Source: Macrotis lagotis
Lineage: Eukaryota > Chordata > Mammalia > Peramelemorphia > Peramelidae
DNA: 64,000 nucleotides
Assembly: GCF_037893015.1 (NCBI RefSeq)
Contig: NC_133658.1
Span: 251,168,518-251,232,517 of the forward strand
Reading direction: 5' to 3'
The notes under the pieces were generated by a model. The model ran no database searches. It worked only from the letters and a program-made list of their open reading frames with translations, and was not told where the DNA came from. Below, in pieces: positions 1 to 64,000 of this stretch. The position numbers were made by a program, and so were the translations under genes. How positions within the stretch are numbered: the stretch's first letter is position 1; each line of letters opens with the position of its first letter.

Positions 1-125
1 TTTTGTGCAAGTGATGTTTTTACCCTTTTTTCATCATCTCTCTTCAGGGTATAGATCCAGTAGTGGTATTGCTGGATCAAAGGGTATGCACATTTTTGTT
101 GACCTTTGGAAGGGCATAGTAGAAC
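1..125 (-). mobile_element. L1 ORF2 3' fragment (cut by window edge)
   Basis: The antisense strand reads the conserved L1 ORF2 C-terminal stretch that precedes the FIAALF-type motif. The same text recurs in the longer L1 copies near 13.25, 27.4 and 42.25 kb. Its left end lies outside the window and it is too short to code. Confidence 0.75.
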
Positions 126-682
126 TCAGAATTTTAAAAAAGAACAAATGTTAATTGTTTATACTTGTAACCATGGGAAATGAAACATTAAATTTAAAAA
201 TATCATAGTCATATGAAACAGGGTTGGAAGCAATAGAGTGATGCCAAATTAATTGGCAGTGGAGTTTGAAGCTTCCTTTCTAGGAAAGGAGGAGAGACAT
301 GAGCAAATATATCAAAGGAAGAATATTCTGGCAGCTATGTGAATCAATCCATTCATCAACTGGCATGTATTAAACACCTGTTATAATCAAGGTATTCTGC
401 TAAGTTTTAGGAATGAAGATAAAAAATCAGTCATTTCAACTGAACTGTGAAGTACATGAAAAGGAATAATGTATAAAACTAGAAGGATGGATTGGGGCAG
501 GGTTATTCCAAATGACAAAAGGGTATTTGATTTAGTGTCAATAAAGAGCCACTGGTACTTGCTGAGTAGGGTAGTGATATGAGTTTCATTTTTTGGTTAT
601 TGTTCACTTATGACCAACTCATGGAGATAGGAAAAAAAATAATGAAGGGATAGGGCATTGTTGTAGGATTTTTGAGATTGTT

Positions 683-865
683 CAGTTGATACAGTGTGTC
701 TGACTCTTCATGACCCCCTGCAACATGGGGATTTCTTGGCACAGATACTGCAGTGGTTTGTTGGTTCCTTCTCCATTTCATTTTATAGATGAAGAAACTA
801 AGGCAAGCAGAGTTAAGCAACTTCCCAACAATTATATAGTAAATATCTAAGGCCATTTACTCTCT
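683..865 (-). mobile_element. MAR1-type CORE-SINE
   Basis: Antisense copy. It begins with the BovB-like tail (GTTCAGTTG...TGACTC), then the phrase CATTTTATAGATGAAGAAACT that marks the CORE region. It is degraded and lacks the tRNA-like head. Family assignment rests on the BovB-like 3' tail known for marsupial Mar-1. Confidence 0.65.
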
Positions 866-1394
866 ATCCTAGTTGCCCAGTTGCACTTTAGGAAAGTAAA
901 AATGAGAAAATCTCTAAAGAGTCTTATAGTCTTATATCTTTCCTGTTCCTTTCTTCTTGTTCACATAGGGTATCATCCCCTTATCTGTGATTGCTCTGCC
1001 CAAAGTAATATAAATTTTAATCACTGAAATTTGAAAAATATCTTGGGTTTTATGGGGCAGATTTCTTTCTTGAGGACCATGCCTTAAACCTGGCTTTCAT
1101 TGATTGACAAAGCATTGGTTTGATCAAGTTTAGTCATTGTTTGGACCCTGATTGATTCAAAGTGAATGTAAATAGCAATTGTTTCTGTTTTGGCCAGAAA
1201 CTCCCAGATTAATTTTTTTTTAACTAAACAACAGAGGCTATCCTTTGCATTATTTCTTTCTTACCTGTCTTAAACAATGGAGAAACATTTAGGGCCTTGC
1301 CCTTCCAGTGTTTTTTTTTTTTGAACTAGATAAAAGTAGTCATTGTTTTCATTATCTCTCTCTTACCTACCTATTGAAGACCTTAGATCAAAAA
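866..1394. other. Unassigned AT-rich DNA
   Basis: No repeat family, splice-bounded ORF or RNA gene was recognised. It contains a T-run at 1309-1322 just upstream of a SINE. Confidence 0.4.
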
Positions 1395-1590
1395 GGCCAA
1401 AGTTTCCCCCTACATCCAATCATCTTGATCCATTTCTGGTTGCTAGACCCAGATGATTCCAGGAAGAAAATGAGGCTGGAGACTTTGCACAGTCCTCCTC
1501 TCACTTAAATCCAATTCACTTGAATGTCATGGCATCATCTCCCTGATGTCATGGTCCTCTTCAAGAATGAAGGGCAAATATGGGGAAAAT
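1395..1590 (+). mobile_element. CAT-tailed SINE, 3' portion
   Basis: Matches the 3' half of the longer copy at 40742-41105: the phrases CCAATTCACTTG and TGATGTCATGGTCCTCTTC, then AAGAATGAAGG. The 5' tRNA-like part and the trinucleotide tail are missing or eroded. Confidence 0.7.
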
Positions 1591-1784
1591 GATGCTCCAG
1601 AGGGCAATAATAGGGACCTGAACTTGGGTGGTGACAACTGGAATAAGAAAGGAGGAGTATAATTATAGAACTGGATTACATGTGATACAAAAAGAACTTT
1701 AGGAGTTTACTCATAGTGCAATTAACAGCTCCTATCCAACTCAACACTCCAACAACATACTGAACCATCCCTAAATCAACTGTG

Positions 1785-1965
1785 CCACAGGAATATGCTG
1801 ATAAATGTTTAACAAAAGGTTCTCCAGAGAAAAAAGAAAAGTATTCTTGACATACTTTTAAATTTAGTCTGCATTAACATTGTATTTATCACTTTCTTCA
1901 ATCAACAAAAGAGTCAAACCCTGATTTGTAGCTTGTAGGTTTCTGAAGTAAAAAATACACTGAAA
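1785..1965. repeat. Unclassified interspersed repeat, copy 1
   Basis: Shares TAAATGTTTAACAA, then ATCAACAAAA and CTGATTTGT at similar spacing, with 29622-29800. That makes it an old repeat family. I cannot name the class; a decayed DNA transposon or LTR fragment is possible. Confidence 0.45.
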
Positions 1966-2870
1966 ATTTAATAATTGGCTCTCCCAAGCTATTTGGAACT
2001 GATTCCAGCACACTTCCAATTAAAATTCAAAGGAATCTTAGCAATTAAAGATTGCTAAAGGGTAGAGAAACTGTGGGATTTGGACAAGGTTATACATACC
2101 AAGATATTCACAGAGCAAGGCCTTGAATACTCCAGGTAACCTTCCCAACCATTTTTGACTAAAGGACAGTCCTCTAGCAATTCTCAATTCTATCCCTAAA
2201 TATCCCAGACCCCAAGTCAGGTTCTATTGCACATCCTGAGACTTGGTTTCTATGAAAAATCTTCTCATGTTAGTCCAAATAATAGGTCACTCTAGTCCCT
2301 TAAGTCTGATTGGAATAATTTCTGAATATAGTCTAAAATTGCTCTTCTTTGTTAAGAGTGCAGGGAATCTCGTTTTAGAGGCAAAACCTATTTTAGGGAT
2401 ATGCTGCATTTATATCAATATTGTAATTAAACAACAATTGGCAAACCACCACCCAGGGACAAAAGTGGGCTTCTGGATAAGCATATTCAACTTGTCCTCT
2501 ACTTATAGTCTGCCTTGCAAATTCCCAGAAAGCAATTTTCAAAACTCTAGCTATTCTTCCCTTTCCCTAGTTCTTTCTGCCACCCCCATAAAACTGTTCA
2601 AAGAGAAGACCACCCCAGAGGCCACTGAGCAAATGTTTCTTAGGGAAGCCTATGGGACATGGTCCAAATGGAGTTCATACAGTCATGATTTCTTCTAGCT
2701 TAGCCATAGAGGATGCTGAAGGAAAGAGCCTGAGTTTTCTCTTCCCTAAATGTTCATTACAAGTGAATGAACATACTATTTTTGAGGTTGTAGCTTAGTT
2801 CAGGTACCTTTTTGTAATAAAAGAACTGAGGCATTGCTGAGAGTTCTCTTACTCATTAAAAGAAAACATG
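1966..2870. other. Unassigned DNA with one 151-codon open frame
   Basis: Holds an uninterrupted plus-strand frame at 2243-2698. The product has no recognisable domain, compositional order or homologue, and no splice or promoter context supports it. I treat it as a chance ORF in unannotated old repeat or unique sequence. Confidence 0.35.
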
Positions 2871-2874
2871 ATAG

Positions 2875-3080
2875 ACTGTTTTAGAATCATGGATCTAGAA
2901 GAGACATTTCCATGAAAAAACTCAGAACTGGAGGGGAAGTTTTTAGAACAAAGAACTATAGCAAAGAATCTCAGAATTGGGGGGGGGCATAGAGCATAAA
3001 TTTTTCAAGCTAGAAGAGACATCAAAACATAGGATTTCAGATTCAGAACTGGAAGGGACTTTAGAACATAGAACAATGAT
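2875..3080 (+). repeat. Diverged 'GAACATAGAAT' motif array
   Basis: Repeated phrases of the type 'agaacatagaat...cagaactggaagggact' occur several times in about 200 bp. This is the same motif that forms the ordered 33-bp array at 55078-55242. Here the units are irregular. Confidence 0.5.
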
Positions 3081-3081
3081 G

Positions 3082-3355
3082 GTCAGATAGATGGCATAGT
3101 CAATAGAACACACTGGACCTAGAGTCAGGAAAAGCTGAATTCAAATTCTGCCTAAGATATTAGCTTGTGTGATCCTCAGCAAGTCATTTAACCTTTTTCT
3201 ATCTCAGTTTCCTCAATTGTATGTAACCCAGATCTCAAAGGCAATGTAAAATGGGGATAATAACAGCACCCACATTTCAGAGTCCTTTTGTGAGGACAAA
3301 ATGAGATAATATTGCAAAGCACTTTTCAAATTTTAAGGTGCTATGTTAATACTAA
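3082..3355 (+). mobile_element. MIR/CORE-type SINE (Ther-1-like)
   Basis: Sense copy: a tRNA-like head (GATGGCATAGTCAATAGAAC), a CORE region with CTCAGTTTCCTC, and an L2-like tail (TGTGAGGACAAAATGAGATAAT). Full order of the MIR family is kept, with heavy divergence. Confidence 0.75.
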
Positions 3356-3538
3356 TATTGTTAGAACTAGAAGTGATTTTAGAACATAGAACATAATATT
3401 AGAAGAAAAAGAATTCTTATATTCTTATAATAGGGTTTTATAACCATCAGGTCCATGAACTTTATTTCATGTATGTCAACACAACTGATTGCCTTTATAA
3501 TTGCATGTATGTTGTTTTTTGTATTTAAAAATATTCTT

Positions 3539-3691
3539 GGGGTGGCTAGGTGGCACAGTGGATAAAGCACCAGCCCTGGAGTCAGGAGTACCTGGTTCAA
3601 ATCCAGTTTCAGACACTTAATAATTACCTAGCTGTGTGGCCTTGGGCAAGGCACTTAACCCCATTTGGCTTGCAAAAACCTTAAAAAAAAA
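3539..3691 (+). mobile_element. tRNA-derived SINE
   Basis: Near full-length. A box GTGGCACAGTGG, B box GGTTCAAATCC, body ACTTAATAATTACCTAGCTG, then TTGCAAAAACC and an A-tail. The A-tail fits L1-dependent mobilisation. Confidence 0.93.
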
Positions 3692-3729
3692 GTCTATGAC
3701 ACAAAATGAATGATGAACTCCTGCTTTAA

Positions 3730-3860
3730 AACATAAAATGTCAAAGCCATAAACAACCTAGAATTTAGAATGCTAGAGCTAGAAATCAACTTAAAATATA
3801 GACTATTAGATCTAGAAGCATTAGGGGTCAGAATATTGGAGATGGAAGAGACCTTGGAGA
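3730..3860 (+). repeat. Diverged 'GAACATAGAAT' motif array
   Basis: Degenerate phrases (tagaatgctagagctagaa, ttagatctagaagcat, atattggagatggaagagacc) resemble the 33-bp unit at 55078-55242 and the array at 2875-3080. Confidence 0.4.
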
Positions 3861-5400
3861 TCATGATCTAGGGATTCCTATCAGTTTTTGTGTCATGATC
3901 TAGTAAAATTATGGATACCTTCTTAAAAGAATGTTTTTAAATGTACAAAGCAAGATACCTAGGATTATTAAGGCAATTAATTTTACTCAAGAATAGTTAT
4001 CAAAATATTTTTTTAAAATAAGTTCATGGACCCTAAGTTAAGAGTATTGATTAATAGAATGCTTTAATTTTACAGCTATTACTTGAGTTAGTGGTAGAGA
4101 TGGGACTAATACTTGGTTCATCTACCTCAGTTCATTGCTCTTTCCATAAAACTGTACAGTGATGTAGTAGTTGTAGTAGTAGTGGTTGGTTCTTGTAAGA
4201 AGACCAAAACAATATCACTTTGTTAGAGACAAGGTACTATGTGTTCAGCTGTAGCTGATCAGACCAATAGGAACTCAGAATGGGGTAGGCACAAATAACC
4301 ACTTGGGGTGGTTACTTTAAACTTATATATCTCCTATTTCCTTTGAGCTGCTTCAATTCTACCTTGCACATGGAATATTGCCCCTTCTCTCATAAGGGCA
4401 TGCCATGCTGGGTAGTCCTTTGCCAGTCCCATGCTGCACAATCAATTCCAAAGGTCTTAAGAGAGAACTTCAGGATGTCCCTAAAACACTTCTTCTGACT
4501 TCTGTGTGAGTGCTTGCCCTGTGTGAGTTTTCCTTAATATAGTTTTTTTGGCAAGTATGTACCTGGCATTCAAACAACATGACCAGTCCATCATAGTTGC
4601 GCTCTCTGTAGAAGCGTTTGAATGCTTGGCAGTTTAACTTGAGAAAGGACCTCAGTATCTGATATCTTCTTATGCCAGATGATCTCAGAATCTTCCTAAG
4701 AAAATATAAATGGAAGCAATTCAGTTTCCTGGCATGGCATTGGTAGACTGTCCAGATTTTACAGGCATATGGGAATGAGGTCAACAGAACAATTCTGTAG
4801 ACTTTCAGTTTGACAGTCTAATACTTCTTTTCTCCCAAATAATGAGCTGGCTCCGGTAATGCTTGTGTCAGCCTCATTACCAATGTGTACCTCGGAAAAA
4901 TACATTGTCAAGGTAAGTGAACTTAAACACAACATTCAAAAGTTTTCCATTTGCTATAAGCAATGCTTCTACTTACAGATGGCTGATAGAGCACCTGTAT
5001 CTTCTTGGTGTTAATTGTTAGGCCAAAATTAGCACAAGCAGCAGAGAATCAATCCATATGTTTTTGCATTTCAGCTTCAGAGGTTGCATTGAGTACACAA
5101 TCACCTGCAAAAAGAAGATTGTGCACCAACACTCCCTATACTTTGGTCTTGGATTGTAGCCTATTCAAGTTGAATTTACCATCATTACAGTAGCTGACCT
5201 TGATGCTGTGTCCATCTTCAGTGAAGACCTTTGGTAACATGACTGAAAACATCATGCTAAAAAGCAAAGGAACAATGACATATCCTTGTTCCACTCCATT
5301 GGTGACTGGGAAATTTCAAGAGCATATTCATATCCTGGGCAAGCATGCCATCATGAAGCTGACTTCAATAATGATGAACTTCTCAGGGCAACCAAATTTT

Positions 5401-5550
5401 TTTTTTAGGTTTTTGCAAGTCAAATGGGGTTAAGTGACTTGCCCAAGGCCATACAGCTAGGTAATTATTAAGTGTCTGAGACCGGATTTGAACCCAGCTA
5501 CTCCTGACTCAGGGCCGGTGCTTTATCCACTGTGCCACCTAGCCGCCCCT
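5401..5550 (-). mobile_element. tRNA-derived SINE inside the RTE-like LINE
   Basis: Antisense full-length copy flanked by a perfect 16-bp TSD, AGGGCAACCAAATTTT, at 5385-5400 and 5551-5566. Confidence 0.95.
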
Positions 5551-6351
5551 AGGGCAACCAAATTTTGACATAATTTTCCATTAACTTTCACAACTGACAA
5601 TATCAAAGGCCAACTTGGTCAGTTCTACAAACATTTTATACAGACCTCTGTTCTGCCCCTGACATTTTTCCTGGATTTGTGACCATCTTTCAGGTGAAGG
5701 ATCAGCCCATTGAGAAGGACACTGACAAAAATCTTATCAGTAATGGCTAAGAGAAAGACACACCTGTGACTATCACAGGATAATCTATTTCCTTTACCTT
5801 TATAGAGATGAATAATAGTGGCATCCTTAAATTCTTGGGAGATAACATCTTCATGACATATAACCTGCAAAATTTGTCAGCTTTTGAATGAGCAATGGAC
5901 TCCCTCACCTTGTAGATCTCAGCTGGAATAGAATCAGCACCATCTTTGCCACATATAATTATAATGGCATTCATAACCTAAGCTAGGGCTGGATTGACTT
6001 CAAATTGAGGTAGTCATTGACTTCTGCATTGACTGATGATGGTCTGTTAAGAATGGAATGTAAGTGTTCAGCATATCTATCTAGGATCATATCCCTATCA
6101 CTAATCAATATGACTCCATCAATACTGAGTAACTGAGATGCACCATATGTCTTTGGTCGATAAATAGTTCTCAGCACATCATAAAAGTACTTTGGATTGT
6201 TACTATCCATATAAAATTGAATTTCCTCTACCTTTTTATTGAGTCAAAAATACTGAACCTCTCTAAGCTTCACTTGTACTTTACTTTTGATGAAATTAAA
6301 TGCTGCCTTCTTATAAATGTATGAACTACCCTGCTATGAAACCCTATGGAG

Positions 6352-6521
6352 GGGGCGGCTAGGTGGCGGCTAGGTGGCATAGTAGATAAGACACTGGCCT
6401 AGGAGTCAGGAGTACCTGGGTTCAAATCCGGTCTCAGACACTTAATAATTACCTAGCTGTGTGGCCTTGGGCAAGCCACTTAACCCCAATTGTCTTGCAA
6501 AAAACCTAAAAAAAAAAAACA
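6352..6521 (+). mobile_element. tRNA-derived SINE with duplicated head
   Basis: Flanked by a 14-bp TSD, GAAACCCTATGGAG (6338-6351, 6522-6535). The first bases are doubled (GGCGGCTAGGT repeated back to back), so the A-box region is partly tandem. Confidence 0.93.
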
Positions 6522-7536
6522 GAAACCCTATGGAGCTCTTGATTTTCATTTAGTAGCTTCTGTATTTCCCCATCATTTCTCTCAAACTAGTCTTGATAAT
6601 TGTGAGCATTCTGACACAAATGAGCAAATGCAGGGCTGAACACCAATTCTCTGAAAGCTACCCACTCCTTTTCTGTTCGACTTGCCAACTAGATGTTGGC
6701 TCAACTTCCCTCCAAGGTAGCAACAAATTGTTCCCACTCAGAGAGACACCCTAATCTCTTGGCACTAATTCTTCAAGTAGTTTCTTTGTTTTGGGGTTAC
6801 CACTTTGGTGTATTATGGATATTTAGCTTGGAGAGGATGAGTCTATGATCAGTCTAATATTCTGCACCCCACTTTGTCTTCATCATTCTCACATCCTGTC
6901 TCTTCTCCTTACAATCACATAGTCTATTAGGTACCAATGTTTGCTTTGAGGGCACATCCAGGAAGTTTTATTACATTTAGATAAATGGAAGACAGTGTGA
7001 TGAGAAGGTTATAAGATGCACAAGTCTTCAGTAGTAGATGACTTATTGCTGTTGCTGTTTCCAACTCCATTCCTCCCAAGGATACCCTGCCATGTCTGGT
7101 AGTCTGAAGAATTATAAGCTTGTTCCCTTTTGGTACATTGATGGTAAGGGCCTCCAGGTCTTCATAAAATTTTTCTTTGATTTCATTAGGGTTCATCATG
7201 GTGGGAGCATGGGCACTTATGATAATGGCTTTAAGTTTTCCTGCAAATGACACTTGTATGCAAGTTTGAGAATTATATTAATTTTGATTGCAAAATCTAC
7301 CCCAGCTTCACAGTGCTCCACTTCACTGCAGTCACTCCAGAAAAACTTGTAACTAGCTACAACTTTAGTAATCTGACTTTTAATTGCCAGCCTTGCTTCA
7401 CTCAGAGTTGCTATTTGCATATGGTACTTACTGAGTTCTCTTGCAACAAGAGCTGTTGTCTTTCAGGTCTATTTTGATCTTTGCTGTCTATGAGTGTGTG
7501 CACATCTATGTGTTGATACTGAGAGGAATCTTCTTT

Positions 7537-7699
7537 TTTTAAAATTTTTTTTGTAAGGTAATGGGGTTAAGTGACTTGCCCAAGGCCACACAGTTAGGCA
7601 ATTATTAAGTGTCTGAGGCCGGATTTGAACGAATTTGAACTCAGATACTCCTGACTCCAGAGCTGGTGCTCTATCCACTGCGCCACCTAGTCACCCCAT
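7537..7699 (-). mobile_element. tRNA-derived SINE
   Basis: Antisense copy with TSD GGAATCTTCTTT at 7525-7536 and 7700-7711. A small internal repeat (GAATTTGAAC GAATTTGAAC) disrupts the B box. Confidence 0.93.
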
Positions 7700-7958
7700 G
7701 GAATCTTCTTTGAAGACTTTTTTTTACAGTTTTTTTTGTTTTGACCACAGGGTGGGATCCCTTCCATCCCTCCCATACCTCCCATCCCTCTCTGCTGTGG
7801 TAAATCAGGTCTGAGTTGGCTAAACAGACAGTTGAGAACTTTTCTAACCTCTTCCTTACACCAGGAAGTGAGCAGTTTGATCCTTAAATGCTGATCAGAC
7901 ACTCAGGGGGGTCTGCCAAATCCCACTGAAGAATTCAGTGAAGAAATGATCCTATATA

Positions 7959-8062
7959 GAGCACCAGCCCTGGAGTCAGGAGTACCTGGGTTCAAGTCCG
8001 GCCTCAGACACTTAAGAATTACCTAGCTGTGTGACCCTTGCAAAAACCTAAAAAAAAAAAAA
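7959..8062 (+). mobile_element. 5'-truncated tRNA-derived SINE
   Basis: Starts inside the A-box region (GAGCACCAGCCC), keeps the B box and A-tail, and has lost part of the 3' body. TSD GATCCTATATA at 7948-7958 and 8063-8073. Confidence 0.9.
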
Positions 8063-8224
8063 GATCCTATATATGGTCTGGGCCACCAGTGGCAGGGTTG
8101 TGACCTCAGGTCACATCTGCATCTATTGCTTCATCACTTGCCAGTCACTACAGAACTTTGAGATAGGAAATGGTTTTATTTTTTTGAAAGAAGTAAACAC
8201 AAATTCATGTCTCTCATAACTCTA

Positions 8225-8697
8225 GGGTCATTGTTTTGTGACAATAGGCTCAATCCAATCTTCATCATACTCTCCACCCCCAACTCCCCCTAACCCAATA
8301 ATTTCTTATCACTTCCAGGATCAATGTAAAAAGCCTCTATCTGGTTCTTAGAGATCCCATCTTATTCCCCATCCCCTCAACTCTCCACATATTATGTGAT
8401 CCAGTGTTATTGACTTCCTTGCTATGTTTCAAATAAGATACTCAATCTCCAGACATTTTCACTGCCTAATTCCCGCACCTGTACTCTCTTCATCCTCAAG
8501 ACTACTTCTTGACTTCCTTTTGAGTCCTGGCTAAAATCCTGCTTTCTAAAGGAAGACCTTCCTGATCCCACTTAATGCTAATTGAGACTATAACTGATTT
8601 ACTTTGCATAGATCTTGTTTGTATATAGTTATTTTCATGTTGTTCCCCCTTATTTTGTGAACTCCTTGAGAACAGGGTCTATTCCACCCACCCACTT
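8225..8697 (+). mobile_element. L2-like LINE 3' fragment
   Basis: Sense strand carries the typical L2 end phrase GTGAACTCCTTGAGAACAGGG, preceded by the 'ttcctgatcccac' region. It lacks the final 'tttgtatcccca' tail because the HAL1-like A/T tail follows directly at about 8698. Confidence 0.65.
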
Positions 8698-8874
8698 TTT
8701 TAAAATTAATTAATTTATTGATTTATTCTTATTTTGTACAAATAATTTTTTTATACATTACTAAAATATTCTTGTTTAAGAGTAAACATAATACCTCCTC
8801 CCCCCAAGAAAATATAGACCTGCATAAGCAATAAAGGGGGAGAGAAAAAATAAAATAATAATAATAATAGTAGG

Positions 8875-9027
8875 TATGGCTAGGTGGTGCAGTGGACAGA
8901 CCACCAGTCCTGGAGCCAGGAGCACCCGAGCCCAAATCCAGCCCCAGACACCCAACAATCACCCAGCTGTGTGATCCCATGCAAGCCACCCCAACCCCAT
9001 TGCCCTACAAAAAAACAAAAAAAAAAG
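8875..9027 (+). mobile_element. SINE segment 3 embedded in HAL1-like copy A
   Basis: tRNA-SINE-related: GGCTAGGTGGTGCAGTGGAC, then CACCCAGCTGTGTGATCC. It is antisense to the HAL1-like element and GC-shifted relative to young SINEs. Its counterpart in copy B lies at 38870-39025, so it predates both insertions. Confidence 0.85.
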
Positions 9028-9062
9028 ACTCAAAATAAAATAAAATAGTAAAAATAATAGTA

Positions 9063-9210
9063 GGGGCGGCTGGGTGGCAGACAGATCACTAGCCCTTGAA
9101 CCAGGAGCACCCAGGTCCAAATCTGGCCTCAGACACCCAGCAGTCACCCAGCTGTGTGGCCCCAGGCAGGCTACTCAGTCCCATTTGCCCTGTAACACCC
9201 CCAAGAAAAT
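9063..9210 (+). mobile_element. SINE segment 2 embedded in HAL1-like copy A
   Basis: tRNA-SINE-related head GGGGCGGCTGGGTGGCAGAC and body CAGCTGTGTGGCCCC. Antisense to the host element. Counterpart at 38695-38835 in copy B. Confidence 0.85.
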
Positions 9211-9414
9211 AATAATAATAAAAAATGTGCTTCAGTCTGTGTTCCAATACCACCAGTTCTGTTGCGGGTGGATCACATTTTTTAGGATAAGTCTATCACA
9301 AAAGTTACTTCCATATTTTTCCACCATTGCCATTGCTGATTGCAATTCCCTCCATTCATACTTCTCTATGACCATGATCTATATTTTCTCTCTCCTTTCC
9401 CTCTGTCTCTGCTG

Positions 9415-9562
9415 TAGGATAGTTGAGTGGTGCAGTATACAGATCCCCAGCCCTGGGGCCAAGAGGCCTTGAACTCACATACCACCCTTACCCAGCATCC
9501 ACCCGGCCCTATGGTCCCAAACAGGCTATCTAATCCCAGCCCCTTGCAAGAAAAAAGAAAAT
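9415..9562 (+). mobile_element. SINE segment 1 embedded in HAL1-like copy A
   Basis: Most diverged of the three: GAGTGGTGCAGTATACAGAT, then CCTTGCAAGAAAAAAGAAAA. Its counterpart at 38335-38482 in copy B supports the identification. Confidence 0.75.
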
Positions 9563-10512
9563 GTGTTATATCTGACAACTCTCCCCCCATGGCCCATCAT
9601 CTCCTCCATCACTCACATACCCCCCCTTCCCCCTGTCCCCCTTCTCTCCTTCTTACTACATATGTCTATATCCCATTGAGTATATATGCTGTTTCCTCTC
9701 CTAGCCATCTCTGATGAGGGCAAAGATTCCCTCATTCCCCCTCCCCTTTCCCCCTTCCATATCATTGTAATAAAGAAAAACCTTATTATATGAAATATCT
9801 TAGCCTATTCCCCCTCTCCTTTTTCTTTCTCCCATTACATTTCCCTTTTTTCTATTGACTCCATTTTTACACCATATTTTATTTTCAAATTCAGCTTTCT
9901 CCTGTGCTTCAACTATAAAAGCTCCCTCTACCTGCTCTATTAACTAAGAAGGTTCATATGAGTATTATCAGTGTCATTTTTCTATGCAGGAATACATGAA
10001 GTTCATCATCATTAAGTCCCTCATATTTCCCCCCTCTCCTCCAATCTCCCTGCTTCACCTGAGTCCTGTATCTGAAGATCAAACCTTCTGTTCATCTCTG
10101 GCCATTCCAAAAGGAACATTTGAAACTCCCCTGGTTCATTGAAAGTCCATCTTTTTCCCTGGATGAGGACATTCAGCCTTGCTGGGTAGTTCATTCTTGG
10201 CTGCATTCTAAGCTCTTTTGCCTTCCGGTATATTATATTCCAAGCCCTACGAGCTATTAACGTAGTTGCTGCTAAGTCCTGTGTGATCCTGACTGCAGCT
10301 CCATGATATTTGAATTGTGTCCTTCTGGCTGCTTATAATATTTTCTCTTTGACTTGGGAGTTCTGGAACTTGGCTATAATATTCCTGGGGGGTGTTTTTT
10401 ATGGATCTCTTTCTCAGGGAGATTGGTGGATTCTCTCCATTTCTATTTTGTCCTCTGCTTCTAGGATATCAGGGCAATCTTACTGTAATAATTCTTTGAA
10501 AATGATGTCAAG

Positions 10513-10599
10513 CAGATTGCTTTCCATGGGGGGGGGGAAGTATGATTTGGGGGGAAATTGTAAAACTCAAATAATCTCTTTAATAAAAATAAATTTTAA
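10513..10599 (+). mobile_element. Very short L1 3' tail insertion
   Basis: About 87 bp of L1 3' UTR: a G-rich run, then AAATTGTAAAACTCAAATAA and an A-rich tail. It is flanked by the 14-bp TSD AAAATGATGTCAAG (10499-10512, 10600-10613) and breaks ORF1 of HAL1-like copy A. Confidence 0.88.
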
Positions 10600-10656
10600 A
10601 AAATGATGTCAAGGTTCTTTTCCTGGTCATGACTTTCAGGTATTCCAATAATTTTT

Positions 10657-10820
10657 TTTGTTGTTTGTTTTTTAGGGTTTTTTTGCAAGGCAAATGGGGT
10701 TAAGTGCCTTGCCCAAGGGCACACAGCTAGGTAATTATTAAGTGTCTGAGACTGGATTTGAACCCAGGTACTCCTGACTCCAGGGCCGGTGCTTTATCCA
10801 CTGCACTACCTAGCTGCTCC
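10657..10820 (-). mobile_element. tRNA-derived SINE in HAL1-like copy A
   Basis: Antisense genomic orientation, TSD ATTCCAATAATTTTT at 10642-10656 and 10821-10835. Absent from copy B, so it is a later insertion. Confidence 0.94.
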
Positions 10821-11242
10821 ATTCCAATAATTTTTAAATTATCTTTCCTAAATCTGTTTTCCATATCATTTGTTTTTTCAATGAGATGTTTCACATTTTC
10901 TTGTAATTTTTCATTCTTTTGGTTTTGAAGTACTGAGTCCTGATTTCTCATAAAATCAGCAATCTCCTTGAGTTCTATTCTTTGTCTGAAGGATTTGTTT
11001 TCCTCAGAGAGCTTTCTTAGCTCCTTTTCCATCTGGCCAATTCTGCTTTTTAAAGCATTCTTCTCCTCAATAACTTTTTGAACTGTTTTATCCATTTGAC
11101 CTATGCTGGTTTTTAACATGTTATTTTCTTCAGCATTTTTTTGGATCTTCTTGACTAAGCTGCTGACTTCATTTTCATGTTTTTCCTGCAACTCTCTCAT
11201 TTCTTTTCCCAATTTTTCCTCTATCTCCCTCACTTGATTTTC

Positions 11243-11410
11243 TTCTTTTTTTTTTTTTTGCAAGGCAATGGGGTTAAGTGGTTTGCCCGAGGCCACACAG
11301 CTAGGTAATTATTAAGTGTCTGAGACCAGATTTGAACCCAGGTACTCTTGACTCCAGGGCCGGTGCTTTATCGACTGCGCCACCTAGCTGCCCCCCCTAG
11401 CCGCCCCCCA
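11243..11410 (-). mobile_element. tRNA-derived SINE in HAL1-like copy A
   Basis: TSD ACTTGATTTTC at 11232-11242 and 11411-11421. The 5' head is doubled (CTAGCTGCCCCCC followed by CTAGCCGCCCCCC). Absent from copy B. Confidence 0.92.
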
Positions 11411-12359
11411 ACTTGATTTTCAAAATCTTTTTTGAGCTCTGTCATGGCCTGAGCCCAATTTCTGTTTTTCTTGGAGTCTTTAGATGTGGGAGCTTGTACC
11501 TCCTCATCTTCATATTGAATGTTTTGATCCTTCTTGGGATCACAGGCAAAGTATTTGTCAATGGTGTTCCTCTTTTTTCTCTGCTTACTCATTTTCCCAG
11601 CCTGAGCCTGGTTTGGGGGGGTGCTTCCTTAGCTTTTAGGACACTCCCATAAGGATCTCAGTGTGTGAGGCTCTGTCCTCCCTCCTGGTCTGTGAATGAC
11701 CATAAGTGCCCCCCTCTGCCACGGGACTGAGGTGGGGGGGCCCTGCTGTTCTATGGGGGGGCCTAGACTGCGATCAGGATCTGAATGTGGTCAGAACCCC
11801 AGAGTCCTTGTTCCAGGGGCAGAGGACAGAGCTCCGCAATTTCTCCCTTCACTCGCCTCCCTAGGCTCAATGGGCTAATGCCCTGGGGGCTCCTGCTTAT
11901 TGGCTCCACCTGCTTCTGGTTCCTGGATCTGGTTTTCTGCCACCATGCTGAGTGCTGTGTGCCCTGAGGGCTGGGCTTCACATGCTCGCTTTGGCAGAGG
12001 TTCCCCCCCCCTCCATTCCCTCAAGTTGTGCCTGATGCTCCCCGGGGTGTAAATCAGGAAACTGCCCCAGCTACTGTAAGCGAGGCTCCCAGTGCCCTAG
12101 AGCTGCCTCCAGGAGGCTGAAGTTCTTTCGCTCTGGCGGGCCACCCCTCCGACCCCATGTAGCAGAGCCTTTCTGCTCTTTTCCAAGTTACCTTGGGTTG
12201 GAGAATTGCCTCACTGGATCCCTCTGTGGGTTCTGTCTCTCAAAAATGTAGTTAGAGCCCTTAGTTTATAAGTTTTTCCTCCAGAGAAACTGAGAGAAGG
12301 TCCTCTCCTGTCACCATCTTCGCTCCCCCCCCCCCCAGGAAATGGTTTTTTAAAAAGGT

Positions 12360-12480
12360 GATTTCTTTTTGATTCTTGTGTAAATTAGATTTAAGTGAGG
12401 CAGAGTTACACCAAGTCACTGGTCCTACTCTCTCTTCCAGAGTCATCATAGTACAGTGGCAAGACAGAATCAAGACAACC
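12360..12480 (-). mobile_element. CAT-tailed SINE fragment (tentative)
   Basis: Contains TTAGATTTAAGTGAGGCAGA and CTTCCAGAGTCATCATAG, matching the middle of the antisense CAT-tailed SINE at 18560-18875. Short and diverged. Confidence 0.5.
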
Positions 12481-12703
12481 TGGTTTTGGTTCTAAATGCA
12501 GTGGATGATCTTCAAACTCTAAACATTCTAGAGCACCCACTGCTGCTACCTTTATGGCAGTTGGAAAGTTGCCCATTCTATCAGTGGAAATTTTCACATG
12601 TTTGGAGTAGACACCCCACTAATTCATTGATAGTTTGAGACCCCTTACTTATCTTCACCCTGGTTTAGCTCGTCTGTCAAGATGGTTAACATACCTCTAT
12701 TAC

Positions 12704-13390
12704 TTTTTTTAATTTTTAAATTTTTGGGGGGGATTTTATAATTTTCCCCCAATCTCACTTCCCTCTTCCTACCCCATCCCCCACCCCACAGAAGGCAGTT
12801 TCCATGGTCAAAATTGAATGTGTTGAGAGAGAAAGCATATCCTTAAGAAAAAAATAAAATATAAGAGATTGCAAAATTACGTAAGTTTTTTTTTTTTAAA
12901 TTAAAGACAATAGTCTTTGGTCTTTGTTTAAACTCCACAATTCTTTCTTTGGATACAGATGTATCACAGATACCCTAAAATTGTCCCTGATGAAGGGAGC
13001 AAGTCCATTAAGACTGATCATCAACCCCCATGTTGCTGTTAGGGTGTAAAAATGTTCTTCTGGTTCTGCTCATCTTGCTCAGCATCAGTTCATGCAAATC
13101 CTCCCAGGCTTCTCTAAATTCCCATCCCTTCTGGTTTCTAATAGAAGAGCAGTGTTAAGCCATTCCCTAATTGATGGACATTCACTTGATTTCCAATTGA
13201 GCTAAACAGGGCTGCTGTGAATATTTTCGTACAAGTGATGTTTTTACCCCTTTTCATGATCCCTTCAGGGTATAGACCTAGTAGTGGTATTACTGGATCA
13301 GAGCGTATGCACATTGTTATTTCCCTTTGGGCATAATTCAAAATTGCTCTCCAGAAAGCTTGGATGAGTTCACAGCTCCACCAACAATGT
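12704..13390 (-). mobile_element. 5'-truncated L1, 3' end
   Basis: Antisense copy covering the L1 3' UTR (CCCCAATCTCACTTCCC) and the last part of ORF2 (GCTGCTGTGAATATTTTCGT, the FIAALF region). Flanked by ACATACCTCT repeats at 12689-12698 and 13391-13400. Confidence 0.9.
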
Positions 13391-13399
13391 ACATACCTC

Positions 13400-13556
13400 T
13401 TTTATTTCCTACTTCTCTTGAATATAGATTGTTTATACATATTTATTTGTTGCTTCTTTCTCCCATTAGACTATGGACTCCTGGAGGACAATGACTGTCT
13501 TTTGCCTCTTTTTTGTAAACCCAGAACTTAGCATGGTTGACAGAAGGCTTGAAAAA
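13400..13556 (+). mobile_element. L2-like LINE 3' fragment
   Basis: Sense phrases ACTATGGACTCCTGGAGGAC and TTTTTTGTAAACCCAGAACT match the L2 3' end. The L1 at 12704-13390 lies immediately upstream. Confidence 0.65.
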
Positions 13557-13566
13557 CCACAGTGAG

Positions 13567-13734
13567 GGGCGGCTAGTTGGCGCAGTGGATAAAGCACCGG
13601 CCCTGGAGTCAGGAGTACCTGGGTTCAAATTCAGTCTCAGACACTAATAATTACCTAGCTGTGTGGCCTTGGGCAGGCCACTTAACCACATTTGCCTTGC
13701 AAAAACTAAAAACAAAACAAAACAAAAAAAAAAC
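13567..13734 (+). mobile_element. tRNA-derived SINE
   Basis: Full-length, TSD CCACAGTGAG at 13557-13566 and 13735-13744; tail contains repeated AAAAC units. Confidence 0.93.
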
Positions 13735-13744
13735 CCACAGTGAG

Positions 13745-13870
13745 TTGGCCAAGTGGATATAGCACTGGCCCTGGGTCAGGAGGTGAGTTCAAATGAAGCC
13801 TCAGATACTTACTAGCTGTTTGATCCTGGGCAAGTCACTTGACTCCATTGCCTCTTTTTAAAAATAGAAA
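13745..13870 (+). mobile_element. Older SINE, tRNA/MAR1-like
   Basis: Head GTGGATATAGCACTGGCCCTG and body TACTTACTAGCTGTTTGATCC differ from the young SINE consensus. It is probably an older relative. Confidence 0.7.
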
Positions 13871-13914
13871 AACTAAAGAGTGATACCAAAACCAGATTAA
13901 AATGTAATGGAAAA

Positions 13915-14066
13915 GGGCAGCTAGGTGGCGTGGTGGATAGAGCACTGGTCCTGGAGTCAGGAATACCTGAGTTCAAATCCGGCCTCAGACACTTAATAAT
14001 TGCCTAGCTGTGTGGCCTTGGGTAAGCCTGTTAACCCCATTTTCCTTGGAAAAAAAAACTATAAAA
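13915..14066 (+). mobile_element. tRNA-derived SINE
   Basis: Near full-length with the GATAGAGCACTGG variant of the A-box region and a TTGCCTAGCTG body variant; A-tail present. Confidence 0.92.
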
Positions 14067-14076
14067 AATGAAATGG

Positions 14077-14240
14077 GGGGCAGCTAGGTGGTGCAGTGGA
14101 TAGAGCACTGGCCTTGGAGTCAGGAGTACCTGAGTTCAAATCCGGCCTCAGACACTTAATAATTACCTAGCTGTGTGGCCTTGGGCAAGCCACTTAACCC
14201 CATTGCCTTGCAAAAATTAAAAATAAATAAATAAATAAAA
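14077..14240 (+). mobile_element. tRNA-derived SINE
   Basis: Near full-length with a (AAAT)n tail, about 10 bp downstream of the previous SINE and in the same orientation. Confidence 0.92.
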
Positions 14241-14339
14241 TGGGAAAATGTTTAATAAAATCAATAAAAATACAGTACAATGTAGATAATGCTGATTTGT
14301 GGTTTTCTAAGTCAATATGGAGTGTCCAAGGATCCCTTT

Positions 14340-14485
14340 CTATTTGAATTTAATAACACTTATCTAGGTGGGATGCATTCATTTTACAGATGGAGAAAAT
14401 GAGGCCCAAAGAAAGGTTGTGAGTTGCCTAAGGTAGTAAACAGGTAGTAAATTGCAAAGCTAGGATTTGAATCCAAGAAGTCCTC
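14340..14485 (-). mobile_element. CORE-SINE (MIR-type) fragment
   Basis: Antisense CORE phrases: TTTTACAGATGGAGAAAATGAGG and CAAAGCTAGGATTTGAATCC. No recognisable tail. Confidence 0.6.
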
Positions 14486-14794
14486 TGACTCATGATCTTT
14501 TCAATACCCTGGAACTTTCTCAGTTTTTCAGTGTTCTCAGATATAATTGGAGAACAAGTCCTTGTTCTGCTATTATACTTTTATATTTAATATTCAGCAG
14601 ACAGAACAAGTTTATGTTCTATTATCCTTTTATATATTTAACAATCAGCAGATTGTAAAGTGGATTAAAATGACAAAATATTGAGATGTAACTTTTATCC
14701 ATCTTCTGTAAACTTACTGGATACATCTTAGGGACATCTCTAGCATCAACAAAGGATGACCCATTTATTTATGTTGTTTAATGGTTTTAATTTC

Positions 14795-14967
14795 TTTTTT
14801 TTTAGGTGGGTTTTTTTTTTGTTTGTTTTTTGCAAGGCAAATAGATTTAAGTGGCTTGCCCAAGGCCACACAGCTAGGTAATTTTTAAGTGTCTGAGGCC
14901 GGATTTGAACTCAGGTACTCCTGACTCCAGGGCCAGTGCTCTATCCACTGCACCACCTAGCTGCCCC
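14795..14967 (-). mobile_element. tRNA-derived SINE
   Basis: Antisense, full-length, TSD AATGGTTTTAATTTC at 14780-14794 and 14968-14982. Confidence 0.95.
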
Positions 14968-15064
14968 AATGGTTTTAATTTCGTTAACTAGGTCTCTATA
15001 CTTTGAAAGTTTCCTGTTCCTTGTAGTTTGGAGATTATGAAGGTTTGGTATGAAAACATCAACT

Positions 15065-15235
15065 AAAAACACTTTTTTTGTGATTTTTAATTTAATTAAA
15101 TTTTTTCAATTACATGCAAAGGTAATTTATAACATTTATCTATTTGCAAGTTTGACTGCCACAATTTTTCTACCATCCTCCTTTCCCTCCACCTTTTCCA
15201 TGACAGTGAACAATCTGGTAAAAATTGTATTAGAT
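15065..15235 (-). mobile_element. L1 3' UTR fragment, second subfamily
   Basis: Antisense phrases TCAATTACATGCAAAGGTAA and CTACCATCCTCCTTTCCCTCC match the 3' UTR type also seen at 17050, 24315 and 53195. It differs from the G-rich-tail L1 type. Confidence 0.6.
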
Positions 15236-15345
15236 GGCCCAACTAGGTTGCAGTGGATAAGAATACAGGATCTGAGTTCAAATTCGACCTCAAACACTTA
15301 ATAATTACCTAGCTGTATGATCTTGAGCAAGCCACTTAACTCCAT
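15236..15345 (+). mobile_element. tRNA-derived SINE, diverged
   Basis: CTAGGTTGCAGTGGATAAGA, then ACTTAATAATTACCTAGCTG. The middle is partly deleted and the A-tail lost. Confidence 0.8.
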
Positions 15346-15382
15346 TAAGTTGTACATGGACAATCTTTTAAAGCATTATTTT

Positions 15383-15550
15383 TTATTTTTTTATTTTATT
15401 TTTTTACATTTTTGCAAGGCAAATGGGGTTAAAGTGGCTTGCCCAAGGCCACACAGCTAGGTAATTATTGAATGTCTGAGACTGGATTTGAACCCAGGTA
15501 CTCCTGACTGCAGGGTTGGTGCTTTATTCACTGTGCCACCTAGCCACCCC
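15383..15550 (-). mobile_element. tRNA-derived SINE
   Basis: Antisense, full-length, TSD TAAAGCATTATTTT at 15369-15382 and 15551-15564. With the preceding SINE it forms an inverted pair. Confidence 0.94.
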
Positions 15551-15564
15551 TAAAGCATTATTTT

Positions 15565-16825
15565 CAATAGTTGATGGATTACTGTTAGGACCAGCAGTTG
15601 TGAGTAACAATTTTGTTAATGGTACTCTGGATTCAAGGAGATTTTCCCCTGGATGGGATGTGTTTATTGGTATCATTGTTGTTATATTTTTTTCAGATTT
15701 AAATCCATGATCCCGTGCTCATCAGACTCCAGGGATGTAAGATGAACAATTTCACACAATCACCAGTCCTCGAAATTCTGTCATGTTCTATGCGCCCACC
15801 CTTCTTCCCAATTACTTCCAGGAGAGGGGCTGAGCACCGCTATCTTTGAGGTGATAATTTGCAGACGCTCCCTGGAACAATCCCCTCCTTTTAAGCGCTG
15901 CTAAAGTCCCATTGTGTTGCTTCGAGACCGAAACTGTGTGAGTGGCCCAGTTGCTCCCAGTGCAAAAATTTTAAGAGGTCAACACGGATACTTAAGCAGA
16001 CCCTGTAAGTCCCGAGTTAGAGATTCCTATCCTTTTCGAGACCAGAGAAGGAAAGGGAAGCCTTGCATTGAAGGTTGTTTTTTTGTTGTTTTTTTCCCCA
16101 TCTGCTCCGTGAGTCCTCAAAGATTGCAGCTGTGGTGTTCAGAGAGGGAAGGAGGCAAATCTTTCAACTCCACCCCCCCCCCCCGCCTCGCCGCCCCCCG
16201 AAGGGTTTAGCGCCAGTAAAACCAGCAGCAAAGAGATAGCGATGACAACTGCCTCCCTGCTCCGTAGAAAGGGAAGGAGCCTTGGATTTGGATCCAAGAA
16301 TGTGAATTGAAGACTTAACTAAGCTACTTGCTTCTTACGGACACGAAACAGATCACTTAAACTGTCTAAGCTCGTTTCTTCACCTGTAAAACCATGGCTG
16401 GGGGAGAGGAGGAGGAAGAAAGGGTCCCAGAGACTGTTGGATGAGATGAATCCCAAGGTTCCTTTTTCGTTCCAAGTCCTTTGCCCTTCAAAAAAAGAGA
16501 TGAAAGGCTTAGGAACTCCCCAAAGACTCTCACCACAGTGACAGGAGATCTTCCTCTTAGTTCCTTTAGAAGACAACGGGCACAAATCCCATTTTATAAG
16601 AGAAGGAATGAAAACTATTTGCGGGGTTGGGGGTGGGAGGTGGGGACTTTGTGGTGGGCGAGCCGGGCTTGTAAAAGGGAGGCCTGACTCTAGCCATCCG
16701 GAGGAGTTTGGCAGTGCCAGTTTTGCTGGGGGTGAAGCTTCTCAAAGAGGTGCCTGCTATCTTGCTGTGCCATGGCACAGGAACCCTTAGAGAGACTCTG
16801 GGTTTGTAAGCTTCAAGAAGTTCCA
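15565..16825. promoter_or_regulatory. Non-repetitive CpG-richer island, possible promoter or exon 1
   Basis: No repeat family is recognised here, unlike almost everywhere else. CpG dinucleotides are clearly more frequent at 15780-16720 than in the neighbourhood, with a local cluster at 16175-16215 next to a C-run. Short open frames exist on both strands (for example 15914-16210 plus, 16319-16585 minus) but none shows a domain. A promoter for an unseen gene or lncRNA is possible, and a methylated relic is equally possible. No TATA box or splice donor is compelling. Confidence 0.35.
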
Positions 16826-16942
16826 GTCACTCAGCTTTTATTAAGCACCTACTATGTACCAAGCTAGGATACGAAGAAAGGCCACAAACAAAAAACACAG
16901 TCCCTGCTCTCAAGGAAATCACAGTCTAATGGGGGGAGGACT

Positions 16943-16983
16943 ATATATATATATATCTATCTCTCTCTATATATATATATATA
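16943..16983. repeat. (TA)n/(TC)n microsatellite
   Basis: Alternating TA and TC dinucleotides, about 40 bp. Confidence 0.9.
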
Positions 16984-17049
16984 CAGGTTACATTAAGAGT
17001 AATCTCACAAAGAAGACACAAAGACTATAAGAATTGGGAAAGGCTTTTT

Positions 17050-17523
17050 TAAAAAATTGATATTTTATTTTATTTTTTCCACTTACAAGTTATGAAAGTT
17101 TTTCAACATTCATTGATCTGCATATTTATAAGTTACACAATTTTCTTTCACCCTCCCTCTCATTCCCCCTTTCCTAGAATAGTCTAATGAATGTTATACT
17201 TGTACATTTGTATTAAACATGTTTACATTCTAGTCATTTTATGTATGAGAAATTGGGACTAAGAGGAAAGAAAACCATGGAATAGGAAGGAAAAATATAA
17301 GAGAAATTTTTTAAAAGGTGAACAGTAGTGATCATTCAGATCCTATGATTTTTTTGGGTGTTTTTTTTTTGTCAGGATGTGGAGGGCATTGTCCTAGCAG
17401 GTCTCCCAGGATTGTTCAAGATCTCTGAAGTGCCGAAAGGAGCTGCATCCATCAAGGTTGATCAACTCACAATTTTTGTTAATGTGTACAATGTGTACAA
17501 TGTTCCCTGCTCCTTTCATTCTA
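17050..17523 (-). mobile_element. L1 3' end, second subfamily, inserted in L2
   Basis: Antisense, starts with T/A-rich tail and CTTACAAGTTATGAAAGTTT, then a C-rich stretch, and ends near AATGTGTACAATGTTCC. TSD GGAAAGGCTTTTT at 17037-17049 and 17524-17536. Confidence 0.85.
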
Positions 17524-17790
17524 GGAAAGGCTTTTTGCAGAACGTAAGACTTACCTGAGACATGAAGGAAGCCAGAGAAACCTCAGGGTAGAGATGACAA
17601 GGGAGAGAGATCCAAACAGAGGGGACAATCAGAGAAAAGGCTCCCAAACTGGTGAGATGATGGAGTGCCTTGTTGGAGAAACAATAAGAAGTATCCAATG
17701 TATCTAGATTGCAATGTATATGGACGGAAAAAAGTGTAAGAATTCTTGGGAGTGGGGAAAGTGTAAGATATGCATTAAACAATCAACCAA

Positions 17791-18225
17791 AGCTGTTTCT
17801 TCCCTAAACATTTTTCCTGATACCCAATCTCAAAGAATTTATTAGTAGATTGGGGGGATGTTAAAAAGGCAAACAAAAAAATGTTAATAACTGAACAAAA
17901 GCAAAATACAATAATAGATACAGTACTGTGGAAGAAGAGTAGTGGAAAGAGTCAGAACTTGGAATCTAATTCTACATTGCCATTAATTTCCTTCCTGGCC
18001 TCAATCTTAGGTCTTTCTCCTCTCTGAGTCTCCATTCTTTTTCCAATAAAGTGAGAAAAATTAAATGATGGAGGTTATGTGTTCTCCAACCCCATACAGT
18101 TTTGATATTTGACATTCCATCCATTCCTTCAACAAATATATGAAGCCAAGAGTGGTAAGGTGATTTGCCACAAATCACATAATTCATTAATGTCAAGGTC
18201 TCCAAGACCATCACTCTTTCAATTG
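17791..18225. other. Unassigned DNA
   Basis: No clear repeat or gene, apart from short CORE-like phrases near 18150-18200 that may belong to an old SINE. Confidence 0.4.
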
Positions 18226-18375
18226 GGTCATGCTATCTTCATTGTCCTTTCATTGGTGAGGCAACAAGGAGTAAGTGACTTCCCCAGGGTCACAAAGCTT
18301 GTGTCAAGTGTCTGTGGCTGAATTTGAATTCAAGTCTACCTGATTCCAGGGTCAGTGCTTTATCCAATGCAGAGG
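18226..18375 (-). mobile_element. MIR/CORE-type SINE
   Basis: Antisense: AGTGACTTCCCCAGGGTCAC, GAATTTGAATTCAAG and GTGCTTTATCCAATGC correspond to the CORE and tRNA-like head. Confidence 0.7.
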
Positions 18376-18559
18376 ACTTCACTGGACTCTGGGCCAACTC
18401 AGTCAATTCTTATTTGCCTCTCCAGGAGGAAGAAGAGCCAATAAGCTAACTTTGCCCTAAGCCATTTTTTAATTCAGCTTCAATTTTCTATCTGTCTTTT
18501 AATTTCACTTCGAGGGAAAGTGTCAAGATTAATGCAGTTCAGTTCCTCTAGATGCTAGG

Positions 18560-18875
18560 GAATAATGTTTGTCCTTCATTTTTGAAGAAGACCATGCAAT
18601 CAAGAAGATGATGCCATGACAAGCACATGAATTGGATTTGAGTGAGGGTGGGTGATGTGCTAAGTCATGAACCTCACTTTCTCCTCCAGAGTCATCTGGA
18701 TTCAGTAGTCAGATATGAATCAGGATGATGGAGATGGTCTTGGATGAGAGGCAATCAGGATTAAGTGACTTGCCCAAGATCACACAGTTAATAAGTGTCA
18801 GAGGTTAGATTTGAACTCCCATTCTCCTGATTCCAAGGCTAGTGCTTTATCTACTGTGCCACCTAGCTGGCCCTA
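18560..18875 (-). mobile_element. CAT-tailed SINE, near full-length
   Basis: Antisense. The 3' end is at the left (TTTGTCCTTCATTTTTGAAG, AGACCATG), then TCACTTTCTCCTCCAGAGTC, and the tRNA-like head at the right (ACTGTGCCACCTAGCTGGCC). The CAT tail itself is not retained. Confidence 0.85.
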
Positions 18876-19290
18876 TATACCTCTGTATGCACTGGTTAGC
18901 CCCATGGATAAACAACCATCTTCCTTTTATAGGTCAGATAGTCAAGTTGATGTTTAAAAAAAGTCCACAAGCTTAACACCCTCCTTCCCCTATTCTGGGG
19001 TCACAAAGAGACATTTTGAATTTTTCTTTTTTTTTTTGAATGAGTTGTTCCTAAAAAATTTATCACCAACTGACCAATCTTCTGGTATGAGCCACTCCAT
19101 ATTTAGCATACTTGGGTTGGTTCTTACTCTGTATCTCATATAGACTATACTTGGGTTGGTTCTTAGTAAATTGACATAGTCTAGGGCTGGGGCTGCATTT
19201 TTAAGCATGGTAGTTTATTTTCTACCGATAAAGATTTTGAAGACCTTTGCAACATAAGGGAGCAAGAAAGGACTTTGAAGAAATCACATT
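18876..19290. other. Unassigned DNA with a local direct repeat
   Basis: Contains TACTTGGGTTGGTTCTTA twice (about 19110 and 19149), a 39-bp-spaced direct repeat. No gene or repeat family recognised. Confidence 0.45.
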
Positions 19291-19317
19291 TGCACAGCTA
19301 GGTGGTGCAGTGGATAA

Positions 19318-19435
19318 AATTTTTTTTCTTCTATTTAGACACCATCACTCTGTCTATGGGATGGATAGTATTCTTTACCAAAGAATTGTCTTTGGATACA
19401 GTAGGGAAAAATTTTCTTAAGAAATGATACTGCAA
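19318..19435 (+). repeat. 118-bp segment, inverted copy of 23403-23523
   Basis: Reverse-complement match to 23403-23523 with about one substitution in 105 bp plus a T-run length change. At 23 kb the segment directly adjoins a SINE, and the same junction is preserved here. Confidence 0.9.
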
Positions 19436-19591
19436 GGGGCAGCTAGGTGGCATAGTGGATAAAGCACCTGCCCTGGAGTCAGGAGTACCTGGGTTCAAAT
19501 CTAGTCTCAGACACTTAATAATTACTTAGCTGTGTGGCCTTGGGCAAGCCACTTAACCCCATTTACCTTGCAAAAACCTAAAAAAAAAAAG
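19436..19591 (+). mobile_element. tRNA-derived SINE
   Basis: Full-length with A-tail. Joined to the 118-bp segment on its 5' side, as at 23245-23402 in the opposite orientation. Confidence 0.93.
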
Positions 19592-19684
19592 GTTCCTAAG
19601 ATGGTTTTTTTGTTTGTTTGTTTTTTACTTTTGCAAGCCACTTAACCCCATTTGCCTTGCAAAATAAAAAAAAAAGTCACATTG

Positions 19685-20185
19685 ATGGGATTATTCCTGA
19701 ATTGGTCAGACTATATGTTCCTTTGCCCCGAAGGACTCAAGTGACTATGACAGCTTACTAGAACTCAAGATCACCTCCATGCCATACTAAACCAACCATC
19801 AGAATAAAACCCTGTGAATATTGGCAGTTCAGGATAGTGAGAGAATACAAAAATTAGATAAGACATAGTTGCATACTTTCTTGGAAATTACAGTTGAAAA
19901 GAGGAATAAGACAAAAATGCAGATAATTGTAAATTCCCCATGCAGTTCTGACCTTCTGTGTTTTCCAGAGGAAGGCTCTTTTAGTACAAAGCATATGTAA
20001 CTCGTGACTCACTACCTATAGCCTTGAACAAGTTGCTTTATCTAATTTTGCTCAGTTTCCTCATTCATAAAACAAGCAGGAGGTAGGAGGCAGGCACATA
20101 GGAAGGATTGACCTTGCTATTCTCTAAGGTTTTATTTAGCTCTGATATTTTGTATTCTCTATCATTTGTTATAGATACCCTTTTT
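19685..20185. other. Unassigned DNA
   Basis: No gene or family recognised. An old CORE-type fragment follows at about 20190-20315. Confidence 0.4.
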
Positions 20186-20189
20186 TAGG

Positions 20190-20315
20190 GACCATAATTT
20201 ACAAACGAGGAAACTGAGACTAAAAATGTTTAAGTAACTTTACTTAAAAACTAGCAGAGCCTGCATCTAAATTCAAGTTTTGTGACTCCAAATTCAATGC
20301 CCTTTCCACTAGTGT
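20190..20315 (-). mobile_element. CORE-SINE (MIR-type) fragment
   Basis: Antisense: AAACGAGGAAACTGAGACTA, then AATGCCCTTTCCACTAG. Confidence 0.55.
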
Positions 20316-20567
20316 TTGACTGTCATCTTCTCTGAGCCTCCAGAATCTCTATGCTATAAATGAAGAAAAAGAGTGTTCCAAATAATTACTAATAAGAGAA
20401 CTATAAATTAGGACAATTTTGAGATATTTGGAACTATAGTCAAAATTTAGTCACTGAATTATCCCTACTCTTTAATCCAGTGATATCACATATATATATA
20501 TGTGTATATATATGCATATTTATATATCCCAAAGAAGAAAGGAACTCACACACTCATAAATATTCTT

Positions 20568-21350
20568 CTTTTTATTGTTTTTTATTTTATAATTTTTTCC
20601 TCCAATCTTGCTCCCCCCCCCCCCACAGAAGGCAGTCTGATAGTCTTTACCTTGTTTCCATGCTATACACTGATCAAAATTGAATGTATTGGGAGAGAAA
20701 TCATATTCATAAGGGAAAAAATAAAATATAAGAGATAACAAAATTACAAAATAAGATAACTTTTTATTTTTAAATTAAGGGCAATAGTTTTGATTTTTGT
20801 TTAAATTCCACCATTCTTTCTTTGGATACAGATGGTATTCTCCATTGCAGATACTCTAAAATTATCCCTGATTATTGCACTGATGAAATGAGCAAGTCCA
20901 TTAAGATTAATTATCAACCACATGTTGTTGTTATAGTATACAATGTTCTTCTGGTTCTGCTCATCTAGCTCAGCATCAGTTCATACAAATCTTTTTTATT
21001 TTAGGTGTTTTTTTTTGCAAGGCAGATGGGGTTAAGTGGCTTGCCCAAGGCCACACAGCTAGGTAATTATTAAGTGCCTGAGACCAGATTTGAACCCAGG
21101 TACTCCTGACTCCAAGGACGGTGCTTTATCCACTATGCCAACCTAGCCACCCCAGTTCATACAAATCTTTCCTGGATTCTCTGAATTCCCATCCCTCTTG
21201 GCTTCTAATAGAACAATAGAGTTCCATGACATACATATACCACAGTTTATTAAGCCATTTCCCAATTGATGGACATTCACTTAATTTCTAATTCTTTCCC
21301 ACAACAAACAGGACTGCTATGAATATTTTTGTACAAGTGATCTTTTTACC
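20568..21350 (-). mobile_element. 5'-truncated L1 interrupted by a SINE
   Basis: Antisense 3' UTR and ORF2 end. Perfect 15-bp TSD CTCATAAATATTCTT at 20553-20567 and 21351-21365. The SINE at 20996-21154 sits inside it. Confidence 0.95.
20996..21154 (-). mobile_element. tRNA-derived SINE nested in L1
   Basis: Antisense with TSD GTTCATACAAATCTTT on both sides. It contains one extra base in the head (CAACCTAGCC). Confidence 0.93.
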
Positions 21351-21444
21351 CTCATAAATATTCTTAGTAGTATCTTTAGTAGCAACAAACTAGAAACCAA
21401 GGGAATTTCTATCAATTGGAGAATGGTTAAAAAAAATTTTGGTA

Positions 21445-21665
21445 AATAATCATAGCTAGCATTTATATAATGCTTTCTATGTAACAGCCATTGTTCAAAG
21501 TGTTTTACAAAAATTATCTCATTTGATTTTCACAAAAATCCTGGAAAAGAGGTGTTATTGTTATTCCCATTTTATAGATTAGGAAACTGAGTCAGATTAA
21601 GTGACTTGCTCAAAGTCACAGCTAGTAAATGTACAAGACAAGGCTTTGAACTCAGGTTCAACTAT
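21445..21665 (-). mobile_element. MIR3/Ther-2-like SINE
   Basis: Antisense with L2-like tail at left (CTAGCATTTATATAATGCTT, TTATCTCATTTGATTTTCAC), then TTTATAGATTAGGAAACTGA and GGCTTTGAACTCAGG. Confidence 0.75.
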
Positions 21666-22650
21666 GAATATATGAATAGACTGGTACAAAGGACTTGGAA
21701 AGACAGACAGAAGATTTTCTATTTGATTCTTCTGGTTCTGCTCAGGGTGACAGGGAGACCTGGAATTTCATGAGTAAAGAGGTGACATTGTCAGGTCTGC
21801 AATTTAGAAAGAGGTGGTAGACTAGTAGTGTTGAATGAAGCATACATTTCAGTCAATAAATGGATTTTTTTGTTTGTTTTACTAGGCTTATTTATTAAAT
21901 GGGTTTTGTTTTGTTTTGTTTTTAAGAAAGCTGTAGCTGTGGAATGATGGTTTACGCCAAGAATGGTTGAGGGAAAGAGGGAAAGAGAAATGATAGTGAT
22001 GCCAAAAAAAGAAGAAAAGAAAGAAAAGGGCTCTAAAATATTTTTTTAATGCACAGAACAGAAGGAAGTTCAGAGGCAGACAAGCTGAGTAGCTTTGGAA
22101 GCTAATGTGTTGAACTTATTATATACTAAATAATAAAAAGCTATACAACATAGAGGTTCAGAACTTCATATACAACACTTTTCTCTTCTTTATATATAGA
22201 AATATTCATGTTTATTGGTATTTTTCAGGTTAAGAATAACAAAAATAAAAACTTTAATTTTATGCTCTCCTTTCCAATTTGCACAGCACAAGGTGAAACC
22301 CAATGCCTTGACCTTTGAATTCAGGCAATGACTATCTGCAACCTCTGGCAACTTCTAATCCCCAAATCCCCTCCCACCATGTAAAGCAGAGCCACTTCTG
22401 AGTCATACACATGCATTGGGATGGACATGTGACCTGCTGTAGGGCTGGGAGGAGATACTCTGAGTGAAGGCAGAGGCTGCTGCTGTCCTGCTAGAGAAGA
22501 TGAAAATCTGGAATTATCTACTCAGGAAATCAGCACCTTAGAGATATTATCCAATGCTCTCATGCTATAGAATCATGGATTCAGACCTCTGAAACCAGCT
22601 CCCCTCACATTTTAAGCATGGGAAACTGAGACTCAGGAGGTCAAAATGCC
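21666..22650. other. Unassigned DNA
   Basis: Contains an A/G-rich tract (22000-22030) but no gene, RNA or confident repeat family. Parts resemble old L2-like text near 21745-21830. Confidence 0.4.
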
Positions 22651-22654
22651 TTGA

Positions 22655-22885
22655 TCGAGCACATGTCCTGAAGTCAAGATGGATCTAAGTTTACTTATGT
22701 GTTAGGCAAGTCACTTAATCCCAATTGCCTCTCATCTAGGGCCATCTCCAGGTGTCCTGTTCCATTATCTGGCCATTGGACCCAGATAGCTTCTCCCCAC
22801 CTCACTAAAATCCAATTCACTTGTTCATCATGGGGCCCTGATGTCATGGTCCTCTTTAGGAACAAAAGACAAACAATAGGAGTAA
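22655..22885 (+). mobile_element. CAT-tailed SINE, partial
   Basis: Sense: GGCAAGTCACTTAATCCCAA, AGGGCCATCTCCAGG, then AAAATCCAATTCACTTG and TGATGTCATGGTCCTCTTTA. The trinucleotide tail is absent. Confidence 0.8.
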
Positions 22886-23083
22886 TTGTCCAAGGGTTTG
22901 AATCCAGGCTCTCTGGATATTGCTGTTTTCATTGTATGACTATAGGAAGGAGAGGGCTGTAATGTGCCTAAAATCATAGGGTGGCAGCAGCATCAAATCT
23001 CCTGAATCCCATCTCTCTCACATATAGTGCTCTTTCCAATATAGGCCAAATAGCCATCTAGCCCTGGGGCAGTATCATTTTTT

Positions 23084-23229
23084 TTTTAAGTTTTTGGAAG
23101 GCAATGGGGTTAAGAGGCTTGCCCAAGTCCACACAGCTAGGTAATTATTAAGTGTCTGAGGTGGATTTGAACTCAGGTACTCCTGACTCCAGGGCTGGTA
23201 CTCTATCCACTGTGCCAGCTAGCTGCCCC
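23084..23229 (-). mobile_element. tRNA-derived SINE, first of tandem pair
   Basis: Antisense, ends at AGCTGCCCC. Flanked by versions of GCAGTATCATTTCTT at about 23069 and 23232. Confidence 0.92.
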
Positions 23230-23245
23230 TTGCAGTACCATTTCT

Positions 23246-23402
23246 TTTTTTTTTTAGGTTTTTTTTTTTTTTTGCAAGGCAATGGGGTTAAGTGGCTTGC
23301 CCAAGGCCACACAGCTAATTAAGTGTCTGAGACCGGATTTGAACCCAGGTATTCCTGACTCCAGGGCCGGTGCTTTATCCACTATGCCACCTAGCCGCCC
23401 CC
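23246..23402 (-). mobile_element. tRNA-derived SINE, second of tandem pair
   Basis: Antisense, with a small body deletion (CACAGCTAATTAAGTG). Flanked by GCAGTACCATTTCTT at 23232-23246 and GCAGTATCATTTCTT at 23404-23418. Confidence 0.93.
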
Positions 23403-23523
23403 TGCAGTATCATTTCTTAAGAAAATTTTTCCCTACTGTATCCAAAGACAATTCTTTGGTAAAGAATACTATCCATCCTATAGACAGAGTGATGGTGTCT
23501 AAATAGAAGAAAAAAAAAATTTT
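23403..23523 (-). repeat. Source-like copy of the 118-bp segment
   Basis: Native-looking locus sequence immediately 5' of the second tandem SINE. Its inverted copy sits at 19318-19435. The outer boundary coincides with an A/T homopolymer. Confidence 0.85.
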
Positions 23524-23737
23524 TTACTACTTTTTTTTGAGGTTTCTCTTTTCTTGGGGGGGGTATATGCTTACTTTTACAACGTGACTATTGTGGTAAT
23601 GTTTAAAAAAATAAAAAAGAAATTGTTTTCCTAAAGTCACTTGAAATACAGACACCATTGCAAACTGGTGTGGAGAAACTATGTAGGGTAGAGAAGATAA
23701 AGAACTAGATTGTGTTCAGATCTTGACTGCTAAATCA

Positions 23738-23890
23738 TATCAATCAGCATTTATTAATCTCTTCAAGCACAAAGGACAAACAACAAGTCCTTACTATGTT
23801 CTTGCAATCCGGCTAAGTACTGGTATAGCAAAGAGAGACCAAAGACAGTCCTGTTCTCAAGAACAGTCTAATTAGGGGATAAGGAGAGTG
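23738..23890 (-). mobile_element. L2-like 3' fragment
   Basis: Antisense: AATCAGCATTTATTAATCTC, then CAGTCCTGTTCTCAAGAACA and GTCTAATTAGGGG. Confidence 0.65.
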
Positions 23891-23919
23891 GGGAGCAACA
23901 ATCAACAATGTACAACTGA

Positions 23920-24058
23920 GGAGCAGCTAGGTGGCGAAGTGGATAAAGCACCGGCCCTGGAGTCAGGAGTACCTGGGTTCAAATCAGGTCTCAGACACTT
24001 AATAATTACCTAGCTGTGTGTCTTTGGGCAAGCCACTTAACCCCATTTGCCTTGCAAA
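23920..24058 (+). mobile_element. tRNA-derived SINE
   Basis: Full-length body but almost no A-tail. Perfect 16-bp TSD AACAATGTACAACTGA at 23904-23919 and 24059-24074. Confidence 0.95.
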
Positions 24059-24314
24059 AACAATGTACAACTGATATGGAGGATAAGTTGGAGATAATCT
24101 TTAAAAGATCCTGGAAAGGTTATTTTACCTCTCTGAAATTCTATTTCCTACTCTATAAAATGGGCATAATAATACTTATTCTAGCTGCTCTCATTTTTTG
24201 TTATTTCCTCTTTGTCTTATAAAAAGGATCAACAATAAAGGGTCTACTAGAAGACTGTTCTCCCAGAGAGCCGTCAGGCATCTATTTTAAGTACCTTGTC
24301 AGTATTATTGATCT

Positions 24315-24603
24315 ATGCCATAATTTTTTTTATTTGTTACACATTTCTTTTTTTTAAAGTTTCTTTCTTTTCTTTTTTTTTTATTTAAGTTACACATTTT
24401 TCTACCACTCTCCCTTCCTTCACCCCTCTCCCTGACATCTTGGTAAATTTGGTAAAATTTGGTAAAAGTTGTACATATACACTTGTGTTCAACACATTTA
24501 CACATTAGTCATTTTGTGCAAGAGGAATTAGGATTAAGGGAAAAGAAAGAAAATCATGAGATAGGAGAGGGAAAAACATAAGAGAATTTTTAGAAAAGTA
24601 AAC

Positions 24604-24644
<41 letters not shown>

Positions 24645-24700
24645 TCAGATTTTGTGGGGTTTTATCCTCTGGCTGTGAATAGCATTGTATGACATGAAAT
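24315..24700 (-). mobile_element. L1 3' end, second subfamily
   Basis: Antisense T-rich tail, then AAGTTACACATTTTTCTACC, and text parallel to 17100-17340. A (GATA)n tract at 24606-24645 lies inside it. Confidence 0.65.
24606..24645. repeat. (GATA)n microsatellite
   Basis: About ten GATA units. Confidence 0.95.
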
Positions 24701-24734
24701 TTAAATAAATATCTCTATTTTTACCCCTATTTTT

Positions 24735-25420
24735 CCTCAGCTCCTCAAGCACAGGTCTGACTATGTTGCCAACCATCCCTACCCCCCAGAATGAACTCCA
24801 ATGGCTTTATATTACTTCTAGGATCAAGTACACAATGCTATGTTTGACTTTCAAAGTCTTTTATAACTCAGGTTCCTCCTACATTTTCAGTCTTCTTACA
24901 ATTTACTGTCTACCATGTTCCCTTTGATTCAATAACACTTACTCCTTGCTATTCCATGAATAAGACACTGGGTCACTCACTTAATGTGTCTGAAGTTAGA
25001 TTTGAACCTAGGAAGATGAATCTTCTATACCCTAGACCTATCCACTCAGACACCTAGATGCTTGGAGTAAGATAGTAGTAGAGAAGAAAGTGTAAAGATC
25101 TCAATGAAGATCAAAACCAAAGTCAAATTTTTTAAAAAGTTAAAAATTGACTTGGCTTCTGATGACAGAAGTCCATGTGGAAAAATTCTACATTATGAAA
25201 AAATTGTTTTCATAGAAATCAGAAGTCTTGGAATCCCATCTCCAAGTACTTGCCTTCTTTCCTATATTTAAAACATTTTCCTCCATCTCTTGAAAGTGTG
25301 CCTGTCACTCAGGACCCAGCTCTAATGTCATCACCTATATGAAGGCTTTCCCTCCAATCCAAAATGAACTTTGCTTATTCAGATCTCAAAAAGCTCTTTA
25401 CTTTTATCCGTCTTTCTTAA
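24735..25420 (+). mobile_element. L2/CR1-clade LINE fragments
   Basis: Sense phrases AATGGCTTTATATTACTTCT, GGATCAAGTACACAATGCTA and CTTTCAAAGTCTTTTATAAC (24800-24870) match the ORF2 C-terminal segment of CR1-clade elements. A second piece at 25240-25400 resembles the following segment (CCAGCTCTAATGTCATC). The DNA between them is unassigned. Confidence 0.55.
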
Positions 25421-25434
25421 TATGAATCATTGGG

Positions 25435-25680
25435 ATCCTAAATTGTGCAGTGAATAGAACTCTAAATCTAGTGTTGAAAAAAATCTGAGTTTAAATCCAG
25501 CCTCAAACACTTACTAGCTTTGTGACTCTGACCAGGTCACTTAACTTGCATGTGTCTCAGTTTCCTCATCTGTGAAATGAAGATTATAATAGCACCTACC
25601 ACCTAGGGTTATTGTGAGGATTGAGGGAGATAATTGTGTTTAGCACATAGCAAGTTTTACATAAATGTTAGCGATACTGT
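25435..25680 (+). mobile_element. MIR/CORE-type SINE, near full-length
   Basis: Head GTGCAGTGAATAGAACTCTA, CORE TCTCAGTTTCCTCATCTGTG, tail GTGAGGATTGAGGGAGATAA and TTTAGCACATAGCA. Confidence 0.8.
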
Positions 25681-26422
25681 TTGTGATGGCAAAGAATTAG
25701 AAATCAAGTGAATGTCCATCAAATGGGGAATGGCTGAAAAAATTGTGATACATGTATGTTATGGAACACTATTGTTCTATTAGAAACCAGTAAGGATGGA
25801 ATTTCAGAGAAGCCTGGAAAGACTTGCATGAACTGATGCTGAGCTAGATGAACAGAACCAGAAGAACATTGCACACCCTAACAGCAACATGGGGTTGATG
25901 ATCAATCTTAATGGATGTGCTTATTCTATCAGTGAAATAATAAGGGACAATTTTCGGAGATCCGTGATGGAGAAATACCATCTGTATCTAGAGAAAGAAC
26001 TGTGGGGTTTAAACAAAGACCAAACATTATCTTCAATTTTTTTTTAAAAGTGTATTATATACTACATAATTTTTCTATCTCTAATATTTAATTTTTTTCC
26101 CTCAAGGATATGCTTTTTCTCTCAACACATTAAATTTTGATCAATGTATAGCATGGAAGCAATGAAAAGATTATCAGACTGCCTCCTGTGGGTGTGGGGG
26201 AGGGTAGGGGGGGAAATTGTGAAATTCAAAACCTTACCAGAAAATGAGAGGTAGAAACTACTGTTGTATATAATTGAAAGCAAATAATATATATAAAAGA
26301 AAGAACTGTGGAATTTAAACAAAGACCAAAGATTATTACCTTCATTTTAAAAAAAGTTTGCTTATGTACTACATAATTTTGCTCTCTAATATTTTATGTT
26401 TTCCTCGAGGATATGTTTTTTC

Positions 26423-26567
26423 CCTTTTTTAAAAAAAGATTTTATTTATTTTGAGTTTTACAGTTTCCCCCCTAATCTTACTTCCCTTACTGAAGGCAAT
26501 TTGTCAGTCTTTACATTGTTTCCATGGTATACATTGATCCAAATTGAATGTGATGAGAGAGAAATCA
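26423..26567 (-). mobile_element. 145-bp L1 3' tail nested in L1
   Basis: Minus-strand L1 3' UTR with perfect 15-bp TSD AGGATATGTTTTTTC at 26408-26422 and 26568-26582. Its insertion next to the homologous plus-strand UTR creates a large inverted repeat. Confidence 0.93.
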
Positions 26568-26738
26568 AGGATATGTTTTTTCTCTCAACGCATTCAATTT
26601 CCATCAATGCAAAACATGGAAACAATGTAAAGATTATCAGATTGCCTTCTTATGGGGGGAGAGGGGAGGGAAGGGAGGGTGGGGGGGAAGTGTAAAGTTC
26701 AAAACCTTACATAAAGTTGATAGGTAGAAACCATTATT

Positions 26739-27488
26739 TTACTATTTTATTTTTTTTAAAGAAAGATTTTAGTGATTTTGAGTTTTACGGTTTCCCCCCC
26801 ATTCTTGCTTCCCTCTCCCACCCCCCACAGAAGGCATTCTTACATTGGTTCTTTAGTTGAATTGAATTCTTTAATTGAATCTCAGTTAAATGTGACAACA
26901 GAGAAATCATATCCTTAAGGAAGAAAAATAATGTATGAGATAGTAAAAGTACATAATAATACAATGCTTTTTTTCCCCCCTAATTTGATGGTAATAGTCT
27001 TTGATCTTTGTTCAAAGTCCATAATTCCTTATCTGGATACAGATGGTATTCTCCATTGCAGAGAGCCCAAAATTGTCTCTGGTTGTTGCACTGAAGGGAT
27101 AAGCAAGTCCATCAAGGTTGATCATCACCCCCATGTTGCTGTTAGGGTGCACAATGTTTTTCTGGTTCTGCTCATCTTGCTCAGCATCAATTCATGCAAA
27201 TCTTTCCAGGCTTCCCTGAATTCCCATCCCTCCTGGTTTCTAATAGAACAATAGTGTTCCATGACATACATATACCACAGTTTGTTAAGCCCTTCCCCAA
27301 CTGAAGGAAGTTCACTTAATTTCCATTTTGTTTTTGCCACCACAAACAGGGCTGCTATAAATATTTTTGTATAAGTGATATTTTTACCCCTTATCAGCAT
27401 CTCTTCAGGTTATAGACCCAGTAGTGGTATTGCTGGGTCAAAGGGTATGTACATTTTTGTTGCCCTTTGGGCATAATCCCAAATTGCT
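26739..27488 (-). mobile_element. 5'-truncated L1 nested in L1
   Basis: Minus-strand 3' UTR and ORF2 end (GGGCTGCTATAAATATTTTTG). Flanks GGTAGAAACCATTATT (26723-26738) and GGTAGAAGCTATTATT (27489-27504) are a 14/16 TSD match. Confidence 0.88.
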
Positions 27489-27534
27489 GGTAGAAGCTAT
27501 TATTGTATATAATTGGAAAACAAATAAAATATTT

Positions 27535-27562
27535 GCATAAAAATAAATAAATAAATAAATGT
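27535..27562. repeat. (AAAT)n tail
   Basis: A-rich tetranucleotide tail closing the outer L1. Confidence 0.8.
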
Positions 27563-27764
27563 TAGCTATTATTATTCAGTCAGCTTCCAAATGTTTTCTA
27601 TGATCATGTTATTTGTGTATTGAAAAACCATTCGTATTTTCTTTCATCTTTTACTAAATTAAGTATAATCTCTTTATATTGACATTCAGGGCCTTACAAA
27701 ATCTTTCTAGCCCTGTCTTCCAAAACTTTCCTTCATTATTTCCTACAATGCTACATGTGTCCAA

Positions 27765-28010
27765 GTAAGCTAGATGGCAAAGTAGATAGAGTACTAGGCT
27801 GAGAGTCAGAAAGATTCATCTTAATTGAGTTCAAATTCAAACTCAGAGACTAGCTGAGTGTCTCTAGGCATGTCACTTACCCGTTTACCTCAGTTTCCTC
27901 ATCTGTAAAATGAGCAGAAGAAAGAAATGACTTCAGTATCTTTGCCAAAAAAAAAACCCAAATGGAGTCACAAGGAATAGGACATGACTGAAAGACAATT
28001 GAACAATAAT
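27765..28010 (+). mobile_element. MAR1-type CORE-SINE
   Basis: Sense: head CTAGATGGCAAAGTAGATAG, CORE CTCAGTTTCCTCATCTG, tail AAATGGAGTCACAAGGAATA followed by GACATGACTGAAAGACAA. The tail resembles the BovB LINE 3' end, known for Mar-1. Confidence 0.85.
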
Positions 28011-29030
28011 ACTTTCCTGAAGGGTTTCCCAATGTGTGCAGCAGATTTCTCTGGATAACAGAATTTTTCCAAGGTGAAGGATAAACAAATGTCAAATATG
28101 AGACTTGTGGTAACCTGCCATCCAGCTCAGGAAAGAAATCATTTATTACCATAGTCCTTAGGTTGACCAAAAACACTAGGTGCCAGCTTTGTGTGTGACT
28201 GAAACCTTTCTTCTCCTGGATCTGAGAGATGGGCCATTTATGACCAGATACTGAGTTTCTATCATCCTCTCACCGGGAGTTTAGCCCAGACCTTGGCAGC
28301 TGGGAGTAGGAATAAGAACAGTTGTTTTTACACTTTGCAGCATTAGATCAGAGACTGAATGAATGAAAGTTTTAGTTTATGATACACCCATAGGATTGGA
28401 GAAAATGAGCTCATGTTAATGTTACTGTTTCATTTTTGCATTTGTAGCCCTGGGTCAGAGCAGAAACTTATTACTGGTTGACTGATTACTACTTTGGTTA
28501 AATGAATGATGGAGATATAAACACATCTCATAGAGAAGGGTTGTTTCAAGCCTGTGAATTTATTAATTTAAAAATATTTTGATAATGGCATTTCAGTATA
28601 ATTATTTTCCTTTTAATCCCATATATATGTTATTTTTATACATTTTTCAAAATTTCCTAATAAAGATACATTGACTTCACCAGACTGCCAAAGGTGATTC
28701 AGCAAAGTTAAAAAAGTCTTCCCCAAAACAGAGTCTTCCCCATGCAACCCTGGCAGGTAGATAGAGAACTAATGGGTGATTAGTAACCAGTTGCTTTGAT
28801 ACACTAAGAGAGGAACCAGCAGGTTGGTTGATACACACAGTGCCCCTTGGTGGGTAATATACACTAAACAGGCAAATTAGATGAACTCAGCAAGCCCCTG
28901 TTTTTGTCCTGACTTCTTAGCTCCCTTCTGTAGCTCAAAAGATTCTCCTGTCTGGAAAGGACTTTTACTGCCACTTCTCCATGTATTGAAGCCTCTTTTT
29001 TTTCTGTAAAGTTCAACTCAAATGCTTTTT
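28011..29030. other. Unassigned DNA
   Basis: About 1 kb with no gene, RNA or confident repeat. The 'atacactaa' phrase recurs at 28799 and 28859. Confidence 0.4.
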
Positions 29031-29600
29031 GTTGTTCATTCAGTTGAGTCCAACTCTTCTTGACTCCATAGACCATAGCACACCAGCTCTTCTATCCACC
29101 ACTATCTCCCTCAAGTCTATCTAAACTCACGTTCATTGCTTCCATGACACTATCTATTCATCTTATCTTCTGTGATCTCCTTCTTTTACCTCCAGTCTTT
29201 CACAATCAGCGTCTTTTCCAATGAATCGTTTCTTCTCATTATGTGGTCAAAGTATTTGTACTTCATCTTCAGTATTTGATCTTCCAGTGAATAGTTTGAA
29301 TTAAAATTAAATAATCTTTACATTTTGACTCCTTTTCCAGCACCACAACCCCAAAGCATCAAATCTTCATGCTCAGATTTCCTTATAGTCCAAATTCTCA
29401 TATTCATATATTACTATTAGAAAATTCAAAACTTTGACCACACAGACCTTTGTCACAAAGAGATGTCTCTGTTTTTTGGTATGCTGTCCAGATTTGTTAT
29501 AGGTTTCTCTCTAAGGAGCAAGCATCTTTCACTTTTATGGCTGCAGTTTGTCTGTAACAATTTCTGAGCCCAAGAATATATAAAACTTCCTCTATAAGGT
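29031..29600 (-). mobile_element. BovB (RTE-clade) LINE, 3' end of ORF2 and UTR
   Basis: Minus-strand translation gives the BovB C-terminus in order. A CSHKSERCLLLREKP...NLDSI block lies at 29555-29475, then text corresponding to the region before the YGCESWT motif, and finally VKKSWTQLNEQ near 29050. Nucleotide phrases TCTTTTCCAATGAATCGTTT and GTGGTCAAAGTATTTGTACT are typical of BovB 3' ends. About 570 bp, frameshifted, 5'-truncated. Confidence 0.85.
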
Positions 29601-29621
29601 ATTCCCAGATCACCACCAGGG

Positions 29622-29800
29622 ATTTGCTGGTAAATGTTTAACAACCAATTCCCTGGGGAGAAATGAACACAATATACAATTTAAAATTTAATCTGAATTA
29701 GCAATGATTTTTCTATAACTTTGTTAATTCTAGACAATCAACAAAACAAATCAAGTTCTGATTTGTTGGCATTTGCCTACTTCTAAAGCATGAATGCTCA
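29622..29800. repeat. Unclassified interspersed repeat, copy 2
   Basis: Partner of 1785-1965 (GGTAAATGTTTAACAACC, CAATCAACAAAACAAATC, TCTGATTTGTTGG). It begins where BovB homology ends. Confidence 0.45.
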
Positions 29801-30512
29801 CACAGAAATTTTACAAATTAACTTTCTACAAATTGACTTCAACACATCCTTGACACCCTTCATCTCCTAATTCACATACTATATGCCTTCCCAGATATAA
29901 GCAATATCTTCCCCCTCAATTTCCTCATAGTACTTTTCCTAGACCTCTCCTTTGCATTTACTTTATTCTTTCTGGAACCAGAATTATTCTGTAAATGTCC
30001 CATACCTATCATTCCATCGTTAATTTTTTTTGTTGTTTTTTTCAAGGCAATATCTCATTTGTCTTTACATATTAGCAATTAATGAATGCTGAATTTGGAT
30101 TGATCAATCCTATTTGGGTCAGGAAGATGATCCATTATTTTTAAAGATGCCTTCCAACTATCAGTTCCTGTAGTCTCAAATACAACTTCAGTCATAGTAA
30201 GAGGTAATATGATACATATATTTATAAGAGCAGCAAATTAAGTTAAAAGACTTGGCTTATATAGTAGCAGTTCTAGCATTGTTTTGATTCATAGCATTGG
30301 TAAAGTCACTTACCCTCACTCTAAGCCTTACCTTTCTCATCTGTCAGTCAGGGAAAATAATAATTCTCCTCCTTCCTTTCCTCTTAGACCTATTAAGAAA
30401 TTCTGAGATAATTGATAAGAAAATGCCTTCAAAAGTATAAAGTACTTTATATTAGGGGATTGTTTTTATTAATGGAGTTCCTGAGTGGGTATCATGGTTA
30501 ATTGCATATTAA
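29801..30512. other. Unassigned DNA
   Basis: Contains a weak CORE-like phrase near 30300-30360 (GTAAAGTCACTTACCCTC, TCTCATCTGTCAG). No gene is seen. Confidence 0.4.
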
Positions 30513-30522
30513 AAGGTGTCTC

Positions 30523-31539
30523 CTTTTTTTTTCCTGGGAGCCCCCCAGGCCCAGCTGCTGAGGCCATGCTGAGGGCACTGCCCCACCTGCTGCACCCCCT
30601 GGCGGCCCCCCCCCCCCCGTAGGGCCTCCCAGGCCGCGGCCCTGAGCGCCGAGATCCACGTGGGTGCCCGGCGCGGCCTGGAACGGAGATATCGTTGAGA
30701 TCTTGATGAATAGAACTCAGGCCCGAAATGCTCTGGGCAAAGTCTTTGTCAATGAATTGTCAGAAGCCTTGGACCAGCTTCTTCTTGACAAGAGCTGTCT
30801 GAGCAGTTGTGTTTAAGAGTGATGTTAAGGGAGTATTCTATGCAGGTGCCACTCTGAATGAAGGAGAGCAAATGAATGAGGCCGAGGTGGCTGCTTTTGT
30901 GCAAAAACTCCAGAGTTTGATGAACCAGATAGCCACATTCCCTGTGCCTACCATTGCGGCTATTGATGGATTTGCTCTGGGTGGGGGCCTCGAGATGGCC
31001 TTGGCCTGTGATCATGTGGCAGCTTCTTCTGCCATCATGGGACTCATAGAAACAAGTCGTGGATTCCTTCCAGGGACAGGGGGCACCCAGTGCCTGCCTC
31101 GGTGTGTGGGTGTGAGCCTGGCTAAGGAAGAAGAAGCGAAGGCTGTTGGGCTAGTGAATCACGCAGTGCCCCAGAATCAGGAGTGCAACACTGCCTACCA
31201 CAGATCTCTAGAACTCGCCAGGGAGATAGTGCCTCAGGCCCCCATCGCAGTCGCAGTGAGAATGGGAAAAGAGGACATTGACAAAGGAATCGAGGTGGAC
31301 ATTGCATCGGGAATGGCCATTGAAGGAATGTGTTATGCCCAGAACATTCCAACCCAGGACAGGCTGGAAGGGATGGCGGCCTTCCGGGAGAAGCGACCAC
31401 CCCACTTTATTGGCGAGTGACTCTGATAGCGCATTCCAGGGATGCCCACCACCCTGCAGCCTAGGCCTCCGGAGGCTCTTAGGAGCACATTCTTTGCTTT
31501 CATAAATTTTTTCACCTTGGTCAAAAAAAAAAAAAAGAG
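30523..31539 (+). pseudogene. ECHDC2: ECHDC2 processed pseudogene
   Basis: Intronless retrocopy of enoyl-CoA hydratase domain-containing 2, a predicted mitochondrial crotonase-fold protein of about 290 residues. The relic starts at ATG 30566 (MLRALPHLL) and ends at TGA 31418-31420. The long readable part (30809-31420) keeps the crotonase core: [19 protein letters not shown] (oxyanion-hole region), [19 protein letters not shown] and the C-terminus [20 protein letters not shown]. Damage: TAG at 30620-30622, at least three frame changes before 30809, one residue lost after ALACD, and a gap after the VSLAKE region where the family has about 11 more residues. CATAAA at 31501 precedes an A-tail at about 31523. 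TSD AAGGTGTCTC at 30513-30522 and 31540-31549. ECHDC2 fits better than its paralogue AUH because of [18 protein letters not shown]. Confidence 0.92.
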
Positions 31540-31711
31540 AAGGTGTCTCTATCTCTTTGGTATGACCTAGATTATCAGAACATGTCAAACTGGAAAGAAA
31601 CTCAGAAAACATAGTATGTCAGAACCCAAAGAAAACTAAAAATGTTTGAATAAGAAGAAATCTTAAGACATACTTGAGAGTCAATATAAAAAGTAGAATG
31701 TCAAATGGGAC

Positions 31712-32055
31712 ATCATGATGATGATGATGATGATGATGATGACATTTGTCCTTGGTTTTCCAAGAGGACCATGATATCAGGGAGGCAATACAATGTCAAG
31801 AACACAAACTGGATTTTTTAGTGAGAGTGCAGTGCTGTGCTAATTCTCCAGCCTCACTTTCTCCTCCAGAGTCATTTGATTCCAGTGGTCAGATATGAAT
31901 GTGGACAACTGGAATTGATCCTGGAAGCAAGGTAATCAGGATTAACTGACTTGCCCAAGGTCACATAGCGAGTGTCAAGTGTCTGAGGATGGATTCAAAC
32001 TCCCATCCTCCTAACTCCAAGATGAGTGCTCTTATCCACTGCTCTATCTAGTTTT
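31712..32055 (-). mobile_element. CAT-tailed SINE, full-length
   Basis: Antisense: (ATG)n tail at 31714-31741, then TTTGTCCTTGGTTTTCCAAG, CCTCACTTTCTCCTCCAGAG, CTGACTTGCCCAAGGTCACA, and the tRNA-like head ending at about 32055. Confidence 0.9.
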
Positions 32056-32094
32056 ATAGATAGGGAAGGGCTTGGCAAAGGGTTTGGTCAGAAA

Positions 32095-32300
32095 TACTCA
32101 TCTTTCTATGTTCAAATTTGACCTCAGACATACTAGCTGTGTGACTGGGCAAGTCACTTAACCCTGCTTGCCTTAGTTTTCTCACCTATAAAGTGAGCTG
32201 CAGAAGGAAATTACAAACCACTTCAGTATCTCTACCAAGAAAACATGAAACGGGGTCACAAAAGAGTTGGATACAACTGAAAAAGGATTGAACGACATTT
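32095..32300 (+). mobile_element. MAR1-type CORE-SINE
   Basis: Sense: TACTAGCTGTGTGACTGGGC, CTTCAGTATCTCTACCAAGA, and the BovB-like tail GGGGTCACAAAAGAGTTGGA. The head is lost. Confidence 0.8.
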
Positions 32301-33165
32301 TTATAGATGAGTGAACTGCAGACTAGGAAAGTGAACCAATTTTCTCAAGGTGAGTGAGTCTCAAGTGATAGAATGGTGACTAGGAAATAGGTTTCCTGAA
32401 TCTCAGTGCAAAGATCTAGCACAGTTTTAAAAAATTCAACCAACCCTCCCATTCCCCCCTCCCCCCTTGACAAAGTATCTGAAAGAACTGGCTCAGCATT
32501 CTCTGATACTCACTCAGTTGAAGTTGTTACTTTCCCCCAAACAAGGAAGATAGGCTGTTTTAGGAGGGGTGAAGTAACCTATTTGAAAAGCTGATGGAGC
32601 AATTAAGACTAAATTCCTGCAAATCAGATGTGTTAAAGGAAAACTTTCTTTGGGTTCATTGCCATCTCCTTGCTCCCAATATCACAATCCTACATTTGTA
32701 CAGTTGAAACTTTATGCTTTTCAAACCATTTTCAAATGTATCATCTCACTTGCTCCATCCTTGGCTGCTTAGCACTGAACCTGGAACTTGTGGATTGATT
32801 CACTGATCTCCCCCCAAATCCTCCAGTCTCCCCCACCCCAATAAACAGGACTCAGATTATGATCCTTTTTGACATCTGTGAAAACTGAAGAGGGGATGAT
32901 GACAGCAGATGTGTGACCCTGAGTCACCTCTCTAGCCTTAGTTTTTTTCATTTATGAAGTGAGGGGCTTAGGTTTGTACAAATTAAACTTCTTGAGGGCA
33001 GAGATTGTCTCACTTCCATATTTAGATTCGCAACAGCAAGCAGTGGTCCTGAAATATAACATTTAATGTTATATAGCACTTAATGAACTTAATCTTTCTT
33101 TGATGGCCTAAGTTTGGACAGTCTAAGTCCTAGTTCCCTTCCAGTTGTTACAGTGTCACTGTTCT
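32301..33165. other. Unassigned DNA
   Basis: No gene seen. A phrase near 32985-33010 (TTCTTGAGGGCAGAGATTGT) hints at an L2 3' end on the plus strand. Confidence 0.4.
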
Positions 33166-33169
33166 ATGC

Positions 33170-33330
33170 TTGACAATTCAATTTTGCAAGCATTCTAAGT
33201 GTGCTAAGTGAGGGACTAGACACCAAGGGAGATGTGGAGTGTAATGGGAATAGGACAGTACAAAGTTAAAATAAGGGTAGTTCCTGCCTTCAAGGAGCAA
33301 AATGCAAATTTGAAGAAAAGATAAACATAC
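33170..33330 (-). mobile_element. L2-like 3' fragment
   Basis: Antisense, diverged: TAGTTCCTGCCTTCAAGGAG, then AAACATACAACAG. Confidence 0.5.
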
Positions 33331-33344
33331 AACAGATAACTTTT

Positions 33345-33495
33345 TTTTTAAGATTTTTAGCAAGGCAATGGGGTTAAGTGGCTTACCCAAGGCTACACAG
33401 CTAGGTGATTATTAAGTGTCTGAGGCTGCGTTTGAACTCAGGTACTCCTGACTCCAGGGTCGGTGCCCTATCCACTGCACCACCTAGTCACCCCC
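33345..33495 (-). mobile_element. tRNA-derived SINE
   Basis: Antisense, TSD AACAGATAACTTTT (33331-33344) with one mismatch at 33496-33509. Confidence 0.94.
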
Positions 33496-33947
33496 AACAG
33501 GTAACTTTTAAGGAAAGCCACAGTTTTGTCTCTGGTGAGAATACTTTTATTTTAAGTTCCTTTTTAGTTCTGACATTCTATGTTCTACTGAAGGCAGAGA
33601 TGGGCTGGGGAAAATTTTTTTAATTTTTCAATGTGACCATTTTATGCCTAAAATCAATAAATACTACAAATAAGGGCTTGATTTATTGTTTTATTTATTA
33701 CCACTAAATGGAGATGGAGAAAATGTTAAAAATGCAAATTAAACTATAGGGGAAGACTTGGAGTCACATTTTGGAGAACCCAGATTTACCAACACACCCC
33801 TGACAAAGTCACACAGAGTTGAAGCCTAGATTAGGATCCAGAGTTTTGGGTTCCAGAACCAAAGTCCTTTTTACTACCAGAGGTCTCCAGTCTCCCTTCT
33901 TATCTGTCCTAGCTCCTTACTGATGGATGTTTTCCTATCTGAAAACT

Positions 33948-34180
33948 TAGTTGTTCAAATATTCCAGTTGTGTCCAAATCTTTATGACCCAGTTGGAGTT
34001 TTCTTGTCCAAGATACTGGAATGATCTGTCATTTCCTTCTCCAGTTCATTTTATAGATGCGAAAACTGAGGCAAACAGGGTCCAGTGACTTTTCTGGGAT
34101 CACACAGCTAGTAAATATCTGAGGCAATATTTGAACTCAGAAACTTGTCTTTATGCCTCCAACTCTATCCAATAGTTATC
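33948..34180 (-). mobile_element. MAR1-type CORE-SINE, full-length
   Basis: Antisense: GTTGTTCAAATATTCCAGTT, TTCATTTTATAGATGCGAAA, GGATCACACAGCTAGTAAAT, head at right. Confidence 0.85.
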
Positions 34181-34764
34181 CCTATCAAAGATTAGAGAAA
34201 AACTTAAAGGATGGAGAGGGTAAACTAAGTTTGTAGAATGACCAATCTTAACCCTGGGTGTGAAAGTGACTGGTCAAATTCTCAGTTGAGGGAGTTGGTG
34301 GGTAGGATGGGGGATGGGTATTTGGCCAGTCCCAAAGCTTTCCTTCCCACCAAGTCACTTACCAACAACTTTTTTTTCACACACAGGCAAGATCTTCACC
34401 TCTAGTTCTCCAGTTCACACTCTCTAGGAGACTTTCCCTGGCAGCTGCATCTACATTCATCCCCTGCATCAGCAGGAATGGCGGGGAATTAAACAAACAA
34501 AATAATAAAGTCTCTTCTGGTTGCTGCTGGGCAGAGAGATTCTATTAGAGAAGTTGCAAGTCCCAGATAAGGTCTGCCAAGGCTAGATCTGAAGAGCCAG
34601 CAAGTATGTAATTCCCATCCCACACAACCAGAAATCTGGGAATTGGCCACTGCTGAGTCTGAGGAAGCAGGTTCAAATCCTGTCTCTAATATTAGACCCT
34701 GGGGGGTGATTTTAGGAAAGTCCCCTTTCCTGCCTTCAGTCCCTCCTTACCTCTGCCTCAAAGT
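34181..34764. other. Unassigned DNA
   Basis: A short SINE-like phrase occurs near 34665-34720. Otherwise no repeat or gene recognised. Confidence 0.4.
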
Positions 34765-35070
34765 CCCTCTTTTCCATTAAGATACAGCTCAGACACCATT
34801 TTCTACTTGAAGCCTTGCCTGATCCTCCCAACTGCTGGTGCCCTCCTCCCCAGTGACCTTGTATTTAACTACTTTGTAAGATTTGTATGTCTTCACATTA
34901 TATTTATACAGTATATATTATGTGGGAGGTGAGTGGGTATGAACTTGTCTCCCTCACTAGACTGTAAGAGCTTTGAAAGTAGGGTTTGATTCATTCTTTG
35001 TACTTTCATCTCCAGCACTTGGCAAAATGCCAGAGAAATAATAGGTGTTAATGCTTGTTGATGGATTGAT
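34765..35070 (+). mobile_element. L2/CR1-clade LINE 3' end
   Basis: Sense: ACTTGAAGCCTTGCCTGATC, then CACTAGACTGTAAGAGCTTT and CAGCACTTGGCAAAATGCC, followed by TAATAGGTGTTAATGCTTGT. The classic L2 terminal order. Confidence 0.8.
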
Positions 35071-35104
35071 AAATCTACAATCCACATAAAATGTTAGAGC
35101 TGGA

Positions 35105-35350
35105 AGACATAATAATAATAAGTATTTATGTAGTTCTTTATGATTTGCAGATCACTTTACAATTATCTCATTTAATCCTCACCACAATCCTGGAAGGTAG
35201 GTGATGTTTTTATCCTTATTTTATAGTTGAGGAAACTGAGGCTAAAAGAGGCTTAGTGACTTAGCCCAGGGTTACAGAACTAGCATATGAGGCAGGACTC
35301 AAACTCAAGTCTTCCTGACTCCAAGACCAATATTGTATTGACTGGGCTGC
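35105..35350 (-). mobile_element. MIR3/Ther-2-like SINE
   Basis: Antisense: (AAT)n, TTACAATTATCTCATTTAAT, TATAGTTGAGGAAACTGAGG, CTCAAGTCTTCCTGACTCC. Confidence 0.75.
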
Positions 35351-35439
35351 CTAGAATGTCAGAGCTATGAAGAACCTTAGAACACAGAAGACAGAGCATA
35401 GAATGCTGATTTGAGAAAGGACATGCAATGTCAGATTTA

Positions 35440-35670
35440 GAAGCCCCTAGGTGATATAGTGAATAGAGCACTGGACCTGGAATCAGGAAGATCTGAGTTG
35501 AAAACTGATCTCAAACATTTACTATCTGGGTAACGTTACAAAGTCACTGAATCTTAGTCTGCTTCAGTTTCTTTCCCAGTAAAATTGGGTTAATAATAAC
35601 TACCTTCCAGATCAAATGAAATAATATTCATAAAACACTTAGAGTAGTTTCTAACACATTGTAAGCACTT
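35440..35670 (+). mobile_element. MIR/CORE-type SINE
   Basis: Sense: GATATAGTGAATAGAGCACT, CAAAGTCACTGAATCTTAG, tail CTACCTTCCAGATCAAATGA. Confidence 0.75.
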
Positions 35671-35880
35671 GATTCCTCCATCTACTTGCTTCCTTCCTCC
35701 CTCCCTTCTTAAGAGACATCTAATTCAAACCTATCATTTTGTTGAAGAAGAAACTAAGCTCCAGAGAGGGGAAGGAATTTACCCCAATGGTCATGAGTTT
35801 GGAGAATCAGGCCTAAAACCCAATCTCTGTTTCATAGAATCCTAGATTTAGATACAAAAAGGATCTTAGAAGTCATCTAG

Positions 35881-36599
35881 AAGATGGCAACATGAAGGGA
35901 TCAAGTCTTAGGAGCTCTCTGATAAAAACTCATAAACTAAGGACTCTAAACTTTCGAGAGACAGAACCCACAAAGGGACTCAGTGAGGCAGTTCTCCTAC
36001 TCAAGGTAACCTGGAAAAGAGCAGAAAGGCTCTGCTCCCCGGGGTCGGAGGGGCGGCCCACCAGAGTGAAAGAAGTTCAGCCTCCCGGAGGCAGTCCCAG
36101 GGTGCTGGGAGCCGTAGCTCACAGCAGCTGGGGAGTCTCCTGAGCTGCACCCTGGGGAGCACTGGGCACAAAGTGGGGGGACAGTGGGTGACCTCTGCCA
36201 GAGCAAGCACGTGGAGCCCAGCCCCCAGGGCACACAACTAGCAGCTTGGTCTTACTGCAGCCCAGACCCAGAAACAGAAGCAGGCCGAGCAGGTAAGCAG
36301 GAGCCCCCAGGGCATGAGCCCATTGAGCTGAGGGAGGCGAGTGGAGAGAGAGAGACTGCCAAGCTGTGTCCTCTGCCTCTGGAACAGGACTCTGGGGCTC
36401 TGACCACATTCAGATCCTGATCCCAGTCTAGGCCCCCCCATAGAACAACAGGGCCCCCCACCTCGGCCCCGTGGCAGAGGGGGGCACCTATGGTCATTCA
36501 CAGACCAGGAGGGAGGACAGAACCTCACACACTGAGAACCTTGTGGGAGTGTCCCAAAAGCTCAGGAAGCACCCCAAAAAACAGGCTTAGGCTGGGAAA
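35881..36599 (+). promoter_or_regulatory. HAL1-like 5' leader, putative internal promoter
   Basis: Starts with AAGATGGC, the YY1-type box found at human L1 5' ends. The leader has CpG-containing patches (CCCCGGGGTCGGAGGGGCGG at 36037-36056). Copy A shows the same leader on the minus strand (12336-11593). Promoter activity is inferred. Confidence 0.55.
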
Positions 36600-37875
36600 A
36601 TGAACAAGCAAAGAAACAAGAGGAAGACCATTGAGAAATATTTTGCAAATGAGCCCCAAGAAGGATCAAAATACTCAGTCTGAAGATGAGGAAGCACAAG
36701 CTCCTGCATCTAAAGACTTCAAGAAAAACAGAAATTGGGCTCAGGCTATGACAGAGCTCAAAAAAGACTGGAAATCAAATGAGGGAGTTAGAAGAAAAAC
36801 TGGGAAAAGAAATGAGAGCGATGCAGGAAAAACATGAAAATGAAGTCAGCAGCTTAGTCAAGGAAATCCAAAAAAATGCTGAAGAAAATAGCATGCTAAA
36901 AAACAGCTTAGGTCAAATGGATAAAACAGTTCAAAAAGTTATTGAGGGGGCAGCTAGGTGGCGCAGTGGATAAAGCACCGGCCTTGGAGTCAGGAGTACC
37001 TGGGTTCAAATCCAGTCTCAGACACTTAATAATTCCCTAGCTGTGTGGCCTTGGGCAAGCCACTTAACCCCGTTTGCCTTGCAAAAACCTAAAAAAAAAA
37101 AAGTTATTGAGGAGAAGAATGCTTTAAAAAGCAAAATTGGCCAGATGGAAAAAGAGATAAGAAAACTGTGGGGAGAACAAATCCTTCAGACAAAGAATAG
37201 AATTCAGGGAGATTGATGAATTTACCAGAAATCAGGAATCAATACTTCAAAAACCAAAAAAATTAAAAATTAAAAGAAAATGTGAAATATCTCATTGAAA
37301 AAACAATTGATATGGAAAACAGACTAAGGAAAGATAATTTGAAAATTATTGGAATACCTGAAAGTCATGATCAGGAAAAGAGCCTTGACATCATTTTCAA
37401 AGAATTACTACAGGAAAATTGCCCTGATAGTCTAGAAGCAGAGGGCAAAATAGAAATGGAGAGAATACACCGATCCCCCTGAGAAAGAGATCCCAAAAAA
37501 CCAACCCCTAGGAATATTATAGCCAAGTTCCAGAACTCCCAAGTCAAAGAGAAAATATTACAAGCAGCCAAAAGGACACAGTTCAAATATCATGGAGCTG
37601 CCTTCAGGATCACTCAGGACTTAGCAGCATCTACATTGGAAGCTCGTAGGGCGTGGAATACAATATACCAGAAGGCAAAAGAGCTTAGAATGCAGCCAAG
37701 AATGAACTACCCAGCAAGGCTAAATGTCCTCTTCCAGGGAAAAAGATGGACTTTCAATGAACCAGGGGAATTTCAAAGGTTCCTTTTGGAATGGCCAGAG
37801 CTGAACAGAAGGTTTGATCTTCAGATACAGGACTCAGGTGAAGCATGGAGATTGGAGGAGAGGGGGGAAATATGA
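36600..37875 (+). pseudogene. HAL1-like ORF1, copy B
   Basis: L1 ORF1p relative. N-terminus MNKQRNKRKTIEKYF at 36600, coiled coil at 36780-37320 (LEEKLGKEMRAMQEKHENEV), RRM from 37321 (RLRKDNLKIIGIPESHD), and C-terminal domain EARRAWNTIYQKAKELRMQP to RLEERGEI, stopping at TGA 37873-37875. About 370 residues without the SINE at 36948-37100, close to human ORF1p (338). Frameshifts lie near 36650, 36780, 37180-37260 and 37480. The adjacent TSD shows the SINE is secondary. Confidence 0.88.
36948..37100 (+). mobile_element. tRNA-derived SINE in HAL1-like copy B
   Basis: TSD AAGTTATTGAGG at 36936-36947 and 37101-37112. Lands in the coiled-coil coding part and is absent from copy A. Confidence 0.95.
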
Positions 37876-38334
37876 GGGACTTAATGAGGATGAACTGCAT
37901 GTATAGAAAAATGATACTGATAATATTCATATGAACCATCTCAGTTAATAGAGCAGGTAGAGGGAGCTTTTATAGTTGAAGCACAGGAGAAAGCTGAATT
38001 CGAAGATAAAATATGGTGCAAAAATGGAGTCAATAGGGAAAAAATGGAAATGGAATGGGAGAAAGAAAAAGGAGAGGGGGAATAGTCCAAGATATTTCAC
38101 ATAAGATTTTTTTTTATTACAATGAGCTATTGCAATGATATGGAAGGGGGGAGGCAAGGGGGAATGAGGGAACCTTTGCTCTCATCAGAGAGGAGAGGAA
38201 ACAGCAAATATACTCAATGGGGTATAGACAACTGGAGTAAGAAGGAGTGGGGAGCAGGGGGAAGGGGTGGGGATGTGAATAAAGGAGGAGAGGATGGACC
38301 ATGGTGGGACAGTGTTCAGATATAACACATTTTC

Positions 38335-38482
38335 TTTTTTACTTCTTGCAAGGGGCTGGGATTGGATGGCCTGCCCAGGACCATGGGGCCAGGTGGATTC
38401 TGGGCCTAAGGGGTGGTATGGGGGCTCAGGGCTTCTTGGCCCCAGGACCAGGGATCTGTCTGCTGCGCCACTCAGCGACCCT
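38335..38482 (-). mobile_element. SINE segment 1 of HAL1-like copy B
   Basis: Antisense to the element: CTTGCAAGGGGCTGGGATTG, then CTGCTGCGCCACTCAGCGAC. Counterpart 9415-9562. Confidence 0.78.
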
Positions 38483-38694
38483 ACAGCAGAGTCAGAGTGA
38501 AAGGAGAGAGAAAATATAGTACATGGTAGTGGAGAAATAAGAAAGGAGGGAGTTGCGATCAGCAATGGCAATGGTGGAAAATATGGAAGTAACTTTTGTG
38601 ATGGACTTATCATAAAGAATGTGATCCACCCACGACAGAGTTGATGGTGTTGGAACAAAGACTGAAGCACATTTTTTTGTTATTATTATTTGGG

Positions 38695-38835
38695 GGAGGG
38701 TGCAGGGCAAGTGGGGCTAGGTGGCCTGCCTGGGGCCACATAGCAGGGTGATCTTTGGGTATCTGGGGCCAGATTCGGATCCAGATGCTCCTGGCTCAAG
38801 GGCCAATGCTCTGTCTGCCACCCAGCCACCTCTAC
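38695..38835 (-). mobile_element. SINE segment 2 of HAL1-like copy B
   Basis: Antisense: GCAAGTGGGGCTAGGTGGCC, then CTCTGTCTGCCACCCAGCCA. Counterpart 9063-9210. Confidence 0.85.
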
Positions 38836-38869
38836 TATTATTACTATTTTATTTTATTTTGGGTCTTTT

Positions 38870-39025
38870 TTTTTCTTCTTTTTGGTTTTTTCAGGGCAGT
38901 GGGGATGGGGTGGCTTGCATGTCACATGGCTGGGTGATTATTAGGTTTATGAGGCTGGATATGGACTCGGGTGCTCATGACTCCAGGGCTGTTGCTTTGT
39001 CCATTGCGCCACCTGGCCATACCTA
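38870..39025 (-). mobile_element. SINE segment 3 of HAL1-like copy B
   Basis: Antisense with retained T-rich tail, TGGCTGGGTGATTATTAGG, and head TCCATTGCGCCACCTGGCC. Counterpart 8875-9027. Confidence 0.87.
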
Positions 39026-39250
39026 CAATTATTACTATTATTTTTTTTATTTTAATTTTTTTCTCTCCCCTTTACTTTTTCGCCCAAGCAAGTCTATCTA
39101 TATTCATGGGGGAGGGGTATTTTGTTTACTTGTAAACAAGTATATTTTATTAATGTAAAAAAAATTTGTACAAAATGAGAATAAAAAATAAATTTAAATA
39201 AATAAATAGATAGATAGATAAATGAATAAATAAAAAAAGAAGTCATCTAG

Positions 39251-39390
39251 CCTAAACCCATCATCTTACAGATGAAGAAACTGAGACTCAGGCTAAATTA
39301 TTTCCCCAGATTCATATGACAGAATCAAAATTAAAAAACAAGTACAGAACTCTTTCTACAACACCACAGTGCTTTTGGGGTGGTTTATAG
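39251..39390 (-). mobile_element. CORE-SINE (MIR-type) fragment
   Basis: Antisense: TTACAGATGAAGAAACTGAG, then AACTCTTTCTACAACACC. The HAL1-like copy B inserted at its edge. Confidence 0.6.
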
Positions 39391-39704
39391 ACCCCCTTAG
39401 TCAAAGAGAAAATAAAACAGGTACCTAGATTCCATAGATACTTTATTCCTGAAGATAATCAACCATGCAAAAATCAAGACCTCTAAGTGTTCTCTGTGTG
39501 AAATGGATTCTGGGTAAAAATCCTGATTTTTCTAAAAGGAAAAAGCTGAAGGTCTTTAATCTGATTGTCTGGCACATCTGTTTCAGGGGGTTGCCTCTTT
39601 AACTACTCATTGACCCTCCTGCTGACCCTGAGAGAAAATGAGCTTACAAATTCAATACCTGCCCTTACCAAAACCTGGAAAGATTGATTAAGCTTAAGGT
39701 TAGA
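39391..39704. other. Unassigned DNA
   Basis: No gene, RNA or repeat family recognised. Confidence 0.4.
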
Positions 39705-39717
39705 AATAACTATGCAA

Positions 39718-40098
39718 TGAACTGATACTGAGCAGATGAGCAGAACCATAAGAACAATCTACACCCTAACAGCAACACGGGGGTAATGATCAACCTTGAT
39801 GGCCTCTTTCAGTCCATCAGTGCAACAATCAGGAACAATTTGGGGCTGTCTGCAATGGAGAATACCATATGTATCCAGAGAAACAACTGTGGAGTTTGAA
39901 CAAAGACCAAGGACTACTACCTTTAATTTAGGAAAAAAAACCTGATATCTTACTGTCTGATCTTGCTACCTTTTATACTTTATGTTTCTTCCTTAAGGAT
40001 ATGATTTCTCTCTCATCACATTCCATTTGGGAAGGAAGCAAGACTGGGGAAAAATTGTAAAACTCAAAATAAATAAAATCTTTAAAAGAAAAAAGATA
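39718..40098 (+). mobile_element. 5'-truncated L1, 3' end
   Basis: End of ORF2 region (CTGATACTGAGCAGATGAGC) through 3' UTR to an A-rich tail. Perfect 13-bp TSD AATAACTATGCAA at 39705-39717 and 40099-40111. An internal deletion removes the G-rich tract. Confidence 0.95.
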
Positions 40099-40111
40099 AA
40101 TAACTATGCAA

Positions 40112-40741
40112 ACTTTGTCTCAGAACTCAAAAACCTGACTCTGGAAGATTAAGGAAAGAAATAGAAGTCCTTTATCTCTGTCATCCTCCCTCAGTTTCCT
40201 ACCCTAGCATTCCTCATATGGTGGGATTAGAGTCAAATCTTGACTGTGTCACTTCTTAAGGGACATTAGGAAATCACTTGGGGATAAAGTTTCTTCACAC
40301 TAAAATCTTAGGACTAATTGATGTACAAGTTACCTTCTTCTTTGACTGATGTGATGGACTCCATTCTAAGGTCCCTTTCTAACTCTAAAATGCTCTAATT
40401 CCTCACTGAGAGGACAGAGAGCCAACCCTAAATCAGGAAAATCTAGGGTCAAGTCCTGTCTTTGTTCCATATTGATTGTGCGTCTCTTGGCAAGCTATTT
40501 ATCCTCTTCTTTCTCTAGGCAATTCTCCAAAACTTGAAGTTGCTGAGAATGCCAATCTTGTCAGAGGGAGCTTCCTTACCCTTGTATTCTATAAAGTAAT
40601 GAAATCACAGAATCAGTCCTTATGCAATATTTCTTAATTGCAGGGATTTCCAACCAGTGCATTGGAATTATCTTCTTCCCACTATATAGGCCTGATCTTG
40701 TCACCTGTTGTTTAATCAACTTTAGTGTTTTACTATTACCA
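40112..40741. other. Unassigned DNA
   Basis: No gene recognised. A CORE-like phrase lies near 40265-40400. Confidence 0.4.
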
Positions 40742-41051
40742 TTAGGGCAGCTAGATGGCAAAGTGGGTCAAACATGGACCCTGCATTCAGGAAGATCTGA
40801 GCTCAAATCCAGTCACTTGATACTTATTAGCTGTGTGACCTTGGAAAAGCCCCTTAACCATGACTGCCTTGCATCCAGGGCCATCTCCAGTTGGGCCATC
40901 TCCATATCCAGCCACTAGACCAGATGGCTCTGGAGGATAAAGTGAGGCTGATGACTTAGCACAACACTCCCCCTCATTCAAATCCAATTCATGTGCTTGT
41001 CATGGCATCATCTCCCTAATGTCATGGTCTTCTTCAAGAATGAAGGACAGA

Positions 41052-41105
<54 letters not shown>
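40742..41105 (+). mobile_element. CAT-tailed SINE, full-length with long trinucleotide tail
   Basis: Best copy in the window: tRNA-like head GGGCAGCTAGATGGCAAAGT, CATCCAGGGCCATCTCCAG, CCAATTCATGTGCTTGTC, 3' end ATGGTCTTCTTCAAGAATGA, and a (CAT)n tail at about 41052-41105. The tail, rather than poly(A), suggests a partner LINE other than L1. Confidence 0.93.
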
Positions 41106-41339
41106 TGCCTGTGTAGGAGAACACATAAACTTCTTAATCCAGCATCCAGAGTTCCCCTAGGTGGTGGAGAAAATAGGGGAATTGCTTCTGGAGAAGTGGT
41201 AATGATGCATATGGAAGTACCTCATAGAAATGTTGCAATATGTGTAAACATTCTGTAAATAATCCTGTCTGCTAACTGTTTTCAATTGGCTATATAATCT
41301 TGACTGAGAAAGTTGTCAAAATGTATTAACAAAGAGGAT

Positions 41340-42932
41340 ATCAGCTTAGCCTTAACAGATCTAAAATTATATTATAAAGCATCAGTCATCAAAACTATCT
41401 GGTACTGGCTAAGAAACAGAGTTGTGGATCAGTGGAATAGACTACGTGCAATAGCAGGAAATGATTATAGTAATCTGCTGTTTGATAAACCCAGAGAGTC
41501 CAGCTATTGGGATAAAAATTCTCTCTTTGATAAAAACTGTTGGGAAAATTGAAAGTTAGTATGGAAGAAACCTGGATTAGACCAACACCTCACACCCTAT
41601 ACCAAGATAAGATCCAAATGGTTACAGGATTTAGATATAAAAAAATATTATAAGCAAACTAGAAGATCAAGGAGTAGTTTGCCTGTCAAATCTATGGAAA
41701 GGGAAGCAGTTTATGACCAAGGAAGAGATGGAGAACATCATTAAAAACAAACTAGATAATTTTGATTACATTAAATTAAAAAGCTTTTGCACAGACAAAA
41801 CCACTGTAACCAAGATCAAAAGAGATGTAGTAAATTGGGAAACAATTTTTACAACTAGTATTTCTGACAAAGGACTCATTTCTAAAATATACAGAGAACT
41901 GAGTCAAATTTTCAAAAAAAAAACAGCATTCCCCAATTGACAAATGGTCAAAGGATATGCAAAGGTAATTTACAGATGAGGAAGTCAAAGCTATCCATAG
42001 TCATATGAAAAATTGCTCTAAATCACTACTTATTAGAGAAATGCAAATTACAGCATCTCTGAGGTACCACCTCACACCTCTCAGACTGGCCAATATGATC
42101 AGAAAGAACAATGATTAATGTTGGAAGGGATGTGGGAAATCTGGGATACTAATGCATTTTTGGTGGAGCTGTGAACTCATTCAACCTTTCTGGAGAGAAA
42201 TTTGGAATTGTGCCCAAAGGGCAACAAAAATGAACATAACCTTTGACCCAGCAATACCACTACTGGGTCTATACCCTGAAGAGATTATGAAAAAGGATAA
42301 AAACATCACTTGTACAAAAATATTCATAGCAGCCCTGTTTGTGGTGGCAAAGAATTGGAAATTGAATGTCTTTCTACTGGGGAATGGCTTAGCAAACTGT
42401 GGTATTTGTATGTCATGGAACACTATTGTTTTATTAGAAACCAGAAGAGATGGGGATTCAGGGAAATCTGGAAGGATTTGCATAAACTGATGCTGAGTGA
42501 GATGAGCAGAACCAGAATAACATTGTATATCCTAACAGCAACATGGGGGTGATGATCAACCTTGATGAACTTGCTCATTCCATCAGTGCAGCAATAAGGG
42601 ACAATTTTGGGCTATCTTCAATGGAGAATACCATCTGTATCCAGACAAAGAATTGTGGAGTTTGAAAAAAGACCAAAGACTATTACTTTCAATTTAGAGG
42701 AAAACATTTTCTTATTATGTAATTTTTCTATCTCTTATACTTTATTTTTCTTTCTTAAGGATATGATTTCTCTATTATCACATTCAACTTAGATCAATGT
42801 ATACCATGGAAACAATGTAAAGACTAACAGACTACCTTCTGTGGGGATGGGGGGAGGGAAGCAAGAATAGGGGAAAAATTATGAAACTCAAAATAAATAA
42901 AATCTTTCTTTAAAAAGCAAAACAAAAACAAA
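41340..42932 (+). mobile_element. 5'-truncated L1 with ORF2 C-terminal third
   Basis: Longest L1 here. The remnant ORF2 frames match the mammalian L1 ORF2 C-terminus in order: [20 protein letters not shown] (about 41350), DYIKLKSFCTDKTT (41770), SDKGLISKIYREL (41865), FDPAIPLLGLYP (42243) and CTKIFIAALF (42310). Upstream endonuclease and RT domains are absent. A G-rich 3' UTR and A-tail end at about 42932. TSD AACAAAGAGG with partial extension at 41328-41345 and 42933-42950. Several frameshifts make it inactive. Confidence 0.95.
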
Positions 42933-42950
42933 ACAAAGAGGACCTCAGCC

Positions 42951-43299
42951 ATTTTTATTCTGGTTTTTTTTTTCTCCAGTCTTGGTGAATTTTAGATTTC
43001 CTTTCAGAGGCTGTCTGTTTATGGTCTCATTGAAAAAGGCGAAAGCCAATGTTGTAAAGGGAGAAAGAGGCCTTTTAGCTTCTCCCTTCTTGTGACCCTG
43101 AAAATATAGGTCTGGTATTTATGCCTTCATTTTAAGTGAAGGAAGAGTGATGTCTCTGTGTCTTTCTCTGGGTTTGATAACCATCTCAGCAGCAATGCCC
43201 ATAGGAGTAAGGAGCGACTTTTGGGAGTGCCAATTCCTGGACTCAACCTAGTGTTAAATTAGATTAGTTATATTTTATTACATTGGATTGGATTAGATA
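42951..43299. other. Unassigned DNA
   Basis: No repeat or gene recognised. Confidence 0.4.
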
Positions 43300-43490
43300 G
43301 ATCAGATTAAAGATTTATTAGGTGCTCACTAAATACAGTTACTAAGCAAAGCATTCAGAATACAAATATGAGACAAAAGAAAGTCCCTGTTCTTAAAGCA
43401 TTCAGAATACAAATATGAGACAAAAGAAAGTCCCTGTTCTTAAACCCCTTAAAAAGGGTTTATGTTCTAATAGGGGAAAGACAGTTCTAA
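43300..43490 (-). mobile_element. L2-like 3' fragment with tandem duplication
   Basis: Antisense: TTTATTAGGTGCTCACTAAA, AGTCCCTGTTCTTAAA, TTCTAATAGGGG. A perfect 47-bp unit is tandemly doubled inside it (43351-43444). Confidence 0.7.
43351..43444. repeat. Perfect 47-bp tandem duplication
   Basis: Units 43351-43397 and 43398-43444 are identical, starting GCATTCAGAATACAAATATG. Confidence 0.97.
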
Positions 43491-43504
43491 ATTCAAGCTA
43501 GGCA

Positions 43505-43722
43505 AAGTGAGAAGTTTTATTTACTTCTGACTCTTTGTTACCTCATTTGAGGTTTTCTAGGTAAAGGTACTCGAGTAGTTTGTCATTTCCTTCTGCAGCA
43601 AACAAAGGTTAAATAATTTGACCAGGGAGTAAGCTAGTAAGTGTCTGAAGCCACATATGAACTCAGGAAGATGAGTCTTCCTGACTCTAAGCCCTCTATC
43701 CATTGTGCCACCTAGTTGCCCA
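43505..43722 (-). mobile_element. MAR1-type CORE-SINE
   Basis: Antisense: TCTGACTCTTTGTTACCTC, GTTTGTCATTTCCTTCTGCA, GAAGATGAGTCTTCCTGACT, CCATTGTGCCACCTAGTTGC. Confidence 0.85.
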
Positions 43723-43799
43723 AAGCCAGAGTAGACTTGATATGAACAGAATTGCTCCCCTTTATCTCCTAGCTGCCTTATCTAAAAAGAGATAGCCAT

Positions 43800-43970
43800 G
43801 GGGCGGCTAGGTGGCACAGTGGATAGAGCACCGGCCCTGGAGTCAGGAGTACCTGAGTTCAAATCCAGTCTCAGACACTTAATAATTACCTAGCTGTGTG
43901 GCCTTGGGCAAGCCACTTAACCCCCACTGCCTTGCAAAAACTAAAAAAAAAAAGAGAGAGAGAGAGAGAC
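43800..43970 (+). mobile_element. tRNA-derived SINE with (GA)n tail extension
   Basis: Full-length; A-tail passes into (GA)n. TSD ATAGCCAT at 43792-43799 and 43971-43978. Confidence 0.93.
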
Positions 43971-43987
43971 ATAGCCATAATATCAAT

Positions 43988-44203
43988 AACAACTCTTTGA
44001 GATCCCCCATTTTAGACTTTCTTGGCAAAAAATACTGGAGTGATTTTCTATTTCTTTCCCTAGTTCATTTTACAGATGAGGAAACCGAGGCAATAATTTG
44101 CCCAGGGTCACACAATTAGTAAGAATCTGAGTTTACATTTGAACCCAGGTCTTCCTGACTTCAAACCCAGCATTCTACTCACTGAGTTATCTAACTACTC
44201 CTG
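43988..44203 (-). mobile_element. MAR1-type CORE-SINE
   Basis: Antisense: AACAACTCTTTGAGATCCCC, TTTTACAGATGAGGAAACCG, CCAGGTCTTCCTGACTTCAA. Confidence 0.82.
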
Positions 44204-44214
44204 AGCTAGTCATG

Positions 44215-44570
44215 TCCAGTAGTTATTATCCATCCTTCATTGGAACAACTCTAATTGTTGGGAAGTTCTTCCTTATTATGAGTTGATATCTGCCTCTCCA
44301 GAACTTTTTATTGGTCCTGGTTCTACTCTCTGTTTGGGGTCAGGCAAAACAAGTCTAAACTCTCTTCCCTGACCTTTCATATACTTGAAAAAAGTTAAAA
44401 AGTTACCATAGTCCCCTAAGGGGTCTCACAGGTCTTCTCTTCTCTCTTCTCAATTGGAAGAAAAGTTCCCCCAACCGTCCCATCTCACTGTTCCCATCAG
44501 ATACTTTCCTGTTACCACCACCAACTTTCTAGTCTTGGCTTCAGGGAAAAGAAATAGGGTGTGTCTCCAT
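44215..44570 (-). mobile_element. L3 (CR1-clade) LINE 3' end
   Basis: Antisense: GGAACAACTCTAATTGTTGG, GAAGTTCTTCCTTATTATGA, ATCTGCCTCTCCAGAACTTT, CAGGCAAAACAAGTCTAAAC, then CAGGTCTTCTCTTCTCTC. This order is characteristic of L3/CR1 3' ends. Confidence 0.75.
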
Positions 44571-45113
44571 AAGAGTGAAAGACTCCTGGCTGTGGTGAAA
44601 GAAACTGTAAGAAAATTTGGAACTTAAAAAAAAAGACAAATTACACCAATGGGTTGAGCTCCAAACCAAACATAGATGTGAATTATGGACTGAACTATGA
44701 TGGGTTTTTTTTTTGGAGGGGGCACTAAAGGTTAAGAGGTGCTTTGGAGAGGGAAGCTACCTAGTGGATAAATTGGAAATGAAATTTTTAGCATATCTGA
44801 GAACTGTGCTAGGAAAAAAAAAAAACAGATTTTCTAGACATTCCCAAATGGAGACTCTATTAGTATTATGTAGGTCCCTGACCTACAGCAGTGGGATTAT
44901 GGGATCCCAAAGTGTGACAGTCATAGGATACTGAGATACCTCCTCCTATGTCAATGGGAGCTGTGGAGGTGCCTTGTTCTTTCCCAGATTCACAATTTAC
45001 ATAGCACTCTTCCTCCTCGAAAAGACAGAGAAATGAAGTATATCCTACTAGGAAGTTATCAGAAATTAGGGATCATAGGTTTGGAACAGGAAGGATCTTA
45101 GAAATCATCTAAT
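44571..45113. other. Unassigned DNA
   Basis: No gene recognised. It ends in the 'ggatcttagaaatcatct' motif where the next SINE inserted. Confidence 0.4.
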
Positions 45114-45270
45114 CTGGAGTGCTAGGTGGAGCAATGGATAGAGCACCAGCTCTGGAGTCAGAAGTACCTGAGTTCAAATCTGACCTCAGACACTTAATAA
45201 TTACCTAGCTATGTGGCCTTGGGCAAGCCACTTAACCCCATTTGCCTTGAAAAAAACCTAAAAACAAAAC
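45114..45270 (+). mobile_element. tRNA-derived SINE
   Basis: Full-length, TSD AGAAATCATCTAAT at 45100-45113 and 45271-45284. Confidence 0.94.
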
Positions 45271-45549
45271 AGAAATCATCTAATCCAATATCCTCATTTC
45301 AGAAGTAAAAAATTTTAGGCACAGGAAGTTAAATGTTTTGTTTAAGGTCATGCATAATTCTATAGCACTTTAAAATTGACAAATTTATTTTCTCTGCAAA
45401 TTAGGGGCATACAAAGCACCATTAAATCCATGAGATCAGATAAGGAAATAATTTCCAGATGGGGTAAGAGGGCATTTGAAGTAGGTCTGGAAGAAGAGAT
45501 AAGATAAAATAGATGGAAACGGAGGTTCATGAAGGGCAGGCTAGGTACA

Positions 45550-45720
45550 AAAATAATAGCTTGCATTTCTATTGTTCTTCACTTACAAAAGATTTTCTTC
45601 AGAAAAGCCCTTAAAATCAATATCCCCATTTTACAGAGGAAGAAAACTACGGTCATAGAGGAAAGGTGATTTGTCCAAGACGATATTCCTAGCCAAGCCT
45701 CAAATCTATATCTTTTAAAA
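45550..45720 (-). mobile_element. MIR3/Ther-2-like SINE
   Basis: Antisense: AATAGCTTGCATTTCTATTG, CCCCATTTTACAGAGGAAGA. Diverged. Confidence 0.6.
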
Positions 45721-46324
45721 AAGCAAATTAGGAATTGGGGACCATAGGTGTGTATTATTATATACACATCAGACTCAGTTGATACGTAGTTGGCTTGTCT
45801 AGAGTGTTTTTTACTTTCTTCATTTTATTCCTTTTTTATAAGGGAGGACTTTTGAGATAGGGGAGAGTACATGTATATTTATGGAGATGAATGGGGATAT
45901 AAAACCAAAAGATTTTAACAAAAATTTTCTTTAAAGAGAGCATGCTGAAGATTCCAGCTATGAAGATCCTCCCCCTCATCACCAACTGACCCAAATTCTC
46001 TGCTATTTTGACTCTCAAATTTCGAGTTTAATACATATAGGAGAGGGTGTGGCAGACACATCTTTATACAGAATCAGTAGTATCTTGGCATCTAATTCAT
46101 GATCTCCGTGTTACTACTATCTGTTACCATTATTCAATTCTGTTCAATGAACCTTTATTATGCTACCAGAACATTTAGCCCTGGTACATGCATAAAGACT
46201 AATATAATAGAAATGAACTCAAACTCAGACCTTGGGAACTCCGGGGTCAAAGTTCCAGCTCTACCAATGACTTAATGCTTGACCTTGGACTAACTATTTC
46301 CTATTCTGGGCCACAGCTTTTTCA
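45721..46324. other. Unassigned DNA
   Basis: No gene recognised. A possible SINE-like phrase lies near 46210-46320. Confidence 0.4.
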
Positions 46325-46440
46325 TCTATCTGTCAATCAATAAACATTTATTAATATCCTACTATGTACTAGGCTGGGGATATCAAAAGAGGTAAAAGAC
46401 AGTCCCTGCCCCCAGGGAGCTTACCATTTGATGGGGGACA
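46325..46440 (-). mobile_element. L2 3' end
   Basis: Antisense: AATCAATAAACATTTATTAA, CCTACTATGTACTAGGCTGG, GACAGTCCCTGCCCCCAGGG. Confidence 0.8.
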
Positions 46441-46451
46441 CCACATACATT

Positions 46452-46610
46452 CTTTTGGGGGGGGAGAGGCAATGGGGTTAAGTGACTTGCCCAGCTAGTA
46501 AGTATCAAGTGTCTGAGATCAAATTTGAACTCTAGTCCTCCTGACTCCAGGGCAGTTGTGCTGTTCACTGTTCCACCTAGCTGCCCCTCACTGAGCCACC
46601 TAGCTATCCC
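46452..46610 (-). mobile_element. tRNA-derived SINE, variant
   Basis: Antisense; the body has a MIR-like AGCTAGTAAGTATCAAGTG and the head region is partly repeated (CACCTAGCTGCCCC, then CACCTAGCTATCCC). Confidence 0.75.
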
Positions 46611-46792
46611 ACTTAAGACTTCTTGCTGTTCTAACAGTCTATATTCCGTTTTAAGATTCCATCTAGTTCTAAAATAAATTAAAGCTCTAAAGTTTTATTT
46701 CTCAAATTAAATATTCTCATTTTTAATGACTCTTCTACTTCTAATATTTACTGATTTTTTTTTCTCCAGAAGTTAGGAGGAGTAAAATGCTC

Positions 46793-46940
46793 TCATAGGC
46801 TGCTCCTCCAATGAATGACCTGAGAAAAATCAGTTAGATTTGGGTGGGGAAACTGAGAATTCTGGCTCAGCTGTGCTATTGGTTGACCATCTTTTTAGAA
46901 GTCATAGGCTGCTCCTCCAATGAATGACCTGAGAAAAATC
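46793..46940. repeat. 39-bp direct repeat flanking a 70-bp filler
   Basis: TCATAGGCTGCTCCTCCAAT and its following 19 bases occur at 46793-46831 and 46902-46940. Of the 70 bp between them, the right part (46848-46903, overlapping the repeat by 2 bp) is an exact reverse complement of 49197-49252. Confidence 0.95.
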
Positions 46941-47956
46941 CTGATTCTTACACTAGTGTGTGAATTTTGTCAAGTCCTCTATATCTCTTAGTTCTAGTTT
47001 CCCCAATCTTTTCTCACTACCCACCTTACTGGATTGTTGAATTGAAGGTATCACCTGTATGCCATTATCATTTTCTCTCAGATCCTCAGAAGGTGGAGGT
47101 AGGAGCTTTTATTGGGTATCGAGGAAGGAACTTAGGGGTAAGAGTAGGGCAAAGCTTCCTTAGCTGGCAGATTCAGGACAGGAATCAGATCCCCCTTTAT
47201 TTTTAAGCCTTGAAATCCCTACTGACAAATGTTCTGTGGAGAAGCACATAGGCCAGGTTGCCAGGATATGAGACTTACTCTGAGGAAGAGGCTTTCCACC
47301 TACTACTTTGTAACCCCAAACTTTGTAAAGTTTTTAATGGGTAATCTACTTGTACAGGTCATTTGGAAAATCAGCCCAAAATGGTTAATAGATTTTATGC
47401 CATTTTCTGAGCTAATAGCTCCAGGGCTTGGGGATCTGAGGAAGAAAGATTGGACAGTGGTCCAACCCAAGTCCAGAAGACAATGAATGATTTTTGGCTG
47501 CTGCCTTGGACACAGTGTATCAAAGGATGAATGGAATGTGTTCTGAGCTCCCCTCCCTTGGAGTTCCACGAAAATAGCGGCATTAATTAACAGTTCTTTC
47601 CTCTGTGCATAAACTGAGCAGAGTCTAGGTCGTGAAGCTTATGTGACTCCCCACTTGAGTTTTAAATAACCTTCAGATTTAAAGAAGGAAAAGAAAGAAA
47701 AGAAAAACAGAACCTCCTACTGCAGCCCCCTACTCCACCCCATCTCATCTACCTCATTACCTTAGACAATAACCCTGTACAGCTGCTCAGAAAGAAATCA
47801 GAGAATGCCAAAGCTTACTTGGAAGAGACCTGAGGATTACAGTATCTCAGAATGTTAGAAGCAGAGGTTCTTAACCAAGGTGGGGGTGATGGGAAAGGGA
47901 AAAATTAGATCTTTCTTACCAAAAACTCCTAACAAATTTAGAATTTCTTTCCATTT
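46941..47956. other. Unassigned DNA
   Basis: About 1 kb without recognised repeats or genes. Small open frames (for example 47229-47486 plus) show no domain. Confidence 0.4.
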
Positions 47957-48113
47957 TTTTTTTTTTTTTTAGTTTTTGTGAGGCAGTGGCGTTTTAAGTG
48001 GCTTACCCAAGGCCACACAGCTAGGTAATTATTAAGTGTCTGAGGTGGGATTTGAACTCAGGTACTCCTGACTCCAGGGCTGGTGCTCTATCCACTGTGC
48101 CACCTAGCTACCC
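47957..48113 (-). mobile_element. tRNA-derived SINE
   Basis: Antisense, full-length, flanked by similar TTTC(A/C)ATTTTT sequences. Confidence 0.92.
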
Positions 48114-48252
48114 CTCTTTCAATTTTTTAAAAACATTATTCTGATAAGGAATCCATGGGTCTTACCAGATTGTCAAGGGAGTCCATGACACCAAAAAAGA
48201 TTAAGTACCCCTAACTTAGAACAGAGAATGTTAGAGCATAAGATGTAATAGT

Positions 48253-48505
48253 AATAAAAATAATAATAATAATAATAATAATAATTTTTATGTAGTGCTT
48301 AGTATTTACCAAACATTGTGCTTAACACTTTATAATTATTATTTTATTTGATCTTCACAACAACTCAGTTAGTTGCTATTATTATCTCCATATGACAGGT
48401 GGGGAAATTGAGACAGAAATTGAGTGACTCACTTGGTCACTTAAGTGTTTGAGACAGTATTTGAACTCAGATCTTAACTCCAGGTTGGGGACTTTATCCA
48501 CTGTG
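48253..48505 (-). mobile_element. MIR3/Ther-2-like SINE with (AAT)n
   Basis: Antisense: (AAT)n at 48255-48287, TATTTGATCTTCACAACAAC, GACAGGTGGGGAAATTGAGA, GGGGACTTTATCCACTGTG. Confidence 0.8.
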
Positions 48506-48599
48506 TCTCTTGTAAATAAGAGTTGAATGGTACCTTAAGACCTAGAATGTTAGAAAATGTGAGGGAACCTAGAATCTAGATCTTGGGTGGGGGGGAGGA

Positions 48600-48725
48600 A
48601 ACGTCTAAGGTCATTGTGTTCAACTCCTCATTTTGTAGCTGAAGAATCTAAAGTTCAGAGAAATTAAGTGACTGGCCCAAAGTCACACTATGAGTTAGTG
48701 GCTGAACTGGACTTCCAACCAGGTC
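48600..48725 (-). mobile_element. CORE-SINE (MIR-type) fragment
   Basis: Antisense: CCTCATTTTGTAGCTGAAGA, AGTGACTGGCCCAAAGTCAC. Confidence 0.65.
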
Positions 48726-48909
48726 TGTTGACCATCTCTTTTCCTTGCATCAGGCTGTATCAGTCCTAGGGTTTGGAGTCTTTTCAGCATGCCAGTGTTC
48801 CTTTCTATTGCTGTCAGACATTCTTCACTGTGGGGATGAGCCTTCCGAATATGCCTCAAGTTATTGGAACGATCTTTTCTAAGGCACAGAATTGTTAATA
48901 CACTATGCA

Positions 48910-49065
48910 TGTGAGGGTGGCTAGTTGGCGCAGTGGATAAAGCACGGCCCTGGAGTCAGGAGTACCTGGGTTCAAATCTGGTCTCAGACACTTAATAATT
49001 ACTTAGCTGTGTGGCCTTGGGCAAGACGCTTAACCCCATCTGTCTTGCCAAAAAACCTAAAAAAA
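48910..49065 (+). mobile_element. tRNA-derived SINE
   Basis: Full-length, TSD AATACACTATGCA at 48897-48909 and 49066-49078. Confidence 0.95.
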
Positions 49066-49196
49066 AATACACTATGCACATTCATGGAGGAGACCCTCAA
49101 GAGAGTTGGTCTGGGGTCATGGAAGGCTGCCCAATCAGGAATCCTTTCTTTGGAAGGAAGCTCCTGATTGCTCTTCCTTGGGTCCATTGAGTCAAG

Positions 49197-49252
49197 GACT
49201 TCTAAAAAGATGGTCAACCAATAGCACAGCTGAGCCAGAATTCTCAGTTTCC
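49197..49252. repeat. 56-bp segment, inverted match to 46848-46903
   Basis: Perfect reverse-complement identity. This copy runs on into a CORE-SINE-like CTCAGTTTCCTCATCTG, so it looks like the donor. Confidence 0.95.
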
Positions 49253-51000
49253 TCATCTGTAAAATGAAAAGGTTGGAAGTAGAAGGCCTCAAATATCCCT
49301 TAAAGGTCTAAAACTATGATTCTCGGTATTCATTAATAACCCTAATTTGTGCAAAACCACCTGAAAAGTGCTATGAAGGTGAAAAAGAAGACAAAGACCC
49401 TGCTCAAAGAGCTCTCATTCTATTTGAAAAGATAAGACACACATGAAAAATTAAACAATGTAAGATTTTAAAATAACAGTTCTCAAGAATAATGGAAAAT
49501 GTGACCTGGTGAAGTTTAGCATAGTAGAAAGAGCCAATGGACAAGGAAGTCAGGAGACCTAACAATCAAATACCAGCTCTATCATCTAGGAATGGGGTAA
49601 CTTCTTGATGTCACAGTTTCCAACTCTAAAATTGTGATAATACCTTCATTATCTGACCCATAGGTGGACTGTGAGAAAAGTCCTTTTTAAAACCCTAAAG
49701 TACTATAGAAATATGAATTAGTGCTATCTATAAAATGAAAGCACTAAATTAAATGTTCTCCAAAGTCTCTTTAGCTCTCTAATGTCCTACTTATCCATAA
49801 TAAATTATCAAATGAATGACATAATAATAATAGCAATAATAACAATAATCTCAAATTTCTCTAAAGTTTTAAAATTTTCAATAATCCTTCCTTACTAACA
49901 GCTCAATGAAATAGTTGGTCCAAGTATGTTATCTTCATTTTACAGATAAGAAAAATGAGAACTAGAGGTTGACAGTCAGTATGTATCAGATTCAATAAGT
50001 ATAGTAGAATTCACTTTTGCTTAAGGTGATGCTTGTCTTGAAGGACAAGAAGGACAAGAAATTCTCAAGGTATGGTCCAGGATCCCTGGAGGGGGCTTGA
50101 GATCCTTTCAGGAGGTCTATGAGATTCAAAACGCCTTTAATAAAAATACTAAAATATAGTATTAACATACTAAATATAGTAAATATAGTTTTCTAATATA
50201 ATAAATATAGATAGATATACTCATATAAACTAAATATTTTTGAGGGGGAATCTTCAATAATTTTTAAGAGTATAAAGGGGTTCTGAAACCACAAAGTTGA
50301 GAGCTGCTGAGTAAAATGAATCTTTTTAGAAGGCGAAATTGAATGTTTGAGAAAGGAAGTGAGGGCAGGGCATTTCAGGAAAAGACAAGGTATTGCAGGA
50401 GAAGAAATTAGTAAACAAAAACCCCATAAAGGTTAACTATAATGTATAGTTGGGAGTCAGAAAAATAATTAGTATGATTGGAATATAAAGTATAATAAGG
50501 AAATAGCAGGAAATCACTATGGAAAGGAAGGATCTTGAATGTAACTCTAAGGGATTTGGACTTCTTTCTGATGATCATTAGGAGCCCCAGACCATTTGTA
50601 ACCAGTGTAGGATTAGAGCTTTGGGAAAAATCAATCCAGCCCATATGTCCAAGGTCTGGTAAATGATTAGACAAGAGACCAGGAGAACAGTTAGAGGGTC
50701 ATTTTAGCAGTCTAGATTGAAATTGGTAAGCTATCCTGACTGTCCTCACAGGGCAGGGACTTTAGCATGCCTTCCATCTAGAGTTGAATAGTGTTGAGCT
50801 ATTCCTGTTCTACATCTTAAGCTGAGTTCCAAGGGATAGGTAGGCTTTAGAGAGGGGAAGAAGGAACTGGAGAGATGAGGACAAAAGAGGATAGGGATCA
50901 TGTAGTGGGGAATATCCCAACTTATTAGCTGACTGGTGGCCCTCCAAGCAATTAATAAACTCACATTTATATAAATAGCATCCTTCTTATAACAGCCCTT
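49253..51000. other. Mostly unassigned DNA with L2-like pieces
   Basis: L2-like antisense text near 49385-49460 (ACCCTGCTCAAAGAGCTCTC), MIR3-like tail text near 49840-49960, and an AT-rich irregular repeat of 'actaaatatagta' type at 50130-50240. No gene. Confidence 0.4.
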
Positions 51001-51004
51001 ATTC

Positions 51005-51120
51005 TCCCAATTTTACAGATGAAGTGAAATAAATTGTCTATGGTCATAAGGTAGTATGTGACAGAACTGGGATTTAGGCCCAGGTGTTGTGACTCCAAAG
51101 CCAGCAGTCTTTACAATACA
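51005..51120 (-). mobile_element. CORE-SINE (MIR-type) fragment
   Basis: Antisense: CCAATTTTACAGATGAAGTG, ACTGGGATTTAGGCCCAGG. Confidence 0.6.
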
Positions 51121-52622
51121 TTAATAGTTTGAGTTAGGGGCCTAGCAGGAACAGATGGCTTGCAATAATTGGCTTGAGTCATCCCCCTGAGCTCTATGGA
51201 CCTCAAGGGGCCACAGGAATATGAATCCACTTAAAACTCTCTCCCTCCCAATCCCCCAGAAACACCTGTGGCTTTTTAGAGTAAGAAGATATTGAGTGTG
51301 CAATTTTTTTAAAAAGCCCTGAGGTAGGAAACTTGGACTCAGATCTCAGGACTATCATTAACTTATTCAGTGCCTCAGTTTCTTCTTCTGTAAAACTGAG
51401 ATTTCACTGATTAGATAATCTCTAAGTTCCCTTCCAATTCTAATAATCTTTGAGCCTGTAAATTTGGAGAGACAGAAGAAGCAGATGGCAGTATGTGTAA
51501 CTGTATCCTTTCATCCTAGGTCAGAGAGCCCTTTTCCCAGATGGCACCAGTCCAAGACTCCAGTTTGCACTAAGAGTCAAAATCAGCAAATCGAATCAGG
51601 GCCAAAGATTCAGGTCTCAAGTGGTCAGTAAAGATCTATTCTCTCCCTTCCCCTACTCAGGGAACAACATGGGCCATGAGATCAGGCCTAAAAAAAGGTT
51701 ACCAAATATAAAATAATGATGCCAAGGTGATGTGAAGGAGGGGAGTAGATAACACTATCATCTCTTATGTAATACCAATCTCAACCTTGTATTAAAGGAA
51801 ATGTAATGAATGTCAATCCTTCCCCCCACCCCATCACATTTTCAGAGAAACATCATGGTATAGTGAAAAGGACATTGGAGTCAGGCACATGACCTAACTC
51901 TTGTTGACTGTGACCTTTGACTTAGCCTCAGTTTCTTTAAATATACAAAAGCACAATTATGTATAAAGTACCTAAATTGAGGATGATAATATTTGCATTA
52001 CCTTTTTCTCATAACTGAAATTAGGAAAGAGAGTTTTTAAATTCTAAAGGTCAATTGAAATCTTAGGTTTTTTAGAGCTGGAAGAGATCTTAGAGAAGAT
52101 ATGACATTTACAGAGGGGAAACCTGAAATGCATGGAGGCTTAGTAATTTGTACATGATTATAAAATTATTAAGTGACAAAAGCAGCATTAAATGCATTAA
52201 AAGAATCTTTTTTTTATTCCAAATACAATGCTCTTTGCTTCTTATCATGCTGCCTCCCATATATTACTGTTATTATGGAAACAGCATTTCTGCTGCTAGC
52301 AGGAAAGTAGAGCAAAAGCAGAATGCAGAATGAAGGTGAGAGGGTAAGTGAGTGCTAGACCCTCCAGGGGATCCACCTGGCCCCTTATGTCTTGTTCCAA
52401 GTTAATCTGCATGAAAGAAAGGAGAACATTGTCATCTCAGCTCCATACAATTTCTTTGGTTTTGCTAAGTAGAGCTCCCTGAAAGTTTTGAAAGCTTACA
52501 GCACAACAACCAGGTGTATGATAAAAGTTGAAAGCAACTTTCCAATCCCAGGTCAGAAAAGAGAGTCTGATTAGAGAACTTGAGGACACAGAATAAAGAG
52601 GAAAGGATAACTTATAGGAATG

Positions 52623-52623
<1 letters not shown>
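51121..52623. other. Unassigned DNA with CORE-like fragments
   Basis: Weak CORE-like phrases near 51360-51400 and 52080-52180. No gene, RNA or young repeat. Confidence 0.4.

Positions 52624-52624
<1 letters not shown>

Positions 52625-52685
<61 letters not shown>
52625..52685. repeat. (AC)n microsatellite
   Basis: About 30 uninterrupted AC units. The matching Thr-His and Cys-Val open frames are artefacts of the repeat. Confidence 0.98.
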
Positions 52686-52687
<2 letters not shown>

Positions 52688-53194
52688 TCGAATGGCATCA
52701 GCGAGTAGCCAAAAGCCAACAAATATAGCAGAGAGCAGCCGGGAAGCAGCTGTACAGATAGATGCTCAACAGAGAGTAGAGAAGGCCAGTAGAGGGCACA
52801 AAGTTGCAGTTTAGTAAACAACTGAAACAGTAACATTGTTAAAGGAACTGTAGGTTCAGAGGCATTAACTATTTGTACCAATGATACATAAACTCCATGT
52901 GAGGTTTTTCATGGGTATTTTCTGGCCATACATATGGTACATACACATATGTATCTCTAAGTATATTTTTGGTCATGTATGGTTTTCTTCTTTCCACTAT
53001 TAGTAAGGGAGCTTACTTCTGTGTATATGGGGGAGGGAGGAAGTAGAGATATCGTTCTTGTCATTTCTTAATTTTTTGCTGTGCTTTAGTATTTTATTAA
53101 GTCTTTTGACTTGATATAATGTGTCTTCTGGTTAACCTAGCAAAAATAATAATTGGTAGGGACTCATGAGTTTTTTGGGAGGTCTAATAATCTT
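52686..53194. other. Unassigned DNA
   Basis: No gene or family recognised. Confidence 0.4.
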
Positions 53195-53685
53195 TATTTT
53201 TATAGTATTTTTTCTAATTACATAGAAATACCATTTTCAACAATCATTTTTAAAAATTTGAGTTGTGGGGTGGCTAGGTGACGCAGTGGATAGAGCACCA
53301 GCCCTGGAGTCAGGAGTACTTGAGTTCAAATCTGGCCTCAGACACTTAATAATTACCTAGCTGTGTGGCCTTAGGCAAGCCACTTAACCCTTGCAAAAAA
53401 AAAAATTGAGTTGTAAATTTTCTTCCTCCCTCACCTACCTCCTTCCTAAGACTATAAGCAGTTTGATATAGTTTTATACATACAATCATGTAAAACATAT
53501 TTCCATATTCTTTATGTTATAAAAGAAGAAAACACCCCAAAATTCCCCCAAATTTAAATAGTATGCTTCAATCTTCAGTTAGACTCCATCAGTTCTTTCT
53601 CTGGAGGGGAAGACTATTTTTGCATCATGAGTCCTTTGGAATTGTCTTGGATCTTTGTGTTACTGAGAAAGAGCTCTGTTTTTAA
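53195..53685 (-). mobile_element. L1 3' end, second subfamily, interrupted by a SINE
   Basis: Antisense: TTCTAATTACATAGAAATAC, CTTCCTCCCTCACCTACCTC, ACATACAATCATGTAAAACA, TTTCTCTGGAGGGGAAGAC. The SINE at 53267-53405 splits it. Confidence 0.75.
53267..53405 (+). mobile_element. tRNA-derived SINE
   Basis: 3' body slightly shortened (TTAACCCTTGCAAAA). TSD TTGAGTTGT with partial extension at 53258-53266 and 53406-53414. Confidence 0.92.
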
Positions 53686-53880
53686 GTGTCCAATAATTCA
53701 CAAGGTGATTTGAACCTGGGGTTTGGGGGCTCATGTAGAAGGACAACCTTGGAAGAGTTGTCAAATTCAAATTCTGTCATTGAAACTATTTGACTTTAGA
53801 CAAAGTCATTTTTATCCTGTGTACCTCAATTTCCTCATGGATAAAATGTTAATAAAATTTCTACCCTGGCCCCTCATGGA
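53686..53880. repeat. Unclassified repeat, copy 1
   Basis: Matches 54855-55070 in order: CACAAGGTGATTTGAA, AGAAGGACAACCTTGG, TTTGACTTTAGACAAAGTCA, TTTCCTCATGGATAAAATGT. Confidence 0.65.
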
Positions 53881-54660
53881 GTTATTGTAAGAATTGTGTG
53901 AGAGAACAGAAGGAAAAGCCCTGCTAATTGTCCTACCTCCTTGGGTGTGGAGGTGGTGTCATAGCCTCTGGCCTGACAATGCTAGATGGCAACTGTGCTC
54001 CTTGATTTCTTCTGCTTTTGGCTCTTGACTGGAATTTTGCACAACCCCTGGACCAGTAATAACAGACTTTCAAATTCCCCTGCACCAGGCAGTGTTGTGA
54101 AACCCCAGGGGTGCTACTCTTACTGAGCAAAAGCTCCATTGAGTTTGGGCCAAGAGTGAATGTAATCCCTTAGAAGTGCTTACTAAACACTACTCTCTCT
54201 GTGTACTGCAGGCACCATTATCATCTATGGCTTTTATCTAGCCCTCTTCTTTCCAGGAAGAGCTCAAAGGCATTGCCCAGACAACATCCATTCTCCCATT
54301 CCTCCCAAGCTGATAGCAGAGATAATGCCCTCATGGAACAGTTGGGAAACGAGCCAAAATTGAAAAAGAGTCTTGCCCAAGATTACATGTGAAGTCTAGT
54401 GCTGATTTGGGATTATATTCCATTATCCCTAATCTTGTTCTTCATTCAGCTTTGCAAACAAGTTTGTTAAAAGTCAAGTTTCTAATCTACAGTTTTCCTT
54501 AGCATTTGAACCTTGATCTTCCTCATATTCTGCTCTGTTCTGTAATGTCCTATATTTTAACCATCTGAGAATCACAACATGACTGAGTTGCAAGTTAGTC
54601 AGTAGTGACAAACAAATAGAAATGAATCTGTGAGGCTGCTTATTGATTTAGAAAACCACA
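53881..54660. other. Unassigned DNA
   Basis: No gene or repeat family recognised. Confidence 0.4.
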
Positions 54661-54854
54661 TATTAACATTATCTATTTTGTATTGTACTTTTCTTTATTT
54701 TATTAAAACATTTCCCAGTTACATTTTTATCTATTTTGAGTAGGGCTTCAAATTTAACACCTCTATCTTAGAACATGAAATATAAACTATGGGAGAGAAC
54801 TCAGAACATAGAATATCATCAATGGGAGGTACCTCAGAATATGTAATTTTTTTT

Positions 54855-55070
54855 AGTAGCTGCTCACTCACAAAGTGATTTGAATTTAGGGTTGGGAGAC
54901 CCATATAGAAAGACAATCATGGGAGAGCCATTCCTATCATCAGTGGAAATAATATTGAAATCAGGGCTTAAATCCAAATTCTCTCATTGATACTTTCTGA
55001 CTTTAGACAAAGTTATTTCTCCCCATGGACCTCAGTTTCCTCATGGATAAAATGTTAATTAAAAATCCCT
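54855..55070. repeat. Unclassified repeat, copy 2
   Basis: Direct-orientation partner of 53686-53880. It is preceded by an L1-tail-like fragment (54675-54735), as copy 1 is, so the pair may be an old tandem duplication. Confidence 0.65.
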
Positions 55071-55077
55071 GCCCTAC

Positions 55078-55242
55078 ATAGAATGTCAGTGATGGGAGGG
55101 ACCTCAGAACATAGAATGTCAAAGCTGAGAGGGACCCGAAAACATTCAATGTCAATGATGGAAAGGACCTCAGAACATGTAAAGTCAGTTGTGGAAGGGA
55201 CCTTAGAACATGTAATGTCAGCAAGGGGAGGGACCTCAGAAC
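55078..55242. repeat. 33-bp minisatellite, five units
   Basis: Units of the form 'atgtaatgtcag...ggagggacctcagaac'. The minus strand shows an 11-residue periodic frame (LTLHVLRSLPQ, LTLHVLRSFPS). The same motif is scattered at 2.9, 3.8 and 48.2 kb. Confidence 0.9.
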
Positions 55243-55339
55243 ATGTTAGAGTAAGGAAGTAGATTTGAACTCATGTTTTCTTTACACCAGGTCCAGCACT
55301 CTTTTTGTGGTGCCATCTAGCACATACCTTGAACTGGGC

Positions 55340-56140
55340 CACAGATAACTCATCATGTTCAAAACAGAGTTCATTATCTTTTCCCCAACACTCATTCAGC
55401 TTCCAATTTTTTCTGTTTCTATCAGATACTAAAATTCTTTCAGTATGCTAGGTTCATAAACTTGACTTTAATCTTCAATTTCTCATTCTTCATTACCACT
55501 CATATCTAATCAGTTGCTAAATTTCACCCTTTCTACATTCACAACATCACTTATATCCTTACCCCTCCACTCTACTCCTATCATCCTTATTACTCCTCAC
55601 TTAGATTATTGAAATGGCCCAATTGTTCTCCCTGTTTCAAATTTCTCTCCACTCCAATTATTTCTTCTGCTGCCAAAGTGATTTTCCTAAAATGAAAACT
55701 TGACCAGGTCATTCTACTCAATAAAGTCTATGCTCTTTTATTACTTCTAGGAGCAAGCATATACTATTTTGTTTGGTTTTTAAAGTCCTTCACATTTTGT
55801 CTCTAATCTAACTTTCCAGCTTTATTATACATTACTTTCTTTCCTACATTATATACTCCAGGCCTATTGTATAGGCATTCCATATCTGGACTCAGGGCTT
55901 TCATATTGGATTTTCCCCAGGGCTATAATATATTCCTTCCTCATTTCTATCCCTCAGAATCCTTTTCTTCCTTCAAAAGGTTAAGCACCATCTCTACATG
56001 AAGCTTCTCCTGAACCTCATCAATTGCTGGTGCCCTCTCGCCATCCTTCTCTTGCATTATTTTATGTTTATTATCTGCACATTAAAATATGTAAGTTATT
56101 TGCTGCTGACTCTAATGATAGAATGTTAGCTTCTTGAGAA
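55340..56140 (+). mobile_element. L2/CR1-clade LINE, ORF2 C-terminal part and 3' end
   Basis: Sense: CCAGGTCATTCTACTCAATA, TTATTACTTCTAGGAGCAAG, AAAGTCCTTCACATTTTGTC, then the 'tgaagcttctcctgaac' and 'ctggtgccctctcgccatcc' regions, then AATGTTAGCTTCTTGAGAAC. Colinear with the fragment at 34765-35070. Confidence 0.75.
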
Positions 56141-56464
56141 CACAGAAGAAAAGAGAAAAGAGAAGCAAACAGTGAGTTGAATAGCATTGCATCATTTGCC
56201 AAAGCAGCAGACCTTTCTTTTCCTTCCTTGTTGTGCTTCTTGCTATAAACACAAGCTACCAAAAAAGTTCTTTTTTGTTCTTAGTGTTTTTTACAAAGTT
56301 CAGCTCATTATGAATTTAATTCTCCCTTATGCTATTCTTGCAAGCCTATGTTTTTAAATTTACCATTGGCAACATGTCCTTCTACCTCAGAGTGCTAAAA
56401 GAATTTATAGATGTGATCACTAAACCACTATCATCAATCTTTGTAGAATTCTAGTGAATGGTTA
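56141..56464. other. Unassigned DNA
   Basis: No gene or repeat family recognised. Confidence 0.4.
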
Positions 56465-56990
56465 ATCAGTCATCTAGCATTTATTAAGTCAGGAACTGTG
56501 ATAAGTGCTGATGATACAAATGAAAACAAAACCCAGGCCTTGCTCACAAGGAGCATAAAATCAACTGCGTCAGTCAACATGCAAGCATCAACATACAAAC
56601 AGAACATCTGTATTTAGAGGATACATTGAACTTAGCTTCAGAGGAAAAGTACTAAGATGAAGGAAGACTAAGGAGGTTTCTTTTAGAAGGTAGGACTTTA
56701 GCTGAGACTTGAAGGAAACCAGAGAAGCTAAGAGTCACAGAGGAGGAGGGAGAGGATTCCTTGTGTGGAGAGCAGCCAGTGAAAATTCAGAGGCTTTTAC
56801 AAGGAACAGCAAGGAGCCATTGTCACTGTATTATCGGTACCAACAGACTGAAAACAGGCAAAAGGGTGAATATCGGAATCTACTGGTTGGTGAATTTGAC
56901 CTTTATGTCCTATTACTAAAGGAATGAAGTTGTTTAAGATGGGGGGAAAGTTGCTGATACTCAGAATTAAAAAAAACCCTGTTTATTATA
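56465..56990 (-). mobile_element. L2-like LINE 3' region
   Basis: Antisense: CATCTAGCATTTATTAAGTC, GGCCTTGCTCACAAGGAGCA, TGAGACTTGAAGGAAACCAG, AGGAGCCATTGTCACTGTAT. Confidence 0.75.
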
Positions 56991-57439
56991 GCTGTACAGA
57001 GGCTGTCAGTAGCAGCTAGCTGATAAGGAGATCTAATCAAAGGTTGGGTTTGCAAACCCCAGAAACAAAACAAAAAATATTAAAATACTCAGGGCATATC
57101 CTGGAGATGCAGGAAGAAATAAAATTTTAGAAAAGTTAGCTGATCTTGGGTAAGGGTAAGATGGAAAGATCCAATGGTCACAGCTGTCAAATTTGATCAA
57201 TTGCCTTAATTTTCATTCTATAGTAACATTTATAGAAGGCCATGGGTTGACCATTTTCCTACTCTTCCTATTTAGAGAGCTGTTGGTGTGATATGAGCCT
57301 ACTCAGAAGTGATCTTAATTCTTCAACAAAGTTCTGAAATAGATTATTAAACAAATGGCCCTTGAGTACTTTGTAAAAGTAAATAGCAATCCCTTGGACC
57401 CAGCATGGACTCACTAAGGATAAAATAAATTAGCTTAAT
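56991..57439. other. Unassigned DNA
   Basis: No gene or repeat family recognised. Confidence 0.4.
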
Positions 57440-58010
57440 TTCCCTTTTTTTAAAAAATATGTTTATTGATATCTTTTCTTTTAATATTGGCCAAATTTTC
57501 CTCTTTATTTTTCTCACACCCCTCCCTCAGAGAGCCATCCCATAAAAGAAAGAATATTTTTAAAAGAAAAAAAAGAAAAATTTTACAAAAAGGAGAACTA
57601 AAAAATCTGAAAATATATAAAATGTTTCATATCCATAGCCCTCCCACTTCTCCAAAGGAATGGGCAGGAGGCCTCTTCTCCTCCTCCTCCTCCTTCTCTT
57701 CCTTCATTCTCCTCTTCCTCCTCCCTCCTCCCTCCTCCTCCTCCTCTTCCTCCTTCTTTCTTTTTCCATCTCTTGTTTAGGGCTATGCTTATTTTTCTTT
57801 CATTTTGAAATTTTTACTTTTGATTGTTTTACAGTTTTCATTTAAATTGTAGTCATTATGCATATTGTTTTCTTGGCTTAACTTATTTTTTCTCAGCATA
57901 AGTTCATATAAAACTTTCCATACTTTTCTATAGTTATAATATTAGTAACTTCTTACAACATAATTATATTCCTTTATATTCAGGTACCGCAGATTGTTCC
58001 TCATTTTCTT
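57440..58010 (-). mobile_element. Old L1 3' region
   Basis: Antisense: TTTATTGATATCTTTTCTTT, then a CCT/TCC tract, TTCTCAGCATAAGTTCATAT, and TACCGCAGATTGTTCCTCAT. The order resembles other antisense L1 ends, though it is more diverged. Confidence 0.6.
57670..57760. repeat. (CCT)n/(CTT)n pyrimidine tract
   Basis: About 90 bp of imperfect CCT/TTC triplets. The Ser/Leu-rich frames here are artefacts. Confidence 0.9.
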
Positions 58011-58268
58011 TTTTGATAAGACTGCTAGATTGATAGATTAGGCAAAGGTCATAGCTATCATGTATCTGAATTTCAATTGTCATGAAATACCTGTGAAACA
58101 AAAGAAGAAATGTGGAACAGAAGATGGTGGAGAACTAGCAGAATCCTCCTCCCCCATTCTACACAACCATTCTTTCAGGGCAAGTGAATACACAAAGATT
58201 TATTAAGTTTTGTACTACTTGTCAAACACTGATCTATTACTCATACCATCCTCTGCCTTCATTGCTTC

Positions 58269-58327
58269 CCCACTAGATTGTAAGCATCTTGAGAGCCGTG
58301 CTCTCAAGATGCTTACAATCTAGTGGG
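58269..58327. repeat. Perfect 28-bp fold-back
   Basis: Arms 58269-58296 and 58300-58327 are exact reverse complements with a 3-nt loop (CGT). They lie in the L2 3' region. Confidence 0.98.
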
Positions 58328-59053
58328 AAAGTCAACGGGTAAACAACTTGTAGGAACAAGATAAATATAGATTAAATTGGGGTTGTCTCAGAGAGAAGGA
58401 ACTAAGATTAAGGAGGATTAGGAAACGCTTCTTATAGAAAGTGAGTCTTTTCAAGAAACTTGAAAAGAACCCAGGTGACCAGGAGTCAGAGATGAGAAGG
58501 GAGATAGTTCCAGGCATAGAGGATGACCAATGAAAATGACCAGTTTTGTGAAATGGAGTGCTATATTTGAAAAGCAGAAAGTAGGTCACTGGATTGTATT
58601 GGACTGAAGATAATGTGGAGGGGAGTGAGGTGAAAACATTGGGAAGCATAGGAAGGGGCCTACTTTTAGACTATGAAAAGTTGTAAAAAAACAGAATTTT
58701 ATATTTGATTGTGGAGGTAAAAGGGAGTTACTGTAATTGTTTGAATTGGGATGTGACATGTTCTGATCTGTGCTTTAGGAAGATCATTTTGACAAGTGAG
58801 TGAGGAATATACTGGAGTGGGAAGAAACTGAGGCAAGATTAATCAGTAGGTTATTGTAATAGCTCAGATATTAGGTTACAAGGACCTGCATTAGGGCAGT
58901 ACCAGAGAAGAGGGACATGTCCAAGAGATGTTAGGAAGGTAGGAATGAAACGACTGTTTGAATATGAGGATGAGAAAGAATGAGAAGTCATCACCTTGAC
59001 TGTGAGCCTGAGTGACTGGGAGAATGAGAGTATCCTCAATAATAATAAGAAAG

Positions 59054-59207
59054 GGCAGCTAGGTGGCGTAGTGGATAAAGCACCGGCCTTGGCGTCAGGA
59101 GTACCTGGGTTCAAATCCGGTCTCAGACACTTAATAATTACCTAGCTGTGTGACTTTGGGCAAGCCACTTAACCCCATTTGCCTTGCAAAAAAACCTAAA
59201 AAAAATA
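59054..59207 (+). mobile_element. tRNA-derived SINE in L2
   Basis: Full-length, flanks (A/G)TAATAAGAAAG on both sides. Confidence 0.94.
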
Positions 59208-60050
59208 GTAATAAGAAAGATGGCTTGTGGGGAGAAATACAAGTTTATTTTTAGACATGTTGGATTTAAAATGGCTACAGGACATCGAGTTTTAAATGTT
59301 TAATAGGCAACCAAAGATGCAAGAATGAAGATCAGAAGAGAGGTTAGGGCTGGACATATAGCTCTGAGATTCATTTGCATAACCATGGAAAAACTGATGA
59401 GAAAATATAGTGAAATAATATAGAGGGAAAAGAGAAGGCCTAGGACAGAAACCTATAGAATATCCATGGTTAGTGGGTCTGACTGATCTCTATGAAAATC
59501 TAATGTGTGTGGGGGGAGAAGAAATGGTCAAACAGGCAGGAAGAAAGTACTGTCATAAAAATCCATTAATTAGAAGTTGCTTGAGAATTCAAGAAGGATA
59601 AGGACTGAGAAAAGATCATTAGTTTGGGCATTTAAGATATCATTGGTAACTTTGGAAAGAATAATTTCAACTGAATTATGAGATTTGAAGTGAGACTACA
59701 GAAAGTTAATGAGAGAATGAGAGAAAAGAAAGTAAAGATACCAAATGAAGATGACTATCTTAAGCAGTCTATCTCCAAAAAAAAAAAAAAAAAAAGAAGA
59801 GGAGAGCTATAGCATGATAGCCAACAGGGATAGATAGATCCAGAGAGATTTAAGTGTAGAAAGAGGATGGGGATGACAGAAGGCCTTGGAGAAGACAGGA
59901 CAGAACTGAATCCACCCCCATGGAGCTTTGGCAAGAAGAGCCATCTCTTCACATGAGATAGGAGTAACAAAGAAGACATTGGCAGAATGTGAATTGTAGG
60001 ATGTGAAATAAGAGAGAAGAGGGAGCTCTTGGTGAATGGTCTCAATTTTT

Positions 60051-60200
60051 TTTTTTAGGTTTTTGCAAGGCAAATGGGGTTAAGTGGCTTGCCCAAGGCC
60101 ACACAGCTAGGTAATTATAAAGTGTCTGAGACCGAATTTGAACCCAGGTACTCCTGACTCCAGGGCCAGTGCTTTATCCACTGCACCACCTAGCCGCCCC
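60051..60200 (-). mobile_element. tRNA-derived SINE in L2
   Basis: Antisense, full-length, TSD TGGTCTCAATTTTT at 60037-60050 and 60201-60214. Confidence 0.96.
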
Positions 60201-60369
60201 TGGTCTCAATTTTTTCAGTGAAAAATGAGGCAAAGTTTTTAGTTGAAAGAGTGGAAAGAGGGAAAGCCATGGAAGACATGAGGAGGCATGAAAAAGTTTG
60301 AAAAAAGATGCTGTGGTGAGATATTGAATAGATTGAGAAGGGGCAAAAGTATTTTCCAAGAATCAGTTG

Positions 60370-60495
60370 AGGGCAGCTAGGTGGTGCTGTGGACAGCTCA
60401 GGTGGACCTGAGTTCAAATCCACCCTCAGGTGCTTAATAATTGCCTAGCTGTGTGACCTTGGGCAAATCACTTAATCCCATTGCCTTAAAAAAAA
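60370..60495 (+). mobile_element. tRNA-derived SINE, internally deleted
   Basis: Head GAGGGCAGCTAGGTGGTGCT followed by CAGCTCAGGTGGACCTGAG; about 25 bp missing before the B box. Flanks AGAATCAGTTGA and AGAACCAGTTAA. Confidence 0.9.
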
Positions 60496-60960
60496 GAACC
60501 AGTTAAAATTATGTAACATAAATTTATAGTAGATCCAATACACATGGTTTCATGATTTTCTCTAGTTTCATTCAGCAGCATGTGAGTAAGAATGAAGGCA
60601 GAGGATGGTATGAGTAATAGAAGATCAGTGTTTGACAAGATAAGATCTATGACAGGATAAGTAGACAAGACAAGAGAGAAGAGCACTGTAAATAGTTGAA
60701 CTGGTTCACCAAAGTGTCAGGACAATTGCTTATGCAGCAATGATCACCTAGGAAAGAACTGAGGGAAGGAGGGATGCTGTGAAGAACTAAGGATGACAAA
60801 TAGGATTAGGGGTTTCAAGGCAGAGAAATAGAATGAGTTTTTTTTTTTTAAGAATGATTTCCTATTTAAAGTACCTATGATCAGATAAGGAAATTTCAGA
60901 GTTGTTGAATATGGAAATGGAAAATTTGTGACTGATAGCAGGACAAAGATGTAACCATCA

Positions 60961-61770
60961 GTGACGTATTGTGTGGTCCATGATTGGTGAGGCACGAATA
61001 GTGAGAGTCAGGATTTGCACAGTATGAGCCTAATAACTCATATATGAGCTATTAGTGTCCATAATACGTACATTCACATAACCCTTCAGTGAGGCAGATG
61101 TACTGATTGCCTTACCTGGTGGTTTTTCAGGAGGTTAAAAGCAAGATTGGCATTACTAAAATATCTTATATACATACATGAAATGCAACTTCTAGACTAT
61201 GGAAAATAAGCATATGTAATAAAAGGGCCTACAAATATTACACTACTGACATGAAGAGAAATAGCAATAGGCACATATTAATTGTATATTCTCCACCCAG
61301 TTTGTGAGGGATTGAGCAATCTGAGGTGAGACATTTCCATTTTTGAGACTAAAAAACACAAATTCAGTTGTTTTTGTCTATGAAAATAAATAGAATCAGC
61401 AGAAATTATGTATAAAAACATAGATCAATGAGCAAGTATTAATATTTATTTTATTTTTATCATAATTTTTTAAAACTTTTCTTGATGTCAGCAGAGGATC
61501 TACCTCTTCTGCCTCCCCCTACACATTATTGGTGCATGTCTTTGAATGTAGCCAACATGGGATGAAGGAGTAGGTCATTTTTTGGCCAAACAAAAGCAAA
61601 ATAGGAGGTTGCCTATGTGATACGACTTCAGGAATATCACCAGAAAGATCTGTATCCAAACAAATACTTCTACTCAAATAATTGAGGATAAGTAGTTAAG
61701 GGGATTTAATTAGGGTATCATTCCTTTTCATAAAGTTCAAGGTTCAAGGCTTTGGTCCCCATTTACTTTA
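60961..61770. other. Unassigned DNA
   Basis: No gene or repeat family recognised. Confidence 0.4.
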
Positions 61771-61923
61771 TTTATTTATTTTAGTTTTTGCAAGGCAAAT
61801 GGGGTTAAGTGGCTTGCCCAAGGCCACACAGCTAGGTAATTATTAAGTGTCTGAGGCTGGATTTGAACTCAGGTACTCCTGACTCCAAGGCCAGTGCTCT
61901 ATTCGCTGCGCCGCCTAGCTGCC
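61771..61923 (-). mobile_element. tRNA-derived SINE
   Basis: Antisense, full-length, TSD CCCCATTTACTTTA at 61757-61770 and 61924-61937. Confidence 0.95.
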
Positions 61924-61939
61924 CCCCATTTACTTTAAT

Positions 61940-62250
61940 TCACACATTTATTAAATACCTACTGTCTAAGACACTATGTTTGATTCTGGGGTTATAAAGA
62001 TGAAAAATGACCTGGTCCTTATACTCCTGAAGCTTACATTGAAATAAATGTACATAAATAAATATATTATAAGGAACAATGTCATGGAAGCAAAAATAGT
62101 CTAAGGAAGTTTGGGGAGGGATTGTCTCTTTCACCTGGAGGTGGCACCTGTGGCTTTACCTTGAAAGAAAAGTCTTTCAATAAGCAGAGGTGAGGAGAAT
62201 TGTAGGTATTCTAGGCAAGGGAGGGAGCATGGTATGTACAGAGCGGGAGG
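61940..62250 (-). mobile_element. L2 3' region
   Basis: Antisense: CACATTTATTAAATACCTAC, GGTCCTTATACTCCTGAAGC, then ORF2-end text to the L1 insertion at 62261. Confidence 0.72.
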
Positions 62251-62260
62251 CAGTCTTTTT

Positions 62261-62669
62261 GTTTGTTTATAAAAGAAAGATTTTATTTATTTTGAATTTT
62301 ACAATTTTCCCCCTAATCTTGCTTCCCCCCACCCCCACAGAAGGCAGTCAGTCTTTACATTGTTTCCATGGTATACATTGATCTCAGTTGAATGTGATGA
62401 GAAAGAAATCATATCCTTAAGGAAGAAAAATAAAGTATAAGGGATAGCAAAATTACATAATAAGATTTTTAAAATTAAAGGTAGTAGTTTTTGGTCTTTA
62501 TTCAAACCCTACAATTCTTTCTCTGGATACAGATAGTATTCTCCATCACAGATACCCCAAAATTGTGCCTGATTGTTGCACTGATGCAAGTCCATTAAGG
62601 TTGATCATCACCCCCCCCCCATGTTGCTGTTAGGGTGTATAATGATCTTCTGGTTCTGCTTATCTTGAT
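62261..62669 (-). mobile_element. 5'-truncated L1, 3' end
   Basis: Antisense 3' UTR and extreme ORF2 end. TSD GCAGTCTTTTT at 62250-62260 and 62670-62680. Confidence 0.94.
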
Positions 62670-62680
62670 GCAGTCTTTTT

Positions 62681-63055
62681 TTCAGGGTACATCCTCCTTA
62701 GCCTTTCTACAACATTTGAATATGCTGAATAGTCTCCTCTCCTAGATTCAATCTCCTTCCTTGGTTTGTGATGCTATTCTTTCCTAATTCTCTTCTTTGG
62801 GGTTCTTCAGTTTTCTTTAATGTTTCTTTAGCTGCTGATATCCTCTAAGGCTCACTCTTTTTCTCCTTTCTACATTCATGATTCTCTCTTCCCATAAATC
62901 ATCTTGTACTTACTTTTCTGATTATATAGGATCACATGATCTTAGAATTGGAAGAAGCATTAAAAGATACCTAATAGAATTCTTATTTGAATATGAATTT
63001 CTTCTACAAGAGGTCATCCATCCTCATCCAGATGTCCAGAAGGTACTCTGAGTTG
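62681..63055. other. Unassigned DNA
   Basis: No gene or repeat family recognised. Confidence 0.4.
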
Positions 63056-63605
63056 AAAAAGCTTGGGAACAACTGGTTCTTAATGTTTGACCCCTCGTTG
63101 CTCCTATCTCTGCCCTCCAGAGACAGGCAGAAGTCCAGTCCCTTTTCCATACAACATCACTTCAAGTTATACCATGTCAAGATACCATACCAATTCAGAT
63201 AGTTTTCTCCAAGTTAAATATCCCTAGATCCACTAACAATTCTTTATGTGGCACCACCTTAAAAGCCTTAGTCAGCCTGGTTTCTTTCCTTTGAATATTC
63301 TTCAACATATCAGTGTAATTTTAGAATGTGATTCCAAAAACAAAATATTATTAACTGGATTGATTCTGATCAGAATAAAGTAACAAGTTCCTTTGTTTGG
63401 GCCCTTTCTATGCTTCTCTTAATGTTGTACTGAGTTTAATGTCCATTGAAAACTATTTTTGTACTTATGAAGTTGACTTTTTGAGAAAGTCAAATGTAAG
63501 ACTTCACATTAATCTCTGTTGCATTGCCTCTTCTTAGATTCAGCCCAATGTTCTCGTCTGTTAAGCTCTTTTCAGATCTAGACTCTTTCATTCATCATGT
63601 TAATT
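63056..63605 (-). mobile_element. L3/CR1-clade-like LINE remnant
   Basis: Antisense: TTGCTCCTATCTCTGCCCTC, then ACTTATGAAGTTGACTTTTT, CAAATGTAAGACTTCACATT and GATTCAGCCCAATGTTCTCG. This phrase set recurs in amniote CR1/L3-type repeats. Exact family uncertain. Confidence 0.5.
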
Positions 63606-63745
63606 CCTCTCACAAGAACTTTGGACTACCTGCAAGGTAGGTTATAGAATTTCTATCTCCATTTTATAGATGGAGAAATGAAAATTCAAAGTGATTTGTC
63701 GAAGATCACCCAGAGTGGTAGCTTATTCCCTTTAATCCCACTCTC
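63606..63745 (-). mobile_element. CORE-SINE (MIR-type) fragment
   Basis: Antisense: CATTTTATAGATGGAGAAAT, AGTGATTTGTCGAAGATCAC. Confidence 0.6.
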
Positions 63746-64000
63746 TTAGTACCAGAAAGGTTACAAATTGGCCCTTCAGGATTCTAGGAGTAACCCTGGG
63801 GGTTTGGGGTATCTCTACTTTCTGCCATTAACTCAAGTCCATTTCCCTCCTATACTTAGAGGTTGTGATTAGTAACCAGTTCCATTTAGCTACTTAACAT
63901 CAACTGGCTTTTATAAAGGGATGTTTACAAGAGTATAGGAAAATTAACATGGCAAACTTTCCCCTATAAGAGAACCGATTTAAAACTAAGCTCAGTTCCC
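63746..64000. other. Unassigned DNA to window end
   Basis: No gene or repeat family recognised. Confidence 0.4.

Follow-up and report, generated by a model that had tools for sequence, protein, structure and literature searches.

The window analysed here, a stretch of 64,000 nucleotides from the genome of the bilby Macrotis lagotis (assembly GCF_037893015.1, contig NC_133658.1, positions 251,168,518 to 251,232,517, forward strand), harbours at 35881-39237 a full-length L1 derivative that has ORF1 only, is flanked by a 13-bp target duplication and contains three tRNA-like SINE segments in antisense. The same element occurs once more in the window. The features of both copies are listed below, with strand in brackets.

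35868..35880 (no strand): 5' target-site duplication copy, AGAAGTCATCTAG; read in the sequence
35881..36599 (+): 5' UTR; alignment to other loci
36600..37875 (+): ORF1 zone (L1 ORF1p), disrupted in the window copy; domain and structure matches
36946..37104 (+): private later SINE within ORF1, sense; missing from copy 2, 97% to the SINE consensus
37876..38334 (+): purine-rich non-coding stretch from ORF1 to the SINE array, at the expected place of ORF2; no ORF2 found
about 38335..38485 (-): SINE segment A, antisense, with a T-rich A-tail remnant at its left; SINE consensus alignment
38486..38689 (+): unique spacer 'mid' between A and B; contains a 30-mer with 6009 exact genome copies
about 38690..38836 (-): SINE segment B, antisense; SINE consensus alignment
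38837..38875 (+): T-rich B-C spacer; read in the sequence
about 38876..39026 (-): SINE segment C, antisense; SINE consensus alignment
39027..39237 (+): 3' end of the element and A-rich tail; read in the sequence
about 8712..12320 (-): copy 2, same element, older subfamily; same layout, other flanks
9413-9560, 9062-9209 and 8868-9022: the three SINE segments of copy 2, laid out as in the window copy
11242..11411 (-): private SINE in copy 2, sense to its ORF1
10664..10835 (-): second private SINE in copy 2, sense to its ORF1
10513..10600 (+): private truncated L1 3' end in copy 2, antisense, bounded by CTTGACATCATTTT

An earlier note on this DNA had described the insertion as bounded by a 13-bp target duplication, and this was borne out: AGAAGTCATCTAG stands at 35868-35880 and again from about 39238, where its first A could be part of the tail. 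The element starts with AAGATGGC, which we take to be a YY1-like word, and its 5' UTR retains 76-96% identity over the aligned part to 20 other loci (L009-L028). The three SINE segments were confirmed as tRNA-like and antisense to ORF1, with 61-76% identity to the window's SINE consensus in the window copy and 58-74% in copy 2. Searches of the element for tRNA genes and Rfam families returned none, and exact pattern matching found nothing in bacterial and viral collections. Copy 2 is not surrounded by a clear target duplication, the best word common to its flanks being TTTTAAAAAA; an origin of the two copies by segmental duplication was rejected, as their flanks differ. SINEs are dense around the locus, and three later SINEs lie inside the ORF1 zones of the two copies.

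ORF1 is dead in the window copy, being interrupted by the private sense SINE, itself bounded by AAAGTTATTGAGG, and carrying frameshifts as well as an in-frame TGA at 37480-37482. The previously proposed L1 ORF1 with coiled coil, RRM and C-terminal domain was upheld as a real ORF1: the L1 dsRBD-like domain lies above the Pfam cut-off and the frame matches solved LINE-1 ORF1p structures (E 3e-17), while the RNA-binding domain is split by the stop into two halves that each fall just under the cut-off, and the only basis for the coiled coil is coiled-coil-type Pfam matches, also under it. The codon at the position of the TGA reads CGA 12, AGA 12 and TGA 15 times among 39 young loci, and TGA 7, CAA 4, CGA 3, AGA 1 and TAA 1 times among 19 old loci, three being unreadable; the stop was accordingly rejected as a common family trait, given CGA or AGA in 24 of 39 young loci. 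A complete 370-aa ORF1 is retained in some copies, 5 of 59 loci have an ATG-initiated frame of 350 aa or more, and in the intact copy L009 both L1 ORF1 domains (RNA-binding and dsRBD-like) exceed the Pfam cut-offs. Two intact copies give an ORF1 dN/dS ratio of 0.48; against an ORF2-bearing L1, with dS close to saturated, it is 0.20.

The absence of ORF2, as the earlier note had it, was likewise substantiated: the Pfam scan downstream of ORF1 in the window copy, which covered stop-to-stop pieces of at least 40 aa (10 of 12 in sense, 1 of 11 in antisense), gave no match, and tblastn with an 82-aa C-terminal piece of ORF2 as its only query gave none inside the element at any of 39 loci chosen by ORF1 similarity. 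The matches that this query did produce, at four places (L021, L024/L029, L052 and L068), all lie outside the element. No ORF2-bearing parent was found in the two ORF2-bearing L1s compared; both were rejected, with ORF1 65-71% identical at the nucleotide level over part of its length and other parts unmatched. The element's 3' end (39027-39237) has no match in the 3' parts of these two L1s.

At the scale of the genome, all three SINE segments occur in unchanged order at 36 of 39 other loci, these being the best ORF1 matches in the whole genome, and among 20 older loci, chosen by array similarity from 39 matches, the 3' part of ORF1 lies directly upstream of the array in 19. Both samples consist of the most similar copies rather than random ones (L001 is the window; L002-L008 coincide with L009-L015 and were not counted, and L024 coincides with L029; the rearranged L060 was omitted from the old-array alignment, and L024, L029, L032 and L041, which miss part of the array, from the young-array alignment). 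The SINE-loaded tail is therefore inherited. The same survey supports the proposal of a HAL1-like, ORF1-only L1 derivative whose SINE-loaded 3' region belongs to the element, against which ORF2-bearing copies or private SINEs had been named as contrary evidence: the array recurs as described, and no ORF2 lies inside.

The 30-mer from the unique spacer has 6009 exact matches in the genome and is present in 23 of 37 sampled young arrays, from which a family of about 10,000 copies is estimated. This half-L1 family is large, fairly young and divided into at least two subfamilies of different age. Words of at least 12 nt common to both flanks were found at 24 of 47 testable loci vs 0 of 188 mismatched flank pairs, and words of at least 9 nt at 34 of 47 vs 13 of 188. 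Two of the 39 loci lack B and C and end prematurely at CATAAA in the 'mid' spacer, as expected of premature polyadenylation. Between the subfamilies, 45 of 418 sites changed in the SINE segments; under a stricter rule, the corresponding figures are 31/744 in ORF1, 28/626 in the 5' UTR and 12/182 in the spacer. As the SINE segments changed more than the other parts, there is no sign that their sequence is conserved.

What distinguishes these segments is a strand bias. Polarised against the SINE consensus on the RNA strand, the changes common to both subfamilies comprise A>G at 45 of 91 sites vs T>C at 13 of 103 (p 2e-8), with G>A at 8/112 and C>T at 13/112; the seventeen oldest stand-alone SINEs of the window, read on the same strand, are symmetric (A>G 29/398 vs T>C 31/409; this comparison pooled five of the six segments, A2 having been missed by BLAST). 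The excess is also seen against an old-SINE consensus, remains after removal of sites where the young and old consensus differ (38/82 vs 11/97), and persists under three other alignment scorings. Its share is similar in segments A (17/31), B (14/30) and C (14/30), which carry 32, 11 and 9 other changes common to both subfamilies, respectively. Where all three segments can be read, 9 of 14 changed A sites carry A>G in every segment, compared with 1 of 29 sites for other changes, and A>C and A>T are scarce (9 in six segments).

Sorted by preceding base, A's are changed at 17/19 sites after T, 13/18 after A, 10/14 after G and 5/25 after C, on few sites. ADAR disfavours a 5' G, the order of its 5' neighbours being U > A > C > G; such avoidance was not seen (10/14 after G vs 30/37 after T or A, p 0.47). 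The low change of A's after C could reflect decay of new CpG. On the branches after the subfamily split, A>G was counted 10 times and T>C 5 times. Private changes in young copies seemed to point to continuing editing (A>G 101/2428 vs T>C 25/3264), yet these are mostly subfamily polymorphism: at sites alike in both subfamilies the excess is gone, singletons giving A>G at 6 of 48 sites and T>C at 11 of 80, and continuing editing is therefore ruled out. The earlier suggestion that such transcripts could pair with SINE RNA or be edited consequently finds partial support in the strand-specific excess as an ancient event, not as a current one. Polarisation was possible in the SINE segments only, with the SINE consensus as reference, the other parts of the element having no outgroup. 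Unpolarised, the spacers of the window copies show 13 A<->G differences and one C<->T, beyond the expectation from composition (p 0.018), and subfamily-fixed A<->G and C<->T differences outside the SINEs number 7 and 9 in the 5' UTR, 9 and 4 after ORF1, 4 and 1 in the spacer, and 2 and 3 at the 3' end. An unchanged SINE head adjoining the element's TAC-ATTA anchor was located by pattern match at 16 places, candidates for ancestral arrays with fewer changes.

Altogether, the locus very probably represents a non-autonomous L1 family of HAL1 type whose 3' region is composite, with an inherited antisense-SINE tail. An L1 lineage would have lost ORF2 while retaining its 5' UTR and ORF1, and its 3' non-coding region would have gained three SINEs, all antisense, beside T-rich sequence. 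This SINE-loaded form presumably gave rise to two or more subfamilies totalling some ten thousand copies; inheritance of the array is observed, the copy number estimated. Insertion probably proceeded by L1-type target-primed reverse transcription, as the target duplications and A-rich tails suggest, with L1 ORF2p likely used in trans, and source copies appear to have retained a coding ORF1, judging from the 370-aa frames and a dN/dS below 1. The RNA of such an element would combine a coding half with a tail complementary to SINE RNA, in which, as read against the SINE consensus, about half of the A's of the SINE segments became G on the RNA-sense strand early, mostly before the subfamilies split. 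For this change we see a roughly even chance that the cause was ancient A-to-I editing of ADAR type, acting on antisense SINE RNA in duplex with its sense counterpart and subsequently reverse-transcribed into DNA; no other single cause of the scar is likelier. Since later copies show no continuing A>G excess, the array may now be mainly an inherited passenger. The complete scenario, in which the tail was hyper-edited by ADAR and the edits were fixed in about ten thousand germ-line copies as an RNA-editing fossil, is credible but falls somewhat short of an even bet.

Other origins of the bias have to be weighed against ancient editing. A separate SINE lineage, bearing C where the common SINE has T, could have supplied the three segments ready-made; nine A>G sites common to all three would follow directly, an exact 29-mer of the segment type occurs 1061 times in the genome, and most of the 93 motif-bearing loci examined could not be placed within the element, an exact old-type spacer word lying near 10 of them and an old- or young-type word near 7 of 17 in the first 81.7 Mb. 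Such a lineage, however, should share all kinds of change, whereas 24 of 29 other changed sites are confined to one segment; none of 45 other SINE matches in the window is similar, the highest T>C share being 14% vs 47-58% in the six segments; the paired places among the listed 29-mer places (14/100) fit the known old arrays (2/11); and a lineage with T>C alone would need an explanation of its own. We regard this origin as unlikely, if the most serious competitor. A further alternative, a dead L1 struck by chance SINE jumps in two unrelated late events, has in its favour a SINE-dense locus with three later SINEs within two ORF1 zones, but is refuted by the survey: the same positions and derived bases recur in copy 2 and at 36 of 39 loci, leaving it next to no probability.

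The bias might instead stem from ordinary transcription-coupled mutation, or from selection on the 3' region for a purine-rich tail or for G-U pairing. An A>G change in the antisense strand still allows G-U pairing with SINE RNA, computed duplexes with sense SINE losing about 5-11 kcal/mol by A>G vs 20-60 by an equal number of T>C, and purines also abound in the remainder of the 3' region, with the A<->G-dominated spacer differences given above. Known transcription bias is nevertheless far smaller, A>C and A>T are scarce, and outside the SINEs the differences fixed between subfamilies are unpolarised and too scarce to reveal the bias; pairing selection should moreover favour C>T, which is barely raised over G>A (13/112 vs 8/112), so that selection for kept pairing is not supported. 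We consider this account improbable. Equally doubtful, by analogy, is that the array acts as a docking domain, the antisense SINE pairing with ribosome-held SINE RNA to steal L1 ORF2p. The Alu-like domain of SVA has been predicted to capture ORF2p via SINE RNA pairing (PMC4859970, in the part drawn on here), the segments are retained in both sampled subfamilies, and strong pairing with sense SINE is predicted by computation. Against this, the segments change faster rather than slower, two of the 39 loci lost B and C to premature polyadenylation and retrotransposed all the same, the element codes for its own ORF1p, and the same part of PMC4859970 itself questions whether SVA needs the pairing.

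Should the A>G scar indeed be due to editing, the order in which changes entered could be read from genomic copies, and the transfer of RNA edits to the DNA of the germ line would become directly testable. The array is likewise a further, independent instance in which to ask whether composite elements reach L1 proteins with the aid of antisense SINE domains, and because the family is large, with intact ORF1 frames and subfamilies of different age, it supplies many natural replicates.

Among known systems, the defining HAL1 paper is reportedly that of Bao and Jurka from 2010, said to include marsupial entries. HAL1s are described as non-autonomous L1 derivatives coding only for ORF1p, with several origins in mammals (PMC5753468, in part). 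The bilby element resembles them in its ORF1 with RNA-binding and dsRBD-like domains (intact copy L009), in the lack of a detected ORF2, in being a multi-copy family with common ends, and in its L1-type hallmarks, the flank words of at least 12 nt; assignment to the HAL1 type draws on these sequence features. It differs in the SINEs inherited in its tail, none being mentioned for HAL1 in the consulted part of PMC5753468. Recent copies without A>G excess, no avoidance of a 5' G and fixation in repeat-family DNA set the scar apart from ADAR hyper-editing, which affects 40-50% of A's in long duplexes (PMC11019741, in part), while one-strand A>G at about half of the A's, in segments with a sense partner, matches it. 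APOBEC-type editing of DNA also leaves retroelements with clustered transitions of a single type on one strand, namely G>A on the plus strand (PMC2873906, in part), but G>A is among the lowest classes in the bilby SINE segments; the A>G strand bias of inherited antisense SINE segments is a new observation. For the composite tail, the nearest known parallel is SVA: SVA and LAVA elements are mobilised by L1 proteins and carry two partial antisense Alu copies in their body (PMC7353768, in part), so that in both cases antisense fragments of the resident SINE are built into the element. SVA is non-coding, with a hexamer and a VNTR, neither of which was seen on reading the bilby sequence, and its SINE is Alu, placed toward the 5' side, whereas the bilby element keeps ORF1 and bears a tRNA-like SINE threefold in its 3' tail. 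The family thereby unites features so far known separately, those of ORF1-only L1 elements and those of composites with antisense SINEs.

The element under study, an ORF1-only, HAL1-type L1 derivative, occurs twice in the window, and the copy on the forward strand (copy 1) comprises the following features, with AGAAGTCATCTAG read in the sequence on both of its sides.

Features of copy 1
35881-39237, + strand: element copy 1, starting with AAGATGGC
about 720 nt from 35881, + strand: 5' UTR
36600-37875, + strand: ORF1 zone

Downstream of ORF1, a purine-rich non-coding stretch is followed by an antisense tRNA-like SINE segment (A), a unique spacer, a second antisense segment (B), a T-rich spacer, a third antisense segment (C) and an A-rich end. 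Within 38690-39060, similar TACTATTATTA... T-rich stretches follow both B and C, an arrangement that would fit either a tandem duplication or the nesting of insertions in a single target. Elsewhere in the window, a repeat family (D11, 54773-55249) has five copies, four of them at 33-nt spacing and 68-73% alike to the reference copy, and looks like a short tandem array.

The absence of ORF2 claimed in the earlier note is borne out: of the stop-to-stop pieces 3' of ORF1, the 11 scanned (10 of the 12 in sense, 1 of the 11 in antisense) gave no Pfam match, and an 82-aa ORF2 C-terminal query matched four places in 59 genomic loci, every one outside the element. The method finds ORF2 where it is present, as shown by a window fragment at 42155-42400, whose match to structures of the LINE-1 ORF2 protein reached 4e-19.

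Copy 2 (minus strand, about 12320-8712) has flanks different from those of copy 1 and an identical order of parts, and the two are 88% identical (K2P 0.13, 3053 aligned sites). Both copies have in common 42, 25 and 22 non-consensus SINE bases in A, B and C, with only 4, 2 and 1 sites at which both deviate but differently; the segments were thus inherited. Private later insertions comprise one sense SINE in copy 1 and, in copy 2, two sense SINEs plus a truncated L1 end, the last being an 88-nt 3' end at 10513-10600 in antisense orientation, with CTTGACATCATTTT on each side. All three later SINEs in the ORF1 zones (36946-37104, 11242-11411 and 10664-10835) are sense to ORF1, the orientation expected if L1 endonuclease sites lie in an A-rich strand; copies so loaded would yield RNAs containing sense plus antisense SINEs.

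Across the genome searched (3,655,600,598 bases, 607 contigs), the best 40 matches to an ORF1-piece query were the window and 39 other loci (97-98%), all 39 of which were fetched, and A, spacer, B and C stand in order in 36 of them. A query with the copy 2 array listed 39 other matches (88-90%), and the 3' part of ORF1 lies directly upstream of the array in 19 of the 20 fetched. Although both samples were ranked by similarity rather than drawn at random, they uphold the earlier proposal that the three SINE segments are an inherited part of the element and not private to two loci. Of the three exceptions, one (L024/L029) stops directly after ORF1. The other two, L032 (C8:178282800-178286700) and L041 (C3:211135300-211139300), retain only segment A and end at the same spacer point in an A-tail that begins some 15-20 nt past CATAAA; these two are retrotransposed short forms, apparently the product of premature polyadenylation. 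At 24 of 47 testable loci the two flanks share a word of 12 nt or more, against 0 of 188 mismatched flank pairs; with 9 nt as the minimum the counts are 34/47 and 13/188.

Two subfamilies can be distinguished, with young arrays 93.1-98.6% identical to the young majority, old arrays 93.1-96.0% identical to the old majority, and 90.7% identity between the majorities; copy 2 belongs to the older one. One 30-mer of the spacer has 6009 exact matches in the genome and is present in 23 of the 37 young arrays sampled. The young copies would then number about 9,700 if every match lies in the element, probably a lower bound because the sampled arrays are biased to close relatives.

For the ORF1 of copy 1, solved structures of LINE-1 ORF1p give matches, as do the Pfam L1 domains piece by piece, with domain halves below cut-off; a TGA, frameshifts and the later sense SINE break the frame. 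At 5 of 59 loci an ATG frame of 350 aa or more persists (370 aa in three of these), and the protein of one locus, L009, exceeds both Pfam cut-offs. The dN/dS ratio is 0.20 against the ORF1 of an ORF2-bearing L1 (L070), with dS near saturation, and 0.48 for a pair of intact element copies; the subfamily majorities differ over 256 codons by 18 synonymous and 26 nonsynonymous changes. In source copies, purifying selection thus acted on ORF1, at least loosely. At the codon 37480-37482, the 39 young loci read CGA (12), AGA (12) or TGA (15), probably a CpG decay hot spot creating a stop in the RNA-binding domain.

Compared with a consensus of 18 young window SINEs, the segments show a one-strand excess of A>G changes, counted on the element's RNA strand: 18/31 and 17/31 in A (copies 1 and 2), 15/30 and 15/30 in B, and 14/30 and 18/31 in C, against T>C at 2-8 of about 40. 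No comparable bias was seen in 45 other window SINE matches, where the top share was 14%, and the 17 oldest gave 29/398 and 31/409 in the two directions. With subfamily majorities used to remove later noise, changes common to both were A>G 45/91, T>C 13/103, G>A 8/112 and C>T 13/112; the excess persists without sites differing between the old and young SINE consensus (38/82 vs 11/97), is stable under other alignment scorings, and is cleanest in C (14/30 vs 1/35). Other changes are three times as many in A as in B or C, yet the A>G share is equal, a pattern pointing to saturation and away from clock-like change. Changes since the subfamily split (A>G 10, T>C 5) and recent singletons (A>G 6/48 sites, T>C 11/80) were also counted, the singletons having no A>G excess. 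Where all three segments can be read, A>G is common to them all at 9 of the 14 A sites with a change, and other changes at 1 of 29. The segments may be non-independent: B and C with their T-rich spacers are 70% alike over 196 nt, and either could have been copied from the other once the A>G changes were in place. The comparison covers the SINE segments, since no outgroup exists for the remaining parts, and the bias may extend beyond them. Between the copies, the spacer (38486-38689) differs by 13 A<->G and 1 C<->T, undirected (p 0.018 against its purine-rich composition).

Whether this scar reflects ADAR-type editing of the element's RNA is close to an even question. The A>G strand is the element's RNA strand, no other class of change is raised, and SINE RNAs include sense partners for the affected stretches; the share of changed A's also agrees with the 40-50% that ADAR is reported to convert in long duplexes (PMC11019741). 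Unlike ADAR, which is described as avoiding A's after G (PMC11019741, PMC3091650), the process changed such A's as often as others (10/14). A's after C were changed in 5/25, a low share that may reflect CpG decay (CA to TG: 8 of 60). The recent singletons, with no A>G excess, likewise speak against editing, and so would a bias reaching beyond the SINE segments, as the A<->G differences in the spacer may indicate. A separate SINE lineage as the source of all three segments is a rather doubtful alternative, disfavoured by the lack of such bias in other window SINEs and by the sharing pattern among A, B and C, even though only 10 of 93 loci with the changed 29-mer have an exact old-type spacer word nearby. 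Over the first 81.7 Mb, to which the young-type list extends as well, an old- or young-type spacer word lies near 7 of 17 such loci; among known old arrays with the changed 29-mer the count is 5 of 10.

Editing or not, the array is kept in both sampled subfamilies. The majorities differ at 45/418 sites in the SINE segments, against 31/744 in ORF1 and 12/182 in the spacer (the latter two under a 70% majority rule), so this subfamily comparison gives no sign of sequence constraint on the segments. Computed pairing with SINE RNA (-151 to -261 kcal/mol; perfect antisense -313) suggests that the element's RNA could pair with it, and the array is here taken to be an inherited passenger that may have a role in pairing.

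Searches of an open-licence library showed no paper describing an inherited SINE array in a half-L1, or an A>G scar like the present one; Repbase or Dfam may well already list the family. The element's parts have known counterparts: HAL1s encode ORF1p only and are reported to have had several origins (PMC5753468), SVA and LAVA are described as carrying two partial antisense Alu copies (PMC7353768), and docking of the SVA antisense Alu domain on Alu RNA has been both predicted and doubted (PMC4859970).
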